A stretch of DNA of 64,000 nucleotides, from NCBI RefSeq assembly GCF_014697025.1, contig NZ_JACJRC010000011.1:62001-126000 (forward strand), in the 5' to 3' direction. Positions within the stretch are counted from its first letter, which is position 1; every line of letters begins with the position of its first letter. The stretch comes from Alkalinema sp. FACHB-956. Lineage in GTDB: Bacteria; Cyanobacteriota; Cyanobacteriia; Leptolyngbyales; Leptolyngbyaceae. The notes beneath the pieces were generated by a model. It was not told the DNA's origin, made no database searches, and worked only from the letters and a program-made list of their open reading frames with translations. The position numbers were made by a program, and so were the translations under genes. Below, piece after piece: positions 1-64,000 of this stretch.

Positions 1-99
1 AATCTTTTTATTTAAAAATTAATAGAGAGGTATTGGAAATCGTCGATGCGATCCCTTTACCTCTCACAGCAGCCCAAATCTACGTTGTGAATCAAACCG

Positions 100-156
100 G
101 GGTTAGAACATCAGGATTAGAGCACTAGGGTTAGAAGATCAGGGTTAAACATGTCA
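100..156. repeat. 14-bp tandem repeat, about 4 copies
   Basis: Four consecutive degenerate copies of a 14-bp unit (GGGTTAGAACATCA and variants) at 100, 114, 128 and 142. It lies in the gene-free stretch 1-355 downstream of the glycosyltransferase gene. No coding potential is seen here. Confidence 0.7.
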
Positions 157-239
157 GCACATGGCACATAGATTCGGAGGAATCGACGATTTTCTAATGT
201 TTTTTTAACAATGTAGTAACGGTGAATGAATATCTCCGC

Positions 240-287
240 ATCAGCTAACTCATCAGCTAGCTCGTAAGCTAACTAATGAGCTAACGA
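240..287. repeat. 12-bp tandem repeat, 4 copies
   Basis: Four copies of a 12-bp unit (ATCAGCTAACTC and variants) at 240, 252, 264 and 276. The rest of 1-355 shows no gene, terminator or promoter I can support. Confidence 0.7.
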
Positions 288-355
288 ACGCAGTCACTAA
301 CGAACTCACTCATGGTTTCCTAACATTTAGCGGATAAGCGATCCGACCCATGGCA

Positions 356-1432
356 CTATCGAGTTAAGCTTGTCGCTTGATGGAGATGACCATTCTGCGC
401 GAAACGCTCTGCCAGGATTTGTTGGTAAACCGCTTCGTAGCGATCGGTCATGCATTGCACACTAAAATGCTGAATGACATGATTCCGACAGCCAGCCCGA
501 TCGAGTTCCGCAGCCTTAGGAATCGCCGCAACACAGTCCTCCAAGGTATCGCAAAGGAAGCCGCTCGTACCATGGGCGATCACCTCTGGGGTAGACCCTA
601 GGCGGAAGGCAATCACCGGGGTTCCCGCCGCCATCGATTCCACCATGACCAAACCAAAGGGTTCCCGCCAGGTAATGGGAAACAGGGTTGCCACTGCATT
701 GCCCATCAATTCATTTTTCATGACATGATCAGCTTCACCCAAATATTCAATCTGTTTTCCATCAATCAGAGGCTTCACGTCCTGCTCAAAATACTGGACA
801 TCTACCACATCCACCTTGCCCGCCAACTTCAGCTTCCAGCCAGCAGCTTTAGCAATCTGAATGGCTAGATGAGTCCCTTTTTCTGGAGAAATTCGACCTA
901 AAAAGGCCAAATAAGGCTCTTCATCAGGCTTCGCATAAAAGCGATGGCTATCCACGTCAATGCCGTTATAAACCGTCGCAACGCAGTTCAATCCTAAGCG
1001 AGGTTCGCGTTGAGTGTTGGAAATGCTGACATAGGGCTGGTCTTTGGCGTAGGTGAACAGCTTTTCGTTATCGGGGGTGAAAATACCATGCAAAGTGTGA
1101 ACCGTAGGCGTTTTCACCAGCCCCGCATAGGGAAGCGCTGCACACCCCATATGGGAATGAATCACGTCAAATTCTCGGGCGCGTCCGTACACTTGACTCA
1201 GTTGCAGCATTTCATAAATGCCTGCTTCTCGCACATCAGGATCAAGGCGAAGGGCACGGGGATGAACGGAATCTAATTTGGCCAACGTGACGGAATCACC
1301 CGATGCAAACAGAGTGACTTCGTGTCCTCGTCGCACCAGTTCATCCGTCAGCAAACCCACAACTAGCTCGATTCCACCATAACCAGGGGGGGGAACCCTT
1401 TCCCACAGGGGAGCAATTTGAGCAATCCGCAT
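356..1432 (-). CDS. Family 4 glycosyltransferase
   Basis: A 358-residue GT-B fold glycosyltransferase, probably moving a sugar from a nucleotide donor to a cell-surface glycan or lipid; the acceptor cannot be read from sequence. The N-terminal half has the GT4 glycine-rich start (PPPGYGGIE) and the C-terminal half has the donor-site EX7E region around residues 258-275 (EPFGLVMVESMAAGTPVIAF). No signal peptide or membrane segment is seen. The ATG at 1432 is chosen because AGGAGG sits 7 bases upstream; the frame stays open to a TTG at 1462. It stands alone, with no glycan gene next to it. Confidence 0.85.
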   Translation of the reverse strand: MRIAQIAPLWERVPPPGYGGIELVVGLLTDELVRRGHEVTLFASGDSVTLAKLDSVHPRALRLDPDVREAGIYEMLQLSQVYGRAREFDVIHSHMGCAALPYAGLVKTPTVHTLHGIFTPDNEKLFTYAKDQPYVSISNTQREPRLGLNCVATVYNGIDVDSHRFYAKPDEEPYLAFLGRISPEKGTHLAIQIAKAAGWKLKLAGKVDVVDVQYFEQDVKPLIDGKQIEYLGEADHVMKNELMGNAVATLFPITWREPFGLVMVESMAAGTPVIAFRLGSTPEVIAHGTSGFLCDTLEDCVAAIPKAAELDRAGCRNHVIQHFSVQCMTDRYEAVYQQILAERFAQNGHLHQATSLTR

Positions 1433-1838
1433 AGCAAACCTCCTAAGATAAAACGCAAACAAGAAACTGAATGCTGCCTGTAACAGAGTTGTGTTTGAAT
1501 TAATTGGATTGAGAGCTAAGTTTGGGAATACTAAACGAAAATTTAGGTAAAAATACCGGGTTTCGTCAATTCGGGTATTGCGATCGACCTAGTACGGAAA
1601 TTTCGCCATCGTTCTTCCCATCAGTTCCCCCCTAGGGATGTTCCTAACCCAAGGGGGTGAAAGGCAGTTCTATCAAGGGGGATAGAGACTTTTAAAATCT
1701 CTATCTGGGTGCACAGATTGGATGGATATCATTAGATTAGGTAGTCGTTCCATAACGCTATGAACTGGGTTAAGGCAACCATTCAGGAAAGTCGTTAAGA
1801 ATACATTTGATTAAAAAATATCTATTCAAGCGACTACT
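1433..1838. other. Intergenic region without a recognisable gene
   Basis: About 400 bases between two minus-strand genes. It holds G/C-run fragments (CCCCCCTAGGG near 1627 and AAGGGGG near 1653 and 1675) that look like a decayed member of the palindromic repeat family seen elsewhere in the window. No ORF with family features is present. The glycosyltransferase ribosome-binding site lies at its left edge. Confidence 0.4.
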
Positions 1839-2642
1839 TTAAAGATCGTATTGACGGTCTCCTTTCACAATGTCTAGAAACAGTAACCCTAGCAAACCTA
1901 GACTGAATATGATGCCGCTCCCAACAATCAGCGGTAATGCCAAATAGCGCACAACTAAAGCAATTAAGGCCCAAATCACCACTAAGACATAGGCCCGATC
2001 GTGGCGCTGCTGGTAGACAGCCCCAGCATGCAGTGCCGCAATCCCCATCATGATGCTAGTCCAGATAGGGGCAGCTATCCCCCAGCCATTCCACCCTGTT
2101 TCATACAAAAGAATAGAAACATTGACGATCGTAGCCACACTAATCCAAGCTAGATAAATGCTGAAAGGGTAATGTAGCAGCCAGCGATCGCGATTTGACA
2201 ATGTTTTTTGTCCAACGCCCAAAAGCCGATAACACTGCATAATGGTTAAAAGCAATGCAGCCATGATCGCAGTAGAAGTTGCTAAAAATTGTTGAATAAA
2301 GGTGTAAACCCAAAGACTTTGCAGGATGCAGGCAAGAATCAGCCAAGGTCTGGCTTGAAAGACGAATTCATAGCGCTGGGATAGCTTTAACTGGGAAAGC
2401 TTCAACTGATAAAAACTGAAAGCAATTAACCCACAGTAAATCAGCCCCCAAATGGCAAAGGCATAGCTAGCTGGAATAAATAGCACATCAGCATAGGTTG
2501 TGTTAGCTAACTCTGCGATCGTTTTGCCTTGGGGCGGAAAGCGATTAAACCAAAAATTAGCCCCGATCGCGCCAAAGGTGGCGATTAGTGTGGCGATCGC
2601 TAGGGGCCTTTTCGATAAATAGGATACAGAAGGCAGTGACAT
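1839..2642 (-). CDS. TspO/MBR-like multi-pass membrane protein
   Basis: A 267-residue hydrophobic protein with about eight predicted membrane segments. The stretch PASYAFAIWGLIYCGLIAFS near residue 57 resembles tryptophan-rich sensory/TspO-related proteins annotated in cyanobacteria, which bind tetrapyrroles or act in stress sensing. It is longer than classical five-helix TspO (about 160 residues), so it belongs to a distant branch and ligand binding is inference. The ATG start has GAGG 5 bases upstream. It lies 24 bases downstream of the MscS gene on the same strand and may be co-transcribed with it. Confidence 0.55.
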   Translation of the reverse strand: MSLPSVSYLSKRPLAIATLIATFGAIGANFWFNRFPPQGKTIAELANTTYADVLFIPASYAFAIWGLIYCGLIAFSFYQLKLSQLKLSQRYEFVFQARPWLILACILQSLWVYTFIQQFLATSTAIMAALLLTIMQCYRLLGVGQKTLSNRDRWLLHYPFSIYLAWISVATIVNVSILLYETGWNGWGIAAPIWTSIMMGIAALHAGAVYQQRHDRAYVLVVIWALIALVVRYLALPLIVGSGIIFSLGLLGLLFLDIVKGDRQYDL

Positions 2643-2666
2643 AAGAACCTCACGACTAAGTGAATG

Positions 2667-4535
2667 CTAGGTGGATTGAGTGTGGAAATTAGAGAAACTG
2701 TGGGTTCGATCGGAATCTACTGAGTTCGTTTCTAGGTGAATAATCGGTGTGTCCAGTCGTTGCTGGGGGATACCAATTCCCAACTGTTCTCGATCCATCA
2801 ATCGCTTCAGCCGCCGCCGGAACTCCCTAGCCACAACAAATTGCTCTAGGGGACGGGTCTTTAACCAGATCCGAATTTGCAAGCCAACGTGATTAATTCG
2901 ATCGATCCCTAACACCTCAGGAGGTTCCAGAATCTTTTGATTCCAAGGTGACTCATGATACATTGTTTGGGCCATGGTTTTTAAGAGTGAAAGTGCGCGA
3001 TCGGGATCGGATTGATAGTCAATTTCTACTGTTAAATCAACTCGCGACCAGTCTTTAGACAGATTTTCAACGATGTTAATCGAACTATTGGGAATCGTGA
3101 TCAGTCGGCCTTCCGCATCCCGTAGTTGAGTAATCCGTAGATTCATATTTTCCACACTTCCCGTTGCCTCCCCGATTTTCACAATATCGCTGACAGCATA
3201 TTGATCTTCCAGCAGAATCAGCAACCCATTAATCACATCCTTCACCAAACTTTGGCAGGCAAAGGAAACTGCTAGACCAATAATACCGGCCCCTGCTAGG
3301 ACGGGAATTAAATCAACCCCCACAATGGCCAAGGAGAGAAGACCCCCTGAACTCACAATTAGTAGAGAAAGGGCACTTTTGAGAACTCTAGAGAGAGTAT
3401 TTAAGCGAATGGATAGGCGATGACTAAATTGATCTAAAGCCCATTTATCTTGGAAGACTGAAGTAATGATTCGATCGATAATTGCATCACTGAGCCGAAT
3501 AGAACAATAGACACCCAGGGCAATTCCCAAAAGCTTTAAAGGCATTGCTAGCAAAATAGTTCGCAGCCATCGCGTCTGCGGAAACAGTTCAAATAAGTAA
3601 GCAAGGCCGAGCATCCAAATGATAAATCGTCCCAAACCATATAGGCGAGTTTTCAACTTTTGCCAGCTCAGCTGCTGTTGAAGCTGCATTTGCTGCCATT
3701 GTTGCTGCTCCGTAACTGCCACCGTCAATTTCTCCGTAGGAGATGGAATTCCTTGTACAGCGGAGAGTTCTTCCGAAAGTTGGCGTTGACGTTGACGACT
3801 GCGAGATTGGCACCTAGCCAGCCCATAACTTAGCGCAATACAGCCAAGTCCCACGATCGCCGCGATTCCGCCCTGCTGCAACAAGTAGTCTGACTGGCGT
3901 TCTCGGAAGGCTTTTTCCAAGGCTTGTTGGAGCGTCTGGCGAATTTGTTCACCCAGCGATCGCGGCTCTAGACCCTGGGCATCCGCATCCAGAGTCGTCA
4001 CGGTCATCAAATATTTTTCATTAATATAAACAATAGGCAAATTTGTTGGATCATCAATTTTTAAACGAACGTCCAAGGATTGAGGACGCCCTTGATTGAC
4101 GATTTCTTGCAGGGTTGACTCAATCCGCTGAGCCCGTTGAGCCGCTGAGCCATTCTCGGTATCAGATGATGCCTGGGTTGCAGGAGTGGCGATCGTGAAT
4201 AGTGCGTAGCCGTCTAACGTAATGGTAGCCGTATCCACTCGACTGGCATCAAATCGGTCTAAAACGCTTGCTAGAGCAGGTAAAGAAATTTGGCCTAGCT
4301 TATTAGATGGATTAGTCGGTGATGATGAAGTAGAGTTTTGATTATTAGTTTTGGAATGATTTTGATGATTGAATTCTTGATTATTTTGCGAGCTATTATT
4401 TAGTGGAGTACTAGTATTTTCTTGGGCGGCTGCCAAGGAAAGTGGAAGACATATTAGAACAAACATCAGGCCCACGATCGCTAATAATCGAGCCGGATGG
4501 GCGTTCCAATATTTCTGGTATTGCAGTCGTCGCAT
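2667..4535 (-). CDS. MscS-family mechanosensitive channel with exported N-terminal domain
   Basis: A 622-residue small-conductance mechanosensitive channel that releases solutes on hypo-osmotic shock. A signal peptide (about residues 1-37) leads to an Asn/Ser-rich linker and a periplasmic domain of about 180 residues, then helices at about 225-245, 300-320, 330-350 and 385-430. The pore-lining helix and MscS core (GAGIIGLAVSFACQSLVKD, then the beta domain IPNSSINIVENLSKDW) lie at about 415-500, followed by the cytoplasmic alpha/beta domain. It belongs to the larger MscS type with an extra N-terminal domain. The ATG start directly follows three 15-bp direct repeats. Confidence 0.88.
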   Translation of the reverse strand: MRRLQYQKYWNAHPARLLAIVGLMFVLICLPLSLAAAQENTSTPLNNSSQNNQEFNHQNHSKTNNQNSTSSSPTNPSNKLGQISLPALASVLDRFDASRVDTATITLDGYALFTIATPATQASSDTENGSAAQRAQRIESTLQEIVNQGRPQSLDVRLKIDDPTNLPIVYINEKYLMTVTTLDADAQGLEPRSLGEQIRQTLQQALEKAFRERQSDYLLQQGGIAAIVGLGCIALSYGLARCQSRSRQRQRQLSEELSAVQGIPSPTEKLTVAVTEQQQWQQMQLQQQLSWQKLKTRLYGLGRFIIWMLGLAYLFELFPQTRWLRTILLAMPLKLLGIALGVYCSIRLSDAIIDRIITSVFQDKWALDQFSHRLSIRLNTLSRVLKSALSLLIVSSGGLLSLAIVGVDLIPVLAGAGIIGLAVSFACQSLVKDVINGLLILLEDQYAVSDIVKIGEATGSVENMNLRITQLRDAEGRLITIPNSSINIVENLSKDWSRVDLTVEIDYQSDPDRALSLLKTMAQTMYHESPWNQKILEPPEVLGIDRINHVGLQIRIWLKTRPLEQFVVAREFRRRLKRLMDREQLGIGIPQQRLDTPIIHLETNSVDSDRTHSFSNFHTQST

Positions 4536-4580
4536 ATTCTGTAATCCCTAAATCTGTAACCCCTGAACATGTAACCCTTG
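4536..4580. repeat. 15-bp tandem repeat, 3 copies, in front of the MscS gene
   Basis: Three degenerate 15-bp units (ATTCTGTAATCCCTA, AATCTGTAACCCCTG, AACATGTAACCCTTG) abut the MscS start codon, so they form its 5' untranslated leader on the minus strand. Confidence 0.6.
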
Positions 4581-4906
4581 AGCCCTTAAAAAGGGGTTAC
4601 AAACTATTTTCCAGTGTAAAGAAGATGCGCTGATTTGCGATCTTCCCAAAGAGGGTTCAGAGTCGGCGATCGACAGAAATTAGATTATTCCTTTTGATAC
4701 ATAGGTCAATTATCGCATTTTCTGGAAGCGTTCTACGTTATTTGTTCTACGTTGTTTAGAGAAATAAGCTGTTTGGAAGGACTAGAGCGAGGAAAGAGGC
4801 AACAATTAATTTTTGCTAGACTAGTCATGCTAGAAACAATTGCTGAAAATATTCTCGGCAAACGACTCTGTACCACCGAGTTTGACGATCCTCGGTATTG
4901 CTAGCT

Positions 4907-4992
4907 CCTTACTTGTTGCCTTACTTGTCGCCTTACTTGTTGCCTTACTTGTTACCTCACTTGTCGCCTGACCTGTTACTTTATTTGTTCGC
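4907..4992. repeat. 12-bp tandem repeat, about 6.5 copies
   Basis: Six and a half copies of the unit CCTTACTTGTTG and close variants at 4907, 4919, 4931, 4943, 4955 and 4967. This is the main content of the 520-base gene-free region 4536-5059. Period 12 keeps a reading frame, but no start codon or protein features make it coding. Confidence 0.8.
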
Positions 4993-5059
4993 CTACTCCT
5001 GCCACGACAAATTTAACAGGATCAATTGCGACTGAGGGATGGAAATCTACTATGGAAAT

Positions 5060-5974
5060 CTACTTCGGATAGACAAAAACCAAGTTGTTTCCATCGGCTC
5101 GAACACTGCTGGTCGTAATCGTTCCAAACCGGGGAACGCCCATTTGTGCCAGTTGGGGCTGCACGATCGCATCGATTTGTTGGCGTAGCTCTGGATCATT
5201 CAGTCGATTACGGATTTGGGTATCAACCGTCGATCGAATCATATCTTTGTAATCAAATAAAGAATTACAAACATCTACACCAAAGACATTGCACACACTA
5301 GTTGCTTGGATTGTTCCATTCAATGTGGCATCTACTACCTTGTAGCTAATCAAGCCATTCACCAAAATAGGTTGAATTTTCACATCCAAGCGAGCATTGT
5401 CAATATTAACATCGGGAATTGCATCATCTCCTAAATCTACAGCACCCGTATGATATCCTTTGATTTCTCGTCCAGAGCTTTCAAAGGACAGACTCAAAAC
5501 AAAATTTGGACTTTGCCAACTGAGTTGAGTTTGGTTCAGATTCCAGTCATTGACGTAGAAATTAGCATTTCCCAAATCTGGGCAAATCCATCCGCAGTCA
5601 AGATCCACCACTTTTTTTGGAATTGTAAAGGGATACTGGCCGCCCCCAAATGTAGTAGGCAAGCGTAGAAAAGACGTATTCCCATTAAGATTATTCAGAT
5701 GGAGTTGTGTATCTTGAATTTGGGCATTGACTTGGCCTGCAACATATAAGAGAGCCAGTCCGGGAATCGTAACGGTGCCGTACTGTTGAGGTGGTTTTGG
5801 CGGTTTGGGGGTGGGATTACAAATGGGAGCATCGGGATTGAGATCGCAGTTGGGAATGGCAAGCGATCGCTGAATAGTTGTATTGGCCAATGTCATCGTC
5901 ATCACTGTACTGAGTACAGAAAATGTAGCAATTTTGAGAACATTTCTTTTGAGAACATTTCTGTGGAATTTCAT
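5060..5974 (-). CDS. Exported protein of unknown function, proline-rich after the signal peptide
   Basis: A 304-residue protein I do not recognise. Residues about 15-38 are a signal peptide ending at a likely Ala-containing site (SLAIPNCDL). A short Cys/Pro segment (NPTPKPPKPPQQYG) follows, then a soluble beta-rich body with three Cys pairs (CNPDAPIC-like, CGWIC, CNVFGVDVC) that may form disulfides in the periplasm or outside. The C-terminal part (about 225-304) contains charged helices and a final VFVYPK. The body could be a lipid- or membrane-associated beta domain, but nothing fixes a function. It is monocistronic. Confidence 0.65.
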   Translation of the reverse strand: MKFHRNVLKRNVLKIATFSVLSTVMTMTLANTTIQRSLAIPNCDLNPDAPICNPTPKPPKPPQQYGTVTIPGLALLYVAGQVNAQIQDTQLHLNNLNGNTSFLRLPTTFGGGQYPFTIPKKVVDLDCGWICPDLGNANFYVNDWNLNQTQLSWQSPNFVLSLSFESSGREIKGYHTGAVDLGDDAIPDVNIDNARLDVKIQPILVNGLISYKVVDATLNGTIQATSVCNVFGVDVCNSLFDYKDMIRSTVDTQIRNRLNDPELRQQIDAIVQPQLAQMGVPRFGTITTSSVRADGNNLVFVYPK

Positions 5975-6204
5975 AATTTACCTTGTCCTAAGGGAGCTAA
6001 TAGGAATTAACAGTCAATATCTGACTGCAAAATCAATCCTGGCGTATTATCAAGCTGAGAAGGCTTTAATGCGCTTGCTAGATTTAATACACTTGCTAGG
6101 TTTGATGAGTATAAGTAGGCTGGTAAATCTCCACTTATGCAGCAGTAGTATGTTTCGATCGAGAAAAATTATGTAGTTAATTTTTGGGTAATTTTTCCCA
6201 AGTC

Positions 6205-7647
6205 CTATACGGAATCAAATTGTTGCTGACCCATAATATAGGTTGCGCTGACACTCCGATCATCCCCGAGTACTAATAAACTAAACAGTCGATCGGAGAG
6301 TTCCCGGAACGTAGTGGGTAATGGCCCCGGATTGCGAAAAGCCATGAGGGGAGTAGCTTGGAGGTTCCAGACAACAAAATCCGCTTCTTTTCCAAGTTCA
6401 AAATTACCAATGTGATCGGCCAAATGCAGCGATCGCGCTCCGCCCAAGGTCATTAGAAAGAACAGTTGAAAGGGAGAGAGTGTTTGGTGTTGGAGTTGCG
6501 CGACCTTATAGGCTTCTGCAGCGGTTTTTAGCATCGAAAAACTGGTGCCTGCCCCCACATCGCTGGCAAGTCCCACGTTAATCGATCGTCCTTCAGATTT
6601 CGCTTTCTGGATATTGAATAAACCACTACCGAGGAAAAAATTTGACGTAGGACAAAAGGCAATGGCCGCATTAACATCCGCTAGACGATCAAATTCCACA
6701 TCGGAAAGATGAATGCAATGGGCAAAGATCGATCGAGATGTGACTAATGCAAAGCGATCGTACACATCTAGGTAACTTGCACTACCAGGAAAGAGTTCTT
6801 GCACCCAAGCCAATTCATCCAAATTTTCCGACAGGTGGGTGTGTAAATAAACCGTTGGAAATTCCGCTAGCAATTGGGCTGCCAATTGAAGTTGCTGGGG
6901 CGTGGACGTAGGTGCAAAGCGAGGCGTGACGGCATAGCCCAAGCGATCGACCCCATGCCAGCGTTCAATTAATCGCTGGCTGTCTTCGTAGGCGGATTGG
7001 GCGGTATCCAGCAAGCCCGGTGGAGCGTGGCGATCCATCATCACCTTCCCCGTAATCAGCCGTAAATTGCGAGCCTGGGCTGCGGCAAACAACGCATCCA
7101 CCGACCCTGGAAACACCGCTGCAAAGACGGCAGCCGTCGTAGTGCCATTGCGCAGAAGTTCCTCAACAAAAAAATTGGCCACTTGGGCCGCATGTTCTGG
7201 ATCTTGAAAGCTTTGCTCCATCGGAAAGGTATATTGATTTAGCCAGTCCAATAATTGCTCCCCATAGGCCGCCATCATCTGGGTTTGGGGATAGTGCAGG
7301 TGGATATCGATCAAGCCGGGGGTGATTAACCGATCGGGGTAATGGGTCAGGGTCAAATTGGGGTAGCGATCGGCTAAAGCTGAATAGGCTCCAAAATCAT
7401 GGATATGCCCTTGATTCAGCACCAACAGCCCATCGGGAATGTAACGAATACTACTGTTTTCTAAACTTTCTAAATTTTCTGCGCTGGGATTGTCTAGACT
7501 ATCATTGGAGCCATTACTAAAAGGATCATTGATACAATCCAAAAATACCCCCCGAATTCCAGTTAATTCAGATAACTCCACCTGCGAACCGGAACTTTGT
7601 AAATTTTGATTGAGCCTTGGGGACAGGTTTTGGGTGTTTTGGTTCAC
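6205..7647 (-). CDS. guaD: Guanine deaminase
   Basis: Hydrolyses guanine to xanthine and ammonia. The 480-residue amidohydrolase has the metal-site motif HLHYPQ, the guanine-pocket motif PRFAPT, the HTHLSEN and HCIHL histidines, and the C-terminal DVGAGTSFSM with the metal-binding Asp, all in the order of the GuaD family. The first 50 residues, rich in Asn/Ser, are longer than usual. The start is GTG at 7647, preceded by GGGAGAAG. It is transcribed away from xdhA with 77 bases between, so the pair forms a purine-nitrogen scavenging unit: its product xanthine is the substrate of the divergent xanthine dehydrogenase. Confidence 0.93.
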   Translation of the reverse strand: MNQNTQNLSPRLNQNLQSSGSQVELSELTGIRGVFLDCINDPFSNGSNDSLDNPSAENLESLENSSIRYIPDGLLVLNQGHIHDFGAYSALADRYPNLTLTHYPDRLITPGLIDIHLHYPQTQMMAAYGEQLLDWLNQYTFPMEQSFQDPEHAAQVANFFVEELLRNGTTTAAVFAAVFPGSVDALFAAAQARNLRLITGKVMMDRHAPPGLLDTAQSAYEDSQRLIERWHGVDRLGYAVTPRFAPTSTPQQLQLAAQLLAEFPTVYLHTHLSENLDELAWVQELFPGSASYLDVYDRFALVTSRSIFAHCIHLSDVEFDRLADVNAAIAFCPTSNFFLGSGLFNIQKAKSEGRSINVGLASDVGAGTSFSMLKTAAEAYKVAQLQHQTLSPFQLFFLMTLGGARSLHLADHIGNFELGKEADFVVWNLQATPLMAFRNPGPLPTTFRELSDRLFSLLVLGDDRSVSATYIMGQQQFDSV

Positions 7648-7724
7648 CGTGGGCTTCTCCCATGATTGAATTCCTTCTACAATTTTAATAACGCTTTGAG
7701 AAAATGGTTGTTGATTCGAGTTAA

Positions 7725-9188
7725 ATGCCGATGACCGATGCCGTGCAATCTCATAATTTAGAATCTCAGATTTTGGAATTTACCCTGAACGGCCAGACCG
7801 TGCGCCTCTCTGCCGTGTCGCCTACGATGACGCTTTTACAATATTTGCAACAGTCGGGGCGATCGGGCACGAAGGAAGGCTGCGGAGACGGGGACTGCGG
7901 GGCCTGTACAGTGGCAGTCATGGGGCAAGATGCCCAGGGAAAACCCACCTACCACGCAATTAACAGTTGTCTGATTCCCATCGGCGCGATCGCTGGACGA
8001 ACAGTGATTACGGTAGAGAGTTTGGCGGAGGCAGAGCGGTTGCATCCTGTCCAAGCAGCAATGGTGGAAACGGGCGGTTCCCAGTGCGGCTACTGCACGC
8101 CTGGTTTTATTATGAGTTTGTTTGCGGCCTACTATGGGGCCGATGGGGCAATCCCGGATGAAACCGTAGAGGGCAACCTCTGCCGCTGTACGGGCTATTT
8201 ACCGATTCGGCGGGCGGCTCAGCAACTCAGCCAGCAATTAACTCAGCCAGATCCAGCAACTCCCCGCGATCGATTTTCTGCGCAACTCGCCAATTATGCT
8301 GCGCCCAGAAACGATTTTGCTTACATTAGCCCCACGGAGCGCTTCTATCGTCCGACCCAACTGCAAACGGCCTTAGAACTGTTGCACCAGTATCCCGATG
8401 CGGTGGTGCTGGCCGGGGGAACGGATCTGGGGCTTGACCTGAGCCACCGTCGTCGATCGTTTCCAACAATCATTGCCCTAGAAGCCATTCCAGAATTGCA
8501 AGAAATTCAGCAACTAGAAAATTCGTTCAGCATTGGTGCAAGCGTTTCCCTAAGTCATCTCAAAACAAAATTACATGGTTACTTCCCTAGCCTAGATGAA
8601 ATGTTAGTCTGGTTTGCAGCCCAGCAGGTTCGCAACCGCGCTACCATGGGTGGCAATCTGGCTACGGCCTCTCCGATCGGTGACCTGCCCCCGGTTTTAC
8701 TAGCGCTAGATGCGATAGTGGAATTGGTGAGTTTGGACGGAGTCCGCAGGGTGCCCATCGCAGAATTCTTTACAGGCTATCGAAAAACTGTACTGCAACC
8801 GGGCGAGTTAATTCGATCGATTGAAATTCCGACAACGCTGACACCAGAAACCACACAACGCCACAGCCAATCTTATAAAATTGGTAAACGGGGCACCGAT
8901 GATATTAGTATTGTGGCCGCAGCATTTACGATCGATCTCGATGCTCACAACACGATCGTCCATGCCAGGTTGGCCTACGGCGGCGTTGCTGCTACACCCA
9001 TTCGCGCGATCGCGATCGAACAGGACTTAATCGGCCAACCGTGGACAAGGGAAACCGTGAGGGCCTGTAAACCCAGGTTACACGACTGTTTTACGCCATT
9101 GAGTGATCTGCGAGGAAGCGCCCATTACCGAAAAACGTTAGTCGCCAATCTATTTGAAAAATTCTTTATCGACATGGGGGGGAGGTAA
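7725..9188 (+). CDS. xdhA: Xanthine dehydrogenase small subunit (2x[2Fe-2S] and FAD)
   Basis: Electron-transfer subunit of a molybdenum hydroxylase that oxidises xanthine (and hypoxanthine) to urate. Residues 1-160 hold the plant-type [2Fe-2S] domain (C53, C58, C61, C82 in EGCGDGDCGACTVAV and ISSC-like context) and the second [2Fe-2S] domain (C121, C124, C153, C155 in QCGYCTPGF and NLCRCTGY). From about 205 on is the FAD domain with GGTDLGL and MGGNLATASPIGD. Two in-frame ATGs at 7725 and 7731 compete; neither has a strong ribosome-binding site. xdhB begins 4 bases after the stop. Confidence 0.92.
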   Translation: MPMTDAVQSHNLESQILEFTLNGQTVRLSAVSPTMTLLQYLQQSGRSGTKEGCGDGDCGACTVAVMGQDAQGKPTYHAINSCLIPIGAIAGRTVITVESLAEAERLHPVQAAMVETGGSQCGYCTPGFIMSLFAAYYGADGAIPDETVEGNLCRCTGYLPIRRAAQQLSQQLTQPDPATPRDRFSAQLANYAAPRNDFAYISPTERFYRPTQLQTALELLHQYPDAVVLAGGTDLGLDLSHRRRSFPTIIALEAIPELQEIQQLENSFSIGASVSLSHLKTKLHGYFPSLDEMLVWFAAQQVRNRATMGGNLATASPIGDLPPVLLALDAIVELVSLDGVRRVPIAEFFTGYRKTVLQPGELIRSIEIPTTLTPETTQRHSQSYKIGKRGTDDISIVAAAFTIDLDAHNTIVHARLAYGGVAATPIRAIAIEQDLIGQPWTRETVRACKPRLHDCFTPLSDLRGSAHYRKTLVANLFEKFFIDMGGR

Positions 9189-9192
9189 ACCA

Positions 9193-11514
9193 ATGATTCA
9201 TCAATCCAAATCCCATGAAAGCGCGATCGGACATGTCACAGGCAAGGCAGTGTATACCGACGAACAACGGCCTCCCGTCGGAATGTTATCACTCTATCCC
9301 GTGATGGCTCCCCATGCCCATGCGAGAATCACAACTATTAATCTTAGTGGTGCAGAAAAGGTTGATGGTTACGTTACAGTAGTCACTGCATCGGATATTC
9401 CTGGAATTAATAACACAGGAGTCATTCTAGCGGATGAAATTCTATTACCCACCGAAGAAATTAGTTATTGGGGACAGGCAGTGCTGTGGGTTGTGGCTGA
9501 GACAGATATTGCGGCTCAACGGGCTGCGGAGATCATTCAAGTTGAATATGAACCCTTGCCTGCCATTCTCTCGATCGCCGATGCCATTGCTGCCGATCGC
9601 TTCCATGGCCAACCTACCCAAATTAGTCGTGGGGCGGTCGAAACGGCGCTAGCTCAGTCCGACCATCGTTTAACCGGAGCATTAGAGATCCAAGGTCAGG
9701 ATCACTTTTACTTGGAAACCCACACCAGTTGGGTGATTCCCGATGGCGAAGGGCATTTTCAAGTCTATTCCTCCACACAACATCCCACGGAAACCCAGGC
9801 GATCGTAGCGCGGGTGTTGGGCATTGCCAAAAATCAAGTGGTGGTGACTTGTTTGCGGATGGGCGGTGGCTTTGGGGGCAAGGAAACCCAGGCCAATCCC
9901 TTTGCGGCAGTGGCCGCGATCGCAGCTTACAAAACCGGGCAGCCCGTGCGGGTCAAGCTGAAACGGGAACAGGACATGATTCTCACCGGAAAACGCCATG
10001 CCTTCCTGGGACAGTATGAGGTCGGATTTACGGCAGAGGGGCAGATTACAGCACTGGCGGTCAAGCTCTACGCCGATGGGGGCTGGAGTTTGGATCTGTC
10101 GCCTCCGGTGCTGTTGCGGGCGATGGTGCACGTGGATAACGCCTACTATATTCCCCATCTGACAGTGCAGGGCTGGATTGCCAACACCCATAAGGTCTCC
10201 AACACGGCGTTTCGGGGCTTTGGCGGGCCGCAGGGAATGGTGGTGATTGAGGAGGTGATCGATCGGGTTGCTCGGACACTCCAGTTACCGCCGGAGGAGG
10301 TTCGGGAACGCAATTTCTATCGGGGTTCCGGGGAAAGGAATACCACCCATTACGGGCAAGAGATTGGGGATAATCGCCTCGATCGGGTCTGGCAGGAATT
10401 ACTAGATCGATCGAACTTTTCCCAGCGTCGATCGGAAATTGCTCAATTCAATCACACTAGTGTTGATAAAAAGCGAGGCTTAGCCATCACGCCTGTAAAA
10501 TTTGGAATTTCCTTTAATAAAGTGCAATATAATCAGGCAGGTGCTTTCGTTCTCATTTACACCGATGGTAGTATTCAGTTAAACCACGGTGGTACTGAGA
10601 TGGGGCAAGGCTTGCATACTAAAATGCTACAGGTAGCCGCAAAATCCCTAGGGGTCAGTCTTCAGCGGTTTCGCATGATGCCCACCAGTACGGATAAGGT
10701 ACCCAATACCTCAGCCACCGCTGCATCCAGTGGATCGGATTTGAATGGCCAAGCGGTTAAAGACGCCTGTGAAACCTTGAAGGCTCGCTTAAAACCGATC
10801 GCGGCTCGTTTGTTAGATTTACCCGAGGATGCAACCTTAGAGTTTGCCGAGGATTGGATTTATTACACGGAAGATAACGCACGAGACAACACACGAAAAA
10901 TCACCTTTGAAGCAGTTGTGCAAAAAGCCTACGACGATCGAGTTAGCCTATCTGCAACGGGCTACTATCGTACACCCACTATTTTCTGGAATCCGGAAAC
11001 CGGCAAAGGCAATCCCTTTTACTATTTCGCCTATGGTGCGGCAGTGAGTGAAGTCGAAGTTGATGGCTTAACGGGCATGTTTAAGCTGCGGCAAGTGGAC
11101 ATTGTCCATGATGTGGGCGAGTCACTGAATCCGTTAATCGATCGGGGGCAAATTGAGGGGGGATTTGTGCAGGGAATGGGTTGGCTGACGATGGAGGAGT
11201 TGGTCTGGGACGATCGGGGCAGTTTGAGAACCCATGCGCCCAGCACCTATAAGATTCCAACGATTCGCGAAGTTCCAGAAAATTTCAACGTCCATCTGTT
11301 GCAACGAGCAGCGCAGGAGGGTGTGATCTATGGCAGTAAGGCCGTGGGAGAACCGCCGCTGATGCTGGCCATTTCGGTGCGAGAGGCGATTCGGGAAGCG
11401 ATCGCGGCCTTTGGTCACTCTCCTACCAGGGTAGCCCTAGCCTCTCCTGCCACACCAGAGAAAATTCTAACTGCGATCGAGCAAATCACAGCAGAGGTTG
11501 AGATTGTCAGTTAA
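9193..11514 (+). CDS. xdhB: Xanthine dehydrogenase molybdenum-binding subunit
   Basis: Catalytic subunit of about 773 residues carrying the molybdopterin cofactor. Visible motifs are GGGFGGKE (about residue 223) and FRGFGGPQ (about 340) for cofactor binding, and GSKAVGEPP (about 716) with the catalytic glutamate. Length fits the family. The open frame extends to a TTG at 9154 inside xdhA, but ATG 9193 is preceded by GGGGGAGG, which also overlaps the xdhA stop, so translation is likely coupled. It sits between xdhA and xdhC in one operon and competes for the same Mo supply as the nif genes nearby. Confidence 0.93.
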   Translation: MIHQSKSHESAIGHVTGKAVYTDEQRPPVGMLSLYPVMAPHAHARITTINLSGAEKVDGYVTVVTASDIPGINNTGVILADEILLPTEEISYWGQAVLWVVAETDIAAQRAAEIIQVEYEPLPAILSIADAIAADRFHGQPTQISRGAVETALAQSDHRLTGALEIQGQDHFYLETHTSWVIPDGEGHFQVYSSTQHPTETQAIVARVLGIAKNQVVVTCLRMGGGFGGKETQANPFAAVAAIAAYKTGQPVRVKLKREQDMILTGKRHAFLGQYEVGFTAEGQITALAVKLYADGGWSLDLSPPVLLRAMVHVDNAYYIPHLTVQGWIANTHKVSNTAFRGFGGPQGMVVIEEVIDRVARTLQLPPEEVRERNFYRGSGERNTTHYGQEIGDNRLDRVWQELLDRSNFSQRRSEIAQFNHTSVDKKRGLAITPVKFGISFNKVQYNQAGAFVLIYTDGSIQLNHGGTEMGQGLHTKMLQVAAKSLGVSLQRFRMMPTSTDKVPNTSATAASSGSDLNGQAVKDACETLKARLKPIAARLLDLPEDATLEFAEDWIYYTEDNARDNTRKITFEAVVQKAYDDRVSLSATGYYRTPTIFWNPETGKGNPFYYFAYGAAVSEVEVDGLTGMFKLRQVDIVHDVGESLNPLIDRGQIEGGFVQGMGWLTMEELVWDDRGSLRTHAPSTYKIPTIREVPENFNVHLLQRAAQEGVIYGSKAVGEPPLMLAISVREAIREAIAAFGHSPTRVALASPATPEKILTAIEQITAEVEIVS

Positions 11515-11572
11515 ATTTACGCTAATGTCAACGATAAATTAGCTAGAGGTTATATTCAGGTTAGATCACAGC

Positions 11573-12772
11573 ATGGCGCGATCGTTCTATCATTTGTTCT
11601 TAAACACCTTACAAACGGAAGCAGTGGTTTTAGCAACGGTGGTTGAAGTATCCGGATCAACACCGCGAGAAATCGGTGCGAAAATGTTTGTAAACGCTGC
11701 TGGAACCATTCAAGGAACGATCGGGGGGGGTGCAGGGGAAGCTAAGGTTATTCAACACGCATTGCAAGTTCTCGAAACGGGGATTAAGCAGCGGGTCGAG
11801 ATTGATTTATCGGGACACCTCAAAGCAGCCAACCCAATCAGCCCCAAGGAAGGGATCTGTGGCGGCAGAATGCAGGTCTGGCTGGAACGCTGGGCTGGAA
11901 ATGAGGCACGGGCGATCGTGCAGGAAATCCTAACAGCTTTAGAGGCCGGTCGATCGATTACGCTGGTGACGCCCTATGGGAGTGAGCGATCGCCTTGGAT
12001 TGTCGATCAATTCGATCCCCCTAAATCCCCCTTAAAAAGGGGGACTTTGAATATCGATCCCCCTAAATCCCCCTTAAAAAGGGGGACTTTGAATATCGAT
12101 CCCCCTAAATCCCCCTTAAAAAGGGGGACTTTGATTAATAATAATCCGGTTCCCCCTTTGTTTCTAGCTTTAGCGGCGCGTAGCGCGGGGGCTAGGGGGA
12201 ATCAAAACTGTGAAGGAGAGGCATTGGATGCCTTTGTCGAAGTTATCCAACCCCAGCCGACGGTATTGATTATTGGAGCCGGACACTGTGGAATTCAACT
12301 GGCTAAAGTAGCTGATATTGCAGGGTTTCAGGTCATGGTACAGGACGATCGGAGGGATTGGGCCAACGCGGATCATTATCCCCAAGCTACTCGAATTTTT
12401 ACGACTTCGATCGCAGAGACGATCGCGCAACTTAATCACCATTCTGCACTATATATTGCATTGCTGACCCGAGGCTATCAGCATGATGTGCAGGCATTAC
12501 AAGCAATCATGACCAAAGCCATCCCTTGTCATTACATTGGCATGATGGGCAGTCAGCGACGAGTGCAGCAGGTATTGCAAGCAGTGCAAGCTCAGGTCGC
12601 TCAGGAATTCAGCGAACTTTCTGAACTACAGATTAGCCAGTGGCTGCAACACATTCATGCCCCGATCGGTTTAGACATTGGTGCACTGACTCCTGAAGAA
12701 ATTGCAGTTAGTATTACAGCAGAAATGATTCAAATTCGGCGTCGCGATCGTGATCAAAAATGTTCACCGTAG
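11573..12772 (+). CDS. xdhC: XdhC-type molybdenum cofactor sulfurylation/insertion factor with in-frame repeat insertion
   Basis: XdhC proteins bind the molybdenum cofactor and help install its terminal sulfur in xanthine dehydrogenase. The N-terminal XdhC/CoxI domain (VVEVSGSTPREIGAKM, GTIGGGAGEAKVI) is intact. The C-terminal half is a Rossmann domain (IIGAGHCGIQLAKVADIAG, about residue 234) ending in the conserved GLDIGALTPEEIAVSITAE. Between them, residues about 148-210 are encoded by three 42-bp copies of an interspersed repeat plus its remainder, giving three DPPKSPLKRGTLNI-like peptides. The frame is preserved, so a product of 399 residues is possible; whether it still works is open. 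It follows xdhB by 58 bases. Confidence 0.88.
   Translation: MARSFYHLFLNTLQTEAVVLATVVEVSGSTPREIGAKMFVNAAGTIQGTIGGGAGEAKVIQHALQVLETGIKQRVEIDLSGHLKAANPISPKEGICGGRMQVWLERWAGNEARAIVQEILTALEAGRSITLVTPYGSERSPWIVDQFDPPKSPLKRGTLNIDPPKSPLKRGTLNIDPPKSPLKRGTLINNNPVPPLFLALAARSAGARGNQNCEGEALDAFVEVIQPQPTVLIIGAGHCGIQLAKVADIAGFQVMVQDDRRDWANADHYPQATRIFTTSIAETIAQLNHHSALYIALLTRGYQHDVQALQAIMTKAIPCHYIGMMGSQRRVQQVLQAVQAQVAQEFSELSELQISQWLQHIHAPIGLDIGALTPEEIAVSITAEMIQIRRRDRDQKCSP
12014..12205. repeat. Palindromic repeat element inserted in frame inside xdhC
   Basis: Three head-to-tail 42-bp copies (12014, 12056, 12098) of GATCCCCCTAAATCCCCC followed by TTAAAAAGGGGGACTTTGA, then GGTTCCCCCTTTG and GGGGGCTAGGGGGAATC. 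Each unit is 14 codons, so the reading frame of the host gene is kept. Related elements lie at 14641, 21125, 48300, 49458 and 58895. Confidence 0.85.
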
Positions 12773-12826
12773 CATTATTATCGTATTTCTAGTTAATCAT
12801 CTCTATCGTTAATCTAATTTTTTTGC

Positions 12827-14488
12827 TTACGACAATCCTAATACCTTTTTCAAGAGATTCTGATCCTGGAGTTTGATGCGGAATCGGTCATTCTCCACAT
12901 CCCGAATCCAGCTTTGGCTCTTGCCCGTCTTCTCAGCCAAGCTGCGCTGACTCATGCCTAACTGTTTCCTGGCCGCGACAATTTGTTCTCCAGACAGAGA
13001 TCGTGGCGTTGTTACCGTTTTCTTGTTCGCCGTTTTAGCGCGCGATCGATTCCGTTGTTTGTCTCGCTTGCTTGAGCGTTGCTGCCAATCTGGGGGAATC
13101 TCCAACCGAAGAATACGAGCCTGCATCAAACGGTTCCATTTACCCCGAGGAGCCGCATCCGTTAAACGGGATGAATTGCCGCCATCCATCATCCAAAATT
13201 CCAAAGCTTCCTCAGCATCCTCCGGTAAATCAGCCAACTTCGCCCAGAGCGGCTGGATTTCAGGGGGATAGGTTTCTGGATCAAATATCGGCTTCAAGCC
13301 ATAGTGATTCAGGACTTCCAGATCGCCCTCAAACGTGCGTAGCAGTCGCTTACGATCTTCTCGGTGGGAATAGCCTTGTTGTAGTTTTTCTTGACCATAG
13401 GCGACCCGCATCAACGTAGGCACGGTGATCCGCTGCTCCATTCCCAATTTGCTTTTAAACAGAAACCACAGCATGATTCGGGCGGCTCCTTCATGCTGTT
13501 GCCACATTCCCATCACCGTCTGGAGCAAGGATTTGGGCAAGAGTCCGTATTGATAGAAGGCCGATCCCTCCTGACAGCCGGATTGATTTAAAAAGTATTT
13601 TGCCCATTGCCCCGCTTGGATATGAAAGGTCATTCCCACTAAATGCCGACGGCCAGACTCATCTTCCTGAAGACTGGGCTGGATTTCTTGCAGGTGCCAC
13701 AGGGGAGCACGGGGAATCGAGAATTTAGGAATCCTGCCTTGCTGGGGCCAATGGACTTCTACATCCAATCCGCAGGACTGCTGCACCAATTCACGAATTA
13801 AAATGATTTTGGCCGTTTTATTCAAATCCCTACGCTTATCCAAGCCCAAGTACTGTTCAATTTGCCGATCGCTGATCACAAAAGTCTGTTCCCAAGGATG
13901 ATCTAAGGCAACGGCGTGGGCAGCATAAATCAAATGTAAACAGGCTGACCGAATGTCCAACTTTTCGATACTTGCGATCGCAGCTGGGGCCTTGGCTGCG
14001 CAGGAATTGGCTGCAACGGTTGGAGGCGATGGGGATGGAGCAGTGCCCGCTGCCATGAGACTGAAGGCTTCTGCCCGCAACCAAAACCGTAGTCGCCCTC
14101 GACCTTGCTTAACTTGGCGTTCGTAATAAAACGTTCCGGTGGCATCCCGTTGCCAGGGTAACGATTGCCGTTGTGCCAACAGATTACAGCCTTCCCACAT
14201 CACGATCGCAGAAGCAAAGGTATTTGTTTTACCATTGAGAAATAAATTCGGACTCGTGGCCACGCGATCGTTTTCTTTCCATCGTCCTTTTTTAGCTTCC
14301 AACGGAGAAGGAGGCGTGTCGATCGGGCAATGAACAACGCATTGTGGCCCTCCAGCAACCGTTGCACAATTATCACAGAGTGCCGGATCGATCCAATAAT
14401 GCTGATGTTCCACTTGAATCGCACCCATGGGACATTCGGGTACGCAAATACCACATTGAGTACAGTGATTGTGAATCGTATAAGGCAT
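12827..14488 (-). CDS. cnfR: CnfR/PatB-type ferredoxin-HTH activator of nif genes
   Basis: A 553-residue transcription activator with an N-terminal bacterial-type 4Fe-4S ferredoxin domain and a C-terminal helix-turn-helix. Cysteines C9, C12, C15, C19 (CTQCGICVPECP) and C38, C41, C50, C54 match two clusters; the last 55 residues (KQLGMSQRSLAEKTGKSQSW) form the HTH. In Leptolyngbya boryana CnfR is needed to switch on nif genes under low oxygen and nitrogen starvation, with the Fe-S clusters as likely oxygen sensor (established family knowledge). ATG 14488 places CTQCG near the N terminus; an upstream TTG at 14527 is unlikely. It is convergent with xdhC and downstream of modBC. Confidence 0.92.
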   Translation of the reverse strand: MPYTIHNHCTQCGICVPECPMGAIQVEHQHYWIDPALCDNCATVAGGPQCVVHCPIDTPPSPLEAKKGRWKENDRVATSPNLFLNGKTNTFASAIVMWEGCNLLAQRQSLPWQRDATGTFYYERQVKQGRGRLRFWLRAEAFSLMAAGTAPSPSPPTVAANSCAAKAPAAIASIEKLDIRSACLHLIYAAHAVALDHPWEQTFVISDRQIEQYLGLDKRRDLNKTAKIILIRELVQQSCGLDVEVHWPQQGRIPKFSIPRAPLWHLQEIQPSLQEDESGRRHLVGMTFHIQAGQWAKYFLNQSGCQEGSAFYQYGLLPKSLLQTVMGMWQQHEGAARIMLWFLFKSKLGMEQRITVPTLMRVAYGQEKLQQGYSHREDRKRLLRTFEGDLEVLNHYGLKPIFDPETYPPEIQPLWAKLADLPEDAEEALEFWMMDGGNSSRLTDAAPRGKWNRLMQARILRLEIPPDWQQRSSKRDKQRNRSRAKTANKKTVTTPRSLSGEQIVAARKQLGMSQRSLAEKTGKSQSWIRDVENDRFRIKLQDQNLLKKVLGLS

Positions 14489-14640
14489 AGTATGGGAGAG
14501 CAAAAGAGACAGTGAGCCAGAACTCAATTGAGAATTGCCAGAAAAACTAGAAAAACGGATTCTCTGAGCTGACTGAAAGCTAGCTGACTAGAGCAGAATG
14601 AGCTAATCCCCAATCAATATCCCCAATCAATATCCCCAAT

Positions 14641-14779
14641 CAATTTGTGATTGCAACACATCACGATTCCCCCAAATCCTCCCCTGAATAAGAGGGGGAC
14701 TGTGAAAGAATTTGACTGAATTCCCCTTTAATAAGGGAAGCTAGGAATCGAATCTGTAGCAGTGATCAATCAATTTAGC
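14641..14779. repeat. MITE-like palindromic repeat, degenerate copy
   Basis: Shares ends and order with the copy at 58895-59044: TTTGTGATTGCAAC, then GATTCCCCCAAATCC, GAGGGGGACTGTGAAAGAA, TTTGACTGAATTCCCC and ATCAATCAATTTAG. It lies upstream of cnfR in the 970-base gene-free region 14489-15459. Three near-identical CCCCAATCAATAT steps precede it. Confidence 0.7.
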
Positions 14780-14863
14780 CTAAGGCACAACTGTCAAGAA
14801 CACGCATAAAAGACACTCAAGCATTTAGAGCAATCAGTTGGAACGACTGATATCAAGCTGACC

Positions 14864-15019
14864 GTAACCGAGCAAAGCATTTTATAACTTAGCGAAACAC
14901 TGCGTAACTCAGCAAGGCATGACTCGTAACTCAGCAAAGCAGGATTGAGCGAGCATTACCTAGCAAATTATTTTTACAATAAAGTATTACTTAGCAAAAC
15001 ATTTTTACTTAGCAAAACA
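14864..15019. promoter_or_regulatory. Seven direct copies of a 16-bp motif upstream of cnfR
   Basis: The motif GTAACTCAGCAAAGCA and variants occurs at 14864, 14884, 14904, 14926, 14955, 14986 and 15004, i.e. about 375-530 bases upstream of the cnfR start. Spacing is about 18-31 bases. Such iterated sites suggest protein binding, possibly regulator input to cnfR, but they could equally be one more of the tandem repeats common in this genome. Function is inference. Confidence 0.4.
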
Positions 15020-15112
15020 TTTTTAGAGTAAGGATTAGACCATGGGAATCAAGGAATCTCCAGCAATTGCACGATCGACTAGCACCTTTGACTAGCACGA
15101 TCCAGCAGAATG

Positions 15113-15200
15113 ATCGAGCCGCGCAAACCATCGAGCCGCGCAAACCATCGAGCCGCACAAACAAAGGAAATTAACTATCTATAGTTAACTATCTATAGTT
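15113..15200. repeat. 17-bp tandem repeat (3 copies) followed by 14-bp repeat (2 copies)
   Basis: ATCGAGCCGCGCAAACC occurs at 15113, 15130 and 15147, and TTAACTATCTATAG twice at 15171-15198. These fill part of the gene-free stretch between modBC and cnfR. Confidence 0.75.
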
Positions 15201-15328
15201 CTAATCAGAATTGGGATGTGTATTTGTTCCTACTAAGCAATTCCCGATTTATTTAATTTTCTTAATCAGGATTTAATGTATTCACGATTACCCCGATCGT
15301 GGGCCAGGGCGACCAGGGCAACCCAAAC

Positions 15329-15378
15329 TATGATTGTTTTGATTATGGCTGTTTTGATTATGGCTACTTTGACTATAG
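15329..15378. repeat. 15-bp tandem repeat, 3 copies, downstream of modBC
   Basis: Units TATGATTGTTTTGAT, TATGGCTGTTTTGAT and TATGGCTACTTTGAC at 15329, 15344 and 15359. Small overlapping open frames here are produced by the repeat and are not called as genes. Confidence 0.7.
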
Positions 15379-15459
15379 TCGCCCCGATCGTGATTACCCG
15401 ATCGTGGTTGCTCCAATCTCCGCAACATCCGATCGAGCCTATACCCACTCCATGGGCCA

Positions 15460-17424
15460 TTATGCTTCCAGCACATTGAGCCGTAACGGATTCAGGTGGA
15501 CTTGCCAGGGCAAGGGCTGGTCTTTTAGCTGTTCCCACCGTTCTTTAAACACTTCTGCCTGCAAATGATAATCCCCAGCATGGGTCGGCGGGTGATGGAG
15601 TTTGAGATAGAGCGTCATCCGGTGGGGGGTTTCACTCGTCGCCGTTAGCCAACAGGAGAACGTATTCAAGCTCGGGTTAGGAGAGCTGAGCGGACTGAGC
15701 ACAGGCGGACTGAGTGCAGTCGGAACTGGAACAAAGGTAATTTGGTGGGCACGGATGGCGATCGCGCTCAGGCGCTCTGGAATCGGTTCCAGCACCGTTA
15801 AATCACAGCCCCAATCGATCGCTTGGACTTGCTGGGTCCCCACCGGAATGGCGCGGGAAAAGTTTTTACACCCCGTCAGTTGGGCAATACTGGCACATTT
15901 GGGATGCTCAAAAATCTCCTGCTTCGACCCATGGGCGATCGCCTGTCCCTGTTCCAACACGAGTAAATTTTGGGCAATGCGGTAAACTTCTTCCATGTTG
16001 TGGCTGACAAATAACGTGACGCCGGAATAGGTGCTGAGGGTCGTCATTAACTCACGCTCCAATTGGCTACGGAGGTGGGTGTCCAGCGCGGAAAATGGCT
16101 CATCCAGCAGCAGCACCTCCGGCTGGCTGGCGAGGGCACGGGCCAAGGCCACCCGCTGCTGTTGACCGCCGGACAATTGATGGGGATAGCGATCGGCCAA
16201 ACCCGTTAATCCCATGCGGCTGAGATAGTGGGTGACTTCCTGCTGAATGGCTGATTTGACCAGGGTTTTCGGTAGGCCAAAGGCAATATTTTGCGCCACG
16301 GTCAGGTGGGGAAACAGGGCATAGTTCTGAAAAATAAAACCAATGCGCCGATCTTGGCTGGGTACGTTAATGCCCCGTTGGGAATCCAATAAAATTCGCC
16401 CGTTCAAAATAATCTGGCCTGCCGTCGGCGTCTCTGTTCCCGCAAGACAGCGCAACAACATACTTTTGCCCGATCCCGATGCCCCTAAAATTCCCAAGGG
16501 CTGATTGTCAGCTAAAAATTTGACTTGGAGCGTAAAGTCAGGCAACTCTTTACACAGCTCGATCGAGAGTCCTGAATGAGTAGACTGTGCAGTAAATCGA
16601 TGTTGCGATCGCCGAGACTTTTTTTCCCAGATTAGATGGCTGACTGGCTTAAGGAAATCACTTCGGGGTGACTTTAGCGATCGCCAGAAAGAACGGAAGA
16701 CCCGCTTGATAGAATCGCTAGATTGATAGCGGTGTGTTCTCTGCACTAGTCGCTGGGAATAACGGTTAAATGACCATAGATTAATCACCGCAATCGCAGA
16801 TAAAGAAATAGAAAGAATCACACCCGACCAGAACCACGCCTGTTGGTTTTCTCCGGCCTCCACTGCACGATAAATCGCCAGGGGAATGGTCGTCGTGACA
16901 CCGGGAATATTGCCCGCAAGCATCAATGTTGCACCAAATTCCCCCAGCCCCCGCGCAAAGGCTAACGTTGCCCCAGCCAGAATGCCAGGAAGGGCTAGGG
17001 GTAGGCTAATTCGCCAGAAAATTTCAGCTTCCGATGCCCCAAGGGTTCTGGCCGCTTGCAGGAGGTGCCCATCAATCTGCTCAAAGGCTCCCAAGGCGGT
17101 GCGATACATCAAGGGAAACGTTACGACTGTAGCCGCGATCGCGGCGGCATACCAGGTAAAAATAATCTCTGTATTAAGTGCACGGAGCAGTTGCCCGATC
17201 GGGCCTTGTTGACCAAACAGTTGCAGCAAAATAAACCCCACAACCGTTGGCGGCAAAATTAAGGGGGAAATCAACAGACCATCCAAGAAAGAACGCCATT
17301 GCCCACGATAATGAACCAAGCGATAGGCTACAGTGACCCCTAGCAAAAAAGTAACCACCGTCGCAACGCTGGAAACTTTGAGAGAGATCCACAGAGGAGA
17401 AAGATCAAATTCACTCGGCTGCAT
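15460..17424 (-). CDS. modBC: Molybdate ABC transporter, fused permease-ATPase ModBC
   Basis: Imports molybdate for nitrogenase and xanthine dehydrogenase. Residues about 1-245 are the ModB permease with five or six membrane segments and the cytoplasmic loop LGEFGATLMLAGN; a basic linker of about 60 residues follows; residues about 300-530 are the ModC ATPase with Walker A GASGSGKS (about 316), LSGGQQQR (about 418) and LLLDEPFSALD (about 440); the last 120 residues resemble a molybdate-binding TOBE region. Fusion of ModB and ModC is known in Anabaena. The ATG at 17424 is preferred over a TTG at 17475. modA ends 54 bases upstream. Confidence 0.93.
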   Translation of the reverse strand: MQPSEFDLSPLWISLKVSSVATVVTFLLGVTVAYRLVHYRGQWRSFLDGLLISPLILPPTVVGFILLQLFGQQGPIGQLLRALNTEIIFTWYAAAIAATVVTFPLMYRTALGAFEQIDGHLLQAARTLGASEAEIFWRISLPLALPGILAGATLAFARGLGEFGATLMLAGNIPGVTTTIPLAIYRAVEAGENQQAWFWSGVILSISLSAIAVINLWSFNRYSQRLVQRTHRYQSSDSIKRVFRSFWRSLKSPRSDFLKPVSHLIWEKKSRRSQHRFTAQSTHSGLSIELCKELPDFTLQVKFLADNQPLGILGASGSGKSMLLRCLAGTETPTAGQIILNGRILLDSQRGINVPSQDRRIGFIFQNYALFPHLTVAQNIAFGLPKTLVKSAIQQEVTHYLSRMGLTGLADRYPHQLSGGQQQRVALARALASQPEVLLLDEPFSALDTHLRSQLERELMTTLSTYSGVTLFVSHNMEEVYRIAQNLLVLEQGQAIAHGSKQEIFEHPKCASIAQLTGCKNFSRAIPVGTQQVQAIDWGCDLTVLEPIPERLSAIAIRAHQITFVPVPTALSPPVLSPLSSPNPSLNTFSCWLTATSETPHRMTLYLKLHHPPTHAGDYHLQAEVFKERWEQLKDQPLPWQVHLNPLRLNVLEA

Positions 17425-17478
17425 CGAAAAAAGAAGAATAAAAGACAGAGAAACACGATCGAACTGATACCCCAATCC

Positions 17479-18315
17479 TTAACGGGGCACTATCTCAAAT
17501 CCAGCTTGGGTAAATCTATTTTGGGCGATCGGGCTGGAAAGAAAGTTAGAGAAATCGGTAGCCGCTTCAGGATGTTTGCTGGTTTTGATGACGGCGATCG
17601 GGTAGACGATCGGATCGTGCAAATTGTCGGCGATCGTTTCAACGATTTTGACTTGGTTGGTGGTCTTAGCATCCGTCAGGTAAACCAAACCCGCTTGGGC
17701 GTTACCAGATTCAACAAATTGCAGCACTTGCCGCACATTGTTGGCAAGGACGTATTTAGCTTGCAACGTCTTCCAAAGACCCTGTTTTTCGAGGATTTGT
17801 TGAGCATACTGTCCTGCGGGAACACTTGCAGGATCCCCGATTGCAATCCGTTTCACCTCATCCTGGGTCAGACCTTGCAGATTGCTAACACCGGATTGAT
17901 TGGCTGGAACAATCAACACCATGCGATTTTTCAGCAAATTTCGCCGACTCCCAGGAACAATTAAATTTTTCGCCTCCAGTTGATTCAAAGGCTTTGCTGC
18001 TGCTGCAATAAAAACATCTACAGGAGATCCTTGTTCAACTTGCCGTTGCAACGCACCAGAACTGGCAAAATTATAGCGAACCGTTGCTGTGGCGTTAGAT
18101 TCTTGATACAGCGGTGCAATCTCTTGGAGCACATTGGTCAGGCTGGCGGCGGCGGACACCGTGAGGTCGATCGAGGGTTGGGAGGGAGGAGAAGGCGATT
18201 TTGACGCGGTATTAGGGGAACCATTCGGGAAACAAGCCGTAACGACGATACCTAGGGCAACAACCAATCCGAGGAAGACCGAAATCTGTTTTTTGGAAGT
18301 AAGCCGCATACCCAT
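17479..18315 (-). CDS. modA: Molybdate-binding lipoprotein ModA
   Basis: Periplasmic component that captures molybdate and passes it to ModBC. The 278-residue protein has a lipoprotein signal (VVALGIVVTAC, Cys at about 28), a Pro/Ser linker, then the ModA core starting at LTVSAAASLTNVLQEIAP with the oxyanion-binding Ser of SAAASL and SSGALQRQ, and a C-terminal VYPIAVI stretch typical of the family. ATG 18315 and ATG 18309 are both possible. It leads modBC in the same direction and follows fdxB by 119 bases, so molybdate uptake may be expressed with the nif genes. Confidence 0.93.
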   Translation of the reverse strand: MGMRLTSKKQISVFLGLVVALGIVVTACFPNGSPNTASKSPSPPSQPSIDLTVSAAASLTNVLQEIAPLYQESNATATVRYNFASSGALQRQVEQGSPVDVFIAAAAKPLNQLEAKNLIVPGSRRNLLKNRMVLIVPANQSGVSNLQGLTQDEVKRIAIGDPASVPAGQYAQQILEKQGLWKTLQAKYVLANNVRQVLQFVESGNAQAGLVYLTDAKTTNQVKIVETIADNLHDPIVYPIAVIKTSKHPEAATDFSNFLSSPIAQNRFTQAGFEIVPR

Positions 18316-18434
18316 TTGTAATCCTTTCTCAAGCCTGAATGTTTTGAGTCCTCAATGTAGCCAAGGGAAAGCAATTTGCTATAAGACAGAATTAAAAGTT
18401 AAGCCTGAAGTTCGCTTAGCAAAAGTCTAGCAGA

Positions 18435-18737
18435 TTAGTTCAGGCTATTCGCTAGGGCTTGGTGAGTGTAGCAATTTTTGGGGCAGACTCGACTACAAGC
18501 CTGACAGCCAATGCAATTGTCAGCATGGGCGATCGTCATGACTTTGCGTTCAATTTCGTCGTCGTCCTCATTTTCGACAAACTCTCCCTCTTCATTCAGG
18601 GCTCTCAGCTGCAAAACATCCCTTCCACAGACTTTAAAACATCGACCACAGCCAATGCATTTTTCTTGATTAATCGCCTGAACAAACTGTGGGATCCAAA
18701 CTTTTCGACCAAAGGTTAAGCCTGTCAGTGTCGTCAT
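18435..18737 (-). CDS. fdxB: nif-associated 2[4Fe-4S] ferredoxin III
   Basis: A 100-residue ferredoxin with two cluster motifs, [14 protein letters not shown] (about residues 27-40) and [15 protein letters not shown] (about 75-89), separated by an acidic insert (ENEDDDEIE). This layout is that of FdxB/ferredoxin III encoded in nif clusters, where it may carry electrons for FeMo-co synthesis or nitrogenase. AGGAA precedes the ATG. It overlaps nothing and lies 21 bases from feoA. Confidence 0.92.
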
Positions 18738-18758
18738 AGTTGATGGTTCCTCATCCAG

Positions 18759-19004
18759 TTAAGAAATGCGATTGGTAATGCGAACGGAAACAACGGAAAG
18801 TAGTTCAGGACTGAGAGGAACTCGATTTGAACCTAGCCGAATGATATAGCGGGGAAAGTTTTGTTCCAGGGTAATGGTTTTACCCAAGGTGAGCCCTAGG
18901 GTTTTCAGCTTCCGGTGGGTATAATCGTTGGCCTGGTGCAGTTTTGCAATAACTGCCCGCTCTCCAACTTTCAATTGCTTTAAGGGGTAAAGAAGATCTG
19001 TCAT
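18759..19004 (-). CDS. feoA: FeoA-domain small protein
   Basis: An 81-residue SH3-like FeoA domain (LKQLKVGERAVIAKLH near the start, KLKTLGLTLGKTITLEQN in the middle). FeoA proteins assist FeoB ferrous-iron uptake; standalone copies recur in cyanobacterial nif clusters where nitrogenase demands iron. No feoB is in the window, so a partner elsewhere or a different role is possible. It is 27 bases downstream of fdxH. Confidence 0.88.
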   Translation of the reverse strand: MTDLLYPLKQLKVGERAVIAKLHQANDYTHRKLKTLGLTLGKTITLEQNFPRYIIRLGSNRVPLSPELLSVVSVRITNRIS

Positions 19005-19031
19005 GGTGCACTGTGTTAAGGGGAGGTAGAC

Positions 19032-19331
19032 TTAGACAAGATAAGGCTCTTGGTGGGTTCGAATCGTGCAATCCGATCGGGGATAGGCGACGCAGAGGAG
19101 AGCAAAGCCCTTGGCCATTTGGTCATCGTCTAAAAAGACTTGATCCGCCTGATCCAATTCACCTTCCACCACTTTACCCACACAACTCGAACAGGAACCG
19201 GATTGACAGGATGAAGGCAGCTCGATGCCTTGTTCTTCAGCCGCTTCGAGAATCGTTGTCCCATCACTGACAGGAAAGGTGATGTCGATCGCGTGTTTTT
19301 TATTGATTAAATGGACTTGATAGGTTGCCAT
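19032..19331 (-). CDS. fdxH: Nitrogen-fixation [2Fe-2S] ferredoxin FdxH
   Basis: A 99-residue plant-type ferredoxin with the cluster cysteines in [12 protein letters not shown] (about 42-53) and ALLC (about 80). In heterocystous cyanobacteria FdxH is the direct electron donor to dinitrogenase reductase; the sequence [12 protein letters not shown] at the N terminus agrees with FdxH rather than photosynthetic PetF. AGGAGAT lies 7 bases upstream of the ATG. It is within the nif operon on the same strand as all neighbours. Confidence 0.92.
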
Positions 19332-19343
19332 GGTTGTAATCTC

Positions 19344-19420
19344 CTACAATCTCTTTCTACAATCTCTTTCTACAATCTCTTTCTACAATTGCTGCCTACA
19401 ATCTCTTCCTACAGTTGCTG
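19344..19420. repeat. 13-bp tandem repeat, 6 copies, between fdxH and hesB
   Basis: CTACAATCTCTTT occurs three times exactly (19344, 19357, 19370), followed by variants at 19383, 19396 and 19409. It starts just outside the fdxH ribosome-binding site. Confidence 0.85.
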
Positions 19421-19445
19421 AATTAAGCATTGGCACTGGATGCCC

Positions 19446-19817
19446 CTAGGACTGGCAGGAAACCCCCGCTGGGGAACAATCTCCAGCTTTAAACGATTGA
19501 CCACAGCCACAGGTTTCGGTGGCATTGGGGTTGCTAAACTTGAATCCGCTTTGCGTCAACCCCTCGACATAATCAATCACCACGCCATCTAAGAGTGATG
19601 CGCTTTGCCGATCGAGGTAAATTTGTAACTTACCTTGCTCTACTACAATGTCATCGGGTTGCGGAGGTGCAATGTCTAAGCCGTATTGATAGCCGCTACA
19701 GCCACCATCTTGAATAGACAAACGGACACGCTTCAGCGGAGCATCAGGAACCGCATTAGCACTCTGAACAAAGGCACGTAATCGTAGTTCAGCGATTTCT
19801 GTCATGTTAACTAGCAT
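19446..19817 (-). CDS. hesB: HesB/IscA-type Fe-S carrier
   Basis: An A-type Fe-S cluster carrier of about 123 residues. The three conserved cysteine positions are in GGCSGYQYG and ETCGCGQSF; extra C-terminal cysteines (GDCSPAGVSCQS) are common in nif-linked HesB. It probably delivers clusters to nitrogenase components. The ATG at 19817 is preferred over TTG 19829; ATG 19805 is also possible. In cyanobacteria hesA and hesB are typically neighbours, as here, though separated by a small membrane ORF. Confidence 0.9.
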   Translation of the reverse strand: MLVNMTEIAELRLRAFVQSANAVPDAPLKRVRLSIQDGGCSGYQYGLDIAPPQPDDIVVEQGKLQIYLDRQSASLLDGVVIDYVEGLTQSGFKFSNPNATETCGCGQSFKAGDCSPAGVSCQS

Positions 19818-19948
19818 GGATTGCCTCAAAGTCTCAACGAATAGGACAGTGGAAAATTTTGGAAGGGGAAAGTTCGGGAATAGGAAATTCGGGAGATGAA
19901 AAATTCGGGAAGTGGCCGAACTATTTCCTACAGGCCGCGTCTACTCAA

Positions 19949-20194
19949 CTAAAACCGGATGTACCGACGTTTCTGTAACCCGGAGTGCGGTAAAGGAATA
20001 AACATCACTAGAATTGTAGAGATAATCAAAATCTTAACGATAACGGGAGAATAGAACAAGCTTAGGAAAAGATAAAACTGGCAGATGATTGAAACAGGTA
20101 AACAAATAGTTGGACTCAGAGATTTTTGGGTCATTGAAACCGCAAAAATGGATAGCGTGAGCAGTGATAGGATGGTTCCCATAAACGGCCTCAT
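19949..20194 (-). CDS. Small hydrophobic protein of unknown function inside the nif operon
   Basis: An 81-residue open frame with two strongly hydrophobic stretches (about 5-22 and 30-70) and a basic C terminus (LQKRRYIRF), so a two- or three-helix inner membrane peptide. I recognise no family. It lies between hesA and hesB in the same direction with no ribosome-binding site of note. Position and strand argue for a gene; the lack of motif argues for caution. Confidence 0.4.
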   Translation of the reverse strand: MRPFMGTILSLLTLSIFAVSMTQKSLSPTICLPVSIICQFYLFLSLFYSPVIVKILIISTILVMFIPLPHSGLQKRRYIRF

Positions 20195-20260
20195 GAAGGT
20201 TCAGTGATTCTCATGGTCATCCAGAAAGTCTGCTGAAATTGTCTCTCTCAAACCCACTTT

Positions 20261-21049
20261 CTAGACTTGCCTAACAACTGGCTGGGAAAATCCTTCCAAA
20301 TGCCGACTCCGATCGCCACAAACCGGACAATTAGGATCATGGTAAGGGCGATGCTTAGCAAAATCAGCTCTTGCCAGATCCATCGTTAACAGTTGATTAA
20401 ACAAGGGCTGGCCAAAGCCTGTAATGACCTTAATGGCTTCCAGGGCTGTGAGACAGGCTAACGTGCCCGAAACCGCCCCTAGAACCCCAAATCCACGCTT
20501 ATCCCAATCGGGTTTTTCGGGAAACAGACAGGACAGACAAGGGGTTAATCCCGGCACGATCGTAGTGAGATAAGCTTCCATATCATTCATAGCCGCTTCC
20601 ACCATCGGCTTCCCCCAACGGACACAGGCAGCATTCAGCAAATCCCGTTCCACAAAATTGTGGGCACAGTCGAGGACAAGATCACTCGATCGAACCAGAT
20701 CATCCACATTCTCCGCAGTGACATAATCACAAATCGCATCCACTTGGATATCGGGATTGATAGATTGCAGCGTTTTCTGAGCCTTAAACACCCGAGGTTG
20801 CCCCACCCAATCATCGGTCATCAGGACTTGACGATTCATGTCATCTAACCGCAGCTCTCCGCCCCGCAGCAAGACCAGTTTCCCGACGCCTGCCACCGCT
20901 AAATACAGCGCCGCCGTGCCACCTAAGCCACCCACTCCTGTCACAAGTACAGTGGCTTGTTTCAGTTTTTGTTGAGCCTCTTCACCAAATCCACTTAACA
21001 TGATTTGGCGACGATAGCGTTCAATTTCTGTTGGCGTCAATGGTTCCAC
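20261..21049 (-). CDS. hesA: HesA, ThiF/MoeB-like adenylating protein of the nif cluster
   Basis: A protein of the E1-like/MoeB family: ATP-binding Rossmann motif GVGGLGGTAALYLAVAGVG, adenylation residues (DDMNRQVL), and zinc cysteines CLSC and CPVC. HesA is found with HesB in nitrogen-fixing cyanobacteria and is thought to aid Mo or Fe-S metabolism, without proven reaction. Start choice is difficult: the frame is open to a TTG at 21172, but the first 40 codons come from an interspersed repeat. GTG 21049 has GGGGAG 7 bases upstream and gives 262 residues starting VEPLTPTEIERYRRQ, which fits the family. Confidence 0.88.
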   Translation of the reverse strand: MEPLTPTEIERYRRQIMLSGFGEEAQQKLKQATVLVTGVGGLGGTAALYLAVAGVGKLVLLRGGELRLDDMNRQVLMTDDWVGQPRVFKAQKTLQSINPDIQVDAICDYVTAENVDDLVRSSDLVLDCAHNFVERDLLNAACVRWGKPMVEAAMNDMEAYLTTIVPGLTPCLSCLFPEKPDWDKRGFGVLGAVSGTLACLTALEAIKVITGFGQPLFNQLLTMDLARADFAKHRPYHDPNCPVCGDRSRHLEGFSQPVVRQV

Positions 21050-21124
21050 TGGAGTTCTCCCCGCTGTTTCTTCTAGCAATTCCCTGAAGATTATCGAATC
21101 CCCAATTGACTGATCAAGGCCACA

Positions 21125-21235
21125 GATCCGATCCCTCCTAGTCCCCCTTAATAAGGGGGGGAATTTAGACAAATTCCCTTAAAGACACCCGTAATCAAGG
21201 AGATTGAGGGGAATCATTCTGGCTTGCAATCACCA
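21125..21235. repeat. MITE-like palindromic repeat between nifW and hesA
   Basis: Read on the minus strand it has the same order as the 58895 element: GGTGATTGCAA, AATTTGTCTAAATTCCCCCC, TTATTAAGGGGG, CTAGGAGGGATCGGATCTGT. The end nearest hesA runs into the region formerly open to TTG 21172. Confidence 0.75.
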
Positions 21236-21248
21236 ATGAGATGAGGTA

Positions 21249-21581
21249 TTAGCTTTGCCCAATTTCTGAGAGCAAAACAATATTGGGGGGCTTTTCGTGG
21301 AAGACTTTAAAGAGCTTCTGCTCTAAGGCATTAGAATCCAGAAACAGTTCGTAGGCTTGTTGAAAGGCACCACGATATTGCTCTAGAATCTGGGCTTCAT
21401 TGGCGGCGGCGGCAATCAGTTCTGCCAGCACGGTTTGGCGTTCCCGCAATAGATTAGAAAACTTCTGGAGAATATGCAGGCGATTGATATTCACCACGAC
21501 GGGATCGTAGGGCAAATCAAAAAACTCAAAATACTGTTCCGTTTCAGTCAGTTGGTGAAAGTCGGCAAGGGTTTTACTCAT
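21249..21581 (-). CDS. nifW: Nitrogenase-stabilizing/protective protein NifW
   Basis: A 110-residue NifW. The conserved core FFDLPYDPVVVNINRLHILQ (residues about 23-42) is diagnostic. NifW associates with the MoFe protein and helps protect or mature it under oxygen stress. ATG 21581 follows GGGAG at good distance; an ATG at 21596 would add five residues. Together with DUF683 and DUF269 genes it forms the usual cyanobacterial nifX-DUF269-DUF683-nifW string. Confidence 0.92.
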   Translation of the reverse strand: MSKTLADFHQLTETEQYFEFFDLPYDPVVVNINRLHILQKFSNLLRERQTVLAELIAAAANEAQILEQYRGAFQQAYELFLDSNALEQKLFKVFHEKPPNIVLLSEIGQS

Positions 21582-21647
21582 CGTGCTGGCTCCCATTTCT
21601 TCAATTACTCCCGTAAGTGCTAATGATGTCGAATAATAGTGTCGGAA

Positions 21648-21857
21648 TTATGCCAATGCTTCCAGTTGCTTGAGCTGTTGTTTGAGCTGATGGATCTGAT
21701 GATAAATCTCGTACGTGGTGGTCGCCGCTTCAATCAGACGATCGTAGTCCGTAGGTAAACCTTCTGCGAGATCATGCAAATCCATTTTGAGTTGCCCTGC
21801 TTTGCTGTTGAGCCTTTTAATTTGGGCTTGCAGATCGGTTGCGGTTGGAGTCGTCAT
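21648..21857 (-). CDS. DUF683 (CCE_0567 family) helical nif protein
   Basis: A 69-residue, almost wholly helical protein (coiled coil about 8-65) of the DUF683/CCE_0567 family, which is confined to nif clusters. The Cyanothece homologue is a small metal-binding helical hairpin; the biochemical role is unknown. It lies between DUF269 (25 bases) and nifW (66 bases), same strand. Confidence 0.88.
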   Translation of the reverse strand: MTTPTATDLQAQIKRLNSKAGQLKMDLHDLAEGLPTDYDRLIEAATTTYEIYHQIHQLKQQLKQLEALA

Positions 21858-21882
21858 GATGGTTTGTAATTCCTCTCATCCT

Positions 21883-22362
21883 CTACAGAGTTCTGACCTC
21901 AGGAAACCGCTGAGCTAGGGTCACACCCGCTGCAATGAGCTTGTCACCTTCGATCGCGAGTTTCTCTAGGGACTCAAACCCAAACCGTTGGGCATCTCGC
22001 AGGGTTCGAGAGACTAGCAAGAGGCGACCGGAAAAGACCAAAGCCCAACCAAACCCTTCATGGCTCAGGTCAATCACCACTTGGGACAGAGCCCCCGTTT
22101 CCACTTCAATTTGATAGGCAACCGCCCGATAGAACGCGAGAATCCGCCCTTGGGTGATGGGATCAACCTCACCCTCCACGGAAATTTCCCGCTTTTGGGC
22201 TTTGGTGACCACGTAGGGTTTCAGGAGCAGTTCATCGGGCCAGTTGCGGTAAGTGCCATAGGCATCATTGGCGCGAATTTGCTGAGCGATCGCTTTCAAA
22301 AAGGGGCTGTTGAGCAATTCTGAAGCATCTAGTGTGGTGACAGGTGCAGTATTGCTAGTCAT
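21883..22362 (-). CDS. NifX-associated protein, DUF269 family
   Basis: A 159-residue member of the DUF269 family (conserved WPDELLLKPYVVTKAQKR, then YQIEVETG and GFGWALVFSGRLLLVSRTLRD). The family always accompanies nifX and probably acts as a chaperone or carrier in FeMo-co transfer; mechanism unproven. It begins 59 bases after nifX on the same strand. Confidence 0.9.
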   Translation of the reverse strand: MTSNTAPVTTLDASELLNSPFLKAIAQQIRANDAYGTYRNWPDELLLKPYVVTKAQKREISVEGEVDPITQGRILAFYRAVAYQIEVETGALSQVVIDLSHEGFGWALVFSGRLLLVSRTLRDAQRFGFESLEKLAIEGDKLIAAGVTLAQRFPEVRTL

Positions 22363-22421
22363 GGAGTTAGGGATTCCTTAATAGTTTCAAGTTGTGTTGT
22401 GATTGCTGTGTCCGGTTATAT

Positions 22422-22817
22422 CTAGTCCAGATCATCTAATGTAGATGATTGTTGTTGTAAGGCTTTGCGTAACCAAGGGGGAGGATTACCATTGAGCGTT
22501 GTGACCAGTTTGTCTAAGACTTCAGTGATTTCCTGATCCTCCGATTGAGCCTTGATGGGCGTGATGCGTTGCTTAATTAAGCGAGCAGCAGCACTCCCAC
22601 CGATCGCTGATACATACACGATCGTGCAATCTTGGAGCGCTTCAATTTTGGGAACCAGCTTGTCCTCATTGCCATCTTCTTGAAGATTGCCATCGAACCA
22701 CAGCGTTTCCAAAAATTCGTAACCCTTGGGCGAGACATCATAGACATCGATCGTTTTCGCCCAACCAAAGTGAGCATTAATATGGGCGCGATCGTGGGTG
22801 GTAAAGGCAATTTTCAT
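22422..22817 (-). CDS. nifX: FeMo-cofactor carrier NifX
   Basis: A 131-residue NifX: the NifX/NafY cofactor-binding fold with HINAHFGWAKTIDVYDV at residues 12-28 and IVYVSAIGGSAAARLIKQR at 66-84. NifX binds FeMo-co precursors (NifB-co, VK cluster) between NifB, NifEN and the MoFe apoprotein. GGAGAACACC directly precedes ATG 22817. nifN ends 39 bases upstream. Confidence 0.93.
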   Translation of the reverse strand: MKIAFTTHDRAHINAHFGWAKTIDVYDVSPKGYEFLETLWFDGNLQEDGNEDKLVPKIEALQDCTIVYVSAIGGSAAARLIKQRITPIKAQSEDQEITEVLDKLVTTLNGNPPPWLRKALQQQSSTLDDLD

Positions 22818-22856
22818 GGTGTTCTCCTGAGCTATTTTTTCCTGAGGATTAACTTG

Positions 22857-24227
22857 CTAAGCTTTCTGCGAATTGGAATGCGGTGGGGCGCTGGATATCG
22901 TAGGGCTATGGGCCTCCTCTTGTTCTAAAAATAAATTGCCAACCTCAAACAGCAGTTGGGTCGTTCCGCGATAGCCCACCGTACATTTTTGGCCATTGCC
23001 CAGGCGATCGAAAACGGGAAACCCTAGACGATAGAGGGGAATATTCAACCGACGGGCGATCGGGGCTACATTGGAATTACCAATCAATAAATCTGCCCCC
23101 CCTGCCAACTGCTCAAAGTCTTCTAAATCACCAATGACCACCGTTTCGATCGGCAAGGTTTGCAGCAAAGGCGATTTTGTCGTAGTGACAGCGGCATGGA
23201 TTTCTGCCCCCATGGACAGCAGCCATTGCGTGATAGTTGCCAGTAAATCCGGTTCTAAGGCAAGGGCAACTCGCTTACGCCCAAAGAAGAAATGTGTATC
23301 CAGCATGGCATCCTGAAGCTGACGGCGCTGGTGGAGATACGGCTGAGGCACAGAGAGGCCACTTAAATCCATCAACGCTTGCAGAAATTCATCCACCGCC
23401 CTCAATCCAGTGAGGTGAGGAAAGACTTCGTAGGGAATCCCCAGTTGTTTCTGCAAAATTTCCGCAGCCCCCCGCATACTGTCTCCAAGGGCAATGGTAA
23501 ACACTGAATTACCCACGCTTTGCAATTGTTCTAAGGTTGTCCCTCCTGCCGTCACAGCACTATAGGTATCCCCCAGGTGCCCATCGAGTGAGAGGGACAA
23601 ATCTGGGATCACAATGGGGGATAGGCCAAACGCAGAAACGATTTCTTTAATTTCTTGCACATCACCCGGCCCAAAAGCCGCACTGACAAGAATCACAACT
23701 TGGTTGGGGGATGGCTCGATCGAAGACTTGGCAGTAATTGTTGCAGTAATTGTTGGAATGGTACTAACAATACTCTCGACAGCCGCTGCATAACCATCCT
23801 GCAAAGCACCTTTAAAATCCGGTGTGGCAACAGACACGATCGGTAAATGATTCAGTTCAGGATGTTCCTCACGAAAGGATTTGAGAATCCGTTCCATATC
23901 ATCCCCGCGAGTTTCGGTTAAGCCTGTGGTACATAGACCAATGATTTCTGGCTGGGCTTTCTCCACCAAGGTTAGAATGGCGGCTCCTACGTTGTCTTCT
24001 CCCCCTAAAATTGTGCTCACTTCCGTCATGGCCGTGGTGGCAAGGGGGATGGCTTCCCGGAAATGACGCACTAGGACGACTTTAGCAAACGCTGTGCAAC
24101 CCTGGGAACCGTGGAATAGGGGCATCACGCCCTTCAAACCTAAGAACGCGATCGCGGCTCCTAGGGGTTGACTCTGTTTGAGCGGATTGACGGCGACGGA
24201 TTTGGTGGGAGTGGTGATTGTTGCCAT
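22857..24227 (-). CDS. nifN: FeMo-cofactor scaffold subunit NifN
   Basis: Beta subunit of the NifEN scaffold on which FeMo-co is completed with Mo and homocitrate. The paralogue features of NifK are visible: NPLKQSQPLGAAIAFLGLKG, FHGSQGCTAFAKVVLVRHF, LCTTGLTETRGDD. The frame is open to 24362 inside nifE, but ATG 24227 gives the normal N terminus (MATITTPTKSVAVNPLK) and a 456-residue protein of usual size. The gap to nifE is 92 bases. Confidence 0.94.
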   Translation of the reverse strand: MATITTPTKSVAVNPLKQSQPLGAAIAFLGLKGVMPLFHGSQGCTAFAKVVLVRHFREAIPLATTAMTEVSTILGGEDNVGAAILTLVEKAQPEIIGLCTTGLTETRGDDMERILKSFREEHPELNHLPIVSVATPDFKGALQDGYAAAVESIVSTIPTITATITAKSSIEPSPNQVVILVSAAFGPGDVQEIKEIVSAFGLSPIVIPDLSLSLDGHLGDTYSAVTAGGTTLEQLQSVGNSVFTIALGDSMRGAAEILQKQLGIPYEVFPHLTGLRAVDEFLQALMDLSGLSVPQPYLHQRRQLQDAMLDTHFFFGRKRVALALEPDLLATITQWLLSMGAEIHAAVTTTKSPLLQTLPIETVVIGDLEDFEQLAGGADLLIGNSNVAPIARRLNIPLYRLGFPVFDRLGNGQKCTVGYRGTTQLLFEVGNLFLEQEEAHSPTISSAPPHSNSQKA

Positions 24228-24319
24228 TGGAGTTGTCCGATGATGGAAGGTGATGAGAGAATTCAGACAGTACTTGCACTCAAGCGATGCAATCACACAT
24301 TGCTTGGGGATTCGATAAC

Positions 24320-25693
24320 TTAAGACACTTCCCAGGGGGCAGGTTGCCGAACTTGTTGCCAAACCGGGCTATAGAGCGCCTCGTCCAGTTCCCGAGCCAT
24401 TTCAATCAGTCCCTGATAACCGGCGTAGGGATGGTGGCGCTCCTGATTGATGTCGAGGAAGGGAATGCGAGCTTTCAGAGCGGTATATTGGTTCCGGCCA
24501 CCCGCAATCAACATATCAGCCTTCGTCTGGTCAATCACCCGCAGGAGTTCCTGGGCATTCCCTTTCTCCATCATGATCCCATCTTTTCCCAGGAACGATC
24601 GAATACGGGCTTTGTCTTCTTCGGTACTTTTTTTGGTGCTGGTGGCGCAGACTTCCATCCCGAGATCTTTGGCGGCAGAAATGATTGACCAGCTTTTGAC
24701 CCCACCCGTGTAAAGAACGATGCGCTTGCCTTTCAGCCGCTGTCGGTAGGGAACTAGGGCTTGATTCAGCTGATCCATTTCAGTGGCAATCAGTTGTTCA
24801 ATCCGCTGTTGCAAATCTCGATCGCCGATCGTTTTAGCAATGGTGCGCAGGCAATGGTTCATGTCTTCCACACCATAGAACGATTCTTCGATGTAGGGAA
24901 TCCCATAGCGTTCTTCCATTTTCCGAGCCATGTTAATCAAGGCTTTGGAACAAATCATCACATTCAGCTTGGCCCGGTGGGCGCAAGCAATATCGTGATA
25001 GCGACCGTCCCCCGTAATTTGTGCCAAGACTCGGATTCCTAGTTGCTCAAACAATGGCAAGACGTTCCACAGTTCCCCAGCAATATTGTATTCACCGATT
25101 AGATTAATGTCGTAGGGAGTGGTGACTTCGGGTTCTCGGGTTCCGACAACGTACTCCAATAGCGCCTCTCCCCCCAGGCGATTGCCCAAGTTTTTACTGC
25201 CGACAAAACCGGGAGAATGAACTGGAATCACAGGTGTTTCCGTTTTCTCCGCTGCCTTTTGACAGACCGCATTCAGATCATCGCCAATCAGAGCCGTGAC
25301 ACAGGTGGAATAGACAAAAATAGCGGCGGGTTGATAGCGCTGGTGAATTTCTAAAATCGCCTTGTAGAGACGCTTTTCACCACCAAAAATAACATCATTT
25401 TCGTTCAGATCCGTCGTGAACCCCATTTTATGAATGGTCGGCCCAGAAGATAGACTGCCTCGGCTCCCCCAGGAATTACCTGCACAGGCGATCGGGCCGT
25501 GGACTAAATGGGCTGCATCGGAGATCGGGACTAGGGCGATCATGGCTCCATCAAAGGCGCATCCTCCTTGGGCCGCACCCGGTTGAGCCTGTTGCTTACA
25601 AGATTTGTGTTTACCTTGGTGATCCTTCTTGTGATTATGTTCACAAGCAGACTCGCTCAACAGTTCGTTAATTTTGCCTTGAGTGAGTTTCAT
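24320..25693 (-). CDS. nifE: FeMo-cofactor scaffold subunit NifE
   Basis: Alpha subunit of the NifEN scaffold, 457 residues. Cluster cysteines are in GGCAFDGAM (about 45), HGPIACAGNSW (about 70) and YSTCVTALIGDD (about 131); the C-terminal FLDINQERHHPYAGYQG region corresponds to the cofactor pocket of NifD. A His/Lys/Gln-rich segment (EHNHKKDHQGKHKSCKQQ) precedes the first Cys and is unusually charged. The ATG lacks a clear ribosome-binding site. Upstream lie 13-bp tandem repeats. Confidence 0.95.
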   Translation of the reverse strand: MKLTQGKINELLSESACEHNHKKDHQGKHKSCKQQAQPGAAQGGCAFDGAMIALVPISDAAHLVHGPIACAGNSWGSRGSLSSGPTIHKMGFTTDLNENDVIFGGEKRLYKAILEIHQRYQPAAIFVYSTCVTALIGDDLNAVCQKAAEKTETPVIPVHSPGFVGSKNLGNRLGGEALLEYVVGTREPEVTTPYDINLIGEYNIAGELWNVLPLFEQLGIRVLAQITGDGRYHDIACAHRAKLNVMICSKALINMARKMEERYGIPYIEESFYGVEDMNHCLRTIAKTIGDRDLQQRIEQLIATEMDQLNQALVPYRQRLKGKRIVLYTGGVKSWSIISAAKDLGMEVCATSTKKSTEEDKARIRSFLGKDGIMMEKGNAQELLRVIDQTKADMLIAGGRNQYTALKARIPFLDINQERHHPYAGYQGLIEMARELDEALYSPVWQQVRQPAPWEVS

Positions 25694-25725
25694 AGGAGGA
25701 GGGGAGGATGGAAAGTTTACCCAGT

Positions 25726-25763
25726 GTGGAAAGCAAGCGTGGAAAGCAAGCGTGGAAAGAGTG
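25726..25763. repeat. 13-bp tandem repeat upstream of nifE
   Basis: GTGGAAAGCAAGC at 25726 and 25739 and a partial third copy at 25752, within the nifE 5' leader. Confidence 0.75.
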
Positions 25764-25931
25764 ATGCAAAGATGGAATGATTACTTTAATTTTTAGATTA
25801 GCAATAGATTCGATGAAGCGTTAGATTAGATGTAGAGTAACTTATGAAATCATTAGAGGCAGTAACTGACTAATCCTGTGTTATTGTCACTGCACGCTAT
25901 AAATCACTGCATTGAGTGATAGTTACGCAAA

Positions 25932-25975
25932 TTGTTAGTCAATCGTTAGTCAATTGCTAGTCAATTGCTAGTCAA
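25932..25975. repeat. 11-bp tandem repeat, 4 copies, downstream of the Mo_nitro_C gene
   Basis: TTGTTAGTCAA, TCGTTAGTCAA, TTGCTAGTCAA, TTGCTAGTCAA at 25932, 25943, 25954 and 25965. The remainder of 25694-25986 is AT-rich with no gene. Confidence 0.8.
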
Positions 25976-25986
25976 TAGAAATACCG

Positions 25987-26373
25987 TTAGCAAATATAGG
26001 GGGTAATATCTTCACCGCAAATATCTGAGAGATAACTAAGGGCACGGAAGCGCAGGAAAACGAGTTCGTTATAGAGTGGGTTCAGTTTACAAAGCGGCGG
26101 AATATGGATGGATTGGCCGAATAACGTAAAAGTCCGTTCAAAAGGACAAGTGCAGGGAATTAAGCGACAAATCAAGTGGGCTATACGATCGCTGGAAACT
26201 TCTAGCTGGTTGATCCATTGACGTATGGGGAACCAAGGATCAAGGGTAGGATGTCTCCGATAACTGAGGGCACGATGGGTTAGTGTTGCCATGGCAAGTA
26301 TCCAGAAAAGAGGAAAGAGAGGGCGAGTGAAGCGAGAATTAGATTGCTTTTCAATCTCTAATGAATCATTCAT
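25987..26373 (-). CDS. Mo-dependent nitrogenase C-terminal domain (Mo_nitro_C) protein
   Basis: A 128-residue protein of the family named after the C-terminal extension found with Mo nitrogenase in cyanobacteria. Recognisable features are HPTLDPWFPIRQWINQLEVS, LICRLIPCTCPFERTF and CKLNPLYNELVFLRFRALSYL. Function is unknown. It sits between nifK and nifE in the same direction, the standard cyanobacterial position. GTG 26385 could extend it by four residues; ATG 26373 has a GAG-rich leader. Confidence 0.85.
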   Translation of the reverse strand: MNDSLEIEKQSNSRFTRPLFPLFWILAMATLTHRALSYRRHPTLDPWFPIRQWINQLEVSSDRIAHLICRLIPCTCPFERTFTLFGQSIHIPPLCKLNPLYNELVFLRFRALSYLSDICGEDITPYIC

Positions 26374-26523
26374 CTGATCACTCACCCATTATTGATCTGA
26401 TCACGCCAGTTAATTTGTTACAGAGTTAACCAATGATGGATAAATTAAACAAATTAACAACTTACAAATTCATAACGATTAGGTTGATAGTCCGATACAA
26501 GATGTAACGACATTCCAACGAGA

Positions 26524-28062
26524 TTAACGGATGAGATCGTAGGAAATATCAGTCTTCGCAGGAATGATCGTATTCCGATCGAGTTCATCCAGTAAGGTAT
26601 TCACAACCCAGTTGAGCAAGTTAATCGTACCTTGATAGCCATAGGTAGCATAACGGTGGAGATGGTGGCGATCGAAGATAGGATAGCCAATGCGAACCAT
26701 GGGAGTCTTGGTATCCCGCCAGAGGTATTTCCCATAGGAATTCCCAATCAGCAGGTCAACGGGTTCCGTGAACAGCAAAGAACGCATATGCCATAGATCA
26801 CGCCCACCATGGATCGTAGCCCCTTGACCAAAGGGACTGGAATCCAACAGCGATCGTAGCTCTTTTTCAAAGGCGTCATTGCTATTGGTAACCACAATGT
26901 GAACAGGTTCCGCACCAATTTCCAACAGGAATTGGGTTAACCCAACCATCAGATCGGGATCGCCATACATCGCAATCCGTTTACCGTGGAGCCACGCCTG
27001 GGAATCGGTTAAGGCATCCACTGCGCGTCCCCGTTCCTCTTCCAATTCCTTCGGAATGGGTTTTCCTGTCAGGGCTGAGAGCTTCATCAAAAATTCGTCC
27101 GTCCCCCGAATGCCCACGGGGCGAGCCACATAGGTTTTTTGCTGCCACTCATTGTCTATGTATTCGCGGGTTTTGCTGGTGGAGTAGGCTTGGAGCGCGA
27201 TCGTGGCTTCTGCGTTGATTGAATCTGCGGCCTCTTCCAGCTTGGTGCCGCCGGGATACATGTTATATTCCCCGGTGTTGGGCGAGTCTAGGTAATCTGA
27301 GTTATCCGCCAACAGCGTATAGTCAACCCCCATCAGCCCTGCAATCCGCTTAATTTCGCGCAAGTTGCCGACATAGGTTTCAAACCCAGGAATCAAGTTC
27401 ACCTTGCCATTGCTGGTTTCTTGCTTTTTACCCGCAGTCAGGTTGGTTAGAATCCCCTTCATCATGTTGTCGTATCCAGTGATATGCGACCCCACAAAGC
27501 TAGGTGTATGGGCATAGGGCACAGGAAACTCTTGGGGAACGGCACCTTCTTCCTTAGCCGTTTTGATGAACGCTTGTAAATCGTCGCCGATCACCTCTGC
27601 CATACAAGTCGTACACATGGCAATCATTTTGGGCTTATACAGGTTGTAGGAGACTGCCAGCCCTTCCACTAAGTTTTTTAAGCCCCCGAAGACCGCCGCA
27701 TCTTCGGTCATGGAAGAGGAAACCGCAGAAAAGGGTTCTTTGAAATGGCGGGTGAAATGGCTACGGAAATAGGCCACACAACCCTGGGAACCATGGACAA
27801 AGGGTAGAGTCGCTTCAAATCCCACCGCTGCTAAGATTGCACCAAGGGGTTGGCAAGCTTTAGCCGGATTAACCGTTAGGGATGTACGAGCAAAGTTCTG
27901 TTCGCGATATTCCCAGGTTTTAGTCCACTCTGCTATGCGCTGGACTTCTTCAGGATCGTGGCCGCCTTCAAAAGCTTTCTTAGCTTGAAAGAGGTCTTGA
28001 TATTCCGGTTGGTGAAACAGTTCCGCGTGATCCTTAATTTGGTTGATGTCATTTTGAGCCAT
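26524..28062 (-). CDS. nifK: Nitrogenase MoFe protein beta chain NifK
   Basis: 512-residue beta subunit of dinitrogenase. P-cluster cysteines are C70 (NPAKACQPLGA), C95 (HGSQGCVAYFRSHF) and C153 (CTTCMAEVIGDD). The N-terminal 60 residues match the extended cyanobacterial/Klebsiella type that wraps around NifD. GGAG precedes ATG 28062. It is the third gene of nifHDK, 149 bases after nifD. Confidence 0.97.
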   Translation of the reverse strand: MAQNDINQIKDHAELFHQPEYQDLFQAKKAFEGGHDPEEVQRIAEWTKTWEYREQNFARTSLTVNPAKACQPLGAILAAVGFEATLPFVHGSQGCVAYFRSHFTRHFKEPFSAVSSSMTEDAAVFGGLKNLVEGLAVSYNLYKPKMIAMCTTCMAEVIGDDLQAFIKTAKEEGAVPQEFPVPYAHTPSFVGSHITGYDNMMKGILTNLTAGKKQETSNGKVNLIPGFETYVGNLREIKRIAGLMGVDYTLLADNSDYLDSPNTGEYNMYPGGTKLEEAADSINAEATIALQAYSTSKTREYIDNEWQQKTYVARPVGIRGTDEFLMKLSALTGKPIPKELEEERGRAVDALTDSQAWLHGKRIAMYGDPDLMVGLTQFLLEIGAEPVHIVVTNSNDAFEKELRSLLDSSPFGQGATIHGGRDLWHMRSLLFTEPVDLLIGNSYGKYLWRDTKTPMVRIGYPIFDRHHLHRYATYGYQGTINLLNWVVNTLLDELDRNTIIPAKTDISYDLIR

Positions 28063-28164
28063 AATGGGTTCTCCAAGTTTGAGCGTGGGCGTCGAGGGTG
28101 AGGAAAGGGCAGGGGCTACGATCGATGGCTACAAGGGTTACAAGAGTTACAAAGGCTCTAGGGC

Positions 28165-28204
28165 AAGAGCTTCAGAATAAGAGCTTCAGAAAAGAGCTTC
28201 AGAA
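28165..28204. repeat. 13-14-bp tandem repeat between nifD and nifK
   Basis: Three copies of AAGAGCTTCAGAA at 28165, 28179 and 28192 lie directly behind the nifD stop codon. Confidence 0.8.
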
Positions 28205-28211
28205 CAGGCTG

Positions 28212-29702
28212 CTACTTTTGCCAAGGGGCACCAATTAAGCTCCAGGTTGGGCTATTCAGGGCCAAATCCATATCACGGGCAAAGATGGCAAATCCGTCAT
28301 AGCCGTGGTACGGGCCAGAGTAGTCCCAGGAGTGCATTTGGCGGAAGGGGAGGGCCATTTTCTGGAAGACGTATTTCTCTTTAATCCCAGAGGCAATCAG
28401 ATCCGGTTGCAGGGCTTTAACAAACTGCTCAAACTCATAGGCCGAGACATCATCGTAAATCAAGGTGCCGTTTTCTACGTAATGGGTCGTGCGCTTGTAG
28501 TCATCGTTATGACCAAATTCATAGCCCGTTCCCACCAGTTTCATCCCCAGGTCTTGGAAGGCAGGAACCACGTGGCGGGGACGCAGTCCACCCACCATGA
28601 GTGCTACGGTTTTACCTTCTAGGCGCGATCGATATTTGGCGATAACCGCATCCGTTTGGGCTTGGTATTTTGCAATGACGGCTTCTGCGTTGGCCTGAAT
28701 GGTTTCATCAAATTTGGATGCAATTTCTCGCAGCGATTCCGCAATTTTGGTGGGGCCGAAGAAGTTGTATTCCAACCAGGGAATCCCATAGGCTTCTTCC
28801 ATGTGGCGGCTAATGTAGTTCATGGAGCGGTAGCAGTGTACCAGATTGAGTTTAACGCTGGGGGTCAACATCATCTCATTCAGCGTCCCATCCCCAGACC
28901 ATTGGGCTACTACACGCAGGCCAATTTCTTCTAGCAGAATACGGCTTGACCAAGCATCCCCCCCAATGTTGTAGTCCCCAATAATTGCCACATCATAGGG
29001 CCCCGGTTCAAAGCCCAGGGTGCCTTCTTTTTTGGCCTTGTCCGACTTGGGAAATACCCAGTCCCGGATGGTGTCGTTGGCGATGTGGTGGCCGAGGGAT
29101 TGGGAAACACCTCGGAAGCCTTCACAACGGACAGGAACCACGGTTTTCCCGGTGTCTTTAGCTTTCTTCTTCGCGACTGCTTCAATATCATCTCCAATTA
29201 ACCCGATCGGGCATTCGGATTGGATGGAAATGCCACGGTTGAGGGGAAACAGCGCTTCAATTTCGTCAATGAGTTTGGCCAGTTTCTTATCCCCACCAAA
29301 CACGATATCGCGTTCTTGGAAATCAGAGGTGAACTGCATCGTACCAAAGGAATCAATCCCTGTGGTTCCGATGTAGTAGTTCCGTCGTCCAGACCAGGAG
29401 TAATAGCCACATCCCACGGGGCCATGGCTGATGTGCACCATATCCTTAATTGGCCCCCAAACCACGCCCTTAGAGCCTGCGTAGGCACACCCTCGGGTGG
29501 TCATCGTTCCAGGAACCGATTTGATGTTGGACTTCACCCCACAATCCGATTTACCTTCTTCGTAAACGTTGAGGTGCTTGGCCCGCTTTTTCTGAGCTTT
29601 ATCAGGATAGGCTTCTAGAACCTCTTGAATTAAGGCTTTAGGGTCTACTTCAGGCTGAACAGTTGTATCTTGATCTAGTGCCGGGGATGCAGCAGGGGTC
29701 AT
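28212..29702 (-). CDS. nifD: Nitrogenase MoFe protein alpha chain NifD
   Basis: 496-residue alpha subunit carrying FeMo-co. P-cluster ligands C72 ([12 protein letters not shown]), C98 ([11 protein letters not shown]) and C164 ([12 protein letters not shown]), and FeMo-co ligands C290 ([10 protein letters not shown]) and H457 ([13 protein letters not shown]) are all present, so the enzyme should be active and Mo-type. The gene is contiguous: there is no excision element as in heterocystous strains. GAGGAG precedes ATG 29702. Confidence 0.97.
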
Positions 29703-29804
29703 AATGTCTCCTCGTAATAGCTAGATTGGGAGAGAGTAGTTGGAAGAAAGCAGGCAATACTGAAGTGAAAGAAACGGAAGTGAAAAAACAGAAGTGAAAG
29801 AAAT

Positions 29805-29848
29805 AGGAAAACTAAGAAATGGGAAAACTAAGAAATGGGAAAACTACG
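29805..29848. repeat. 16-bp tandem repeat in the nifH-nifD spacer
   Basis: AGGAAAACTAAGAAAT at 29805, GGGAAAACTAAGAAAT at 29821 and a partial copy at 29837. The spacer 29703-30015 has no gene. Confidence 0.8.
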
Positions 29849-29967
29849 ATCGTCAAATGTAGGGCAAAGAAGTGGGATTGGATAGCAACACAATTAATTT
29901 TATGCAACCAATCCCACAACAGACGGAGTTTAACCAGTGGAGTTATAGGACGAGTCTCAGGACGAAT

Positions 29968-30918
<951 letters not shown>

Positions 30919-31045
30919 CTACTTCGGTATGGATAGAGACAATAGATAGCAATGCTGTAAAGCCGTAACCGATCAGTAAGCAAAAACGAGATACAAAAGA
31001 CAAGCCACAAAAACAAAAAACAGTCAAAGCTACAGGGGAGGAAAT

Positions 31046-31076
31046 GGGGAACGATCAACCGTCCGTTACGTTCCCC
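31046..31076 (-). promoter_or_regulatory. Stem-loop in the nifU-nifH intergenic region
   Basis: GGGGAACG (31046-31053) pairs perfectly with CGTTCCCC (31069-31076), with an inner AAC/GTT pairing. A second hairpin, CACCCC/GGGGTG, lies at 31132-31147. In Anabaena variabilis nifH transcripts arise partly by processing near a stem-loop upstream of nifH; a similar role here is inference. The rest of 30910-31232 has no gene. Confidence 0.5.
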
Positions 31077-31232
31077 AGCGTCCATCGGTTGGCAACATCA
31101 CACGCCTTGGGAGAAATAGGCGGTGCTCGTTCACCCCAACGGGGGTGATTTAATTGGCAGTTAGTGAGCATTTTCATCAGAGGAATGATGATGGTTAACT
31201 GGAATGCAAATTGGCTAGGATGCAAAGAGGGA

Positions 31233-32117
31233 CTACACCGCTTCCACAACTAAACTCGGGAGAACTCGTTCCTTTAACCGAGACTCGATCGCAATCTTTA
31301 ACGTAGTTGTACTGGAGGAGCAGGAACCACAAGCACCCTTGAGAATGACCTGAACGACATCATCTTTGACATCGTAAAGTTCAACATCCCCTCCATCGGC
31401 AAGCAACACAGGACGCACTTCTTCGGTCAGAACTTGCTGAATGAGATTAATCTTTTGCAGTGTGGTTAAGGGGCGATCGTCCAGGACTATCGCGAGTTCG
31501 GCATTGACGCGGGCAGAGGTGGCGGCTTTTTCCGCTTGGATGGCTTGAATTAAATCTTCAATACCTGCTAAACAGGAACCACAGCCACCCCCCGCTTTGA
31601 TATAGTTGGAAACCTGTTCGACCGTGGTTAAATCGTTCTCGATAATGACCCGGCGGATCTTGGGTTCACTGATGCCAAAGCAGCGGCAAACCAAGGCTCC
31701 TTCCTCTTCTTCGTGGTGTTCCACTTCAATGCCACGATATTTGTAAATGGCGGCTTCGAGGGCTTCCTGACCCATCACAGAACAATGCATTTTAGCTTCT
31801 GGTAAGCCACCCAGGTAATCGGCAATCTCACGATTGGTAATTTTCAGCGCCTCATCTAAGGTCAAGCCTTTAATCAATTCCGTCAATGCGGAGGAAGATG
31901 CGATCGCGCTGGTACAGCCAAAGGTTTGAAACCGCGCATCCAAGATTTTGTCCTGGGCAATTTCGATCTTTAAGTGGAGTCGAAGGGCGTCACCACAGGC
32001 GATACTGCCCACTTCACCGAAGACAACCGCAATGCCAGATTCGTTATCTGCGGCGATCGCGCCCTGGTTCTTCGGGTTATAAAACAAGTCTAGGACTTTC
32101 TCTGTATAATCCCACAT
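31233..32117 (-). CDS. nifU: Fe-S cluster scaffold NifU
   Basis: 294-residue three-domain scaffold that assembles clusters from NifS sulfur. IscU-like domain with C41, C68 and C112 (SIACGDALRL, TFGCTSAIASS, KMHCSVMG); central [2Fe-2S] domain with C144, C146, C179 and C182 (VCRCFGIS, GGCGSCLAGIEDL); C-terminal Nfu domain with GACGSCSSSTTTLK. AGGAAA precedes the ATG. It follows nifS by 93 bases. Confidence 0.97.
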   Translation of the reverse strand: MWDYTEKVLDLFYNPKNQGAIAADNESGIAVVFGEVGSIACGDALRLHLKIEIAQDKILDARFQTFGCTSAIASSSALTELIKGLTLDEALKITNREIADYLGGLPEAKMHCSVMGQEALEAAIYKYRGIEVEHHEEEEGALVCRCFGISEPKIRRVIIENDLTTVEQVSNYIKAGGGCGSCLAGIEDLIQAIQAEKAATSARVNAELAIVLDDRPLTTLQKINLIQQVLTEEVRPVLLADGGDVELYDVKDDVVQVILKGACGSCSSSTTTLKIAIESRLKERVLPSLVVEAV

Positions 32118-32210
32118 GATGGCATTTCCTAGAAAATAATGCTGGATGAATCAAACAAGTTAACGAGGTGAGATAGAAAGGGAATTGATTTGAGATAGAC
32201 GTTACAATCG

Positions 32211-33416
32211 CTAGGTGGCTGCACCTGCAATGGTCATATCACGCTCCTGGAGCCAGCCAGCGGCATCACTGGTAAAGGGAGACAGTTCCCGTAGGCGATT
32301 CACAATTCCCGGCATCACTTCTAGCACCCGATCGACTTCTGCCTCCGTGGTAAATCGGGAGAGACTAAAGCGAATGGAACCATGCAAAATGGTATAGGGT
32401 AATCCCATAGCTCGCAAAACGTGGGAGGGCTCTAGGGAGCCAGAGGTACAGGCCGAACCGGAGGATGCGCAAATACCGTATTGATTGAGGGAAAAGAGGA
32501 TCGCTTCCCCTTCGATATATTTGAAGCCAATGTTAGTGGTGTTTGGTAAGCGTTGGGTGGGATGACCATTGATTTCACAATCAGCAATACGGCTGAGTAA
32601 TCCCTGTTCCAAGCGATCGCGCAATCGTGTTTCGCGATGCATGTATTTTAACTCAAAATTTGCAATCTCAGCAGCTTTCCCTAAACCAATAATTCCAGGA
32701 ACATTTTCCGTTCCAGCTCGCCGTCCCCGCTCTTGGTGTCCGCCTAACAGGAAGGCACGGAACCGAAATCCCCGTCGGACGTACAATACGCCAATTCCTT
32801 TAGGCGCATGGAGTTTGTGGCCGGAAATCGTCAATAAATCGATCGTGCTATCTTTCATAGACAGCGGCAACTTACCCGCCACCTGCACCGCATCCACATG
32901 GAATATAGCCCCTGCCGCTTTAGCGATCGCGCCAATTTGCTCAATGGGAAAGACCACACCCGTTTCGTTATTGGCGTACATGGTGGTCACTAGCGCAGTG
33001 TTGCCAGTAATGGCCGCTTCTAACTCTAGTAAATCAATCTGTCCTTGCCGATCGACGGACAAATAGGTGACGGTATAGCCCTGTTTTTCAAATTGCTTGC
33101 AGACATTCAAGACGCAGGGATGTTCAACCTGGGTAGTGATGATGTGACGGCGATCGGGTTGGGCTGCAAGGGCTGTGCGGATGGCCGTATTATTACTTTC
33201 TGTACCGCAACTGGTGAAAATTATTTCCGACTCTTCGGCATTAAGCAGTTGAGCAAGGTGCGATCGGGCATCCCGAATGGCTTTTCCCACTTGACCACCA
33301 AAGGTGTGCATTGACGATGGGTTGCCATAGTATTCGCTTAGATAAGGCAACATAGCATCGATTACCGCCGGATCGACTTTGGTAGTGGCGTTGTTATCCA
33401 GATAAATGACAGTCAT
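32211..33416 (-). CDS. nifS: Cysteine desulfurase NifS
   Basis: PLP enzyme converting cysteine to alanine and enzyme-bound persulfide for nitrogenase cluster assembly. The PLP lysine is in ISGHKLHAPKGIGVLYVRRG (about residue 203) and the persulfide cysteine in CASSGSACTSGSLEPSHVL (about 328). The frame is open to 33512, overlapping nifB, but ATG 33416 has GCGGAG upstream and gives the canonical start MTVIYLDNNATTKVDP. Only 31 bases separate it from nifB; the fdxN gene usual here is missing. Confidence 0.97.
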   Translation of the reverse strand: MTVIYLDNNATTKVDPAVIDAMLPYLSEYYGNPSSMHTFGGQVGKAIRDARSHLAQLLNAEESEIIFTSCGTESNNTAIRTALAAQPDRRHIITTQVEHPCVLNVCKQFEKQGYTVTYLSVDRQGQIDLLELEAAITGNTALVTTMYANNETGVVFPIEQIGAIAKAAGAIFHVDAVQVAGKLPLSMKDSTIDLLTISGHKLHAPKGIGVLYVRRGFRFRAFLLGGHQERGRRAGTENVPGIIGLGKAAEIANFELKYMHRETRLRDRLEQGLLSRIADCEINGHPTQRLPNTTNIGFKYIEGEAILFSLNQYGICASSGSACTSGSLEPSHVLRAMGLPYTILHGSIRFSLSRFTTEAEVDRVLEVMPGIVNRLRELSPFTSDAAGWLQERDMTIAGAAT

Positions 33417-33447
33417 CGTACAATCTCCGCAATGGGGTGGGGAGGAA

Positions 33448-34986
33448 TTATGAACCAGGGTTTGCTGTGACGAACGATTGAGAGGCTTGAGGTGCGATCT
33501 CTTGAGGCGCAATTGATTGAGGCGCGATCAATTTGTTGTAAAACTCACGGGCCACATTTTCGATCACGTCGTAGGCTTCAACAACTTCTAGGCCAGCCTC
33601 TCGTAACTCGGCCTTGGGACATTCGCCGACTTTTGACACCAAAATTGCTTTGCAATCTGCGATCGCTTTAATAGTATTTTCGAGGGTGGCATCTTCGCCG
33701 TATCCACTTTGGCAGTAATGATCGATCTTGCGATGGCCAACAAATTGAACCGTGTTGGCATCGACTTCATAGATCATGAATTCTTTAGCATGGCCAAAGT
33801 GTTGATTCACGAGACCCCCGCCCTTAGTGGCAACGGCAACCAAAACCTTAGGACTAGCCTGAACTGCTGGAGTCGCAGGGGGCTGAGCCTTAGCCCGTTG
33901 GAGCTCTTCTCGGAATTTCGCAATGCCTGCATGGACTTCTTGGCGGAGTTCCAGATCGTATTGCGGCGTCATTTCCATGAACTTATCTTTGGTAAATTCC
34001 TGGCTGCGGTCTTCGCCCAAGAGGCCGACGGCATCCGCTCGACATTGCCGACAGTGACGCATCATTTTCATGTTGCTGTCAGCACATTGATCCTGAAGTG
34101 TTTTCAATTCCTTCGGAGTTGGCCCTCGCTGTCCAGTTAAGCCAAAGTGGGTTCCATGTTCTGGTGCGGAAATGAGGGGCATGATGTTGTGCAGGAAGGC
34201 TCCCTTTTCCCGAATCACCCGATCGACTTCCACGAGATGGTGATCGTTAATCCCCGGAATCATCACTGAGTTGACCTTACAAAGGATATCCGCTTCTTTT
34301 AAAGCCTGTAAGCCTTCCATTTGCCGCTCGTGCAGGATGCGGGCAGCTTCCAATCCTTTATACCGTTTACGGCGATAGTGCACCCAGGGATAGATCTGTG
34401 TCCCAATTTCGGGATCAACCATGTTAATGGTAATTGTAACGTGATCGACATTCAGTTGTTTAATGCGATCGATATAGTCAGGTAACATCAAGCCATTGGT
34501 AGACAGACACAGTTTAATATCCGGTGCCTTGTCTGCAATTAATTCAAAGGTACGGAATGTTTTTTCAGGGTTGGCGAGGGGATCTCCAGGCCCAGCAATC
34601 CCCAGCACGGTCATTTGGGGAATTTTACCCGCAATGACGAGGACTTTGTGGGCGGCTTCTTCCGGCGTTAACAGTTCACTGACCACCCCTGGACGGCTTT
34701 CATTGGCACAGTCATATTTACGATTGCAGTAGTTACATTGAATATTACACGCAGGGGCAACTGCAACGTGCATTCTCGCATAGTGGTGGTGAGCTTCTTC
34801 GCTATAGCAGGGATGCTTTTCAATCCGTTGCTTGATACGATCGTCGATCGCAGGAACCGGATTTGAACTCGTACAGCCACAACGACTCGAAGCAGCTTTG
34901 GCCTTGACGGTGTTTTTGGTAATCAGAATGTCCGTAGCAGGTTCCGTAGCGGAAAGATGGGGCAATCCTGAAGATGTGGGTTTCAT
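33448..34986 (-). CDS. nifB: FeMo-cofactor biosynthesis radical SAM protein NifB
   Basis: Makes NifB-co, the 8Fe-9S-C core of FeMo-co. The radical SAM motif is [14 protein letters not shown] (about residue 79-92), followed by [10 protein letters not shown] and the [14 protein letters not shown] and HCRQCRADA region with further cluster cysteines. Residues about 395-490 form the NifX-like domain ([20 protein letters not shown]). The C-terminal tail repeats IAPQ ([18 protein letters not shown]). It is the first gene of the long minus-strand nif operon, divergent from nifP. Confidence 0.97.
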
Positions 34987-35348
34987 TGACTCTACGGGGA
35001 TCGGTGGACTGATAACTGCGGAATCATTGAACGGCGGAAATCATCAAGCAATGCGTCGATGGATAAAATCCAGAGCCATTGAAGACAGGTCAAATGCTGA
35101 TTATGTCGAGAGAGTAGACAAACCAAAAGGGAATAGCCCCATTACCTGAACTCATTACACTTGGCTCGGGATTGCATTGAGCGTCGCGTGTGATGAAGCA
35201 GTTATAGCAGTCCCTCAAAGCAGGCAATATTGTTGAGCTTGCTTGGGATTTATTAGATAATTAAAAAACTACTCAATGCTGAAAGCTCTACCCTGAAGCG
35301 CATTCCAAAAAGAATTTGGGTAGAGGTTCTAGCATTCTTGGCTAGAGG

Positions 35349-35905
35349 GTTGAGTATTTATTAGGGAGAGGACCTGGTATTTTTGCACTCAGTTAAAATC
35401 CAGTTAAATCCAGTTCTAGAGGGCATTCTAGATAGATTCAACGATGGAAAACATTGAGTACTCAACTACTCGCTTGAGAGGATTGATCTTGATGTAATCC
35501 TCTTCTATGCGATCGAGTCCAAACTTTCCTCTTCTATCTTGCCAAGAAAGTGTTTCAAAGGCAAGATTTTGTATCTAACTTAACAGAACCTATTCTGTAC
35601 CTTATAATACGGCAAGACTCTGATAAAAATGCAGGGTCTTTAGAAAATCTTCAACCTTAGTTTGAGTGCATATTTTTGAGTCATTTTTGAGTCACTAAGG
35701 CGGATTTTGAGTGCAAGTTTAAGTCTGCTAAAAATTGCCTAAAAAACATGGTAATTCCTTACTAGGCCAAGCTTTGAGGCTGAGTACAGGAATACTCAAA
35801 CCTAGGGCTAAAAATACTCGATCGACCACTCAAAAATACCCGACCCTCACCCCGAAATTAATTTCAATTAGCCTTCTCTTGGGACATTCCAGGCTTGAGT
35901 ACAAG
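35349..35905. promoter_or_regulatory. Cluster of TGAGT/ACTCA elements between nifB and nifP (candidate CnfR sites)
   Basis: The 1.1-kb nifB-nifP spacer holds a 12-bp perfect palindrome TTGAGTACTCAA at 35454-35465 and related boxes: TTGAGTATTT (35350), TTTGAGTGCA (35661), TTTTGAGTCA (35673), TTTTTGAGTCAC (35685), GGATTTTGAGTGCAAG (35702), TGAGTACAGGAATACTCAAA (35781-35800), TTGAGTACAAG (35895). Repeated TTGAGTAC-like boxes upstream of nifB are what I recall for CnfR-dependent promoters; which regulator binds here is inference. Otherwise the spacer 34987-36107 has no gene. Confidence 0.5.
35597..35610. promoter_or_regulatory. NtcA-type site GTA-N8-TAC in the nifB-nifP spacer
   Basis: GTACCTTATAATAC matches the NtcA consensus GTA-N8-TAC exactly. 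NtcA is the global nitrogen activator of cyanobacteria. It is 611 bases from the nifB start and about 540 bases from the nifP start. A -10 box of form TAN3T at the ideal distance is not perfect on either strand (GATACAAAAT is the closest on the minus strand). Confidence 0.45.
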
Positions 35906-36107
35906 GCTAATTATTTAATCAGCTTGAATACATATTTTCTCAGAACAAGTTTCTCGGGTACCTGATATAAGCAGGAGCAAGATAGACGTTCTGTTTAATG
36001 GTCTCTCAGATACTGAGTCTTGGGCACGTATCGAACAGATCGAACCGATCGCAAAGAGATGCAAAAGGACTTAACGATTGCAGCGATTGCAGCGATTACA
36101 GAGCGTA

Positions 36108-36159
36108 TATTGCAGGTTCATATGGCAGGTTCATGTGGCAGGCTTATGTGGCAGTTGAC
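36108..36159. repeat. 13-bp tandem repeat, about 4 copies, at the nifP start
   Basis: TATTGCAGGTTCA, TATGGCAGGTTCA, TGTGGCAGGCTTA and a partial TGTGGCAGTTGAC at 36108, 36121, 36134 and 36147. It makes the start codon of nifP uncertain. Confidence 0.75.
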
Positions 36160-37078
36160 ATCCCCTCCCCCACTGATAGAGTCCTCTACTCCGTTGACTC
36201 CAGTGAAGCGTAGAGTCTTCCCCGTTCGACTCAATCTGGATGGATTCACGCAAATGCTTGACGATCGATTACATCGCAATCGATTACGCCTAGATCGACT
36301 CAACCTAGATCGATGGAACGCGAGTTGGCAATCTTGGCACCAGGCTTTACGGCTCATCCAGTTAGATTTTACAATCATCTTCGATCGGGAACCCTCGGCT
36401 CACCACTGGCTAGAAGTTCTCTTCTGCCACCCAGGATTTCATGCGCTCTTGCTGCACCGCATGGCCCACTGGCTCCACTGCTGTGGGATGCCCTATCTGC
36501 CCCGTATCCTGTCCCACTTTGCGCGGTGGGTTACCGGGGTGGAAATCCATCCAGCGGCGGTCATGGGGCAAGGAGTCTGCATTGACCACGGCCTAGGGGT
36601 CGTCATTGGCGAAACCGCGATCGTGGGGGACTATACCGTCATCTATCAAGGGGTGACGCTGGGGGGAACGGGCAAAGAAACGGGCAAACGCCATCCCACG
36701 ATCGGATCTCACGTTGTTCTAGGGGCGGGGGCTACGATTTTAGGCAATATTCAGGTTGGCGATTGCGCCAAGGTGGGAGCAGGATCAATCGTCTTGCAGG
36801 ATGTCCCTGCCCACTCGATCGCGGTGGGGATCCCCAGTCGTCTGATTGCGCCACATTTAACCCACGATCGAACAGCGATCGCAAGTGGTTCGATCGCGAA
36901 TGGTTCGATCGCGAGTGGGCTGAACCCAGAACCCAGCGATTCAGAAGTTTGGATCGATGCAGAGGCGATGCTGATTCGATCGATCGTGGATCGGCTGGAG
37001 CAGTTGGAACAGGCCCTCGATCTGCTTCATCTCAATACCCTTGCTGATTCTCAATCGACTGATTTATCTATCTTCTAG
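36146..37078 (+). CDS. nifP: Serine O-acetyltransferase NifP
   Basis: Makes O-acetylserine for the extra cysteine needed by nitrogenase clusters. The CysE core is clear: LDFTIIFDREPSAHHWLEVL, then the left-handed beta-helix with hexapeptides (GVEIHPAAVMGQGVCIDHGL, GVVIGETAIVGDYTVIYQGV, TLGGTGKETGKRHPTIG). An N-terminal region of about 75 residues before the core is Arg/Leu-rich, and a C-terminal tail has IASGSIANGSIASG encoded by repeated GATCGCGA. Starts at 36059, 36122, 36146 or 36254 are possible because tandem repeats precede. It leads nifV-nifZ-nifT. Confidence 0.88.
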   Translation: MWQLTSPPPLIESSTPLTPVKRRVFPVRLNLDGFTQMLDDRLHRNRLRLDRLNLDRWNASWQSWHQALRLIQLDFTIIFDREPSAHHWLEVLFCHPGFHALLLHRMAHWLHCCGMPYLPRILSHFARWVTGVEIHPAAVMGQGVCIDHGLGVVIGETAIVGDYTVIYQGVTLGGTGKETGKRHPTIGSHVVLGAGATILGNIQVGDCAKVGAGSIVLQDVPAHSIAVGIPSRLIAPHLTHDRTAIASGSIANGSIASGLNPEPSDSEVWIDAEAMLIRSIVDRLEQLEQALDLLHLNTLADSQSTDLSIF

Positions 37079-37096
37079 AGGCTTGGCAATATCGCT

Positions 37097-38305
37097 ATGA
37101 ATTACACGCTTAATCCTTTATTGGAACAAACTCAACCATCAATGGTGATTGATAATACCAATGATTGTAACAGTACTATAATTCACATTAACGATACCAC
37201 TTTGAGGGATGGAGAACAGGCCGCTGGAATTGCGTTTAATCTTCAGGAAAAGATCGCGATCGCAACATTTTTAGACTTGATCGGGGTACCGGAACTGGAA
37301 GTAGGAATTCCCGCCATGGGCCAGGAAGAAGCGGCGGCCATTCGATCGATCGTGGAATTGGGTTTGAAGACCCAACTGCTCGGATGGAACCGCGCAAAAA
37401 TTGCGGATGTACAGGCTTCGCTCAATTGTGGTTTGCAACGGGTCCAGATTTCCATTCCGGTGTCGGAGGTACAAATTGCAGCTAAGTTCCATGGCCAGTG
37501 GCGTGTGATGTTGCATCAGTTACGGGAAGTAGTTGAATTTGCCCGCGATCGCGGATTGTCAGTGGCGATCGGCGGCGAAGATTCTTCTCGGGCCGATGAA
37601 TCCTTTTTGTTAGATGTGGCATTGTTAGCCCAGGAATGGGGAGCCTTTCGATTTCGCTTCTGTGACACGGTGGGCATTCTCGATCCCCTCACGACCTACC
37701 AAAAAGTTAATCGCTTGGTTAAACATCTCGCAATTCCCGTGGAAATGCATACCCATAACGATCTAGGTTTAGCAACGGCGAATGCATTGGCAGGGATTCA
37801 AGCAGGGGCAAAATCGGTTAACACGACAGTCAATGGCTTAGGTGAACGGGCAGGCAATGCGGCGATCGAAGAAGTGGTGATGGCGCTGAAACGTATTTAT
37901 GGAATATCAACCCATGTGGATACGAAGCGCTTGTTAGAGCTATCTCGCCTGGTTGCTAAAGCCTCAAATTGTCCGGTGCCCCCTTGGAAAGCGATCGTGG
38001 GAGAAAATACCTTTGTCCACGAGTCCGGTATCCACGTCCACGGAGTCCTCCAAAATCCAGTCACCTATGAGCCATTTGCCCCGGAGGATGTGGGCTGGGA
38101 GCGCCGTTTGGTCGTGGGCAAACATTCCGGTCGCCATCTTGTGGTGAGTTTGCTGCAACAGCAGGGTGTGTTACTGAATCCGGAGGAGGTGCAATCGTTA
38201 GTCGAAGCGGTGCGACGGCGATCGACGCAAATGAAACGCAATCTCTCGATCGAAGAGTTATTAAATTTAGTTCCCCAAGTGAGGTCGTACGCCCATGCAA
38301 CTTGA
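37097..38305 (+). CDS. nifV: Homocitrate synthase NifV
   Basis: Condenses acetyl-CoA and 2-oxoglutarate to homocitrate, the organic ligand of FeMo-co. HMGL-like TIM barrel motifs: INDTTLRDGEQAAGIAF (start of the active site), EMHTHNDLGLATANALAG (metal-binding histidines), NTTVNGLGERAGNAA, and VGKHSGRH near the C terminus. 402 residues, normal size, with about 25 extra N-terminal residues before the barrel. It starts 18 bases after nifP and overlaps nifZ by 11 bases. Confidence 0.96.
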   Translation: MNYTLNPLLEQTQPSMVIDNTNDCNSTIIHINDTTLRDGEQAAGIAFNLQEKIAIATFLDLIGVPELEVGIPAMGQEEAAAIRSIVELGLKTQLLGWNRAKIADVQASLNCGLQRVQISIPVSEVQIAAKFHGQWRVMLHQLREVVEFARDRGLSVAIGGEDSSRADESFLLDVALLAQEWGAFRFRFCDTVGILDPLTTYQKVNRLVKHLAIPVEMHTHNDLGLATANALAGIQAGAKSVNTTVNGLGERAGNAAIEEVVMALKRIYGISTHVDTKRLLELSRLVAKASNCPVPPWKAIVGENTFVHESGIHVHGVLQNPVTYEPFAPEDVGWERRLVVGKHSGRHLVVSLLQQQGVLLNPEEVQSLVEAVRRRSTQMKRNLSIEELLNLVPQVRSYAHAT

Positions 38306-38567
38306 TGAATTGGCCATGGATTTACCCCCACGGTTTGAGATTGGCGAAAAGGTTCGCGTTCGGAAATTGATTCGGAATGATGGCACATTTCCCGGTCAGG
38401 AAATTGGAGCCACGTTAGCTAAAAAAGGTGAAATGGGCTACGTGATCAGTGTCGGGACTTTTTTGCAAACGGCTTATATCTACGCTGTGCATTTTCTGAG
38501 TACAGGTTACATTGTCGGCTGTCGTGGGCAGGAGTTAGATGCCATTGAAGGCAAGGAGAGTGATTGA
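38295..38567 (+). CDS. nifZ: NifZ family protein
   Basis: A 90-residue NifZ, which assists P-cluster maturation of the MoFe protein. The core RFEIGEKVRVRKLIRNDGTF and GEMGYVISVGTFLQTAYIYA is family-typical. Its first codons overlap the end of nifV, implying translational coupling. The last codons are part of a 19-bp direct duplication (ATTGAAGGCAAGGAGAGTG at 38544 and 38563), so the natural C terminus may have been altered. Confidence 0.92.
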   Translation: MQLDELAMDLPPRFEIGEKVRVRKLIRNDGTFPGQEIGATLAKKGEMGYVISVGTFLQTAYIYAVHFLSTGYIVGCRGQELDAIEGKESD

Positions 38568-38581
38568 AGGCAAGGAGAGTG
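38544..38581. repeat. 19-bp direct duplication at the nifZ 3' end
   Basis: ATTGAAGGCAAGGAGAGTG twice, at 38544 and 38563, running across the nifZ stop codon. Confidence 0.85.
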
Positions 38582-38703
38582 AAGGTAATTCAGCGTTCCA
38601 TTAGCGTTTGTCCGACTCATTCTTTTCCCATTAATTCTTGTAGCGTTAAGTCTTGTCCTGGTAATCCCTATCCCATTCATTTGTACGATCGGAGAGTAAA
38701 TCG

Positions 38704-38907
38704 ATGAAAGTGATGTTGCGTCAGAATTCGACGGGTACGTTATTGGTCTATGTGGCGAAGAAGGATTTGGAGGAGGAAGTGGTTTCCCAGGTGCAGGATG
38801 CGGAGGGTCGGATTCTGACGTTAGCGAATGGCTGGGAACTCGCGATCGCGAATTTAGAGGAGCCGCTGCAACTCCCGCAAACCGTAGAAGCCAAGCGCTT
38901 GGCTTAA
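38704..38907 (+). CDS. nifT: NifT/FixU family protein
   Basis: A 67-residue NifT (MKVMLRQNSTGTLLVYVAKK, then NGWELAI). Function is unknown; loss has little effect in other diazotrophs. It ends the nifP-nifV-nifZ-nifT operon and converges on the multicopper oxidase gene. Confidence 0.9.
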   Translation: MKVMLRQNSTGTLLVYVAKKDLEEEVVSQVQDAEGRILTLANGWELAIANLEEPLQLPQTVEAKRLA

Positions 38908-39052
38908 TTTTACCCACCTGGGGCATGATTTTACCCACTTGGATGAGGGTAATAACTGCCCTCGGCCTAAAGCGGATGAAGGTGAAATTGTTGGTTGCCA
39001 CATTTGGATAGGTTCCTCATCTGGAGCATTCATACCACCTGAGTCTGTAAAT

Positions 39053-40861
39053 TTAGGCAGTAATCTGATAATTCCGCATCATACCGCCATCTTCGTGTTC
39101 TAAGTTATGGCAGTGATACATCGATCGACCGCTGTAATGGGTAAACTTCATCAATAGGTTCACCTGTTCTCCCGGCATAACCATGACCGTATCTTTCCAA
39201 CCATCGTCGATATACCCCGCTTTGACCGTTTGCCAATCGGTTTGCCCATTGGTTTGCCCATTAGTTTGCCCATTGGGTAAGACTTGTCGATCGATGACCT
39301 GAAACTGGACGCCATGGATATGAATTGGATGAGCCATACTGTGCGCCATGCCCATCGCATTCATTCTGAACTGTTGATTGGGGTTACGATTTGGACTTGC
39401 GTTAGTAGTGTTGATGATACTCCACTGCTCGATCGTATTCAGTTTCACGATCTCATCGTCAGTGACTGCATCCATTTCAAAGGTTCGATCGTTCAATAAC
39501 CATTGCATTCCAACATTGCTAATCTTGACTCTCCGAGGATTGTTTGCATTCACGGCATCTGAAGATGTTAAGCGGGCAGCTTGGGTGAGAACGTTGGGTA
39601 ACGTTAGCGATTCCTTCTCCTGACGATCAACTTTTATTTTAAGTAATGGCATTGCTGTCCCCATTTCAGGGACGTTTCGATTCATGCCCTGCATTCCTGG
39701 CATCATGCCACCCATTCCCAGAGTTTCTGCACCAGAAAACTCTAAGCTATTGAGAAAGACCTCTGTTCCAACTTTGAGCTTGCTAAAATCAGCCCAGAGA
39801 TCTACCCGTTCCCCCGGAGCCAGCATGATGTAGGGCCGTTGAATCGGTTTGGGCAGTAGATGACCATCGGTGGCGATCGCGATCAGAGGTTCACCATGGC
39901 TCCACGCAAGTTTATAAATTCGGGCATTGGAGCCGTTTAAAACCCGCAACCGATAAATTCGAGTGGCGACACGCAGCGGTTCATTCCAATACCCATTGAC
40001 AAGAATTTTATCACCCAAGAATCCCATCATTTGGCCCATCATTTGGCCCATCGTGCCGCCCATACCCGCATTGGGATTTCTTCCACGATTCATCATTGGC
40101 CCCATTCCAGGCATCATTCCAGGCATCATCCCAGGCATCATTCCAGGCATTCCTGGCCTGCCCTGCTGTGCCCGGTTCTGGAACCCCAGATAAAGCAACT
40201 GATTTTGCCGATCGAAGCTGCGATCCTGTAGAACGATCGGGAGGTCATAGTCACCAGTGGGCAGGTTGAGCTTGGATTCTTCCTCATCAGTCACTAGGAA
40301 CAGCCCCGCCAAGCCTCGGTAGACCTGTTCGCCAGTGAGCTGGTGGGGATGGGCATGGAACCAGTTGCTACCCGCTGGATTCACCACGTCGAATTCGTAG
40401 GTATAGTGTCCCCCTGGAGCGATCGATTGCTGGGGATGACCATCCATCGCCTCCGGTACAATTAACCCATGCCAATGGATAATACTGGGCTGATTTCCCG
40501 GTAACGCATTTTCAAAGTGAATCCTCACCCGTTGGCCTTGGCGAACTCGGATGATTGGGCCGAGGTAACTATTGGGCAGAACTTGCAAACTGGTGGCATC
40601 GCCTTTTACGAGGCTAGCTTGGTAAGCCCAGACTGGCGTGGATTCTCCGGGTAGAATTTTAACGCGATCGACAACGGCTTTGAGATTAATCTCAACATCA
40701 GGGCTACGAATACTAGAAAGCAGATTTGTAGAAGAAGGAGGAGAAGAACGAGAAACCGTTTGAGTACAACTCGTTAACAGTTGGTGCAATCCACCCCCTA
40801 GGGCAAATCCACCCGTTGTTAGGATAAATCGACGCCGTGAAATGAGTCTTGTCATCAACAT
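39053..40861 (-). CDS. Tat-exported multicopper oxidase with Met-rich loop (CueO-like)
   Basis: A 602-residue periplasmic copper oxidase, likely oxidising Cu(I). Tat signal SRRRFILTTGGFALGG and a Cys (TSCTQ) at the N terminus; copper ligands in IIHWHGL, NWFHAHPH, HPIHIHG and MYHCHNLEHEDGGMM. A methionine-rich insert (about 234-275, repeats of MMPG) resembles the Cu(I)-binding loop of CueO. Near residue 540 a 12-bp coding repeat gives NGQTNGQTNGQTDWQT. ATG 40861 is preferred over TTG 40876 because AAGAGG lies upstream. It is the last gene of the copper module headed by the MerR regulator. Confidence 0.9.
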   Translation of the reverse strand: MLMTRLISRRRFILTTGGFALGGGLHQLLTSCTQTVSRSSPPSSTNLLSSIRSPDVEINLKAVVDRVKILPGESTPVWAYQASLVKGDATSLQVLPNSYLGPIIRVRQGQRVRIHFENALPGNQPSIIHWHGLIVPEAMDGHPQQSIAPGGHYTYEFDVVNPAGSNWFHAHPHQLTGEQVYRGLAGLFLVTDEEESKLNLPTGDYDLPIVLQDRSFDRQNQLLYLGFQNRAQQGRPGMPGMMPGMMPGMMPGMGPMMNRGRNPNAGMGGTMGQMMGQMMGFLGDKILVNGYWNEPLRVATRIYRLRVLNGSNARIYKLAWSHGEPLIAIATDGHLLPKPIQRPYIMLAPGERVDLWADFSKLKVGTEVFLNSLEFSGAETLGMGGMMPGMQGMNRNVPEMGTAMPLLKIKVDRQEKESLTLPNVLTQAARLTSSDAVNANNPRRVKISNVGMQWLLNDRTFEMDAVTDDEIVKLNTIEQWSIINTTNASPNRNPNQQFRMNAMGMAHSMAHPIHIHGVQFQVIDRQVLPNGQTNGQTNGQTDWQTVKAGYIDDGWKDTVMVMPGEQVNLLMKFTHYSGRSMYHCHNLEHEDGGMMRNYQITA

Positions 40862-40889
40862 AGGAAACCTCTTCAAGCAGTGAATTGAT

Positions 40890-41156
40890 TTATCGAGGCC
40901 GGGGCGATCCTAAGAACCACCAGAGTTCCATGCCCATGAGGGTGAGTCCTCCGATCGTGACAATGGCCCGATGACTCAAGGGGTGGTCGATCGCTTGAAA
41001 TTCAGGGTGGGCCGCAGGATTTGCTGGGGGGGAATGCTTGTCCCCTGCTAGGCTCGGAAATCCGATCGTCAGCGCTAGAATCAGACCCATTAAACCAATG
41101 GTTTGCACCCAGCGGAACGATCGAGGCAATCGAAATGTTAGGGAAAAGAAACGCAT
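40890..41156 (-). CDS. Small membrane protein of the copper module
   Basis: An 88-residue protein I do not recognise. It has a basic N terminus, a signal-anchor helix (about 18-37), a His/Pro-containing periplasmic stretch (DKHSPPANPAAHPEFQAIDH) and a second helix (about 62-82) with several Met, ending GSPRPR. Its place between copA and the oxidase (15 and 28 bases) and the His/Met content suggest a copper-handling accessory, which is inference. Confidence 0.6.
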   Translation of the reverse strand: MRFFSLTFRLPRSFRWVQTIGLMGLILALTIGFPSLAGDKHSPPANPAAHPEFQAIDHPLSHRAIVTIGGLTLMGMELWWFLGSPRPR

Positions 41157-41171
41157 AGTCTAGCTCCTTAC

Positions 41172-43427
41172 TTAGGAAAGACGAAAACGACGAAGACGAA
41201 GAGCGTTGGTTACAACGGAAATTGAACTTAAAGCCATGGCTGCTCCTGCAATAATTGGGCTGAGCAACCAACCAAAGAGGGGAAAGAGAATACCAGCGGC
41301 GATCGGAATACCCGCCACGTTATAGCCAAAGGCAAATAGCAGGTTTTGACGAATATTTTTCATCGTGGCTTTGCTGAGACGAATAGTAGTAGGAATGCTA
41401 CGGAGATCACCAGAAATCAGAATAATCTCAGCGGTGGCAATGGCAATATCCGTCCCGGTACCAATGGCAATGCCCACGTCCGCTTGAGCCAGGGCAGGAG
41501 CATCGTTAATGCCATCTCCCACCATGGCGACTCGTTTCCCTTCGGCTTGCAGGTGCTGGATCATTGCAGCCTTTTGATCCGGTCGCACTTCGGCTAAGAC
41601 TCGCTGGATGCCGATCGACTGGGCGATCGCGTCGGCAGTGCGGTGGTTATCCCCCGTCAGCATGACGACTTCCAAACCCATTTTCTGGAGGGTGTGAACA
41701 GCTTCGGCGGAGGTGGGCTTGAGGATATCGGCAACGGCGATCGCACCTTGGATTTCACCATTGATGGCCATTAAGCTCACGGTTTTGCCTTGGCTTTCCC
41801 AGCGATCGACCTGCGTTTGAACGATCGCGGTATCCATGGCTAAACTCTCTAGCCAGCGCTGGGTTCCCACTTGAACCAACGCTCCAGCAATGGTTCCCTG
41901 AACGCCACAGCCCGGAATGGCTGCAAATTGTTCCACCGTTGGCCAAGTCGTGATCTGAGCCACTTGTTCCGCATAGTGAACGATCGCGGCGGCGAGGGGA
42001 TGTTCGGATTGGCGTTCCAGTGCACCGATCAACGGTAGAATTTCAGCGGGCAATAAGGTACCGGATTTCAGTAACTCCGATCGCGTAATCAAGTCCGTCA
42101 CTTCTGGTTTGCCTTGGGTGATGGTTCCGGTTTTATCCAGCACGATCGTTTGAATTTTGTGAGCCAGTTCTAAGCTATCTGCATTTTTAATCAAAATGCC
42201 ATGCTTTGCCCCTTGGCCAATCCCAACAGTCACCGATGTCGGGGTCGCCAATCCTAGCGCACAGGGACAGGCAATAATTAACACACTGACCATGGTTAAC
42301 AGCGCCAGGGTCACATTGCCCATCCAGTTGTACCAGAGGACGAAGGTGAAAATCGCGATCGCAATCACACCGGGGACAAACCAGCCCGTTACCTGATCGG
42401 CCAGCTTTTGAATCGCGGCTTTGGAGCCTTGGGCTTGCTGGACGAGTTGAATAATTTGGGCCAGGGTGGTGGACTCGCCAATACGGGTAGCACGAAATTG
42501 AAAGCTTCCGGTTTGGTTAATCGTAGCTCCAATGACTTCATCACCGATGTGCTTGCTGACGGGTAAACTTTCTCCCGTAATCATTGATTCGTCGATCGTG
42601 GAAGTTCCAGCAATCACAATGCCATCTACAGGAATTTTTTCGCCAGGGCGTACCACGACAATTTCATCCATCATCACCGCGTCGATCGGGATATCGATTT
42701 CCTGTTGGTTACGAATGACCCGTGCTGTTTTTGCTTGTAATCCGATTAACTGCCGAATGGCTTCCGACGTTTCACCCTTGGCCCGATTCTCCAACCAGCG
42801 ACCTAGCAAGGTGAGGGTGATAATCATACCGGAGGCTTCGTAGTAAACCTCGGCGGGGAGTCCCTGGGCTTGGAAATAATCGGGCACGATCGTCACCCAG
42901 AGGGAATAGCCGTAGGCGATTAGAGTTCCCAGGGAAATCAGCGTATTCATATCGGCGCGGCGGTGGCGAAAGGCCGCCCAAGCCCCGCGATGGAAGCCAA
43001 GTCCCACCCAAAATTCGATCGGGGTGGTGATGGCTAGCTGAACCCAAGGATTGGCTAATCCTGATAACAGGGTGGGGAGTTGTATGCCAACATGGTGCAG
43101 GGTGCCGATCACCAGTAATGCACTTAGGATGCTACTGATCGTTACCTTGCGTTGGAGCGATCGCTGTTCTGCTTGGTGGGTTCTGCGATCGACATCCAGA
43201 TCCTGCACGGCAGAGACGATGGGAGTGGCTTGGTAGCCGATTTCCTGAACCGTTTGCTGAATTTGATTGGGAGTAGTCTGCTGGGGATCATAAATGACTT
43301 GGGCTTGCTCAATGCCAAAATTGACAGCGCAATCCGCAACGCCCGCCACATGTTTGATCGCCTGTTCGATCGCGTTGGCGCACCCTGCACAACTCATGCC
43401 GCCCAACCGTAACTGAAGGGTTTCCAT
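41172..43427 (-). CDS. copA: Copper-exporting P1B-type ATPase CopA
   Basis: A 751-residue heavy-metal ATPase pumping Cu(I) out of the cytoplasm. One N-terminal HMA domain with [16 protein letters not shown] (C13, C16); membrane CPC motif in [13 protein letters not shown] (about 386); phosphorylation site DKTGTITQG (about 427); HP motif in [20 protein letters not shown] near the C terminus. The ATG at 43427 gives the normal HMA start, and the frame upstream overlaps the regulator gene. The MerR stop is 11 bases upstream. Confidence 0.93.
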
Positions 43428-43438
43428 GGCGTATTTCT

Positions 43439-43900
43439 CTAGGAAGTAAAGGGGTCTGAATCCGGGGAAGCGGTGGAAGAATCCAGTGAAGCATCTAGAT
43501 TGGGACAAATGATGCCGGGTTCCGGCTGGGGAGCGATCGACCAGTCGGCCAAAATCTGAACCAGTTCCTGGCGCAGGTTGGCCAATTCGGTCATGCGGCG
43601 ATCGAGATCCGCGACATGCTGTTCCAACTTACTTTTAATATCGTGGCAGGGTAATTCTCCACGATCGTAAATGGATAGGCACTCACGCACCTCCTGGAGA
43701 CTCAACCCCAAGGATTGCAAACGTTTGATAAACGCCAAACGCGCAATCACATTTGGATGAAACAACCGAAATTTTCCCTCGGTTCGGTCTGCGGCTTGTA
43801 GTAAGCCCAGTTCTTCGTAATAACGAATGGTTTTGACGGGAACTCCGCTCTGGATCGCCACTTCACCAATTTTGAGCAGAGTGATTGAGGGGTTTCGCAT
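43439..43900 (-). CDS. MerR-family copper-responsive regulator
   Basis: A 153-residue MerR protein: HTH at residues about 7-26 ([20 protein letters not shown]), a dimerisation helix, and a C-terminal metal loop region with the Cys of [14 protein letters not shown] and PGIICPNLD. Two Cys spaced far apart and copA next door favour a CueR-like Cu(I) sensor. ATG 43900 has AAAGGAG upstream. It starts the merR-copA-small protein-oxidase operon. Confidence 0.88.
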
Positions 43901-43927
43901 CACGATCGCTCCTTTCACTGAGCCTTT

Positions 43928-43959
43928 AGTATAAATACTCCAGTCAGCTAGAGAGTCAA
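43928..43959 (-). promoter_or_regulatory. MerR-type promoter/operator of the copper operon
   Basis: On the minus strand -35 TTGACT (43954-43959) and -10 TATACT (43928-43933) are separated by 20 bases, the long spacer that MerR regulators untwist. The spacer contains the dyad CTCTAG-CTGA-CTGGAG (43938-43953, five of six pairs). It is 28 bases upstream of the MerR start codon, so autoregulation of the whole operon is likely. Confidence 0.65.
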
Positions 43960-44126
43960 GTCTAATCAGACCCAATCTCAGAGTAAATTGCAGAGTAAAT
44001 TGCAGAGCAAAGATTCAGAGCAAAAATCCAGAGCAAAAATCCAGAGCAACAAAATCGATCGTCAGGTGGGATTCACAGAAGGAATCTCAACCAACGATCG
44101 GGCCTAGATTATAGCTTTTCAGTCAG

Positions 44127-45101
44127 TTAACTGGCTTGGGAAATGGGCAGGGAAATCGATCGCGAACTGCTCGGTGAAAAATATCGCCGTAGGTTAGAAC
44201 GATTGGGGGAGGGGGAGGCCGGTTGGGGGACGGGATGGTGCTTGATTGCAGCACTTCTCAGCTTTCGCATTCCTGATTTTTCGATTTGCCGTACCCGTTG
44301 TTCACTCACTCCCCCTAGCATTTGCCCGATCGTTTTTCGACTGCGGGTATCCCCCGTTTCTAGACCATACTTCGCACTAATGGCAAAGCGTTCTTGGGTC
44401 GTTAAACAATTCATTAACGTATGAACTTCCTGGCTGATTAACTCCAGCTCCACTTGGTCTTCTGGGCCTAAATGGGAATCGGCAATCATTTCCGATAAGG
44501 GCGTTTCGTCATCGCCCACCAGCCGATCGAGGGAGGTGGTTTTGCGGGTTTGGGCCAGTAAGTCTTCTAACTGCTCGACATCCATTTCCAAGGCCAAAGC
44601 CAGTTCACTGCGGCGGGGTTGGCGACCGAGGGTTTGGGTCAGTTGCCGCTGGACTTTTTTGAACTGATTGAGCCGTTCAGTGACGTGAATGGGCAGACGA
44701 ATGGCACGGGATTGCTCGGCGATCGCGCGGGTGATGGCTTGGCGAATCCACCAATAGGCATAGGTCGAAAACTTATAGCCACGATCGGGGTCAAATTTTT
44801 CCGTGGCGCGGGACAGCCCCAAGCTGCCCTCTTGGATCAAATCCATAATATCGACACCACGATTAACATAGCGTTTGGCAATACTGACCACAAGCCGCAG
44901 ATTGGCTTGAATCATCCTTTGCCGTGCCAGTTCTCCTTGCCGTATCTGTTGCTTTTGTTGAGGCGTTCTTTCTGGGGCAGGAACCTCAGAAAGGCTTAAC
45001 ATTTCTTGGATTTGACAGGCAAGGACTTGTTCGTCTGCTGAGGTTAGCAGAGGGGTTTTTCCGATCGCCTTAAGATAATCACGCACCAAATCACTAGTCA
45101 T
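44127..45101 (-). CDS. Group 2 sigma-70 family RNA polymerase sigma factor
   Basis: A 324-residue primary-like sigma factor without region 1.1. Region 1.2 starts at SDLVRDYLKAIGKTPLL, region 2 has NLRLVVSIAKRYVNRGVDIMD and GYKFSTYAYWWIRQAITRAI, region 3 follows, and region 4 ends with GGVSEQRVRQIEKSGMRKLR. Non-essential group 2 sigma factors (SigB/C/D/E type) serve stress and nutrient responses in cyanobacteria; I cannot assign which. A Ser/Pro-rich 35-residue tail follows region 4. ATG 45101 is preferred over TTG 45116. Confidence 0.92.
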   Translation of the reverse strand: MTSDLVRDYLKAIGKTPLLTSADEQVLACQIQEMLSLSEVPAPERTPQQKQQIRQGELARQRMIQANLRLVVSIAKRYVNRGVDIMDLIQEGSLGLSRATEKFDPDRGYKFSTYAYWWIRQAITRAIAEQSRAIRLPIHVTERLNQFKKVQRQLTQTLGRQPRRSELALALEMDVEQLEDLLAQTRKTTSLDRLVGDDETPLSEMIADSHLGPEDQVELELISQEVHTLMNCLTTQERFAISAKYGLETGDTRSRKTIGQMLGGVSEQRVRQIEKSGMRKLRSAAIKHHPVPQPASPSPNRSNLRRYFSPSSSRSISLPISQAS

Positions 45102-45271
45102 ATCACGCTTACCCAATGCTGCAAACGGGACTCTACCAACAGACGTTCCAGCAAACCCCGTGGGGACGGGGAATTTCTCTGTAGGCTGTGATATTTAGTG
45201 TCTGGGAAAAACTTGAGGAACTTGTGAAGAAGGGGAAGTCAATTACTCCCCCTTGCTGGCTGCTGAAGGGT

Positions 45272-45565
45272 TTATTTTTTGTCCTCAGCGGCGCTAGCCA
45301 CCTTTTCCTTGAACGCCTTGCCGGCAGAAAACGCGGGCACAGTGGTTGCAGGAATCGTGATGGACTTCCCGGTTTGGGGGTTCCGGCCTTCACGGGCTTG
45401 GCGCTCGCGAGGTTCGAAGGTACCAAAACCAACCAAAGTTACTTTGTCACCATTGGCAACCGCATCCATGACTGTTTCGATCATGGCGCTGATGACTGCG
45501 TCTGCTTCTTTTTTGGTTACAGAAGCCTGTTCTGCTACTGCGTCGATGAGTTCACCTTTATTCAT
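45272..45565 (-). CDS. hup: HU family DNA-binding protein
   Basis: A 97-residue nucleoid protein. MNKGELIDAVAEQASVTKKE, VTLVGFGTFEPRERQAREGR and NPQTGKSITIPATTVPAFSA are HU hallmarks, including the DNA-bending arm with its proline. The C-terminal AAEDKK tail is acidic/basic mixed. It stands alone on the minus strand, 170 bases upstream of the sigma factor. Confidence 0.96.
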   Translation of the reverse strand: MNKGELIDAVAEQASVTKKEADAVISAMIETVMDAVANGDKVTLVGFGTFEPRERQAREGRNPQTGKSITIPATTVPAFSAGKAFKEKVASAAEDKK

Positions 45566-46213
45566 AGGAATCCGCTCGAATGCTAGATGTATGTGGATTT
45601 CTAGGCGATTATAGTCGCAACTATGGCAACGATCGCAAATTTTAAGTTAAAAAATTGATTTTTTTAATGGATGGAAGGGGCGAGGGGAGCGGATGACAGC
45701 CATTGGGCCCGATCGACCCGGATCCGAAAAGAATTATTTAGGATTACTAAAAGCCTTATCCTACAAGCGTTTCAGGGATTTTTTGCACTGGGGTAGAGCC
45801 AGCAATGGAAGCCAAACGCCTCTAAAGACTGTCCTCATAGGTATTTCAGCTTATTTTCCAGCAGATTTACGGGGTCGAAGATTTTCCCCAGGATTTTCTT
45901 TGAAATACAATATACTACATTTTGAAGTGCAAAATCACAGATCTTCATTACAATGGGTAAGACAATCATCCGAGCAGATGATTTTGGTAGATCTTTCGTT
46001 CCCTCGTGTGCCTTCCCCCGTGTGCGTTCCCTCGTCTTAATGAGATCGCGATTCGATCGCAAACAAATGGGTCTCATTGCAAACAAATAGGTCTCATTGC
46101 AAACAAATTAGTCCAATTGCAAGCAAATTAGTCTAATTACAAACAAATTGGGGTGAAATTCCCCTATTTCCCTTCATTCAGCTTTCGTTTACTTAATTTT
46201 TCCTCTATTCACT
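45566..46213. other. Gene-free region between HU and the ABC transporter
   Basis: About 650 bases. The part next to HU is AT-rich (TTTTAAGTTAAAAAATTGAT) and probably holds the HU promoter. The middle (45690-46040) has open frames on both strands without protein features. The right end is the 20-bp tandem repeat described separately. Confidence 0.5.
46059..46152. repeat. 20-bp tandem repeat, about 4.7 copies
   Basis: GCAAACAAATGGGTCTCATT and close variants at 46059, 46079, 46099, 46119 and a partial copy at 46139, 60 bases upstream of the ABC transporter start. Confidence 0.88.
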
Positions 46214-48091
46214 ATGATCACTGCCCCGATCGCTCAGTCCGAGAAGCCGCTGACCCCCGAATTACGTCCCCTACAGCCCATGGAAGCGCTGCGGCGAAGT
46301 TTATGGCTCGTCTTTCAAGCTGCCCCTAGGGAATTGCGCAGTATGGCGGGATTGAACCTGCTCCTGGGCACTGGCCCATCAATTTCTTTTTGGTTGGGGA
46401 AAATTGTCATTGATGAAACCAGTCGGCTTGTAGGACAAGGTGTAGGACAAGACGCCATGACACTGCTGCTGGCCGAATCCACCTTGCTCTGGGCGATCGT
46501 GGGTAGCATTGGGCTGAACCTGGTGGTGGATTCCGTGGATTCCGTGGCGACTTCGGTCTATGCGGCCCTGCGCGATCGGGTACGGGGCTACGTGGAGAGC
46601 CAAGTGCTGCAAAAAGTTGCTAATTTCCACGATATTGCCCTCTTCGAATCGCCTCCGCTGCTGAATGTCCTGGAACTGACCCAGAAGGGCATTCAACGAC
46701 TGCAACAACTCTCGTTTATTGTGGCGGGGACGCTGCGGGGGATTTTTGCCTTTGTGCCCTCGGTGGCGCTGTCGTTTGCGGTGGCTTGGTGGGTGCCGCT
46801 GCTGCTGTTGGCCTCTTCGGTACCTTCGACCTTTGTGGAACTAAAGCACCACAAAAAAAGTTGGCGCGTGGAAGAAACCCAGGCCGGGGCCAACCGGGAA
46901 ATGAATATTTATAACAAAATGCTGAGCGGCGGGGCCTACGCCAAGGAACTGCGGTTATTTTCCTTGCAGGGGATAATGCTCGATCGCTGGCAGCGGCAGT
47001 TTAACGACCTGTTTACTCGAATGCAGCAGGTGCGGCAGGAAGGCGCGATCGCGGTGATGCTGTGGGCGATCGTGGGGGGCTTGGCCGGGGCAATTCCCTA
47101 TATCTATATTGTGCTGGGGGTGGTGCAGGGGCGCTATACCCTGGGGGATTTGGCGCTGTACACGGGGATTCTGATGCAACTGCGCCGCAGTGTCTATATT
47201 CTAATCAGCAATATTGGCAATATTTACGATGTGACGTTGGCCACCAGTCCCATTTTTCAGTTATTTGACTTGCAGCCCGCTTTGCACAGTGGCGATCAAC
47301 CGATGGTTCCGGTGGAGCAAGCGCGATCGAGCGATCGGGGCATTCAACTGCGCAATCTCTCCTTTGCCTATTCCGGCAGTGATAAGTCGATTCTGCGGCG
47401 GGTGAATCTGACGGTGAAGCCGGGGGAAATGGTGGCGCTGGTGGGGGAAAATGGCGCGGGTAAGACGACGCTCGCGAAGCTGCTCTGCCGTTTGTATGAC
47501 CCGACGGAGGGTGAAATTCGTTGGCATGGGCAGGATATTCGCCAGGTGGATTTGCATGAGTTGCGATCGCGGATTGCGGTGGTGATGCAGGACTATGCCC
47601 GGTTTCCGGCGACGTTGCGGGAGAATGTGGGCTGGGGCTTTTTGCCTCAGTTACAGGAGGATCAGGCCCTCCAAGCGGTGTTACAGAATGCGGGGATTGA
47701 CCAAGTCTTGAAGGAGCTGGAGCAGGGGCTGGAGACGCCGCTGGGGCGGGAATTGGAGCATGGGGTTGATCTGTCGGGTGGCCAGTGGCAGCGGTTGGCG
47801 ATCGCGCGATCGTTGTTGCGCTTATCCCAGGCGGAGTTGTTGGTGTTTGATGAACCGACGGCAGCCCTTGATCCCAAAAATGAGCATGAAATTTATTCCA
47901 TTTTTAAGGCGATCGCCCGCGATCGGATGGCGATCGTGGTCAGTCACCGCTTAGCCTTGGCGAAGATGGCCGATCGTATTGTGGTGCTGGAGCATGGGGA
48001 AGTGGTGGAAATGGGTACCCACGACGAGTTGATGGCCTTGGGCGATCGGTATTACACGATGTTTAGTCGGCAGGCGAGTAGTTACTTGTAA
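46214..48091 (+). CDS. ABC exporter, fused membrane and ATPase domains
   Basis: A 625-residue half-transporter that dimerises to export an unknown substrate. Six membrane segments in residues about 35-345, then the ATPase with Walker A GENGAGKTT (about 418), signature DLSGGQWQRLAIARSLL (about 518) and Walker B LLVFDEPTAALD (about 541), H-loop VVSHR. The Q-W signature variant and the pattern of segments resemble lipid/peptide exporters. A strong terminator follows the stop codon. Confidence 0.88.
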   Translation: MITAPIAQSEKPLTPELRPLQPMEALRRSLWLVFQAAPRELRSMAGLNLLLGTGPSISFWLGKIVIDETSRLVGQGVGQDAMTLLLAESTLLWAIVGSIGLNLVVDSVDSVATSVYAALRDRVRGYVESQVLQKVANFHDIALFESPPLLNVLELTQKGIQRLQQLSFIVAGTLRGIFAFVPSVALSFAVAWWVPLLLLASSVPSTFVELKHHKKSWRVEETQAGANREMNIYNKMLSGGAYAKELRLFSLQGIMLDRWQRQFNDLFTRMQQVRQEGAIAVMLWAIVGGLAGAIPYIYIVLGVVQGRYTLGDLALYTGILMQLRRSVYILISNIGNIYDVTLATSPIFQLFDLQPALHSGDQPMVPVEQARSSDRGIQLRNLSFAYSGSDKSILRRVNLTVKPGEMVALVGENGAGKTTLAKLLCRLYDPTEGEIRWHGQDIRQVDLHELRSRIAVVMQDYARFPATLRENVGWGFLPQLQEDQALQAVLQNAGIDQVLKELEQGLETPLGRELEHGVDLSGGQWQRLAIARSLLRLSQAELLVFDEPTAALDPKNEHEIYSIFKAIARDRMAIVVSHRLALAKMADRIVVLEHGEVVEMGTHDELMALGDRYYTMFSRQASSYL

Positions 48092-48142
48092 CGCATCAGC
48101 TTGACCCTTGGCTTTATCCTGAGCTTTATCCTGATTTTTCTG

Positions 48143-48165
48143 AACTCGCGCAGGCGAGTTTTTTT
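48143..48165 (+). terminator. Rho-independent terminator after the ABC exporter
   Basis: AACTCGC (48143-48149) pairs with GCGAGTT (48154-48160) around a GCAG loop and is followed by a T run to 48165. It lies 52 bases beyond the stop codon. Confidence 0.85.
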
Positions 48166-48299
48166 GTGGGGATTTATGCCAAAAGTGCTACGGGAGGTGG
48201 GTCGAAATGAAGATGGTATTTACCAAGGTGTCCTGAATAATGAAGGGGAATGAGTCGTAATCACGTTTTTAATTAAATGTTTGTGGTACTTGATTGATT

Positions 48300-48500
48300 T
48301 GTAGTTGCGAAGGTGATGATCCCCCTAAATCCCCCTTATTAAGAGGGGGACTTTGAGGATATTTTCCTAAGTCCTCTTTTGCATAGAAAACTTTGAAGAT
48401 ATTTTTTCTGGTTCCCCCTTTTTTCTTGGCGTAGCCTCTCCGGAGGAGATAGGGGGGTTAGGGATCGAATGTATCGCAATAATCAATCAATTCAGTATTA
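48300..48500. repeat. MITE-like palindromic repeat upstream of the SDR gene
   Basis: Contains GATCCCCCTAAATCCCCC, AGAGGGGGACTTTGA, GGTTCCCCCTTTTTT, GATAGGGGGGTTAGGGATC and the right-end ATCAATCAATTCAGTATTA shared with the element at 58895-59044. It fills most of the gene-free stretch 48166-48586. Confidence 0.75.
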
Positions 48501-48586
48501 CTCAAAGAGTAATTAATTAATTATAAGTTTTAATTTTTTGACTCATCTTTAGTTGTCTGAACTGTTGTTTTATTCTCACTGAAGCC

Positions 48587-49456
48587 ATGCAAACTCAAGA
48601 ATTTCGGCCCGAACCCAAGGATATGAAGCCGCTCCAGTTGGATTATCCAGCCAGTCAGCGGGATATGGATCCCCAACCAGATACGGATCTTTCTAATTAC
48701 CAACCTACGGGTAAATTGGAAGGGAAAGTGGCGATTATTACAGGCGGGGACTCGGGGATTGGACGAGCCGTCGCGATCTCCTATGCCATGGAAGGGGCGA
48801 ATGTGGCGATCGTCTATAACGTGAATGAAGGTGATGCCCAGGATACGCAGAAGATGGTAGAAGCCCACGGACGGCAATGTTTACCATTGAAGTTAGATGT
48901 ACGGGATCCCAATGCTTGCTTGGTAGCCATCGATCGGACGATTAGTGAATTTGATCAGCTGAATATTTTAGTGAATAATGCAGCGTATCAAATGTATCAA
49001 GAAAATTTTCTGGATGTGAGTATTGAGCAATTCCATCGCACGATGGAGACGAATATCTTTGGTTATTTCTACATGGCGAAGGCCGTGGTTCCCCATTTGA
49101 ACGAGGGTGATGTGATTATCAATACTGGTAGCATTCTGGGTAAGACGGGGAAAGAGTTTCTGATTGATTACGCAACCAGTAAGGGGGCGGTTCATGCGTT
49201 TACTAAGGCTCTGGCGCAGAATCTAGCGCCCCAAAAGATTCGGGTGAATGCGGTGGTTCCTGGCCCGGTGTGGACGCCCAATATTCCGGCTACGATGCCT
49301 GCGGATATGGTGGAGAATTTCGATGCGGATAATTCACTGAAGCGGGCTGGACAACCAGAGGAGTTAGCACCGGCTTATGTTTTCTTGGCTTGTCGTGATA
49401 GCAGTTTTGTGACGGGTGCGTTACTGGATGTGACGGGCGGTCAGTTGTCTAGTTAA
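48587..49456 (+). CDS. Short-chain dehydrogenase/reductase, general stress type
   Basis: A 289-residue NAD(P)-dependent oxidoreductase. Cofactor motif TGGDSGIGRAVA (about 53-64), NNAAY, catalytic Ser in NTGSILGKTG, and YATSK with Tyr/Lys (about 186-190). The N-terminal 45-residue extension (PEPKDMKPLQLDYPASQRDM) is typical of the YhdF/YghA branch, often stress-induced; substrate unknown. ATG 48587 lacks a strong ribosome-binding site. Confidence 0.88.
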   Translation: MQTQEFRPEPKDMKPLQLDYPASQRDMDPQPDTDLSNYQPTGKLEGKVAIITGGDSGIGRAVAISYAMEGANVAIVYNVNEGDAQDTQKMVEAHGRQCLPLKLDVRDPNACLVAIDRTISEFDQLNILVNNAAYQMYQENFLDVSIEQFHRTMETNIFGYFYMAKAVVPHLNEGDVIINTGSILGKTGKEFLIDYATSKGAVHAFTKALAQNLAPQKIRVNAVVPGPVWTPNIPATMPADMVENFDADNSLKRAGQPEELAPAYVFLACRDSSFVTGALLDVTGGQLSS

Positions 49457-49457
49457 T

Positions 49458-49571
49458 TCGATCCCCCCTAGGCCGCCTTACCGAGCCGATCCCCCCTCAC
49501 CCCCCTTAATAAGGGGGGAACCGGAAAAATATCTTCAAAGTCCCCCTTTTTAAAGGGGATTTAGGGGGATC
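49458..49571. repeat. Palindromic interspersed repeat between SDR and GMC genes
   Basis: GATCCCCCCTAGGCCG, CCCCCCTTAATAAGGGGGG, AACCGGAAAAATATCTTCAA, AGTCCCCCTTTTTAAAGGGG and GATTTAGGGGGATCC; ends with the inverted form of its own start, so it can fold into a long hairpin and may terminate transcription. Confidence 0.75.
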
Positions 49572-49664
49572 CACCCATTTAGCAATCACGAATTCATTCA
49601 ATATAACGCTTCCCTTAACAACGGAAATTTTATTGCTAACGGAAGCACCAGCACTGACGCGGTT

Positions 49665-51224
49665 ATGAATCACTACGATATTATTATTATTGGAACGGGT
49701 GCGGGTGGTGGAACCCTGGCCTATGCCCTGGCACCGACGGGGAAACGGATTTTGTTGCTCGATCGGGGGTCTCGGATTCCTAATGAGGCCAGTAATTGGA
49801 ATCCCAAGGAAATTTATATTGATGGGAAATATCAAACTGTGGAATCGTGGACGAAAATGCCACGGGAAACGGTGGAACCGGCACTGTACCATCGGGTAGG
49901 CGGTAATACGAAGGTCTATGGTGGGGCGCTGTTGCGGATGCGTCCGGAGGATTTTGGGATGGTGCTGCATCCGGATGGGGTTTCTCCGGCTTGGTGTCTC
50001 GACTATGAGGAGTTGGAACCCTATTACACGCAGGCGGAACGGTTATATCGGGTGCATGGCCAGCGGGGGATTGATCCGACGGAACCGCCAACGACAGCGG
50101 ACTATCCAGCTCCAGCGCTGCCCCATGCCGATCGCATTGCCCAAGTAGCCCAGCAGTTGCGCGAGCAGGGGTTGCAGCCGTTTCCGTTGCCGATGGCGAT
50201 CGATTATCAACCGGAAGCGGCTAGGACTTGCATCCTGTGCGGCACCTGTGATGGCTATCCCTGCCAGATTAATCAGAAGGCGGATGCGCAGATTTGCTGT
50301 GTGGAGCCTGCACTGCGCTATGACAATGTGACGCTGCTGGAAGGGGCGAAGGTGGAGCGGTTGCGGACGAATGCGGCGGGGACGCAGGTGACGGGGGTGG
50401 AGGTGTTGCGGGAGGCTGCGGGGGAGATGGTGCGGGAACGGTTCTCGGGGGATATTGTGGTGGTATCCTGTGGGGCGGTGAATTCGGCAGCGTTGTTGTT
50501 GCAGTCGGCGAGTGATGCCCATCCCAATGGCTTAGGCAATCGATCGGGGTGGGTGGGGCGTAATTTTATGCGTCACAATTTGAGTAAGTTGTATGCGATC
50601 GGGGTTGCGGAAAATCCGACGGTGTTTCAGAAGACGTTGGGGATTAATGATTTTTATCGGGGGACGGCGGAGATTCCCTATCCGTTGGGGCATGTGCATT
50701 TGATGGGGAAGCACAGTTGGGAGATGATGCGTCCGGATTTGCCGCAGGTTGTGCCGCAGGGTGTATTGCAATGGATGGCGAAACATTCGATCGATTGGTG
50801 GGCGCAAAGTGAGGATTTGCCGGATGGGGATAATCGGATCTGGGTCGATCGACAGGGAAAGATCCAGGTGCGGTATCAGCCGAATAATCTCAAGGCCCAC
50901 AGGCAGTTGAAGAGAAAGTTTAAGGCGATTTTACGGGAAATTGGTTTTCCGTTAGTTTTGGATGTGACGGTACCGTTTAAGATTTTGAATCACCAGGTGG
51001 GGACTTGTCGGTTTGGGGATGATCCGGAGAGCAGTGTGCTGAATCGGGATTGTCGCAGCCATGGGGTGGATAATTTGTATGTGGTGGATGCGAGTTTTTT
51101 CCCGTCGAGTGCAGCGGTGAATCCTTCGCTGACGATTATGGCGAATGCGTTACGGGTGGCGGAGCATTTGAAGCAGCGGTTGGGGGCTGCGGGGGAAGTG
51201 GGGGAGGTGTTGTCGGGGAGGTAA
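49665..51224 (+). CDS. GMC family oxidoreductase
   Basis: A 519-residue FAD enzyme oxidising an alcohol or sugar; substrate unknown. FAD-binding GTGAGGGTLAYALAPTGKRI at residues 9-28, HRVGGNTKVYGGALLRMRP (about 75-93), an unusual Cys-rich stretch CILCGTCDGYPCQINQKADA (about 187), and the C-terminal FAD/active-site region HQVGTCRFGDDPESSVLN and DASFFPSSAAVNPSLTIMA. The C-GTC motif is common in bacterial GMC members. It is preceded by a repeat element, so is probably monocistronic. Confidence 0.88.
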   Translation: MNHYDIIIIGTGAGGGTLAYALAPTGKRILLLDRGSRIPNEASNWNPKEIYIDGKYQTVESWTKMPRETVEPALYHRVGGNTKVYGGALLRMRPEDFGMVLHPDGVSPAWCLDYEELEPYYTQAERLYRVHGQRGIDPTEPPTTADYPAPALPHADRIAQVAQQLREQGLQPFPLPMAIDYQPEAARTCILCGTCDGYPCQINQKADAQICCVEPALRYDNVTLLEGAKVERLRTNAAGTQVTGVEVLREAAGEMVRERFSGDIVVVSCGAVNSAALLLQSASDAHPNGLGNRSGWVGRNFMRHNLSKLYAIGVAENPTVFQKTLGINDFYRGTAEIPYPLGHVHLMGKHSWEMMRPDLPQVVPQGVLQWMAKHSIDWWAQSEDLPDGDNRIWVDRQGKIQVRYQPNNLKAHRQLKRKFKAILREIGFPLVLDVTVPFKILNHQVGTCRFGDDPESSVLNRDCRSHGVDNLYVVDASFFPSSAAVNPSLTIMANALRVAEHLKQRLGAAGEVGEVLSGR

Positions 51225-51371
51225 GGCCAGTTCTGGGGAGGGACGATCGGTGAAAATTGGGAATACTTCGATCGGATAGATCGGATACGGGGATCGGATG
51301 TAGTCGTTTCTGGAGGGGTATCGTGCTCTCGATCGTTGCGCTACTGGAGAAGACCCGCGATCGCCCAGCAT

Positions 51372-51407
51372 GTATTCATTCAATGGGGTTCCCCAGGGAG
51401 TCAGGAC
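51372..51407 (+). repeat. Isolated CRISPR-repeat-like sequence
   Basis: Aligned without gaps to the 36-nt repeat of the array at 60054, 29 of 36 positions agree. The block CATTCAATGGGGTTCCCCAG (51377-51396) differs at only one position from the array repeat. The hairpin TCCCCA/TGGGGA of the array repeat is partly lost (GGGAGTCAGG at its end). Confidence 0.55.
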
Positions 51408-51443
51408 AGACAAGTGCACTCATTACAGACAAGTGCACTCATT
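51406..51443. repeat. 19-bp direct duplication
   Basis: ACAGACAAGTGCACTCATT at 51406 and 51425, immediately after the CRISPR-like sequence. Confidence 0.85.
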
Positions 51444-51566
51444 GATGAATTAACCAGGGAATGATTGAGAACAATCTATAATATTCTCGCCCTGCTTAAA
51501 ATTTTGTTAGGGCTTACTTAGTCATGGGTACTCTAGAAAATATGGATGTACATGGCAGGGCTACCC

Positions 51567-52472
51567 ATGAAGTTTCTTCGCTCATACGCGCTTGGTCTGT
51601 TTTCCCTGCTTATCACACTTGGGTTAAGCAGTTGTACCCTTCAGCCGTCTGCCACTCAGGCTCCCAAACCTTCGCCATCACCAGTTGCCCTGCGTATTGG
51701 TGTTCAGCCGACCTACAACAAAGCAGATCAAGAAGCAATGATTAAGCCGCTAGATGCCCACCTAGAGAAGGTATTAGGGCAGCAGGTTGATTTTATCATT
51801 GCCAAGGACTATCGAGACGGAGTGGATATGTTGGTGGATGGACGAGCGAATGCTTTCTATGGTGGAGTTGTCTCCTACTTTGAAGCGTTGGAACGGGGCG
51901 CAAACGTTATCCCCCTGGTAGCACCCATTGATGCAGATACGGTTCGTCCCTGGTATCGTTCCTGCTTTATTGTGGCAGTCAATAGCCCGATCAAAACCTT
52001 GAAGGACTTGAAGGGTAAGCGTGTGGCTTTTGTCAACCGCTCCTCCACATCGGGTTATCTGATTCCTGTCGCAGCACTCAAACAAGAGGGAATCGATCCA
52101 GACCGGAATTTTGCTCAAGTTATGTTTGGTGGAACCCATACAGAAACAGAGGCGTTATTAGCAACAAACCAAGTTGATGCCATTGCAACTAATTTGTCTA
52201 CCTATGATCAATGGAAGAAAGAGGGTAAGGCTGAAAATGCTCGGGTAATTTGGCAGTCAGACCCGGTACCCCATGCTCCGGTCATGGTTTCTCGTGATAT
52301 GCCACCGGAGTTGTTGGAGAAACTCACGGAAGCTTTTTTGACGACACCTGTGGGAATTCAAGACTTGATGGGTGCTAAAAGTGCCGGATATACCTTGGTA
52401 GAACCCGAGGATTACAACTCCATTGGGGAATTACGCCGTCAACTCAACTTATCGAGTGAGATCAGCCAATGA
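51567..52472 (+). CDS. PhnD-like phosphate/phosphonate-type binding lipoprotein
   Basis: A 301-residue periplasmic binding protein. Lipoprotein signal with LGLSSC near residue 22, then IGVQPTYNKADQEAMIKPL, FYGGVVSYFEALERGANVIP, LKGKRVAFVNRSSTSGYLIP and LATNQVDAIATN, matching the PhnD/PtxB family of phosphonate, phosphite or related ligands. No transporter permease or ATPase gene is near. Instead its stop overlaps the start of a histidine kinase by four bases, so it more likely serves as the sensor input of that kinase. Ligand unknown. Confidence 0.85.
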   Translation: MKFLRSYALGLFSLLITLGLSSCTLQPSATQAPKPSPSPVALRIGVQPTYNKADQEAMIKPLDAHLEKVLGQQVDFIIAKDYRDGVDMLVDGRANAFYGGVVSYFEALERGANVIPLVAPIDADTVRPWYRSCFIVAVNSPIKTLKDLKGKRVAFVNRSSTSGYLIPVAALKQEGIDPDRNFAQVMFGGTHTETEALLATNQVDAIATNLSTYDQWKKEGKAENARVIWQSDPVPHAPVMVSRDMPPELLEKLTEAFLTTPVGIQDLMGAKSAGYTLVEPEDYNSIGELRRQLNLSSEISQ

Positions 52473-54694
52473 AAATATCGACGAAGTTTATAGGTCTTTC
52501 GGCAGCATTGGTGGGAGCTATCTCGCTGATTTCTGGGGGGAGTACCCTCTGGCGTAATCATATCCAAGAAAGCACTCACGCAAGGTATACCCAAGCCAAG
52601 CGACGAATTCAAGCAGCCACCCTAGTGCAAAATCGCCTGTATGCAGAAATTATCGAACTCAAGGATCATATTTTGTTCCGCAATATAGATGAAGAAAAGG
52701 AAGATGAGTTTGACGTAGGGATTGAAGAGTCACTCGATTTGTTGGAATCAGTGGTATCGACGCCGGAGATTCAGTATATCCGTGCTCGCCAGGAAATTTT
52801 TGAGGAACTCGAAGAAAATGTAATTGAGGGAATTAACAAGGGGACTGCTATAACGCCAGTCGAAATCAAAGCTGATTTTCGGGCCATCAATGGCTTTAAG
52901 CGAGATATTGACTTTTTTTTAGATGAGTTAACTGAGCAGGCCCAACAGCAGGCGCAGGAAGCCGAACAGGAACTCGAGCGGGTAGACGCGATCGCTATGC
53001 AGCTTTCCTATACCTCGATTGTTTTGCTGATACTGATGGTTTTAGGCATCTTTTGGCTAATTCTGCGGCCCATGATCCAATCGCTTCAGCAACTTCAGGA
53101 AGGGGCTTACGAAATTGGCCGGGGCAATTTATCCCATCGGATGGAAATCGAGACCCAAGATGAAATTGAGCAGCTATCCCAAGCCTTTAACCAAATGGCC
53201 GAAGAGTTGGGGATCTCTCAGGCGACCGTACAGCAAAAATTAGAGGAAGTGGAAATTGCTCGAGCTGCTGCCGAAACTGCTAACCGAGCTAAGAGCCAGT
53301 TTCTCGCCAATATGAACCACGAGTTGAGAACGCCCCTCAACGGCATTCTCGGCTATGCCCAAATTCTCCAGCGTGACCCGGCTACCACTGAGAAACAGAT
53401 GAAGGGCTTAAGGGTCGTTTATCAATGTGCCTCCCATCTGCTGATGCTGATCAACGATATTCTGGATTTATCGAAGCTGGAAGCGCAAAAAATGGATCTT
53501 TATCCCCAGGATTTCCATTTTGCTAATTTTCTGTCTTCTACAGCGGATATCTGTCGCGTCCGAGCCGAACAAAAAGGTGTGGAGTTTCACTATCAACCGG
53601 GGGCAAACCTTCCAACTGCTGTGCATGCAGATGATAAGCGACTACGCCAAGTGCTGTTGAATCTCCTCAGCAACGCTATCAAATTTACTGACTTCGGTAC
53701 TGTCAGTTTCCGCATTGAGCGGGTAGACACCTCTGATGGTTTGGATTCTGCTTCCACAGGCCAAACTCAACGAGTTCGCTTCCAAGTCAAAGATTCTGGC
53801 ATTGGCATTGCCCCCGAAAAATTGGCGACCATCTTCCTGCCGTTTGAGCAGGCTGGGAAACGAGAGCGCAACTCCGAAGGGACTGGACTAGGGTTGGCTA
53901 TTAGTCAACAAATCATTGAGAAAATGGACAGTACCATTTACGTTGAAAGTGAACTGGAAAAAGGCAGTTGTTTCTGGTTTGAAGTGGATTTGCCCCTCGC
54001 TACGGACTGGCAGATGGGGGATGCAATCGCTCAACAAAAGGTGATTGGCTACCAGGGCGATCGCCGCAAAATTCTGGTGATTGACGATCGCGAAGAAAAT
54101 CGTCTGGTTGCTATCAATATGTTAGAACCATTGGGCTTTAACATGATTGAAGCTGCCGATGGGCAAACGGCATTAGATCTCGTTCTGCAAATGCATCCCG
54201 ATCTGATTATTACCGATGTTCACATGGCGGTGATGGATGGTTTAGAGATGACCCGTCGCCTCCGCCAACTGCCCGACTTCACCAGTACCCCCATCATTGC
54301 CTCGCCTGCGACTCTGTCTCAAGTCGATATGCAAGCGAGTATTGAGGCAGGATGTACCAGCTTTTTCCCAAAACCTCTAGAATTCAACAGCTTACTGGCT
54401 GAGATCCAACGCCTATTGAACTTACAGTGGACTTATGAAGTTCTGCCAACTGCTGATCCTGCCACCCAGGACGAGGTTCAGGAGCAGCACACAGCCCTCC
54501 TTTTTCCACCGCCAGAAGAACTCAGCGCCCTCTACACTGCTGCTCAGAGTGGATTTATGGGCGACGTGCAACAGGAAGCGCAGCGGATCAAGACATTAGC
54601 GCCTAAATATATACCCCTCGCTAATCGCATCCTGGAACTGAGTCAACAATTTGATGATGAAGGCATTATGAAATTGCTTGAACCTTGGATGTAG
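52469..54694 (+). CDS. Hybrid sensor histidine kinase coupled to the PhnD-like protein
   Basis: A 741-residue membrane kinase. Helix 1 (about 8-26), a periplasmic helical domain (about 30-183), helix 2 (about 187-205), HAMP domain (about 206-258), coiled coil, HisKA with phosphorylated His in NHELRTPLNGILGYAQIL (about 283), ATPase with NLLSNAIKF, DSGIGI and GTGLGLAIS, and a receiver domain with LVIDDREENR and the phosphoacceptor D of ITDVHMAVMDG (about 581). A C-terminal 90-residue extension may be a degenerate Hpt. ATGA overlap with the binding-protein gene means translational coupling. Confidence 0.92.
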   Translation: MKISTKFIGLSAALVGAISLISGGSTLWRNHIQESTHARYTQAKRRIQAATLVQNRLYAEIIELKDHILFRNIDEEKEDEFDVGIEESLDLLESVVSTPEIQYIRARQEIFEELEENVIEGINKGTAITPVEIKADFRAINGFKRDIDFFLDELTEQAQQQAQEAEQELERVDAIAMQLSYTSIVLLILMVLGIFWLILRPMIQSLQQLQEGAYEIGRGNLSHRMEIETQDEIEQLSQAFNQMAEELGISQATVQQKLEEVEIARAAAETANRAKSQFLANMNHELRTPLNGILGYAQILQRDPATTEKQMKGLRVVYQCASHLLMLINDILDLSKLEAQKMDLYPQDFHFANFLSSTADICRVRAEQKGVEFHYQPGANLPTAVHADDKRLRQVLLNLLSNAIKFTDFGTVSFRIERVDTSDGLDSASTGQTQRVRFQVKDSGIGIAPEKLATIFLPFEQAGKRERNSEGTGLGLAISQQIIEKMDSTIYVESELEKGSCFWFEVDLPLATDWQMGDAIAQQKVIGYQGDRRKILVIDDREENRLVAINMLEPLGFNMIEAADGQTALDLVLQMHPDLIITDVHMAVMDGLEMTRRLRQLPDFTSTPIIASPATLSQVDMQASIEAGCTSFFPKPLEFNSLLAEIQRLLNLQWTYEVLPTADPATQDEVQEQHTALLFPPPEELSALYTAAQSGFMGDVQQEAQRIKTLAPKYIPLANRILELSQQFDDEGIMKLLEPWM

Positions 54695-54762
54695 TTCTTT
54701 AAGCTTGGAATTTTTGAATTGAAATTGCGGCAATCTCAGTTTATAGGCGCAGGAGTTTATCG

Positions 54763-56055
54763 ATGGCTGTTGACAGTTTAACTCAGGAAAATACCATTCT
54801 TGTGGTGGATGATACCCCCACCAATTTACAAGTCTTGTTCGATCTCCTGAGTGAACAGGGTTATCGAGTGGCGATCGCCAAAAATGGAGAAATCGCTCTG
54901 CAAAGAATCGCAGCCCTTAAACCTAGCCTAATTTTATTAGATGTGATGATGCCGGGGATTGACGGTTTTGAGACTTGCCAACGGCTCAAAGCTGATCCGA
55001 ACACCTGCGATATTCCGGTCATTTTTATGACTGCTTTATCCGACTCGGTGGATAAGGTCAAAGGTTTGAGGCTGGGTGCTGTTGATTACATTACCAAACC
55101 CATCCAACACGAAGAAGTGCTAGCCCGTATCCAGGTGCATTTACAACTCTGTAATGCAACCCGTGCCTTAGAACGGCGCACAGCAGATCTAGAGGCTGCT
55201 CTGGAAAATCTTAAAAATACCCAACTCCAGCTCGTCCAGAGTGAAAAAATGTCAGCGCTAGGGCAGTTAGTCGCTGGAATTGCCCATGAAATTAATAATC
55301 CGATCAATTTCATCCATGGTAATCTCACCCACGCGAAGGAGTATATCCAGGAACTCCTAACGTTTGTTGAGCTGTGTCAACAGCAACCCCCTGTACCCAT
55401 TACGGAAGTGCAGCAATACTCACAAGATATCGATCTGGAGTTTCTGTGTACTGATCTATTTAAGCTGCTCGATTCCATGGCAATTGGGACAGATCGCATT
55501 CTAGACCTGGTCGTTTCTCTACGGAATTTCTCACGCTTGGATGAGTCACCTTGCAAGACGGTGAATCTCCATGATGGAATTGATAGTACTATTGTGATTT
55601 TGCAATATCGACTCAAAGCGCAAACCAATTGTCCAGCAATTCAAATCATCCGGGATTATGGTGATTTGCCAGAGATTGAATGCTATCCGAGTCAACTCAA
55701 TCAGGTGTTTATGAACCTATTGAGTAATGCGATCGATGCCTTTGAGTCTTCGACTTCCCAGGAGCCAACGATTACGATCCGGACGAGTTTAATCACCAGA
55801 GATGCCTCAGACAGCATCCCTCCGAGTTGGGTTGTGATTAGTATTGCAGATAATGCTAGCGGGATTCCTGAGTCCATCCAGTCCAAATTATTTGATCCGT
55901 TTTTTACTACCAAAGCTGTTGGGAAGGGGACGGGGCTGGGGCTCTCTATTAGTCACCAGATCATCACTGAGAAACATCAAGGGAAAATTGAATGTCATTC
56001 TACATTAGGCCAAGGGACTGAGTTTGTGGTGCAAATCCCGGTAACGCAGGTGTAA
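54763..56055 (+). CDS. Receiver domain-histidine kinase fusion
   Basis: A 430-residue cytoplasmic protein. N-terminal receiver (ILVVDDTPTN, phosphoacceptor D in LILLDVMMPGIDGFE about 59, TKPIQHEEV), a coiled coil, then a HisKA-type kinase with SALGQLVAGIAHEINNPINF (His about 173) and ATPase boxes NLLSNAIDAF, DNASGIPE and GKGTGLGLSIS. It lies 68 bases after the hybrid kinase on the same strand, so the phosphate probably flows from that kinase to this receiver. The output target is not in view. Confidence 0.9.
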   Translation: MAVDSLTQENTILVVDDTPTNLQVLFDLLSEQGYRVAIAKNGEIALQRIAALKPSLILLDVMMPGIDGFETCQRLKADPNTCDIPVIFMTALSDSVDKVKGLRLGAVDYITKPIQHEEVLARIQVHLQLCNATRALERRTADLEAALENLKNTQLQLVQSEKMSALGQLVAGIAHEINNPINFIHGNLTHAKEYIQELLTFVELCQQQPPVPITEVQQYSQDIDLEFLCTDLFKLLDSMAIGTDRILDLVVSLRNFSRLDESPCKTVNLHDGIDSTIVILQYRLKAQTNCPAIQIIRDYGDLPEIECYPSQLNQVFMNLLSNAIDAFESSTSQEPTITIRTSLITRDASDSIPPSWVVISIADNASGIPESIQSKLFDPFFTTKAVGKGTGLGLSISHQIITEKHQGKIECHSTLGQGTEFVVQIPVTQV

Positions 56056-56056
56056 A

Positions 56057-56157
56057 TTAGCGCCATACTTCTGGGACTCCCAGCACCGCATAGATTGCCA
56101 TATCGTTTCTCTCAAAGTCCCCCTTTTGTGGCTCTGCTTCCCGCAGGGTAGGGGGAT
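56057..56157 (-). pseudogene. Short remnant resembling the C terminus of a Uma2/DUF820 protein
   Basis: On the minus strand 56057-56104 translates as ERNDMAIYAVLGVPEVWR and then a stop. YAxLGVPEVWR is a hallmark of Uma2 (DUF820) proteins, abundant in cyanobacteria, but the upstream part is replaced by repeat sequence (CCCCCTACCCTGCGGGAAGC, AAAGGGGGACTTTGAG). It is gene debris, not an active gene. Confidence 0.4.
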
Positions 56158-56255
56158 TTTGAGATCTGCACGATTTAGGGGAACCTACACGAACTGCAAA
56201 GCGCAGCCCCCCTAAGCCCGATCGCGTTCCATCACACTTACATAGCGCCAACTCG
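56158..56255. repeat. 98-bp direct duplication, copy A
   Basis: Matches 59182-59279 at 95 of 98 bases. It comprises a palindromic stretch (GATTTAGGGGAACC and GCCCCCCTAAGC) and the last 11 codons of the small gene at 59236. The differences cluster at 56233-56239. Confidence 0.85.
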
Positions 56256-56403
56256 TGTTATTCAGCAATGCCGATTGTCCCTTCTCTCAGTCCAGGGCAA
56301 ATTGCTTGGCTCAGCGCTGAGTTCCTGTCGAGCAGGCTACACATCGGAGTAAATTAGACTTTGTTGCATAGCTCCTACTCAAAAATTTCAGCCCAACTCT
56401 TCC

Positions 56404-58776
56404 ATGAAAATCCCCCTCTCAATCCACAGGGTTGTAGTCCAGAAAACAAGTCCTTTGTTGTACGTCTCTCTATCCTTAGGGATCTGGATTTTAGGACCTA
56501 TTTTGCAAGAGTTCCAACAGCGACCTGCCGTAGCCCAACCTGCTCCCCCAAACAGAACCTCACTGACAGCGGCCTGTCGAGAGGAGGGATATGCTTATAG
56601 TTTTAGTCAGTGGCAGCGGCTGTATGTCATGGACAGCTTTGCCAACCCAGAGGACGTTGCCCAAATCCTTAAGCTCATACAACGAGCTCAAGGAGATCCA
56701 CGACTGAGCCAAGTCGCGATCGATCGTCTCACCCCAATCTCTAATTTAGAGTCACCCTCACGGCTGCTAGAGCTGATTGACAACACCCCATCGACCCAGC
56801 AAGCCCAAGTGCTACCGCTAGTTGAACAGTTTGTCGTTCTTGCCCGCGCGCTACCCCCTGGCTACAACTACGCCCAAAGCCGCGCGCTCATCGCGGCAGC
56901 CCAAGCCTATTCTCAGTTAGATCAGCCATCCCGTAGCGCCCCCCTTCTACAGCAGGCCCGTCAAACCCTTGGGGGGATTGCCATACCGTTGCTCAAAGCT
57001 GAGGTGCAATGGCGCTGGGGGCAAGCCTGGGCCGACCTGGGGCAGCCGCAGCAGCAAAGTGCCAGTTTAGCGGCGATCTCCACCATCCTCAAAACGCCAT
57101 CTCGCACCACCACCCCCGAGCAAGATCAGCGTCTGAGCCAGATCCTTGAGCTGTTTGTGCAGCGCCAACAGATCCCCCAAGCAGAAGCCATTGCTCGGGC
57201 CATTCCAGCCTTGCCCCAGCGAATCCAGGAACAGTTTCGGGTGGCAACAGCCTATTTACGGGCCAAGCAGGTTAAACCCGCTCTGGCTCTGTTCAATCAG
57301 ACCGTTGCGTTACTTCGTCAGAATTCTCGTCCAGCCAGTTCTGAATTAGGTGCGATTTCAACCCAAGGTATTATCCAGTTTGTCCAAGCAGGCGGTGTGA
57401 CCACGGCGACTCAAGCCATGATGCAATTGCCGAATTTAACGGCGCTCCAGCGGGCACAAACTTGGTTGGCGATCGCCGGAGAAGCCCGCCAACAAAAGCG
57501 TCCCAAGGAAGCCGCTCCAGCGCTTGCCCAGCTCATCGCCGCTGGACGCGAGGGCCAACAGCAGAAGTTTAACAATCCCTATGGGTTTAACGGCCTAGGC
57601 CAAAATCAGTGGGGGCATAGCCTCTATCGATTGAGCCAGTCTGAGGGCTATCAACTGGAGCTAAACCAGTTAATTCAGCAGCTCCAGATTCAGTCAGAAG
57701 CTGCCGAGTTTTTGATCGCGATGGCTGTACAAGCCCAACAGTTTGACCAAGCCCAACAACTGATACCGAGTCCCTTGAACGTTAGAAATGAAGCGGGCAC
57801 GTTTGATGTACAAGAAATGTGGCGGCTATGGGTTGCAGTTGCCGCTGCCGAGGCAGGAAAACCGCAGCAGCTCATCGCCCTGGGTGAGCAGGCAAACAGA
57901 AAATTAAAGACGGAAGACGCACAAGTCATTACCTTTTCGGCCCCAAATGAATTTGGCTCTCGTTCCATTAGACGGGACCCTCCATTTGTGGAAGTCATCG
58001 ATTTCTCGATTGCCTCGCAGCAGCCAGTAGAGACTGTCTTCGTAGCAATTCAGGTCTTACAGCAGCAAGGTCAATCCGCTGCGGCCCAATCTCTAACCCA
58101 GGTTCTAGCAGAGCACCTCACGATGATGGCAGAACAGCTTTTGACCCCAGGATCCAAGGTGCAGCTAGCCTATAACCAGTCGCCTTTAGCCTGGATCGGA
58201 AATGTAGAGCAGTTCCTGCGCTTCTATGATCAGGCTAAAAGCGCCGATCGTCTGTCCGCATTGCAGGTCACTTATCTTCAACAAATCACAGATCCAGCGT
58301 TGCGGGCTCAAGAAATGGCTAAACAATTTTTTCTCAATACCTCGGCACCTGATTTGGCAGCAGAGATTTCCCGCTTTGGCACCCAGGCACAAGCGTTAGG
58401 CATTGCCAACCAGCCCAGCATTGCCCAACGCATTGTTGCAGCGGCTATTGTCACAGGCCAACCAGAACTTGCTGCGGATTGGGAAGCCCAAGCGGAACTA
58501 TCGGCCCAAGCACAGGCAGACCTCTGGTTCCAGCGGAGTTACTCCTTAGCCAAGGGTACTGATTCATCCACTCTGTTCAGTGTCCTAGATAAGGCCCTGA
58601 GACTTTATCAGCAAGCCCCCACAACCAAGCCACTCGATAATGTGCGAGCACAACAATGGATTGACATCTATCTGCGCTTTGGCAATGTAGAGAAAGCGCG
58701 ACAGATCATTGATTTGATGAGTGATACAGAGATGGCAAGGCAGTGGACTATTCGGCTCAATTGCCTCGATATGTAG
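56404..58776 (+). CDS. Exported helical-repeat protein of unknown function
   Basis: A 790-residue protein with a signal peptide (about 12-45, likely cut after PAVA). The mature part is almost all helical, Gln/Ala-rich, and built from TPR-like units (for example YNYAQSRALIAAAQAYSQLD, VQWRWGQAWADLGQPQQQSA, LQRAQTWLAIAGEARQQKRP). It may be a periplasmic scaffold. I know of no characterised relative. It is flanked on both sides by the 98-bp duplicated sequence and gene remnants. Confidence 0.75.
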   Translation: MKIPLSIHRVVVQKTSPLLYVSLSLGIWILGPILQEFQQRPAVAQPAPPNRTSLTAACREEGYAYSFSQWQRLYVMDSFANPEDVAQILKLIQRAQGDPRLSQVAIDRLTPISNLESPSRLLELIDNTPSTQQAQVLPLVEQFVVLARALPPGYNYAQSRALIAAAQAYSQLDQPSRSAPLLQQARQTLGGIAIPLLKAEVQWRWGQAWADLGQPQQQSASLAAISTILKTPSRTTTPEQDQRLSQILELFVQRQQIPQAEAIARAIPALPQRIQEQFRVATAYLRAKQVKPALALFNQTVALLRQNSRPASSELGAISTQGIIQFVQAGGVTTATQAMMQLPNLTALQRAQTWLAIAGEARQQKRPKEAAPALAQLIAAGREGQQQKFNNPYGFNGLGQNQWGHSLYRLSQSEGYQLELNQLIQQLQIQSEAAEFLIAMAVQAQQFDQAQQLIPSPLNVRNEAGTFDVQEMWRLWVAVAAAEAGKPQQLIALGEQANRKLKTEDAQVITFSAPNEFGSRSIRRDPPFVEVIDFSIASQQPVETVFVAIQVLQQQGQSAAAQSLTQVLAEHLTMMAEQLLTPGSKVQLAYNQSPLAWIGNVEQFLRFYDQAKSADRLSALQVTYLQQITDPALRAQEMAKQFFLNTSAPDLAAEISRFGTQAQALGIANQPSIAQRIVAAAIVTGQPELAADWEAQAELSAQAQADLWFQRSYSLAKGTDSSTLFSVLDKALRLYQQAPTTKPLDNVRAQQWIDIYLRFGNVEKARQIIDLMSDTEMARQWTIRLNCLDM

Positions 58777-58894
58777 GAGCTGGAGTTTAGACTACTGGAG
58801 TTTAGACTAACAGGATAAGAAAAGCGTCCCAACCGAGCAGTTAGGCCGCTTAATAGTCAAGAACGTATCAAATCACTCGACTATGACAGGAGTT

Positions 58895-59044
58895 ATACCA
58901 AATCAACCTGTGATTGCAACCCATGACGATCCCCCTAAATCCCCCTTAAAAAGGGGGACTTTGAAAGAATTTGACTAAATTCCCCCCTTTTTAAGGGGGG
59001 CTAGGGGGGATCGGATCTATAGCATTGATAAATCAATTTGGTAT
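58895..59044. mobile_element. MITE-like element with short terminal inverted repeats
   Basis: A 150-bp unit bounded by ATACCAAAT (58895-58903) and its inverse ATTTGGTAT (59036-59044). Inside are GTGATTGCAACCCATGAC, GATCCCCCTAAATCCCCC, TTAAAAAGGGGGACTTTGAA, AATTTGACTAAATTCCCCC and GGGGGGCTAGGGGGGATCGG. It has no ORF. Relatives are at 14641, 21125 and 48300. It is the best-preserved copy in the window. Confidence 0.75.
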
Positions 59045-59205
59045 TACGCAGTTGGAAACAGGAAACGAGGAGCCGCCAAATAAGCTCGAATCGCATCCCG
59101 CACGATTGCCAGCTTGGCGTCGTACCAGCTTCTCCCTGTGGCGAACCAATGCAGTTCCAGGCGTAAAAAGGCACGAATCGCTTTGAGATCTGCACGATTT
59201 AGGGG
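59043..59205 (-). pseudogene. C-terminal gene fragment cut by repeats
   Basis: On the minus strand a frame reads NRADLKAIRAFLRLELHW, then FATGRSWYDAKLAIVRDAIR, then AYLAAPRFLFPTA and stop. It is in the same frame as the small gene at 59236, separated from it by two stop codons (59236 and 59209 region) that lie in repeat sequence. The fragment stops at the end of the MITE. It may be the former C-terminal half of that gene or of another one. Confidence 0.45.
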
Positions 59206-59279
59206 AACCTACACGAACTGCAAAGCGCAGCCCCCCTAAGCCCGATCGCGTTCCATGACGCTGACATAGCGCCAACTCG
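59182..59279. repeat. 98-bp direct duplication, copy B
   Basis: Counterpart of 56158-56255 (95 of 98 bases). It overlaps the 3' end of the small gene at 59236-59448, and seems to be the source copy because the gene continues beyond it here. Confidence 0.85.
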
Positions 59280-59448
59280 AACCCGGTACCGGAACGGGAG
59301 GGCTCCAGCGCACCCGATCGCTGAACCGCAGGACGTACAACTGATTGATCGTGGACTGCACGTCTTGCTGTGTGCCCACTAGGTACACATGCATGGGTTT
59401 ACGATCGTCGTCGATCACCCGATCGAGTTCTGCAAAGTTAATTACCAT
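59236..59448 (-). CDS. Small conserved-looking protein of unknown function
   Basis: A 70-residue protein (MVINFAELDRVIDDDRKPMH, then VYLVGTQQDVQSTINQLYVL, ending WRYVSVMERDRA). I do not recognise it. AGGAGAAG sits 7 bases upstream of ATG 59448 and a structured leader of about 170 bases precedes it, so it is probably expressed. Its last codons lie in a duplicated repeat, and downstream in the same frame another coding-like segment follows after two stops; truncation by repeat insertion is possible. Confidence 0.6.
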   Translation of the reverse strand: MVINFAELDRVIDDDRKPMHVYLVGTQQDVQSTINQLYVLRFSDRVRWSPPVPVPGSSWRYVSVMERDRA

Positions 59449-59482
59449 GGGACTTCTCCTAAGTCTGTAGCGGGAAGAAATC

Positions 59483-59622
59483 CCAAAAATTAAAGCCACC
59501 CTTTTGCGCAGGACAAATAGGGTGGCCCGATCGAATGTTACAATCCGTGTCAGACCGCCCAGCTGCCTGTAACAGCTTGGGGGTTTAGCTACCCTTTGTT
59601 GTGTCCAGCAACGCTGGGTAGC
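59483..59622 (-). promoter_or_regulatory. Structured leader with three hairpins, last one terminator-like
   Basis: Reading on the minus strand: hairpin 1 GCTACCC/GGGTAGC (59588-59594 with 59616-59622, with an inner GTTG/CAAC), hairpin 2 CAGCTTGGG/CCCAGCTG (59558-59565 with 59573-59581), hairpin 3 GCCACCC/GGGTGGC (59495-59501 with 59520-59526) followed by TTTAATTTTTGG. This looks like an attenuator or riboswitch-type leader of the 70-residue gene, or a separate small RNA ending in a terminator. No known class is recognised. 59623-60053 otherwise has no gene. Confidence 0.4.
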
Positions 59623-59967
59623 GCTTTAATTTCTGGGGTCCAGCCAAATCAATCGATGAATGACACGGTTGTAATTGGCCTTGGAACATAAGCCTACGGA
59701 TAAACCAGGGGAAAAGTCAACTATGTTTCAAAAAGTTACGATCCTGTAATATTCAGCAATATTTTCTGCCCCTGCCTGACTTCTCTCCAACGGCTCTAAG
59801 AAAATCCAACAATACTCGATCGAACCCTAAGCTTGATGATCCAGTTTATAACGAATGGATCGCGATCGCTAATAGGGTTGGGATAGCAAGATTGAATGGA
59901 TTTGTCTACGTTCTAGGTTCGATCTGCCCTAGCCTCGATGCTACGCGCCGTTGATGCTAGAAATAAT

Positions 59968-60040
59968 AGGGGGAACCGGAAAGATAGAGAAAATGGATGA
60001 TATTGGTTCAAAAATCAACCATTCTCTCAAGGTTCCCCCT
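59968..60040. repeat. Inverted repeat beside the CRISPR array
   Basis: AGGGGGAACC (59968-59977) and GGTTCCCCCT (60031-60040) are perfect inverted arms 53 bases apart, with a further partial pairing GAGAAAATGG/CCATTCTCTC inside. It belongs to the same interspersed family that ends in GGTTCCCCC and abuts the first CRISPR repeat by 13 bases. Confidence 0.6.
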
Positions 60041-60053
60041 GATTAAGGCTACT

Positions 60054-63000
60054 GTTTCCATTGGGTTCCCCAGCGAGTGGGGAGTGGGGATAGAATCAAA
60101 TATTCCAAGAAACGCTACACTCAGTTTCCATTCAATTGGGTTCCCCAGCGAGTGGGGAGACTGCTGCCAGACTTGCGCGGGGAAGCATCCCCCAGAGGTT
60201 TCCATTCAATTGGGTTCCCCAGCGAGTGGGGAGACTCCACGTCATCAACTTTTCCTACAACATTCGGCCCGTGTTTCCATTCAATTGGGTTCCCCAGCGA
60301 GTGGGGAGAAAATGGTTTGTAGAGTCTGACATTCAAACCGCCTATTAGTTTCCATTCAATTGGGTTCCCCAGCGAGTGGGGAGCATACGATTTTAATGCA
60401 TGCCCGATCGCTTATCCATCAGTCAAGTTTCCATTCAATTGGGTTCCCCAGCGAGTGGGGAGAAAAAGACCGTGCCACATTGATCGCTAGAGCGTTCACG
60501 TTTCCATTCAATTGGGTTCCCCAGCGAGTGGGGAGCTGAGCTAGGCTTCAAGGTGCCTGAGGTGAAGTACGATAAGTTTCCATTCAATTGGGTTCCCCAG
60601 CGAGTGGGGAGTACATTCGGGTTGACGACATGAAAGCTGTGGACTTACGCGAGATTCGTTTGTTTCCATTCAATTGGGTTCCCCAGCGAGTGGGGAGAGA
60701 GGCTAAGCTGCTCTATGCCTACCACTCCACAAGCCAAAAAAAGTTTCCATTCAATTGGGTTCCCCAGCGAGTGGGGAGTAAATAAAGACACTCAGGATAA
60801 TTGAGCAACGCTTTGTTTCCATTCAATTGGGTTCCCCAGCGAGTGGGGAGAAGAATGGGGTGAACTATCGAGCTACATTCATTAAAGCAGGTGAGTTTCC
60901 ATTCAATTAGGTTCCCCAGCGAGTGGGGAGTATTATTTACGATTCCTCATACAGTTTGCGATGGATCGTAAGTTTCCATTCAATTGGGTTCCCCAGCGAG
61001 TGGGGAGACAATGCAATGGCCGTAGTCTGCGAACCGTGGGAGTTACACCAGTTTCCATTCAATTGGGTTCCCCAGCGAGTGGGGAGCTACAGATACACCT
61101 CAGGTAATAAAGCTGGGCAATTTGTGGCGTTTCCATTCAATTGGGTTCCCCAGCGAGTGGGGAGTAGGTAATCCTTATGATAGATTTACTGAAGATGCTT
61201 TGCGTAGTTTCCATTCAATTGGGTTCCCCAGCGAGTGGGGAGAATGGAGTACACAATGTCTGAACCTCTTGTTATTAGTTTCCATTCAATTGGGTTCCCC
61301 AGCGAGTGGGGAGTTATCAAATGTGCTGCGCTCATCCACAAGGCGAAAAAGCCGTTTTTGCAAGTTTCCATTCAATTGGGTTCCCCAGCGAGTGGGGAGA
61401 TGGGAGATCGACACCCAAGACCATCAAGAAACCTTGTCCTGCGTGGTTTCCATTCAATTGGGTTCCCCAGCGAGTGGGGAGCATGAAGACAATCACAGGC
61501 ATCATCACCGTTTCCAAGGTTTCCATTCAATTGGGTTCCCCAGCGAGTGGGGAGGTAACAGACTTCACGGGCAAGATGATTAATATGCCTGCGGGTTTCC
61601 ATTCAATTGGGTTCCCCAGCGAGTGGGGAGCTGATTGAAAAGGGTAAAACGGTTGAGAAAGAGATTGAGCAAGCGATCGAGTTTCCATTCAATTGGGTTC
61701 CCCAGCGAGTGGGGAGATCGAGACTGGTTCGCAAGAGCCGCGAACCTAGTTTCCATTCAATTGGGTTCCCCAGCGAGTGGGGAGCGTTCGGTATCTCTAG
61801 ACTTACTAAACTGTACCGACCTGTTTCCATTCAATTGGGTTCCCCAGCGAGTGGGGAGTAAACTAATTTCTAACAATGCCTTGAGAGTTCTTGAGGCATT
61901 CAAGTTTCCATTCAATTGGGTTCCCCAGCGAGTGGGGAGATGAGGCTTAAAGATTTGAGGGCGTTGATGTCGATGTTTCCATTCAATTGGGTTCCCCAGC
62001 GAGTGGGGAGAACGGAACAGAGAACGAAAAAGGATTGACTGCTACGTTTCCATTCAATTGGGTTCCCCAGCGAGTGGGGAGGCGTATAAATCCCCTGAAT
62101 TGGAGGAAGGGTTTTCGTTTCCATTCAATTGGGTTCCCCAGCGAGTGGGGAGGCATCAATCAAGGCACTGATAAGCCAGTTCGCTGGACAGTACAAGTTT
62201 CCATTCAATTGGGTTCCCCAGCGAGTGGGGAGGGAAAAACTAAGGGTTAGTTTTTCCCATAGCTGGTTTCCATTCAATTGGGTTCCCCAGCGAGTGAGGA
62301 GTTTGTCAGCTTAGCTGGCAGTCTAAGACCGCGTGTTTTGTTTCCATTCAATTGGGTTCCCCAGCGAGTGGGGAGACTGCCAGTGCTCAAGCATTGAGTA
62401 GTGCTGATAAGCATTTGTTTCCATTCAATTGGGTTCCCCAGCGAGTGGGGAGAGGATATAAAATATGCCAACTGAATTAAATCCTACAAAGTTTCCATTC
62501 AATTGGGTTCCCCAGCGAGTGGGGAGGGCATATCTTAGATCTTTTGCCGTCGATTGACACAGCATGTTTCCATTCAATTGGGTTCCCCAGCGAGTGGGGA
62601 GCATAACGGGGATCATAACTCTCCTTTAGAGATTTACAGGGAGTTTCCATTCAATTGGGTTCCCCAGCGAGTGGGGAGAAACTTACCTATTTTAACTGAT
62701 GCTACTTTATATCTAAGTAGGTTTCCATTCAATTGGGTTCCCCAGCGAGTGGGGAGTAGTTATGCTAAACTAAGCAATCATTTAGCACCATTAAAGTTTC
62801 CATTCAATTGGGTTCCCCAGCGAGTGGGGAGTGATTTCATCGTCACCAACTTGGGGCAATACATCATGTTTCCATTCAATTGGGTTCCCCAGCGAGTGGG
62901 GAGTTAATTCAAATCTACCGAAAGGAGCACAAGGTTAGGTTTCCATTCAATTGGGTTCCCCAGCGAGTGGGGAGAAAAATCCTAGTTCAGGACGTAGATA

Positions 63001-63346
63001 AGATACACGTTTCCATTCAATTGGGTTCCCCAGCGAGTGGGGAGCTAACCAATGTCTAAAGCATCACAAAAACGCTATGCGTTTCCATTCAATTGGGTTC
63101 CCCAGCGAGTGGGGAGGCCAGGAACCCCGGTAGATGTGAAGCAATACCGATCGACATGGTTTCCATTCAATTGGGTTCCCCAGCGAGTGGGGAGAAACAT
63201 GTGATGAATGCTAATTCGGTCGTGCTAGCAACTGCTCAGTTTCCATTCAATTGATTTCCCCAGTGAGTGGGGGTAGATACTACGGATATTACCCTAGGTC
63301 AGCCTATCTAGTTTTCATTCAATTGGGTTCCCCAGCGAGTGGGGAG
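60054..63346. CRISPR. CRISPR array, 44 repeats and 43 spacers
   Basis: 36-nt repeat starting GTTTCCATTCAATTGGG and ending CCCCAGCGAGTGGGGAG, with hairpin TCCCCA-GCGAG-TGGGGA. I count 44 repeats. The first (60054-60084) lacks 5 nt; the copies at 60895 and 62266 have one change each; 63239-63274 has several changes; the last (63311-63346) has one. Spacers range from 32 to 50 nt (50 nt at 60612, 61314 and 61631), broad as in type III systems. No cas gene lies within the window. Direction is uncertain: decay at the right end suggests a leader on the left, whereas the reverse strand ends in GGAAAC, like many crRNA 5' handles. Confidence 0.98.
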
Positions 63347-63486
63347 GAGAGCTGGATTAAACCTAATACCTACAGGGCTTTCAACTCCCATTATAAATCC
63401 CCCTTAAGGAATCGTGAACCAAACTGCTACACTGAATCGCACAGACTAACAGGAAAAACCAGCGATCGCCCAAAGGAGTCTTTTCC

Positions 63487-64000
63487 ATGGTCTACAGCGA
63501 CTTCACCCTGCGAAAAGTTAAACAAGCCTTTGGCCTCACGATCGTTGAAAAAGACAGCTTTTTACCCGAAATTCAACCCATTCCTCCCAGCGACTATTTA
63601 CAAGAAACCCTCCGACGAAATTTAACCTTAGCCCTAGCCGTAGGCACCGAAAAAGCCCGGTCAGAACTGTTAATCAGTCCAGTCCTCGTAGAACTGCGCG
63701 AAATCTTGCATCGATCGGTCAGCATTTTTTCAGGCACCGAGTTCACGGTCGATGAAGCCCTGGGATTAAACGGCGTCTGTGACTTCCTCATCAGTCGATC
63801 GGAAGAACAGCTCATCATAGAAGCCCCCGTCGTCGCGATCGTAGAAGCTAAAAAAGAAGACATCAATTCCGGCATTGGTCAATGCATCGCAGAGATGATT
63901 GCAGCCCAAAAATTTAATGACATCAATGGATCTACAATCAAGCACGTCTACGGAACCGTAACCACAGGCAACCTCTGGCGATTTCTAAAACTCGAAGGCC
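63487..64000 (+). CDS. PD-(D/E)xK nuclease-like protein, partial at window end
   Basis: The first 171 residues of a gene that runs out of the window. GLNGVCDFLISRSE (about 96-109) and VVAIVEAKKEDINSGIGQCI (about 117-136) give a D...ExK pattern of the PD-(D/E)xK nuclease fold, followed by GTVTTGNLWRFLKL. Such stand-alone proteins are common in cyanobacteria and are often annotated as restriction-enzyme-like. AAAGGAG precedes ATG 63487. It is 140 bases from the last CRISPR repeat, but is not a known Cas protein. Confidence 0.7.
   Translation, partial: MVYSDFTLRKVKQAFGLTIVEKDSFLPEIQPIPPSDYLQETLRRNLTLALAVGTEKARSELLISPVLVELREILHRSVSIFSGTEFTVDEALGLNGVCDFLISRSEEQLIIEAPVVAIVEAKKEDINSGIGQCIAEMIAAQKFNDINGSTIKHVYGTVTTGNLWRFLKLEG

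Follow-up and report, generated by a model that had tools for sequence, protein, structure and literature searches.

We analysed a stretch of 64,000 nucleotides from Alkalinema sp. FACHB-956 (hereafter the window, with positions counted from its first base), which lies on a contig that we call C11. Between a gene for a GMC-type oxidoreductase and a gene for a PhnD-like substrate-binding protein lies a solitary element, GTATTCATTCAATGGGGTTCCCCAGGGAGTCAGGAC, that resembles the direct repeat of a CRISPR array further along the window (Table 1). A prior annotation made from the letters alone (the sequence-only reading) had put the start of the PhnD-like gene 160 bases downstream of this element; the distance fits the second in-frame ATG, which is plausibly the true start, whereas the open frame itself opens with the ATG at 51546. 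Of the seven proteins encoded between 46214 and 58776, all but one have a metabolic, transport or signalling role; the exception, a 790-amino-acid open frame (56404-58776), was matchless at E <= 0.001 when compared with Pfam, PADLOC, PHROGs and NCBIfam. Other repetitive sequence in this part of the window includes a 20-base unit (ATTGCAAACAAATTAGTCTC-like) that is repeated head to tail about five times at 46056-46155, just upstream of an ABC transporter gene. There are also inverted-repeat elements built on GATCCCCCTAAATCCCCCTT at 48318-48423 and 49508-49571, and in a third place recognised by eye at 58928-59012, which resemble a small mobile-element family.

Table 1. Features of the window that surround the lone repeat or belong to its repeat family.
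Feature	Position in window	Strand	Remarks
GMC-type oxidoreductase, upstream neighbour of lone repeat	49665-51224	+	
Lone degenerate CRISPR direct repeat, type III-B-linked family	51372-51407	- (presumed)	29/36 to array repeat; contig coordinates C11:113372-113407
Exact contiguous tandem duplication, 19 bp, ACAGACAAGTGCACTCATT x2	51406-51443		From the sequence; no second genomic place found
PhnD-like substrate-binding protein, downstream neighbour of lone repeat	51546-52472	+	Second in-frame ATG at 51567
Hybrid sensor histidine kinase	52469-54694	+	Overlaps end of PhnD-like gene
CRISPR array	60049-63346	-	43 repeats with at most 5 mismatches to consensus; a further, truncated repeat at 60049
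Leader-like sequence common to C11 and C5 arrays	63356-63392		Local score 36; reached by 0/300 shuffles

Counting repeats with at most 5 mismatches to the consensus of this family, the genome has 52: 43 on C11, 7 on C5 and 2 on C42. Those of the C11 array are nearly uniform (39 of 43 perfect). The minus strand of the array repeat forms a stem-loop and ends in ATGGAAAC; together with the sequence shared between the C11 array and its partner at the start of contig C5, this suggests that the leader lies on the right and that the array is transcribed from the minus strand. Next to last on the presumed leader side, the repeat at 63239-63274 carries 5 mismatches, unusual for the leader-near end, and still folds into the usual stem (-8.0 kcal/mol, z -0.61). 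Just past the window follow homologues of Csx1, Cmr6, Cmr5, Cmr4, Cmr3 and Cas10b along with a WYL-type gene, and the locus beside the C11 array is of type III-B (Cmr). A type I-D locus on contig C54 adjoins an array with a different repeat and contains the single cas1 found in the genome, so the type III-B locus itself seems to lack this gene. The nearest cas-type gene found, that for Csx1, extends from C11:126099, 12.7 kb from the lone copy, and the named genes in between are the PhnD-like gene and signalling genes, accompanied by the one matchless frame.

Arrays of this family also have damaged edges. Truncated or deleted repeats occur at 60049-60084, at C42:36814-36830 (L012 1647-1663), where the repeat breaks off after GTTTCCATTCAATTGGG, and at C5 128-141 (L054). 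Such edges suggest that type III-B-linked arrays are subject to fragmentation in this organism. Two spacers of different arrays, at 62153-62196 and at L053 12700-12739 (C42), form a diverged pair, GCATCAATCAAGGCACTGATAAGCCAGTTCGCTGGACAGTACAA and CAATCAAGGCACTGATAAACCAGTTCGCTGGGCAATACAA; they end alike, differ in length and were possibly acquired separately from related invaders. No sharing of 15 bases was found between the 49 spacers read and the stretches of the organism's own genome that were scanned.

Aligned at equal length and without gaps to the array repeat, GTTTCCATTCAATTGGGTTCCCCAGCGAGTGGGGAG, the lone copy matches at 29 of 36 positions and differs at 7. A 20-base block at 51377-51396 (CATTCAATGGGGTTCCCCAG) contains one difference, and the block CATTCAATNGGGTTCCCCAG is common to the lone copy and the direct repeats on C11, C5 and C42. 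With equal base use and both strands counted, a match this good is expected 5e-7 times per 60 kb and 5e-5 times per 6.16-Mb genome. When 400 dinucleotide shuffles of the repeat were scanned over positions 1-60040 of the window, none found a site within 10 mismatches, the best being 11 mismatches (25/36) for one shuffle. The real repeat, scanned against 110,153 bases of own-genome DNA from which the lone copy and the arrays had been removed, reached 14 mismatches at best (22/36). The lone copy thus shows homology to the type III-B-linked direct repeat well above chance. The sequence-only reading had claimed the ungapped 29-of-36 match, the block with a single difference, a likeness far beyond chance and a distance of 8.6 kb to the array, and all four hold, the array beginning with the truncated repeat at 60049 and its first full repeat at 60124.

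It had also proposed a search of the genome for further isolated repeats, and in our searches the lone copy was the only one found. A query with the array unit returned it at E 1.7e-4 as the sole isolated site; matches at E 0.17 and above were truncated array-edge repeats (C42:36814, C5:128) and weak matches, and the reversed unit yielded nothing in the same genome at E <= 0.1. The lone copy with its flanks (51300-51480) matched, besides itself, only array repeats on C11, C5 and C42 below E 0.04. Elsewhere in the window, outside the array region 60040-63400, there was no other match within 11 mismatches of the array repeat. The notion of a dispersed intergenic repeat family, the finding that had been named in advance as decisive against the observation, was rejected, since the genome searches gave only array repeats and the lone copy. 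The observation at 51372-51407 is therefore confirmed as real.

We examined the flanks of the lone copy for remnants of an array. A search with gaps allowed, extending 250 bases to the left and to the right, revealed no second repeat, in agreement with the earlier claim; the site therefore falls short of the two or more regularly spaced repeats with unique spacers that make a CRISPR array. A faint candidate near 51454 (CCAGGGA) was rejected because 44% of shuffles scored equally well. Nor was a leader found beside the lone copy: the right flank does not resemble the sequence that the C11 and C5 arrays have in common (fractions of shuffles as good, 0.82 and 0.98), and a leader common to the lone copy and the arrays was rejected on this test. 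Neither flank resembles an array flank, and no spacer was recognised. On the right, the lone copy runs into the duplication of ACAGACAAGTGCACTCATT, which is exact and contiguous as previously described; its copies abut at 51406-51424 and 51425-51443, and the first begins within the last two bases of the repeat. We take this tandem to be a separate small duplication.

The processing stem of the lone copy is damaged in part. Read in the crRNA sense, this Cas6-type stem can still form 5 of 6 pairs, including one wobble, and is interrupted by an internal G-G mismatch. The fold predicted as best for the lone copy is another hairpin, a weak one at -5.6 kcal/mol (z +0.27), compared with -11.2 kcal/mol and z -2.55 for the array repeat. 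The 5' handle is altered to ATGAATAC from ATGGAAAC. With the left flank as the would-be spacer, a 10-base seed had no matches in the window, the type III stretch (L055) or the type I-D contig (L052). An 8-base seed had 3, 0 and 2 matches in these sequences, against 1.95, 0.43 and 0.41 expected, and 9-base seed counts were small and near expectation. No match to the sigma-70 promoter consensus or to a terminator was present in 51200-51600, and no Rfam family matched the lone copy.

To place the lone copy among related genomes, we searched 42 genomes of the order, own included, with the array unit; 13 were matched at E <= 0.001 and 21 at E <= 0.1, as against 0 and 1 for a reversed control unit. 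Of 30 loci retrieved, those designated L070, L072, L073 and L075, from four genomes, contain a single repeat, so that at least 4 of the 41 other genomes hold one. By single we mean that a stretch reaching about 1.5 kb to either side (for L075, 0.77 kb in one direction) shows no other repeat within 11 mismatches; the term does not apply genome-wide, and these four genomes have 3, 3, 2 and 17 matches in total. The single repeats are of the same family as the window copy and likewise have no second repeat in the retrieved stretch, whereas their gene contexts differ. The L070 repeat, which differs from the array repeat at 2 positions, is flanked by a WYL/Csx1-type gene (PADLOC E 2e-46) on one side and an IS701-like frame on the other, and is plausibly an array cut down to one repeat. 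The L073 repeat lies about 1 kb from an IS630-like frame; both transposase matches fall below the curated cut-off. Two repeats are present at L071, and at L091 a contig end cuts the locus beside a second, partial repeat. All six stem pairs are kept in L070, L072 and L073, so these relatives' single repeats are not as worn as the window copy, and one of six is kept in L075.

A genome-collection pattern covering both repeat forms found one record besides the organism's own genome, L063 (genome G037). The repeat there ends in GGGGAC, the lone copy in GAC, and the lone copy has 6 mismatches to it versus 7 to its own array, a weak, one-base hint that it may have descended from an older or sister repeat. 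The site itself was not recovered elsewhere. When 51060-51700 was searched against 77 genomes, own included (26 matched, with at most the 7 best candidates scored per genome), the listed matches in the 25 of 76 relatives were all confined to query bases 1-150, which belong to the oxidoreductase gene. The PhnD-like gene was matched in 7 of 77 genomes, own included, and no repeat within 11 mismatches occurred at the six other PhnD-like loci. A blastn comparison of 51001-52500 with the two closest relatives, L058 included, found the PhnD-like gene and left the stretch upstream unmatched. When the lone copy and its short flanks were compared with 242 genomes of the class (the organism's own among them), the best three candidates being scored per genome, only the own genome matched at E <= 0.001. 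As no relative with the same gene order around the lone copy was found, a former array is not directly visible.

We consider it probable that the lone copy is the decayed remnant of a type III-B-linked array, most likely without function. An array, or part of one, would once have lain at this site and would have been lost by deletion, for example through recombination between repeats, or by rearrangement; one repeat would have survived and then gathered substitutions, and most likely does nothing now. The significant match, the decay, the lack of a leader or second repeat and the comparable single repeats in relatives all support this origin, the first of three that the sequence-only reading had offered.

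An unlikely alternative is that the end of a spacer and one repeat were copied or moved to the site, and that no array ever stood there. The six bases to the left of the lone copy, CAGCAT, are identical to the end of one present spacer, that before the repeat at 62566, and these six with the first 30 bases of the repeat match array positions 62560-62595 at 32 of 36 (89%). That nothing else of an array is left at the site would also fit a copied fragment. However, over the 52 sites a six-base identity of this kind has a chance probability of 1.3% on that side and 2.5% for either side, and beyond CAGCAT the likeness fades to a chance-like 13 of 36. The 7 substitutions, set against a nearly uniform array, moreover point to a great age.

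It is distinctly improbable that the lone copy is a functional ectopic repeat giving rise to a crRNA-like RNA, in the manner of CreA or scaRNA, that regulates the PhnD-like or another gene. According to one account (PMC9458426), known functional ectopic repeats are also degenerate, and CreTA modules, which have one or two, share with our lone copy a degenerate repeat outside the array. The stem of the lone copy, moreover, is damaged rather than gone. On the other hand, CreTA is described there as physically linked to its CRISPR-Cas locus, with its RNA processed, whereas the lone copy stands 12.7 kb from the nearest cas-type gene found and has a mismatched stem. The changed handle, the lack of a 10-base seed match in the window and in the type III and type I-D stretches and the absence of sigma-70 promoter, terminator and Rfam matches likewise speak against a regulator of the PhnD-like gene, which had been among the earlier suggestions and finds no support. 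A related and still more remote idea is that a minus-strand RNA of a kept ectopic repeat is bound or cut by the type III-B-linked repeat-processing nuclease, tying the PhnD-like/kinase operon to CRISPR; such an RNA would be antisense to, and upstream of, that operon. We know of no case of a nuclease-bound ectopic repeat for a type III-B-linked repeat in cyanobacteria.

We give very little credence to the idea that the lone copy is a mobile element's solitary repeat unit with the role of an RNA anti-CRISPR (Racr). A study of Racrs (PMC10651486) describes them as solitary mimics of a repeat, in most cases one of the host's subtype; its authors chose candidates whose fold matched and which had a promoter no more than 250 bp upstream. 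A solitary repeat of the host's own family is what we observe. By contrast, Racrs are carried on mobile elements with the repeat fold kept, and at the lone copy neither such carriage nor a matching fold or nearby sigma-70 promoter was found. Phage and plasmid records contained no similar DNA, and the exact core pattern occurred in 0 stretches of viral contigs. PHROGs searches with the seven flanking proteins gave matches such as an ABC transporter, FabG, a kinase and unnamed families, none a named structural phage protein. A phage, prophage or plasmid setting was thus not found in these records or among these proteins. A second pattern did find one viral contig, L095, with a small array. This array (11165-11419) is of the type III-B-linked repeat family and is accompanied, about 520 bases away, by an inverted copy with 4 mismatches at 10613-10648.

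Resemblance by chance might be argued from the seven mismatches and from a G/C run that makes up part of the match, and is scarcely credible with 0 of 400 shuffles within 10 mismatches and an empty reversed search of the own genome. Cas1-Cas2 inserts a spacer, not a repeat, and duplicates the target around a spacer-sized insert. Off-site integration by this enzyme, the last of the earlier suggestions, can practically be dismissed: the short exact duplication does touch the lone repeat and might be read as its scar, but its copies abut with no insert between them, and the only cas1 found belongs to a type I-D locus with another repeat.

The lone copy is thus real but ordinary, one more decayed repeat of a kind of which some relatives hold similar stragglers, and by itself such a relic matters little. 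It does call for caution in pipelines that would report any isolated repeat they meet as a solitary repeat unit, an RNA anti-CRISPR candidate or a crRNA-like regulator. Together with the single repeats in at least 4 of 41 relatives, it suggests that single repeats remain from arrays of the type III-B-linked family, both here and in those genomes.
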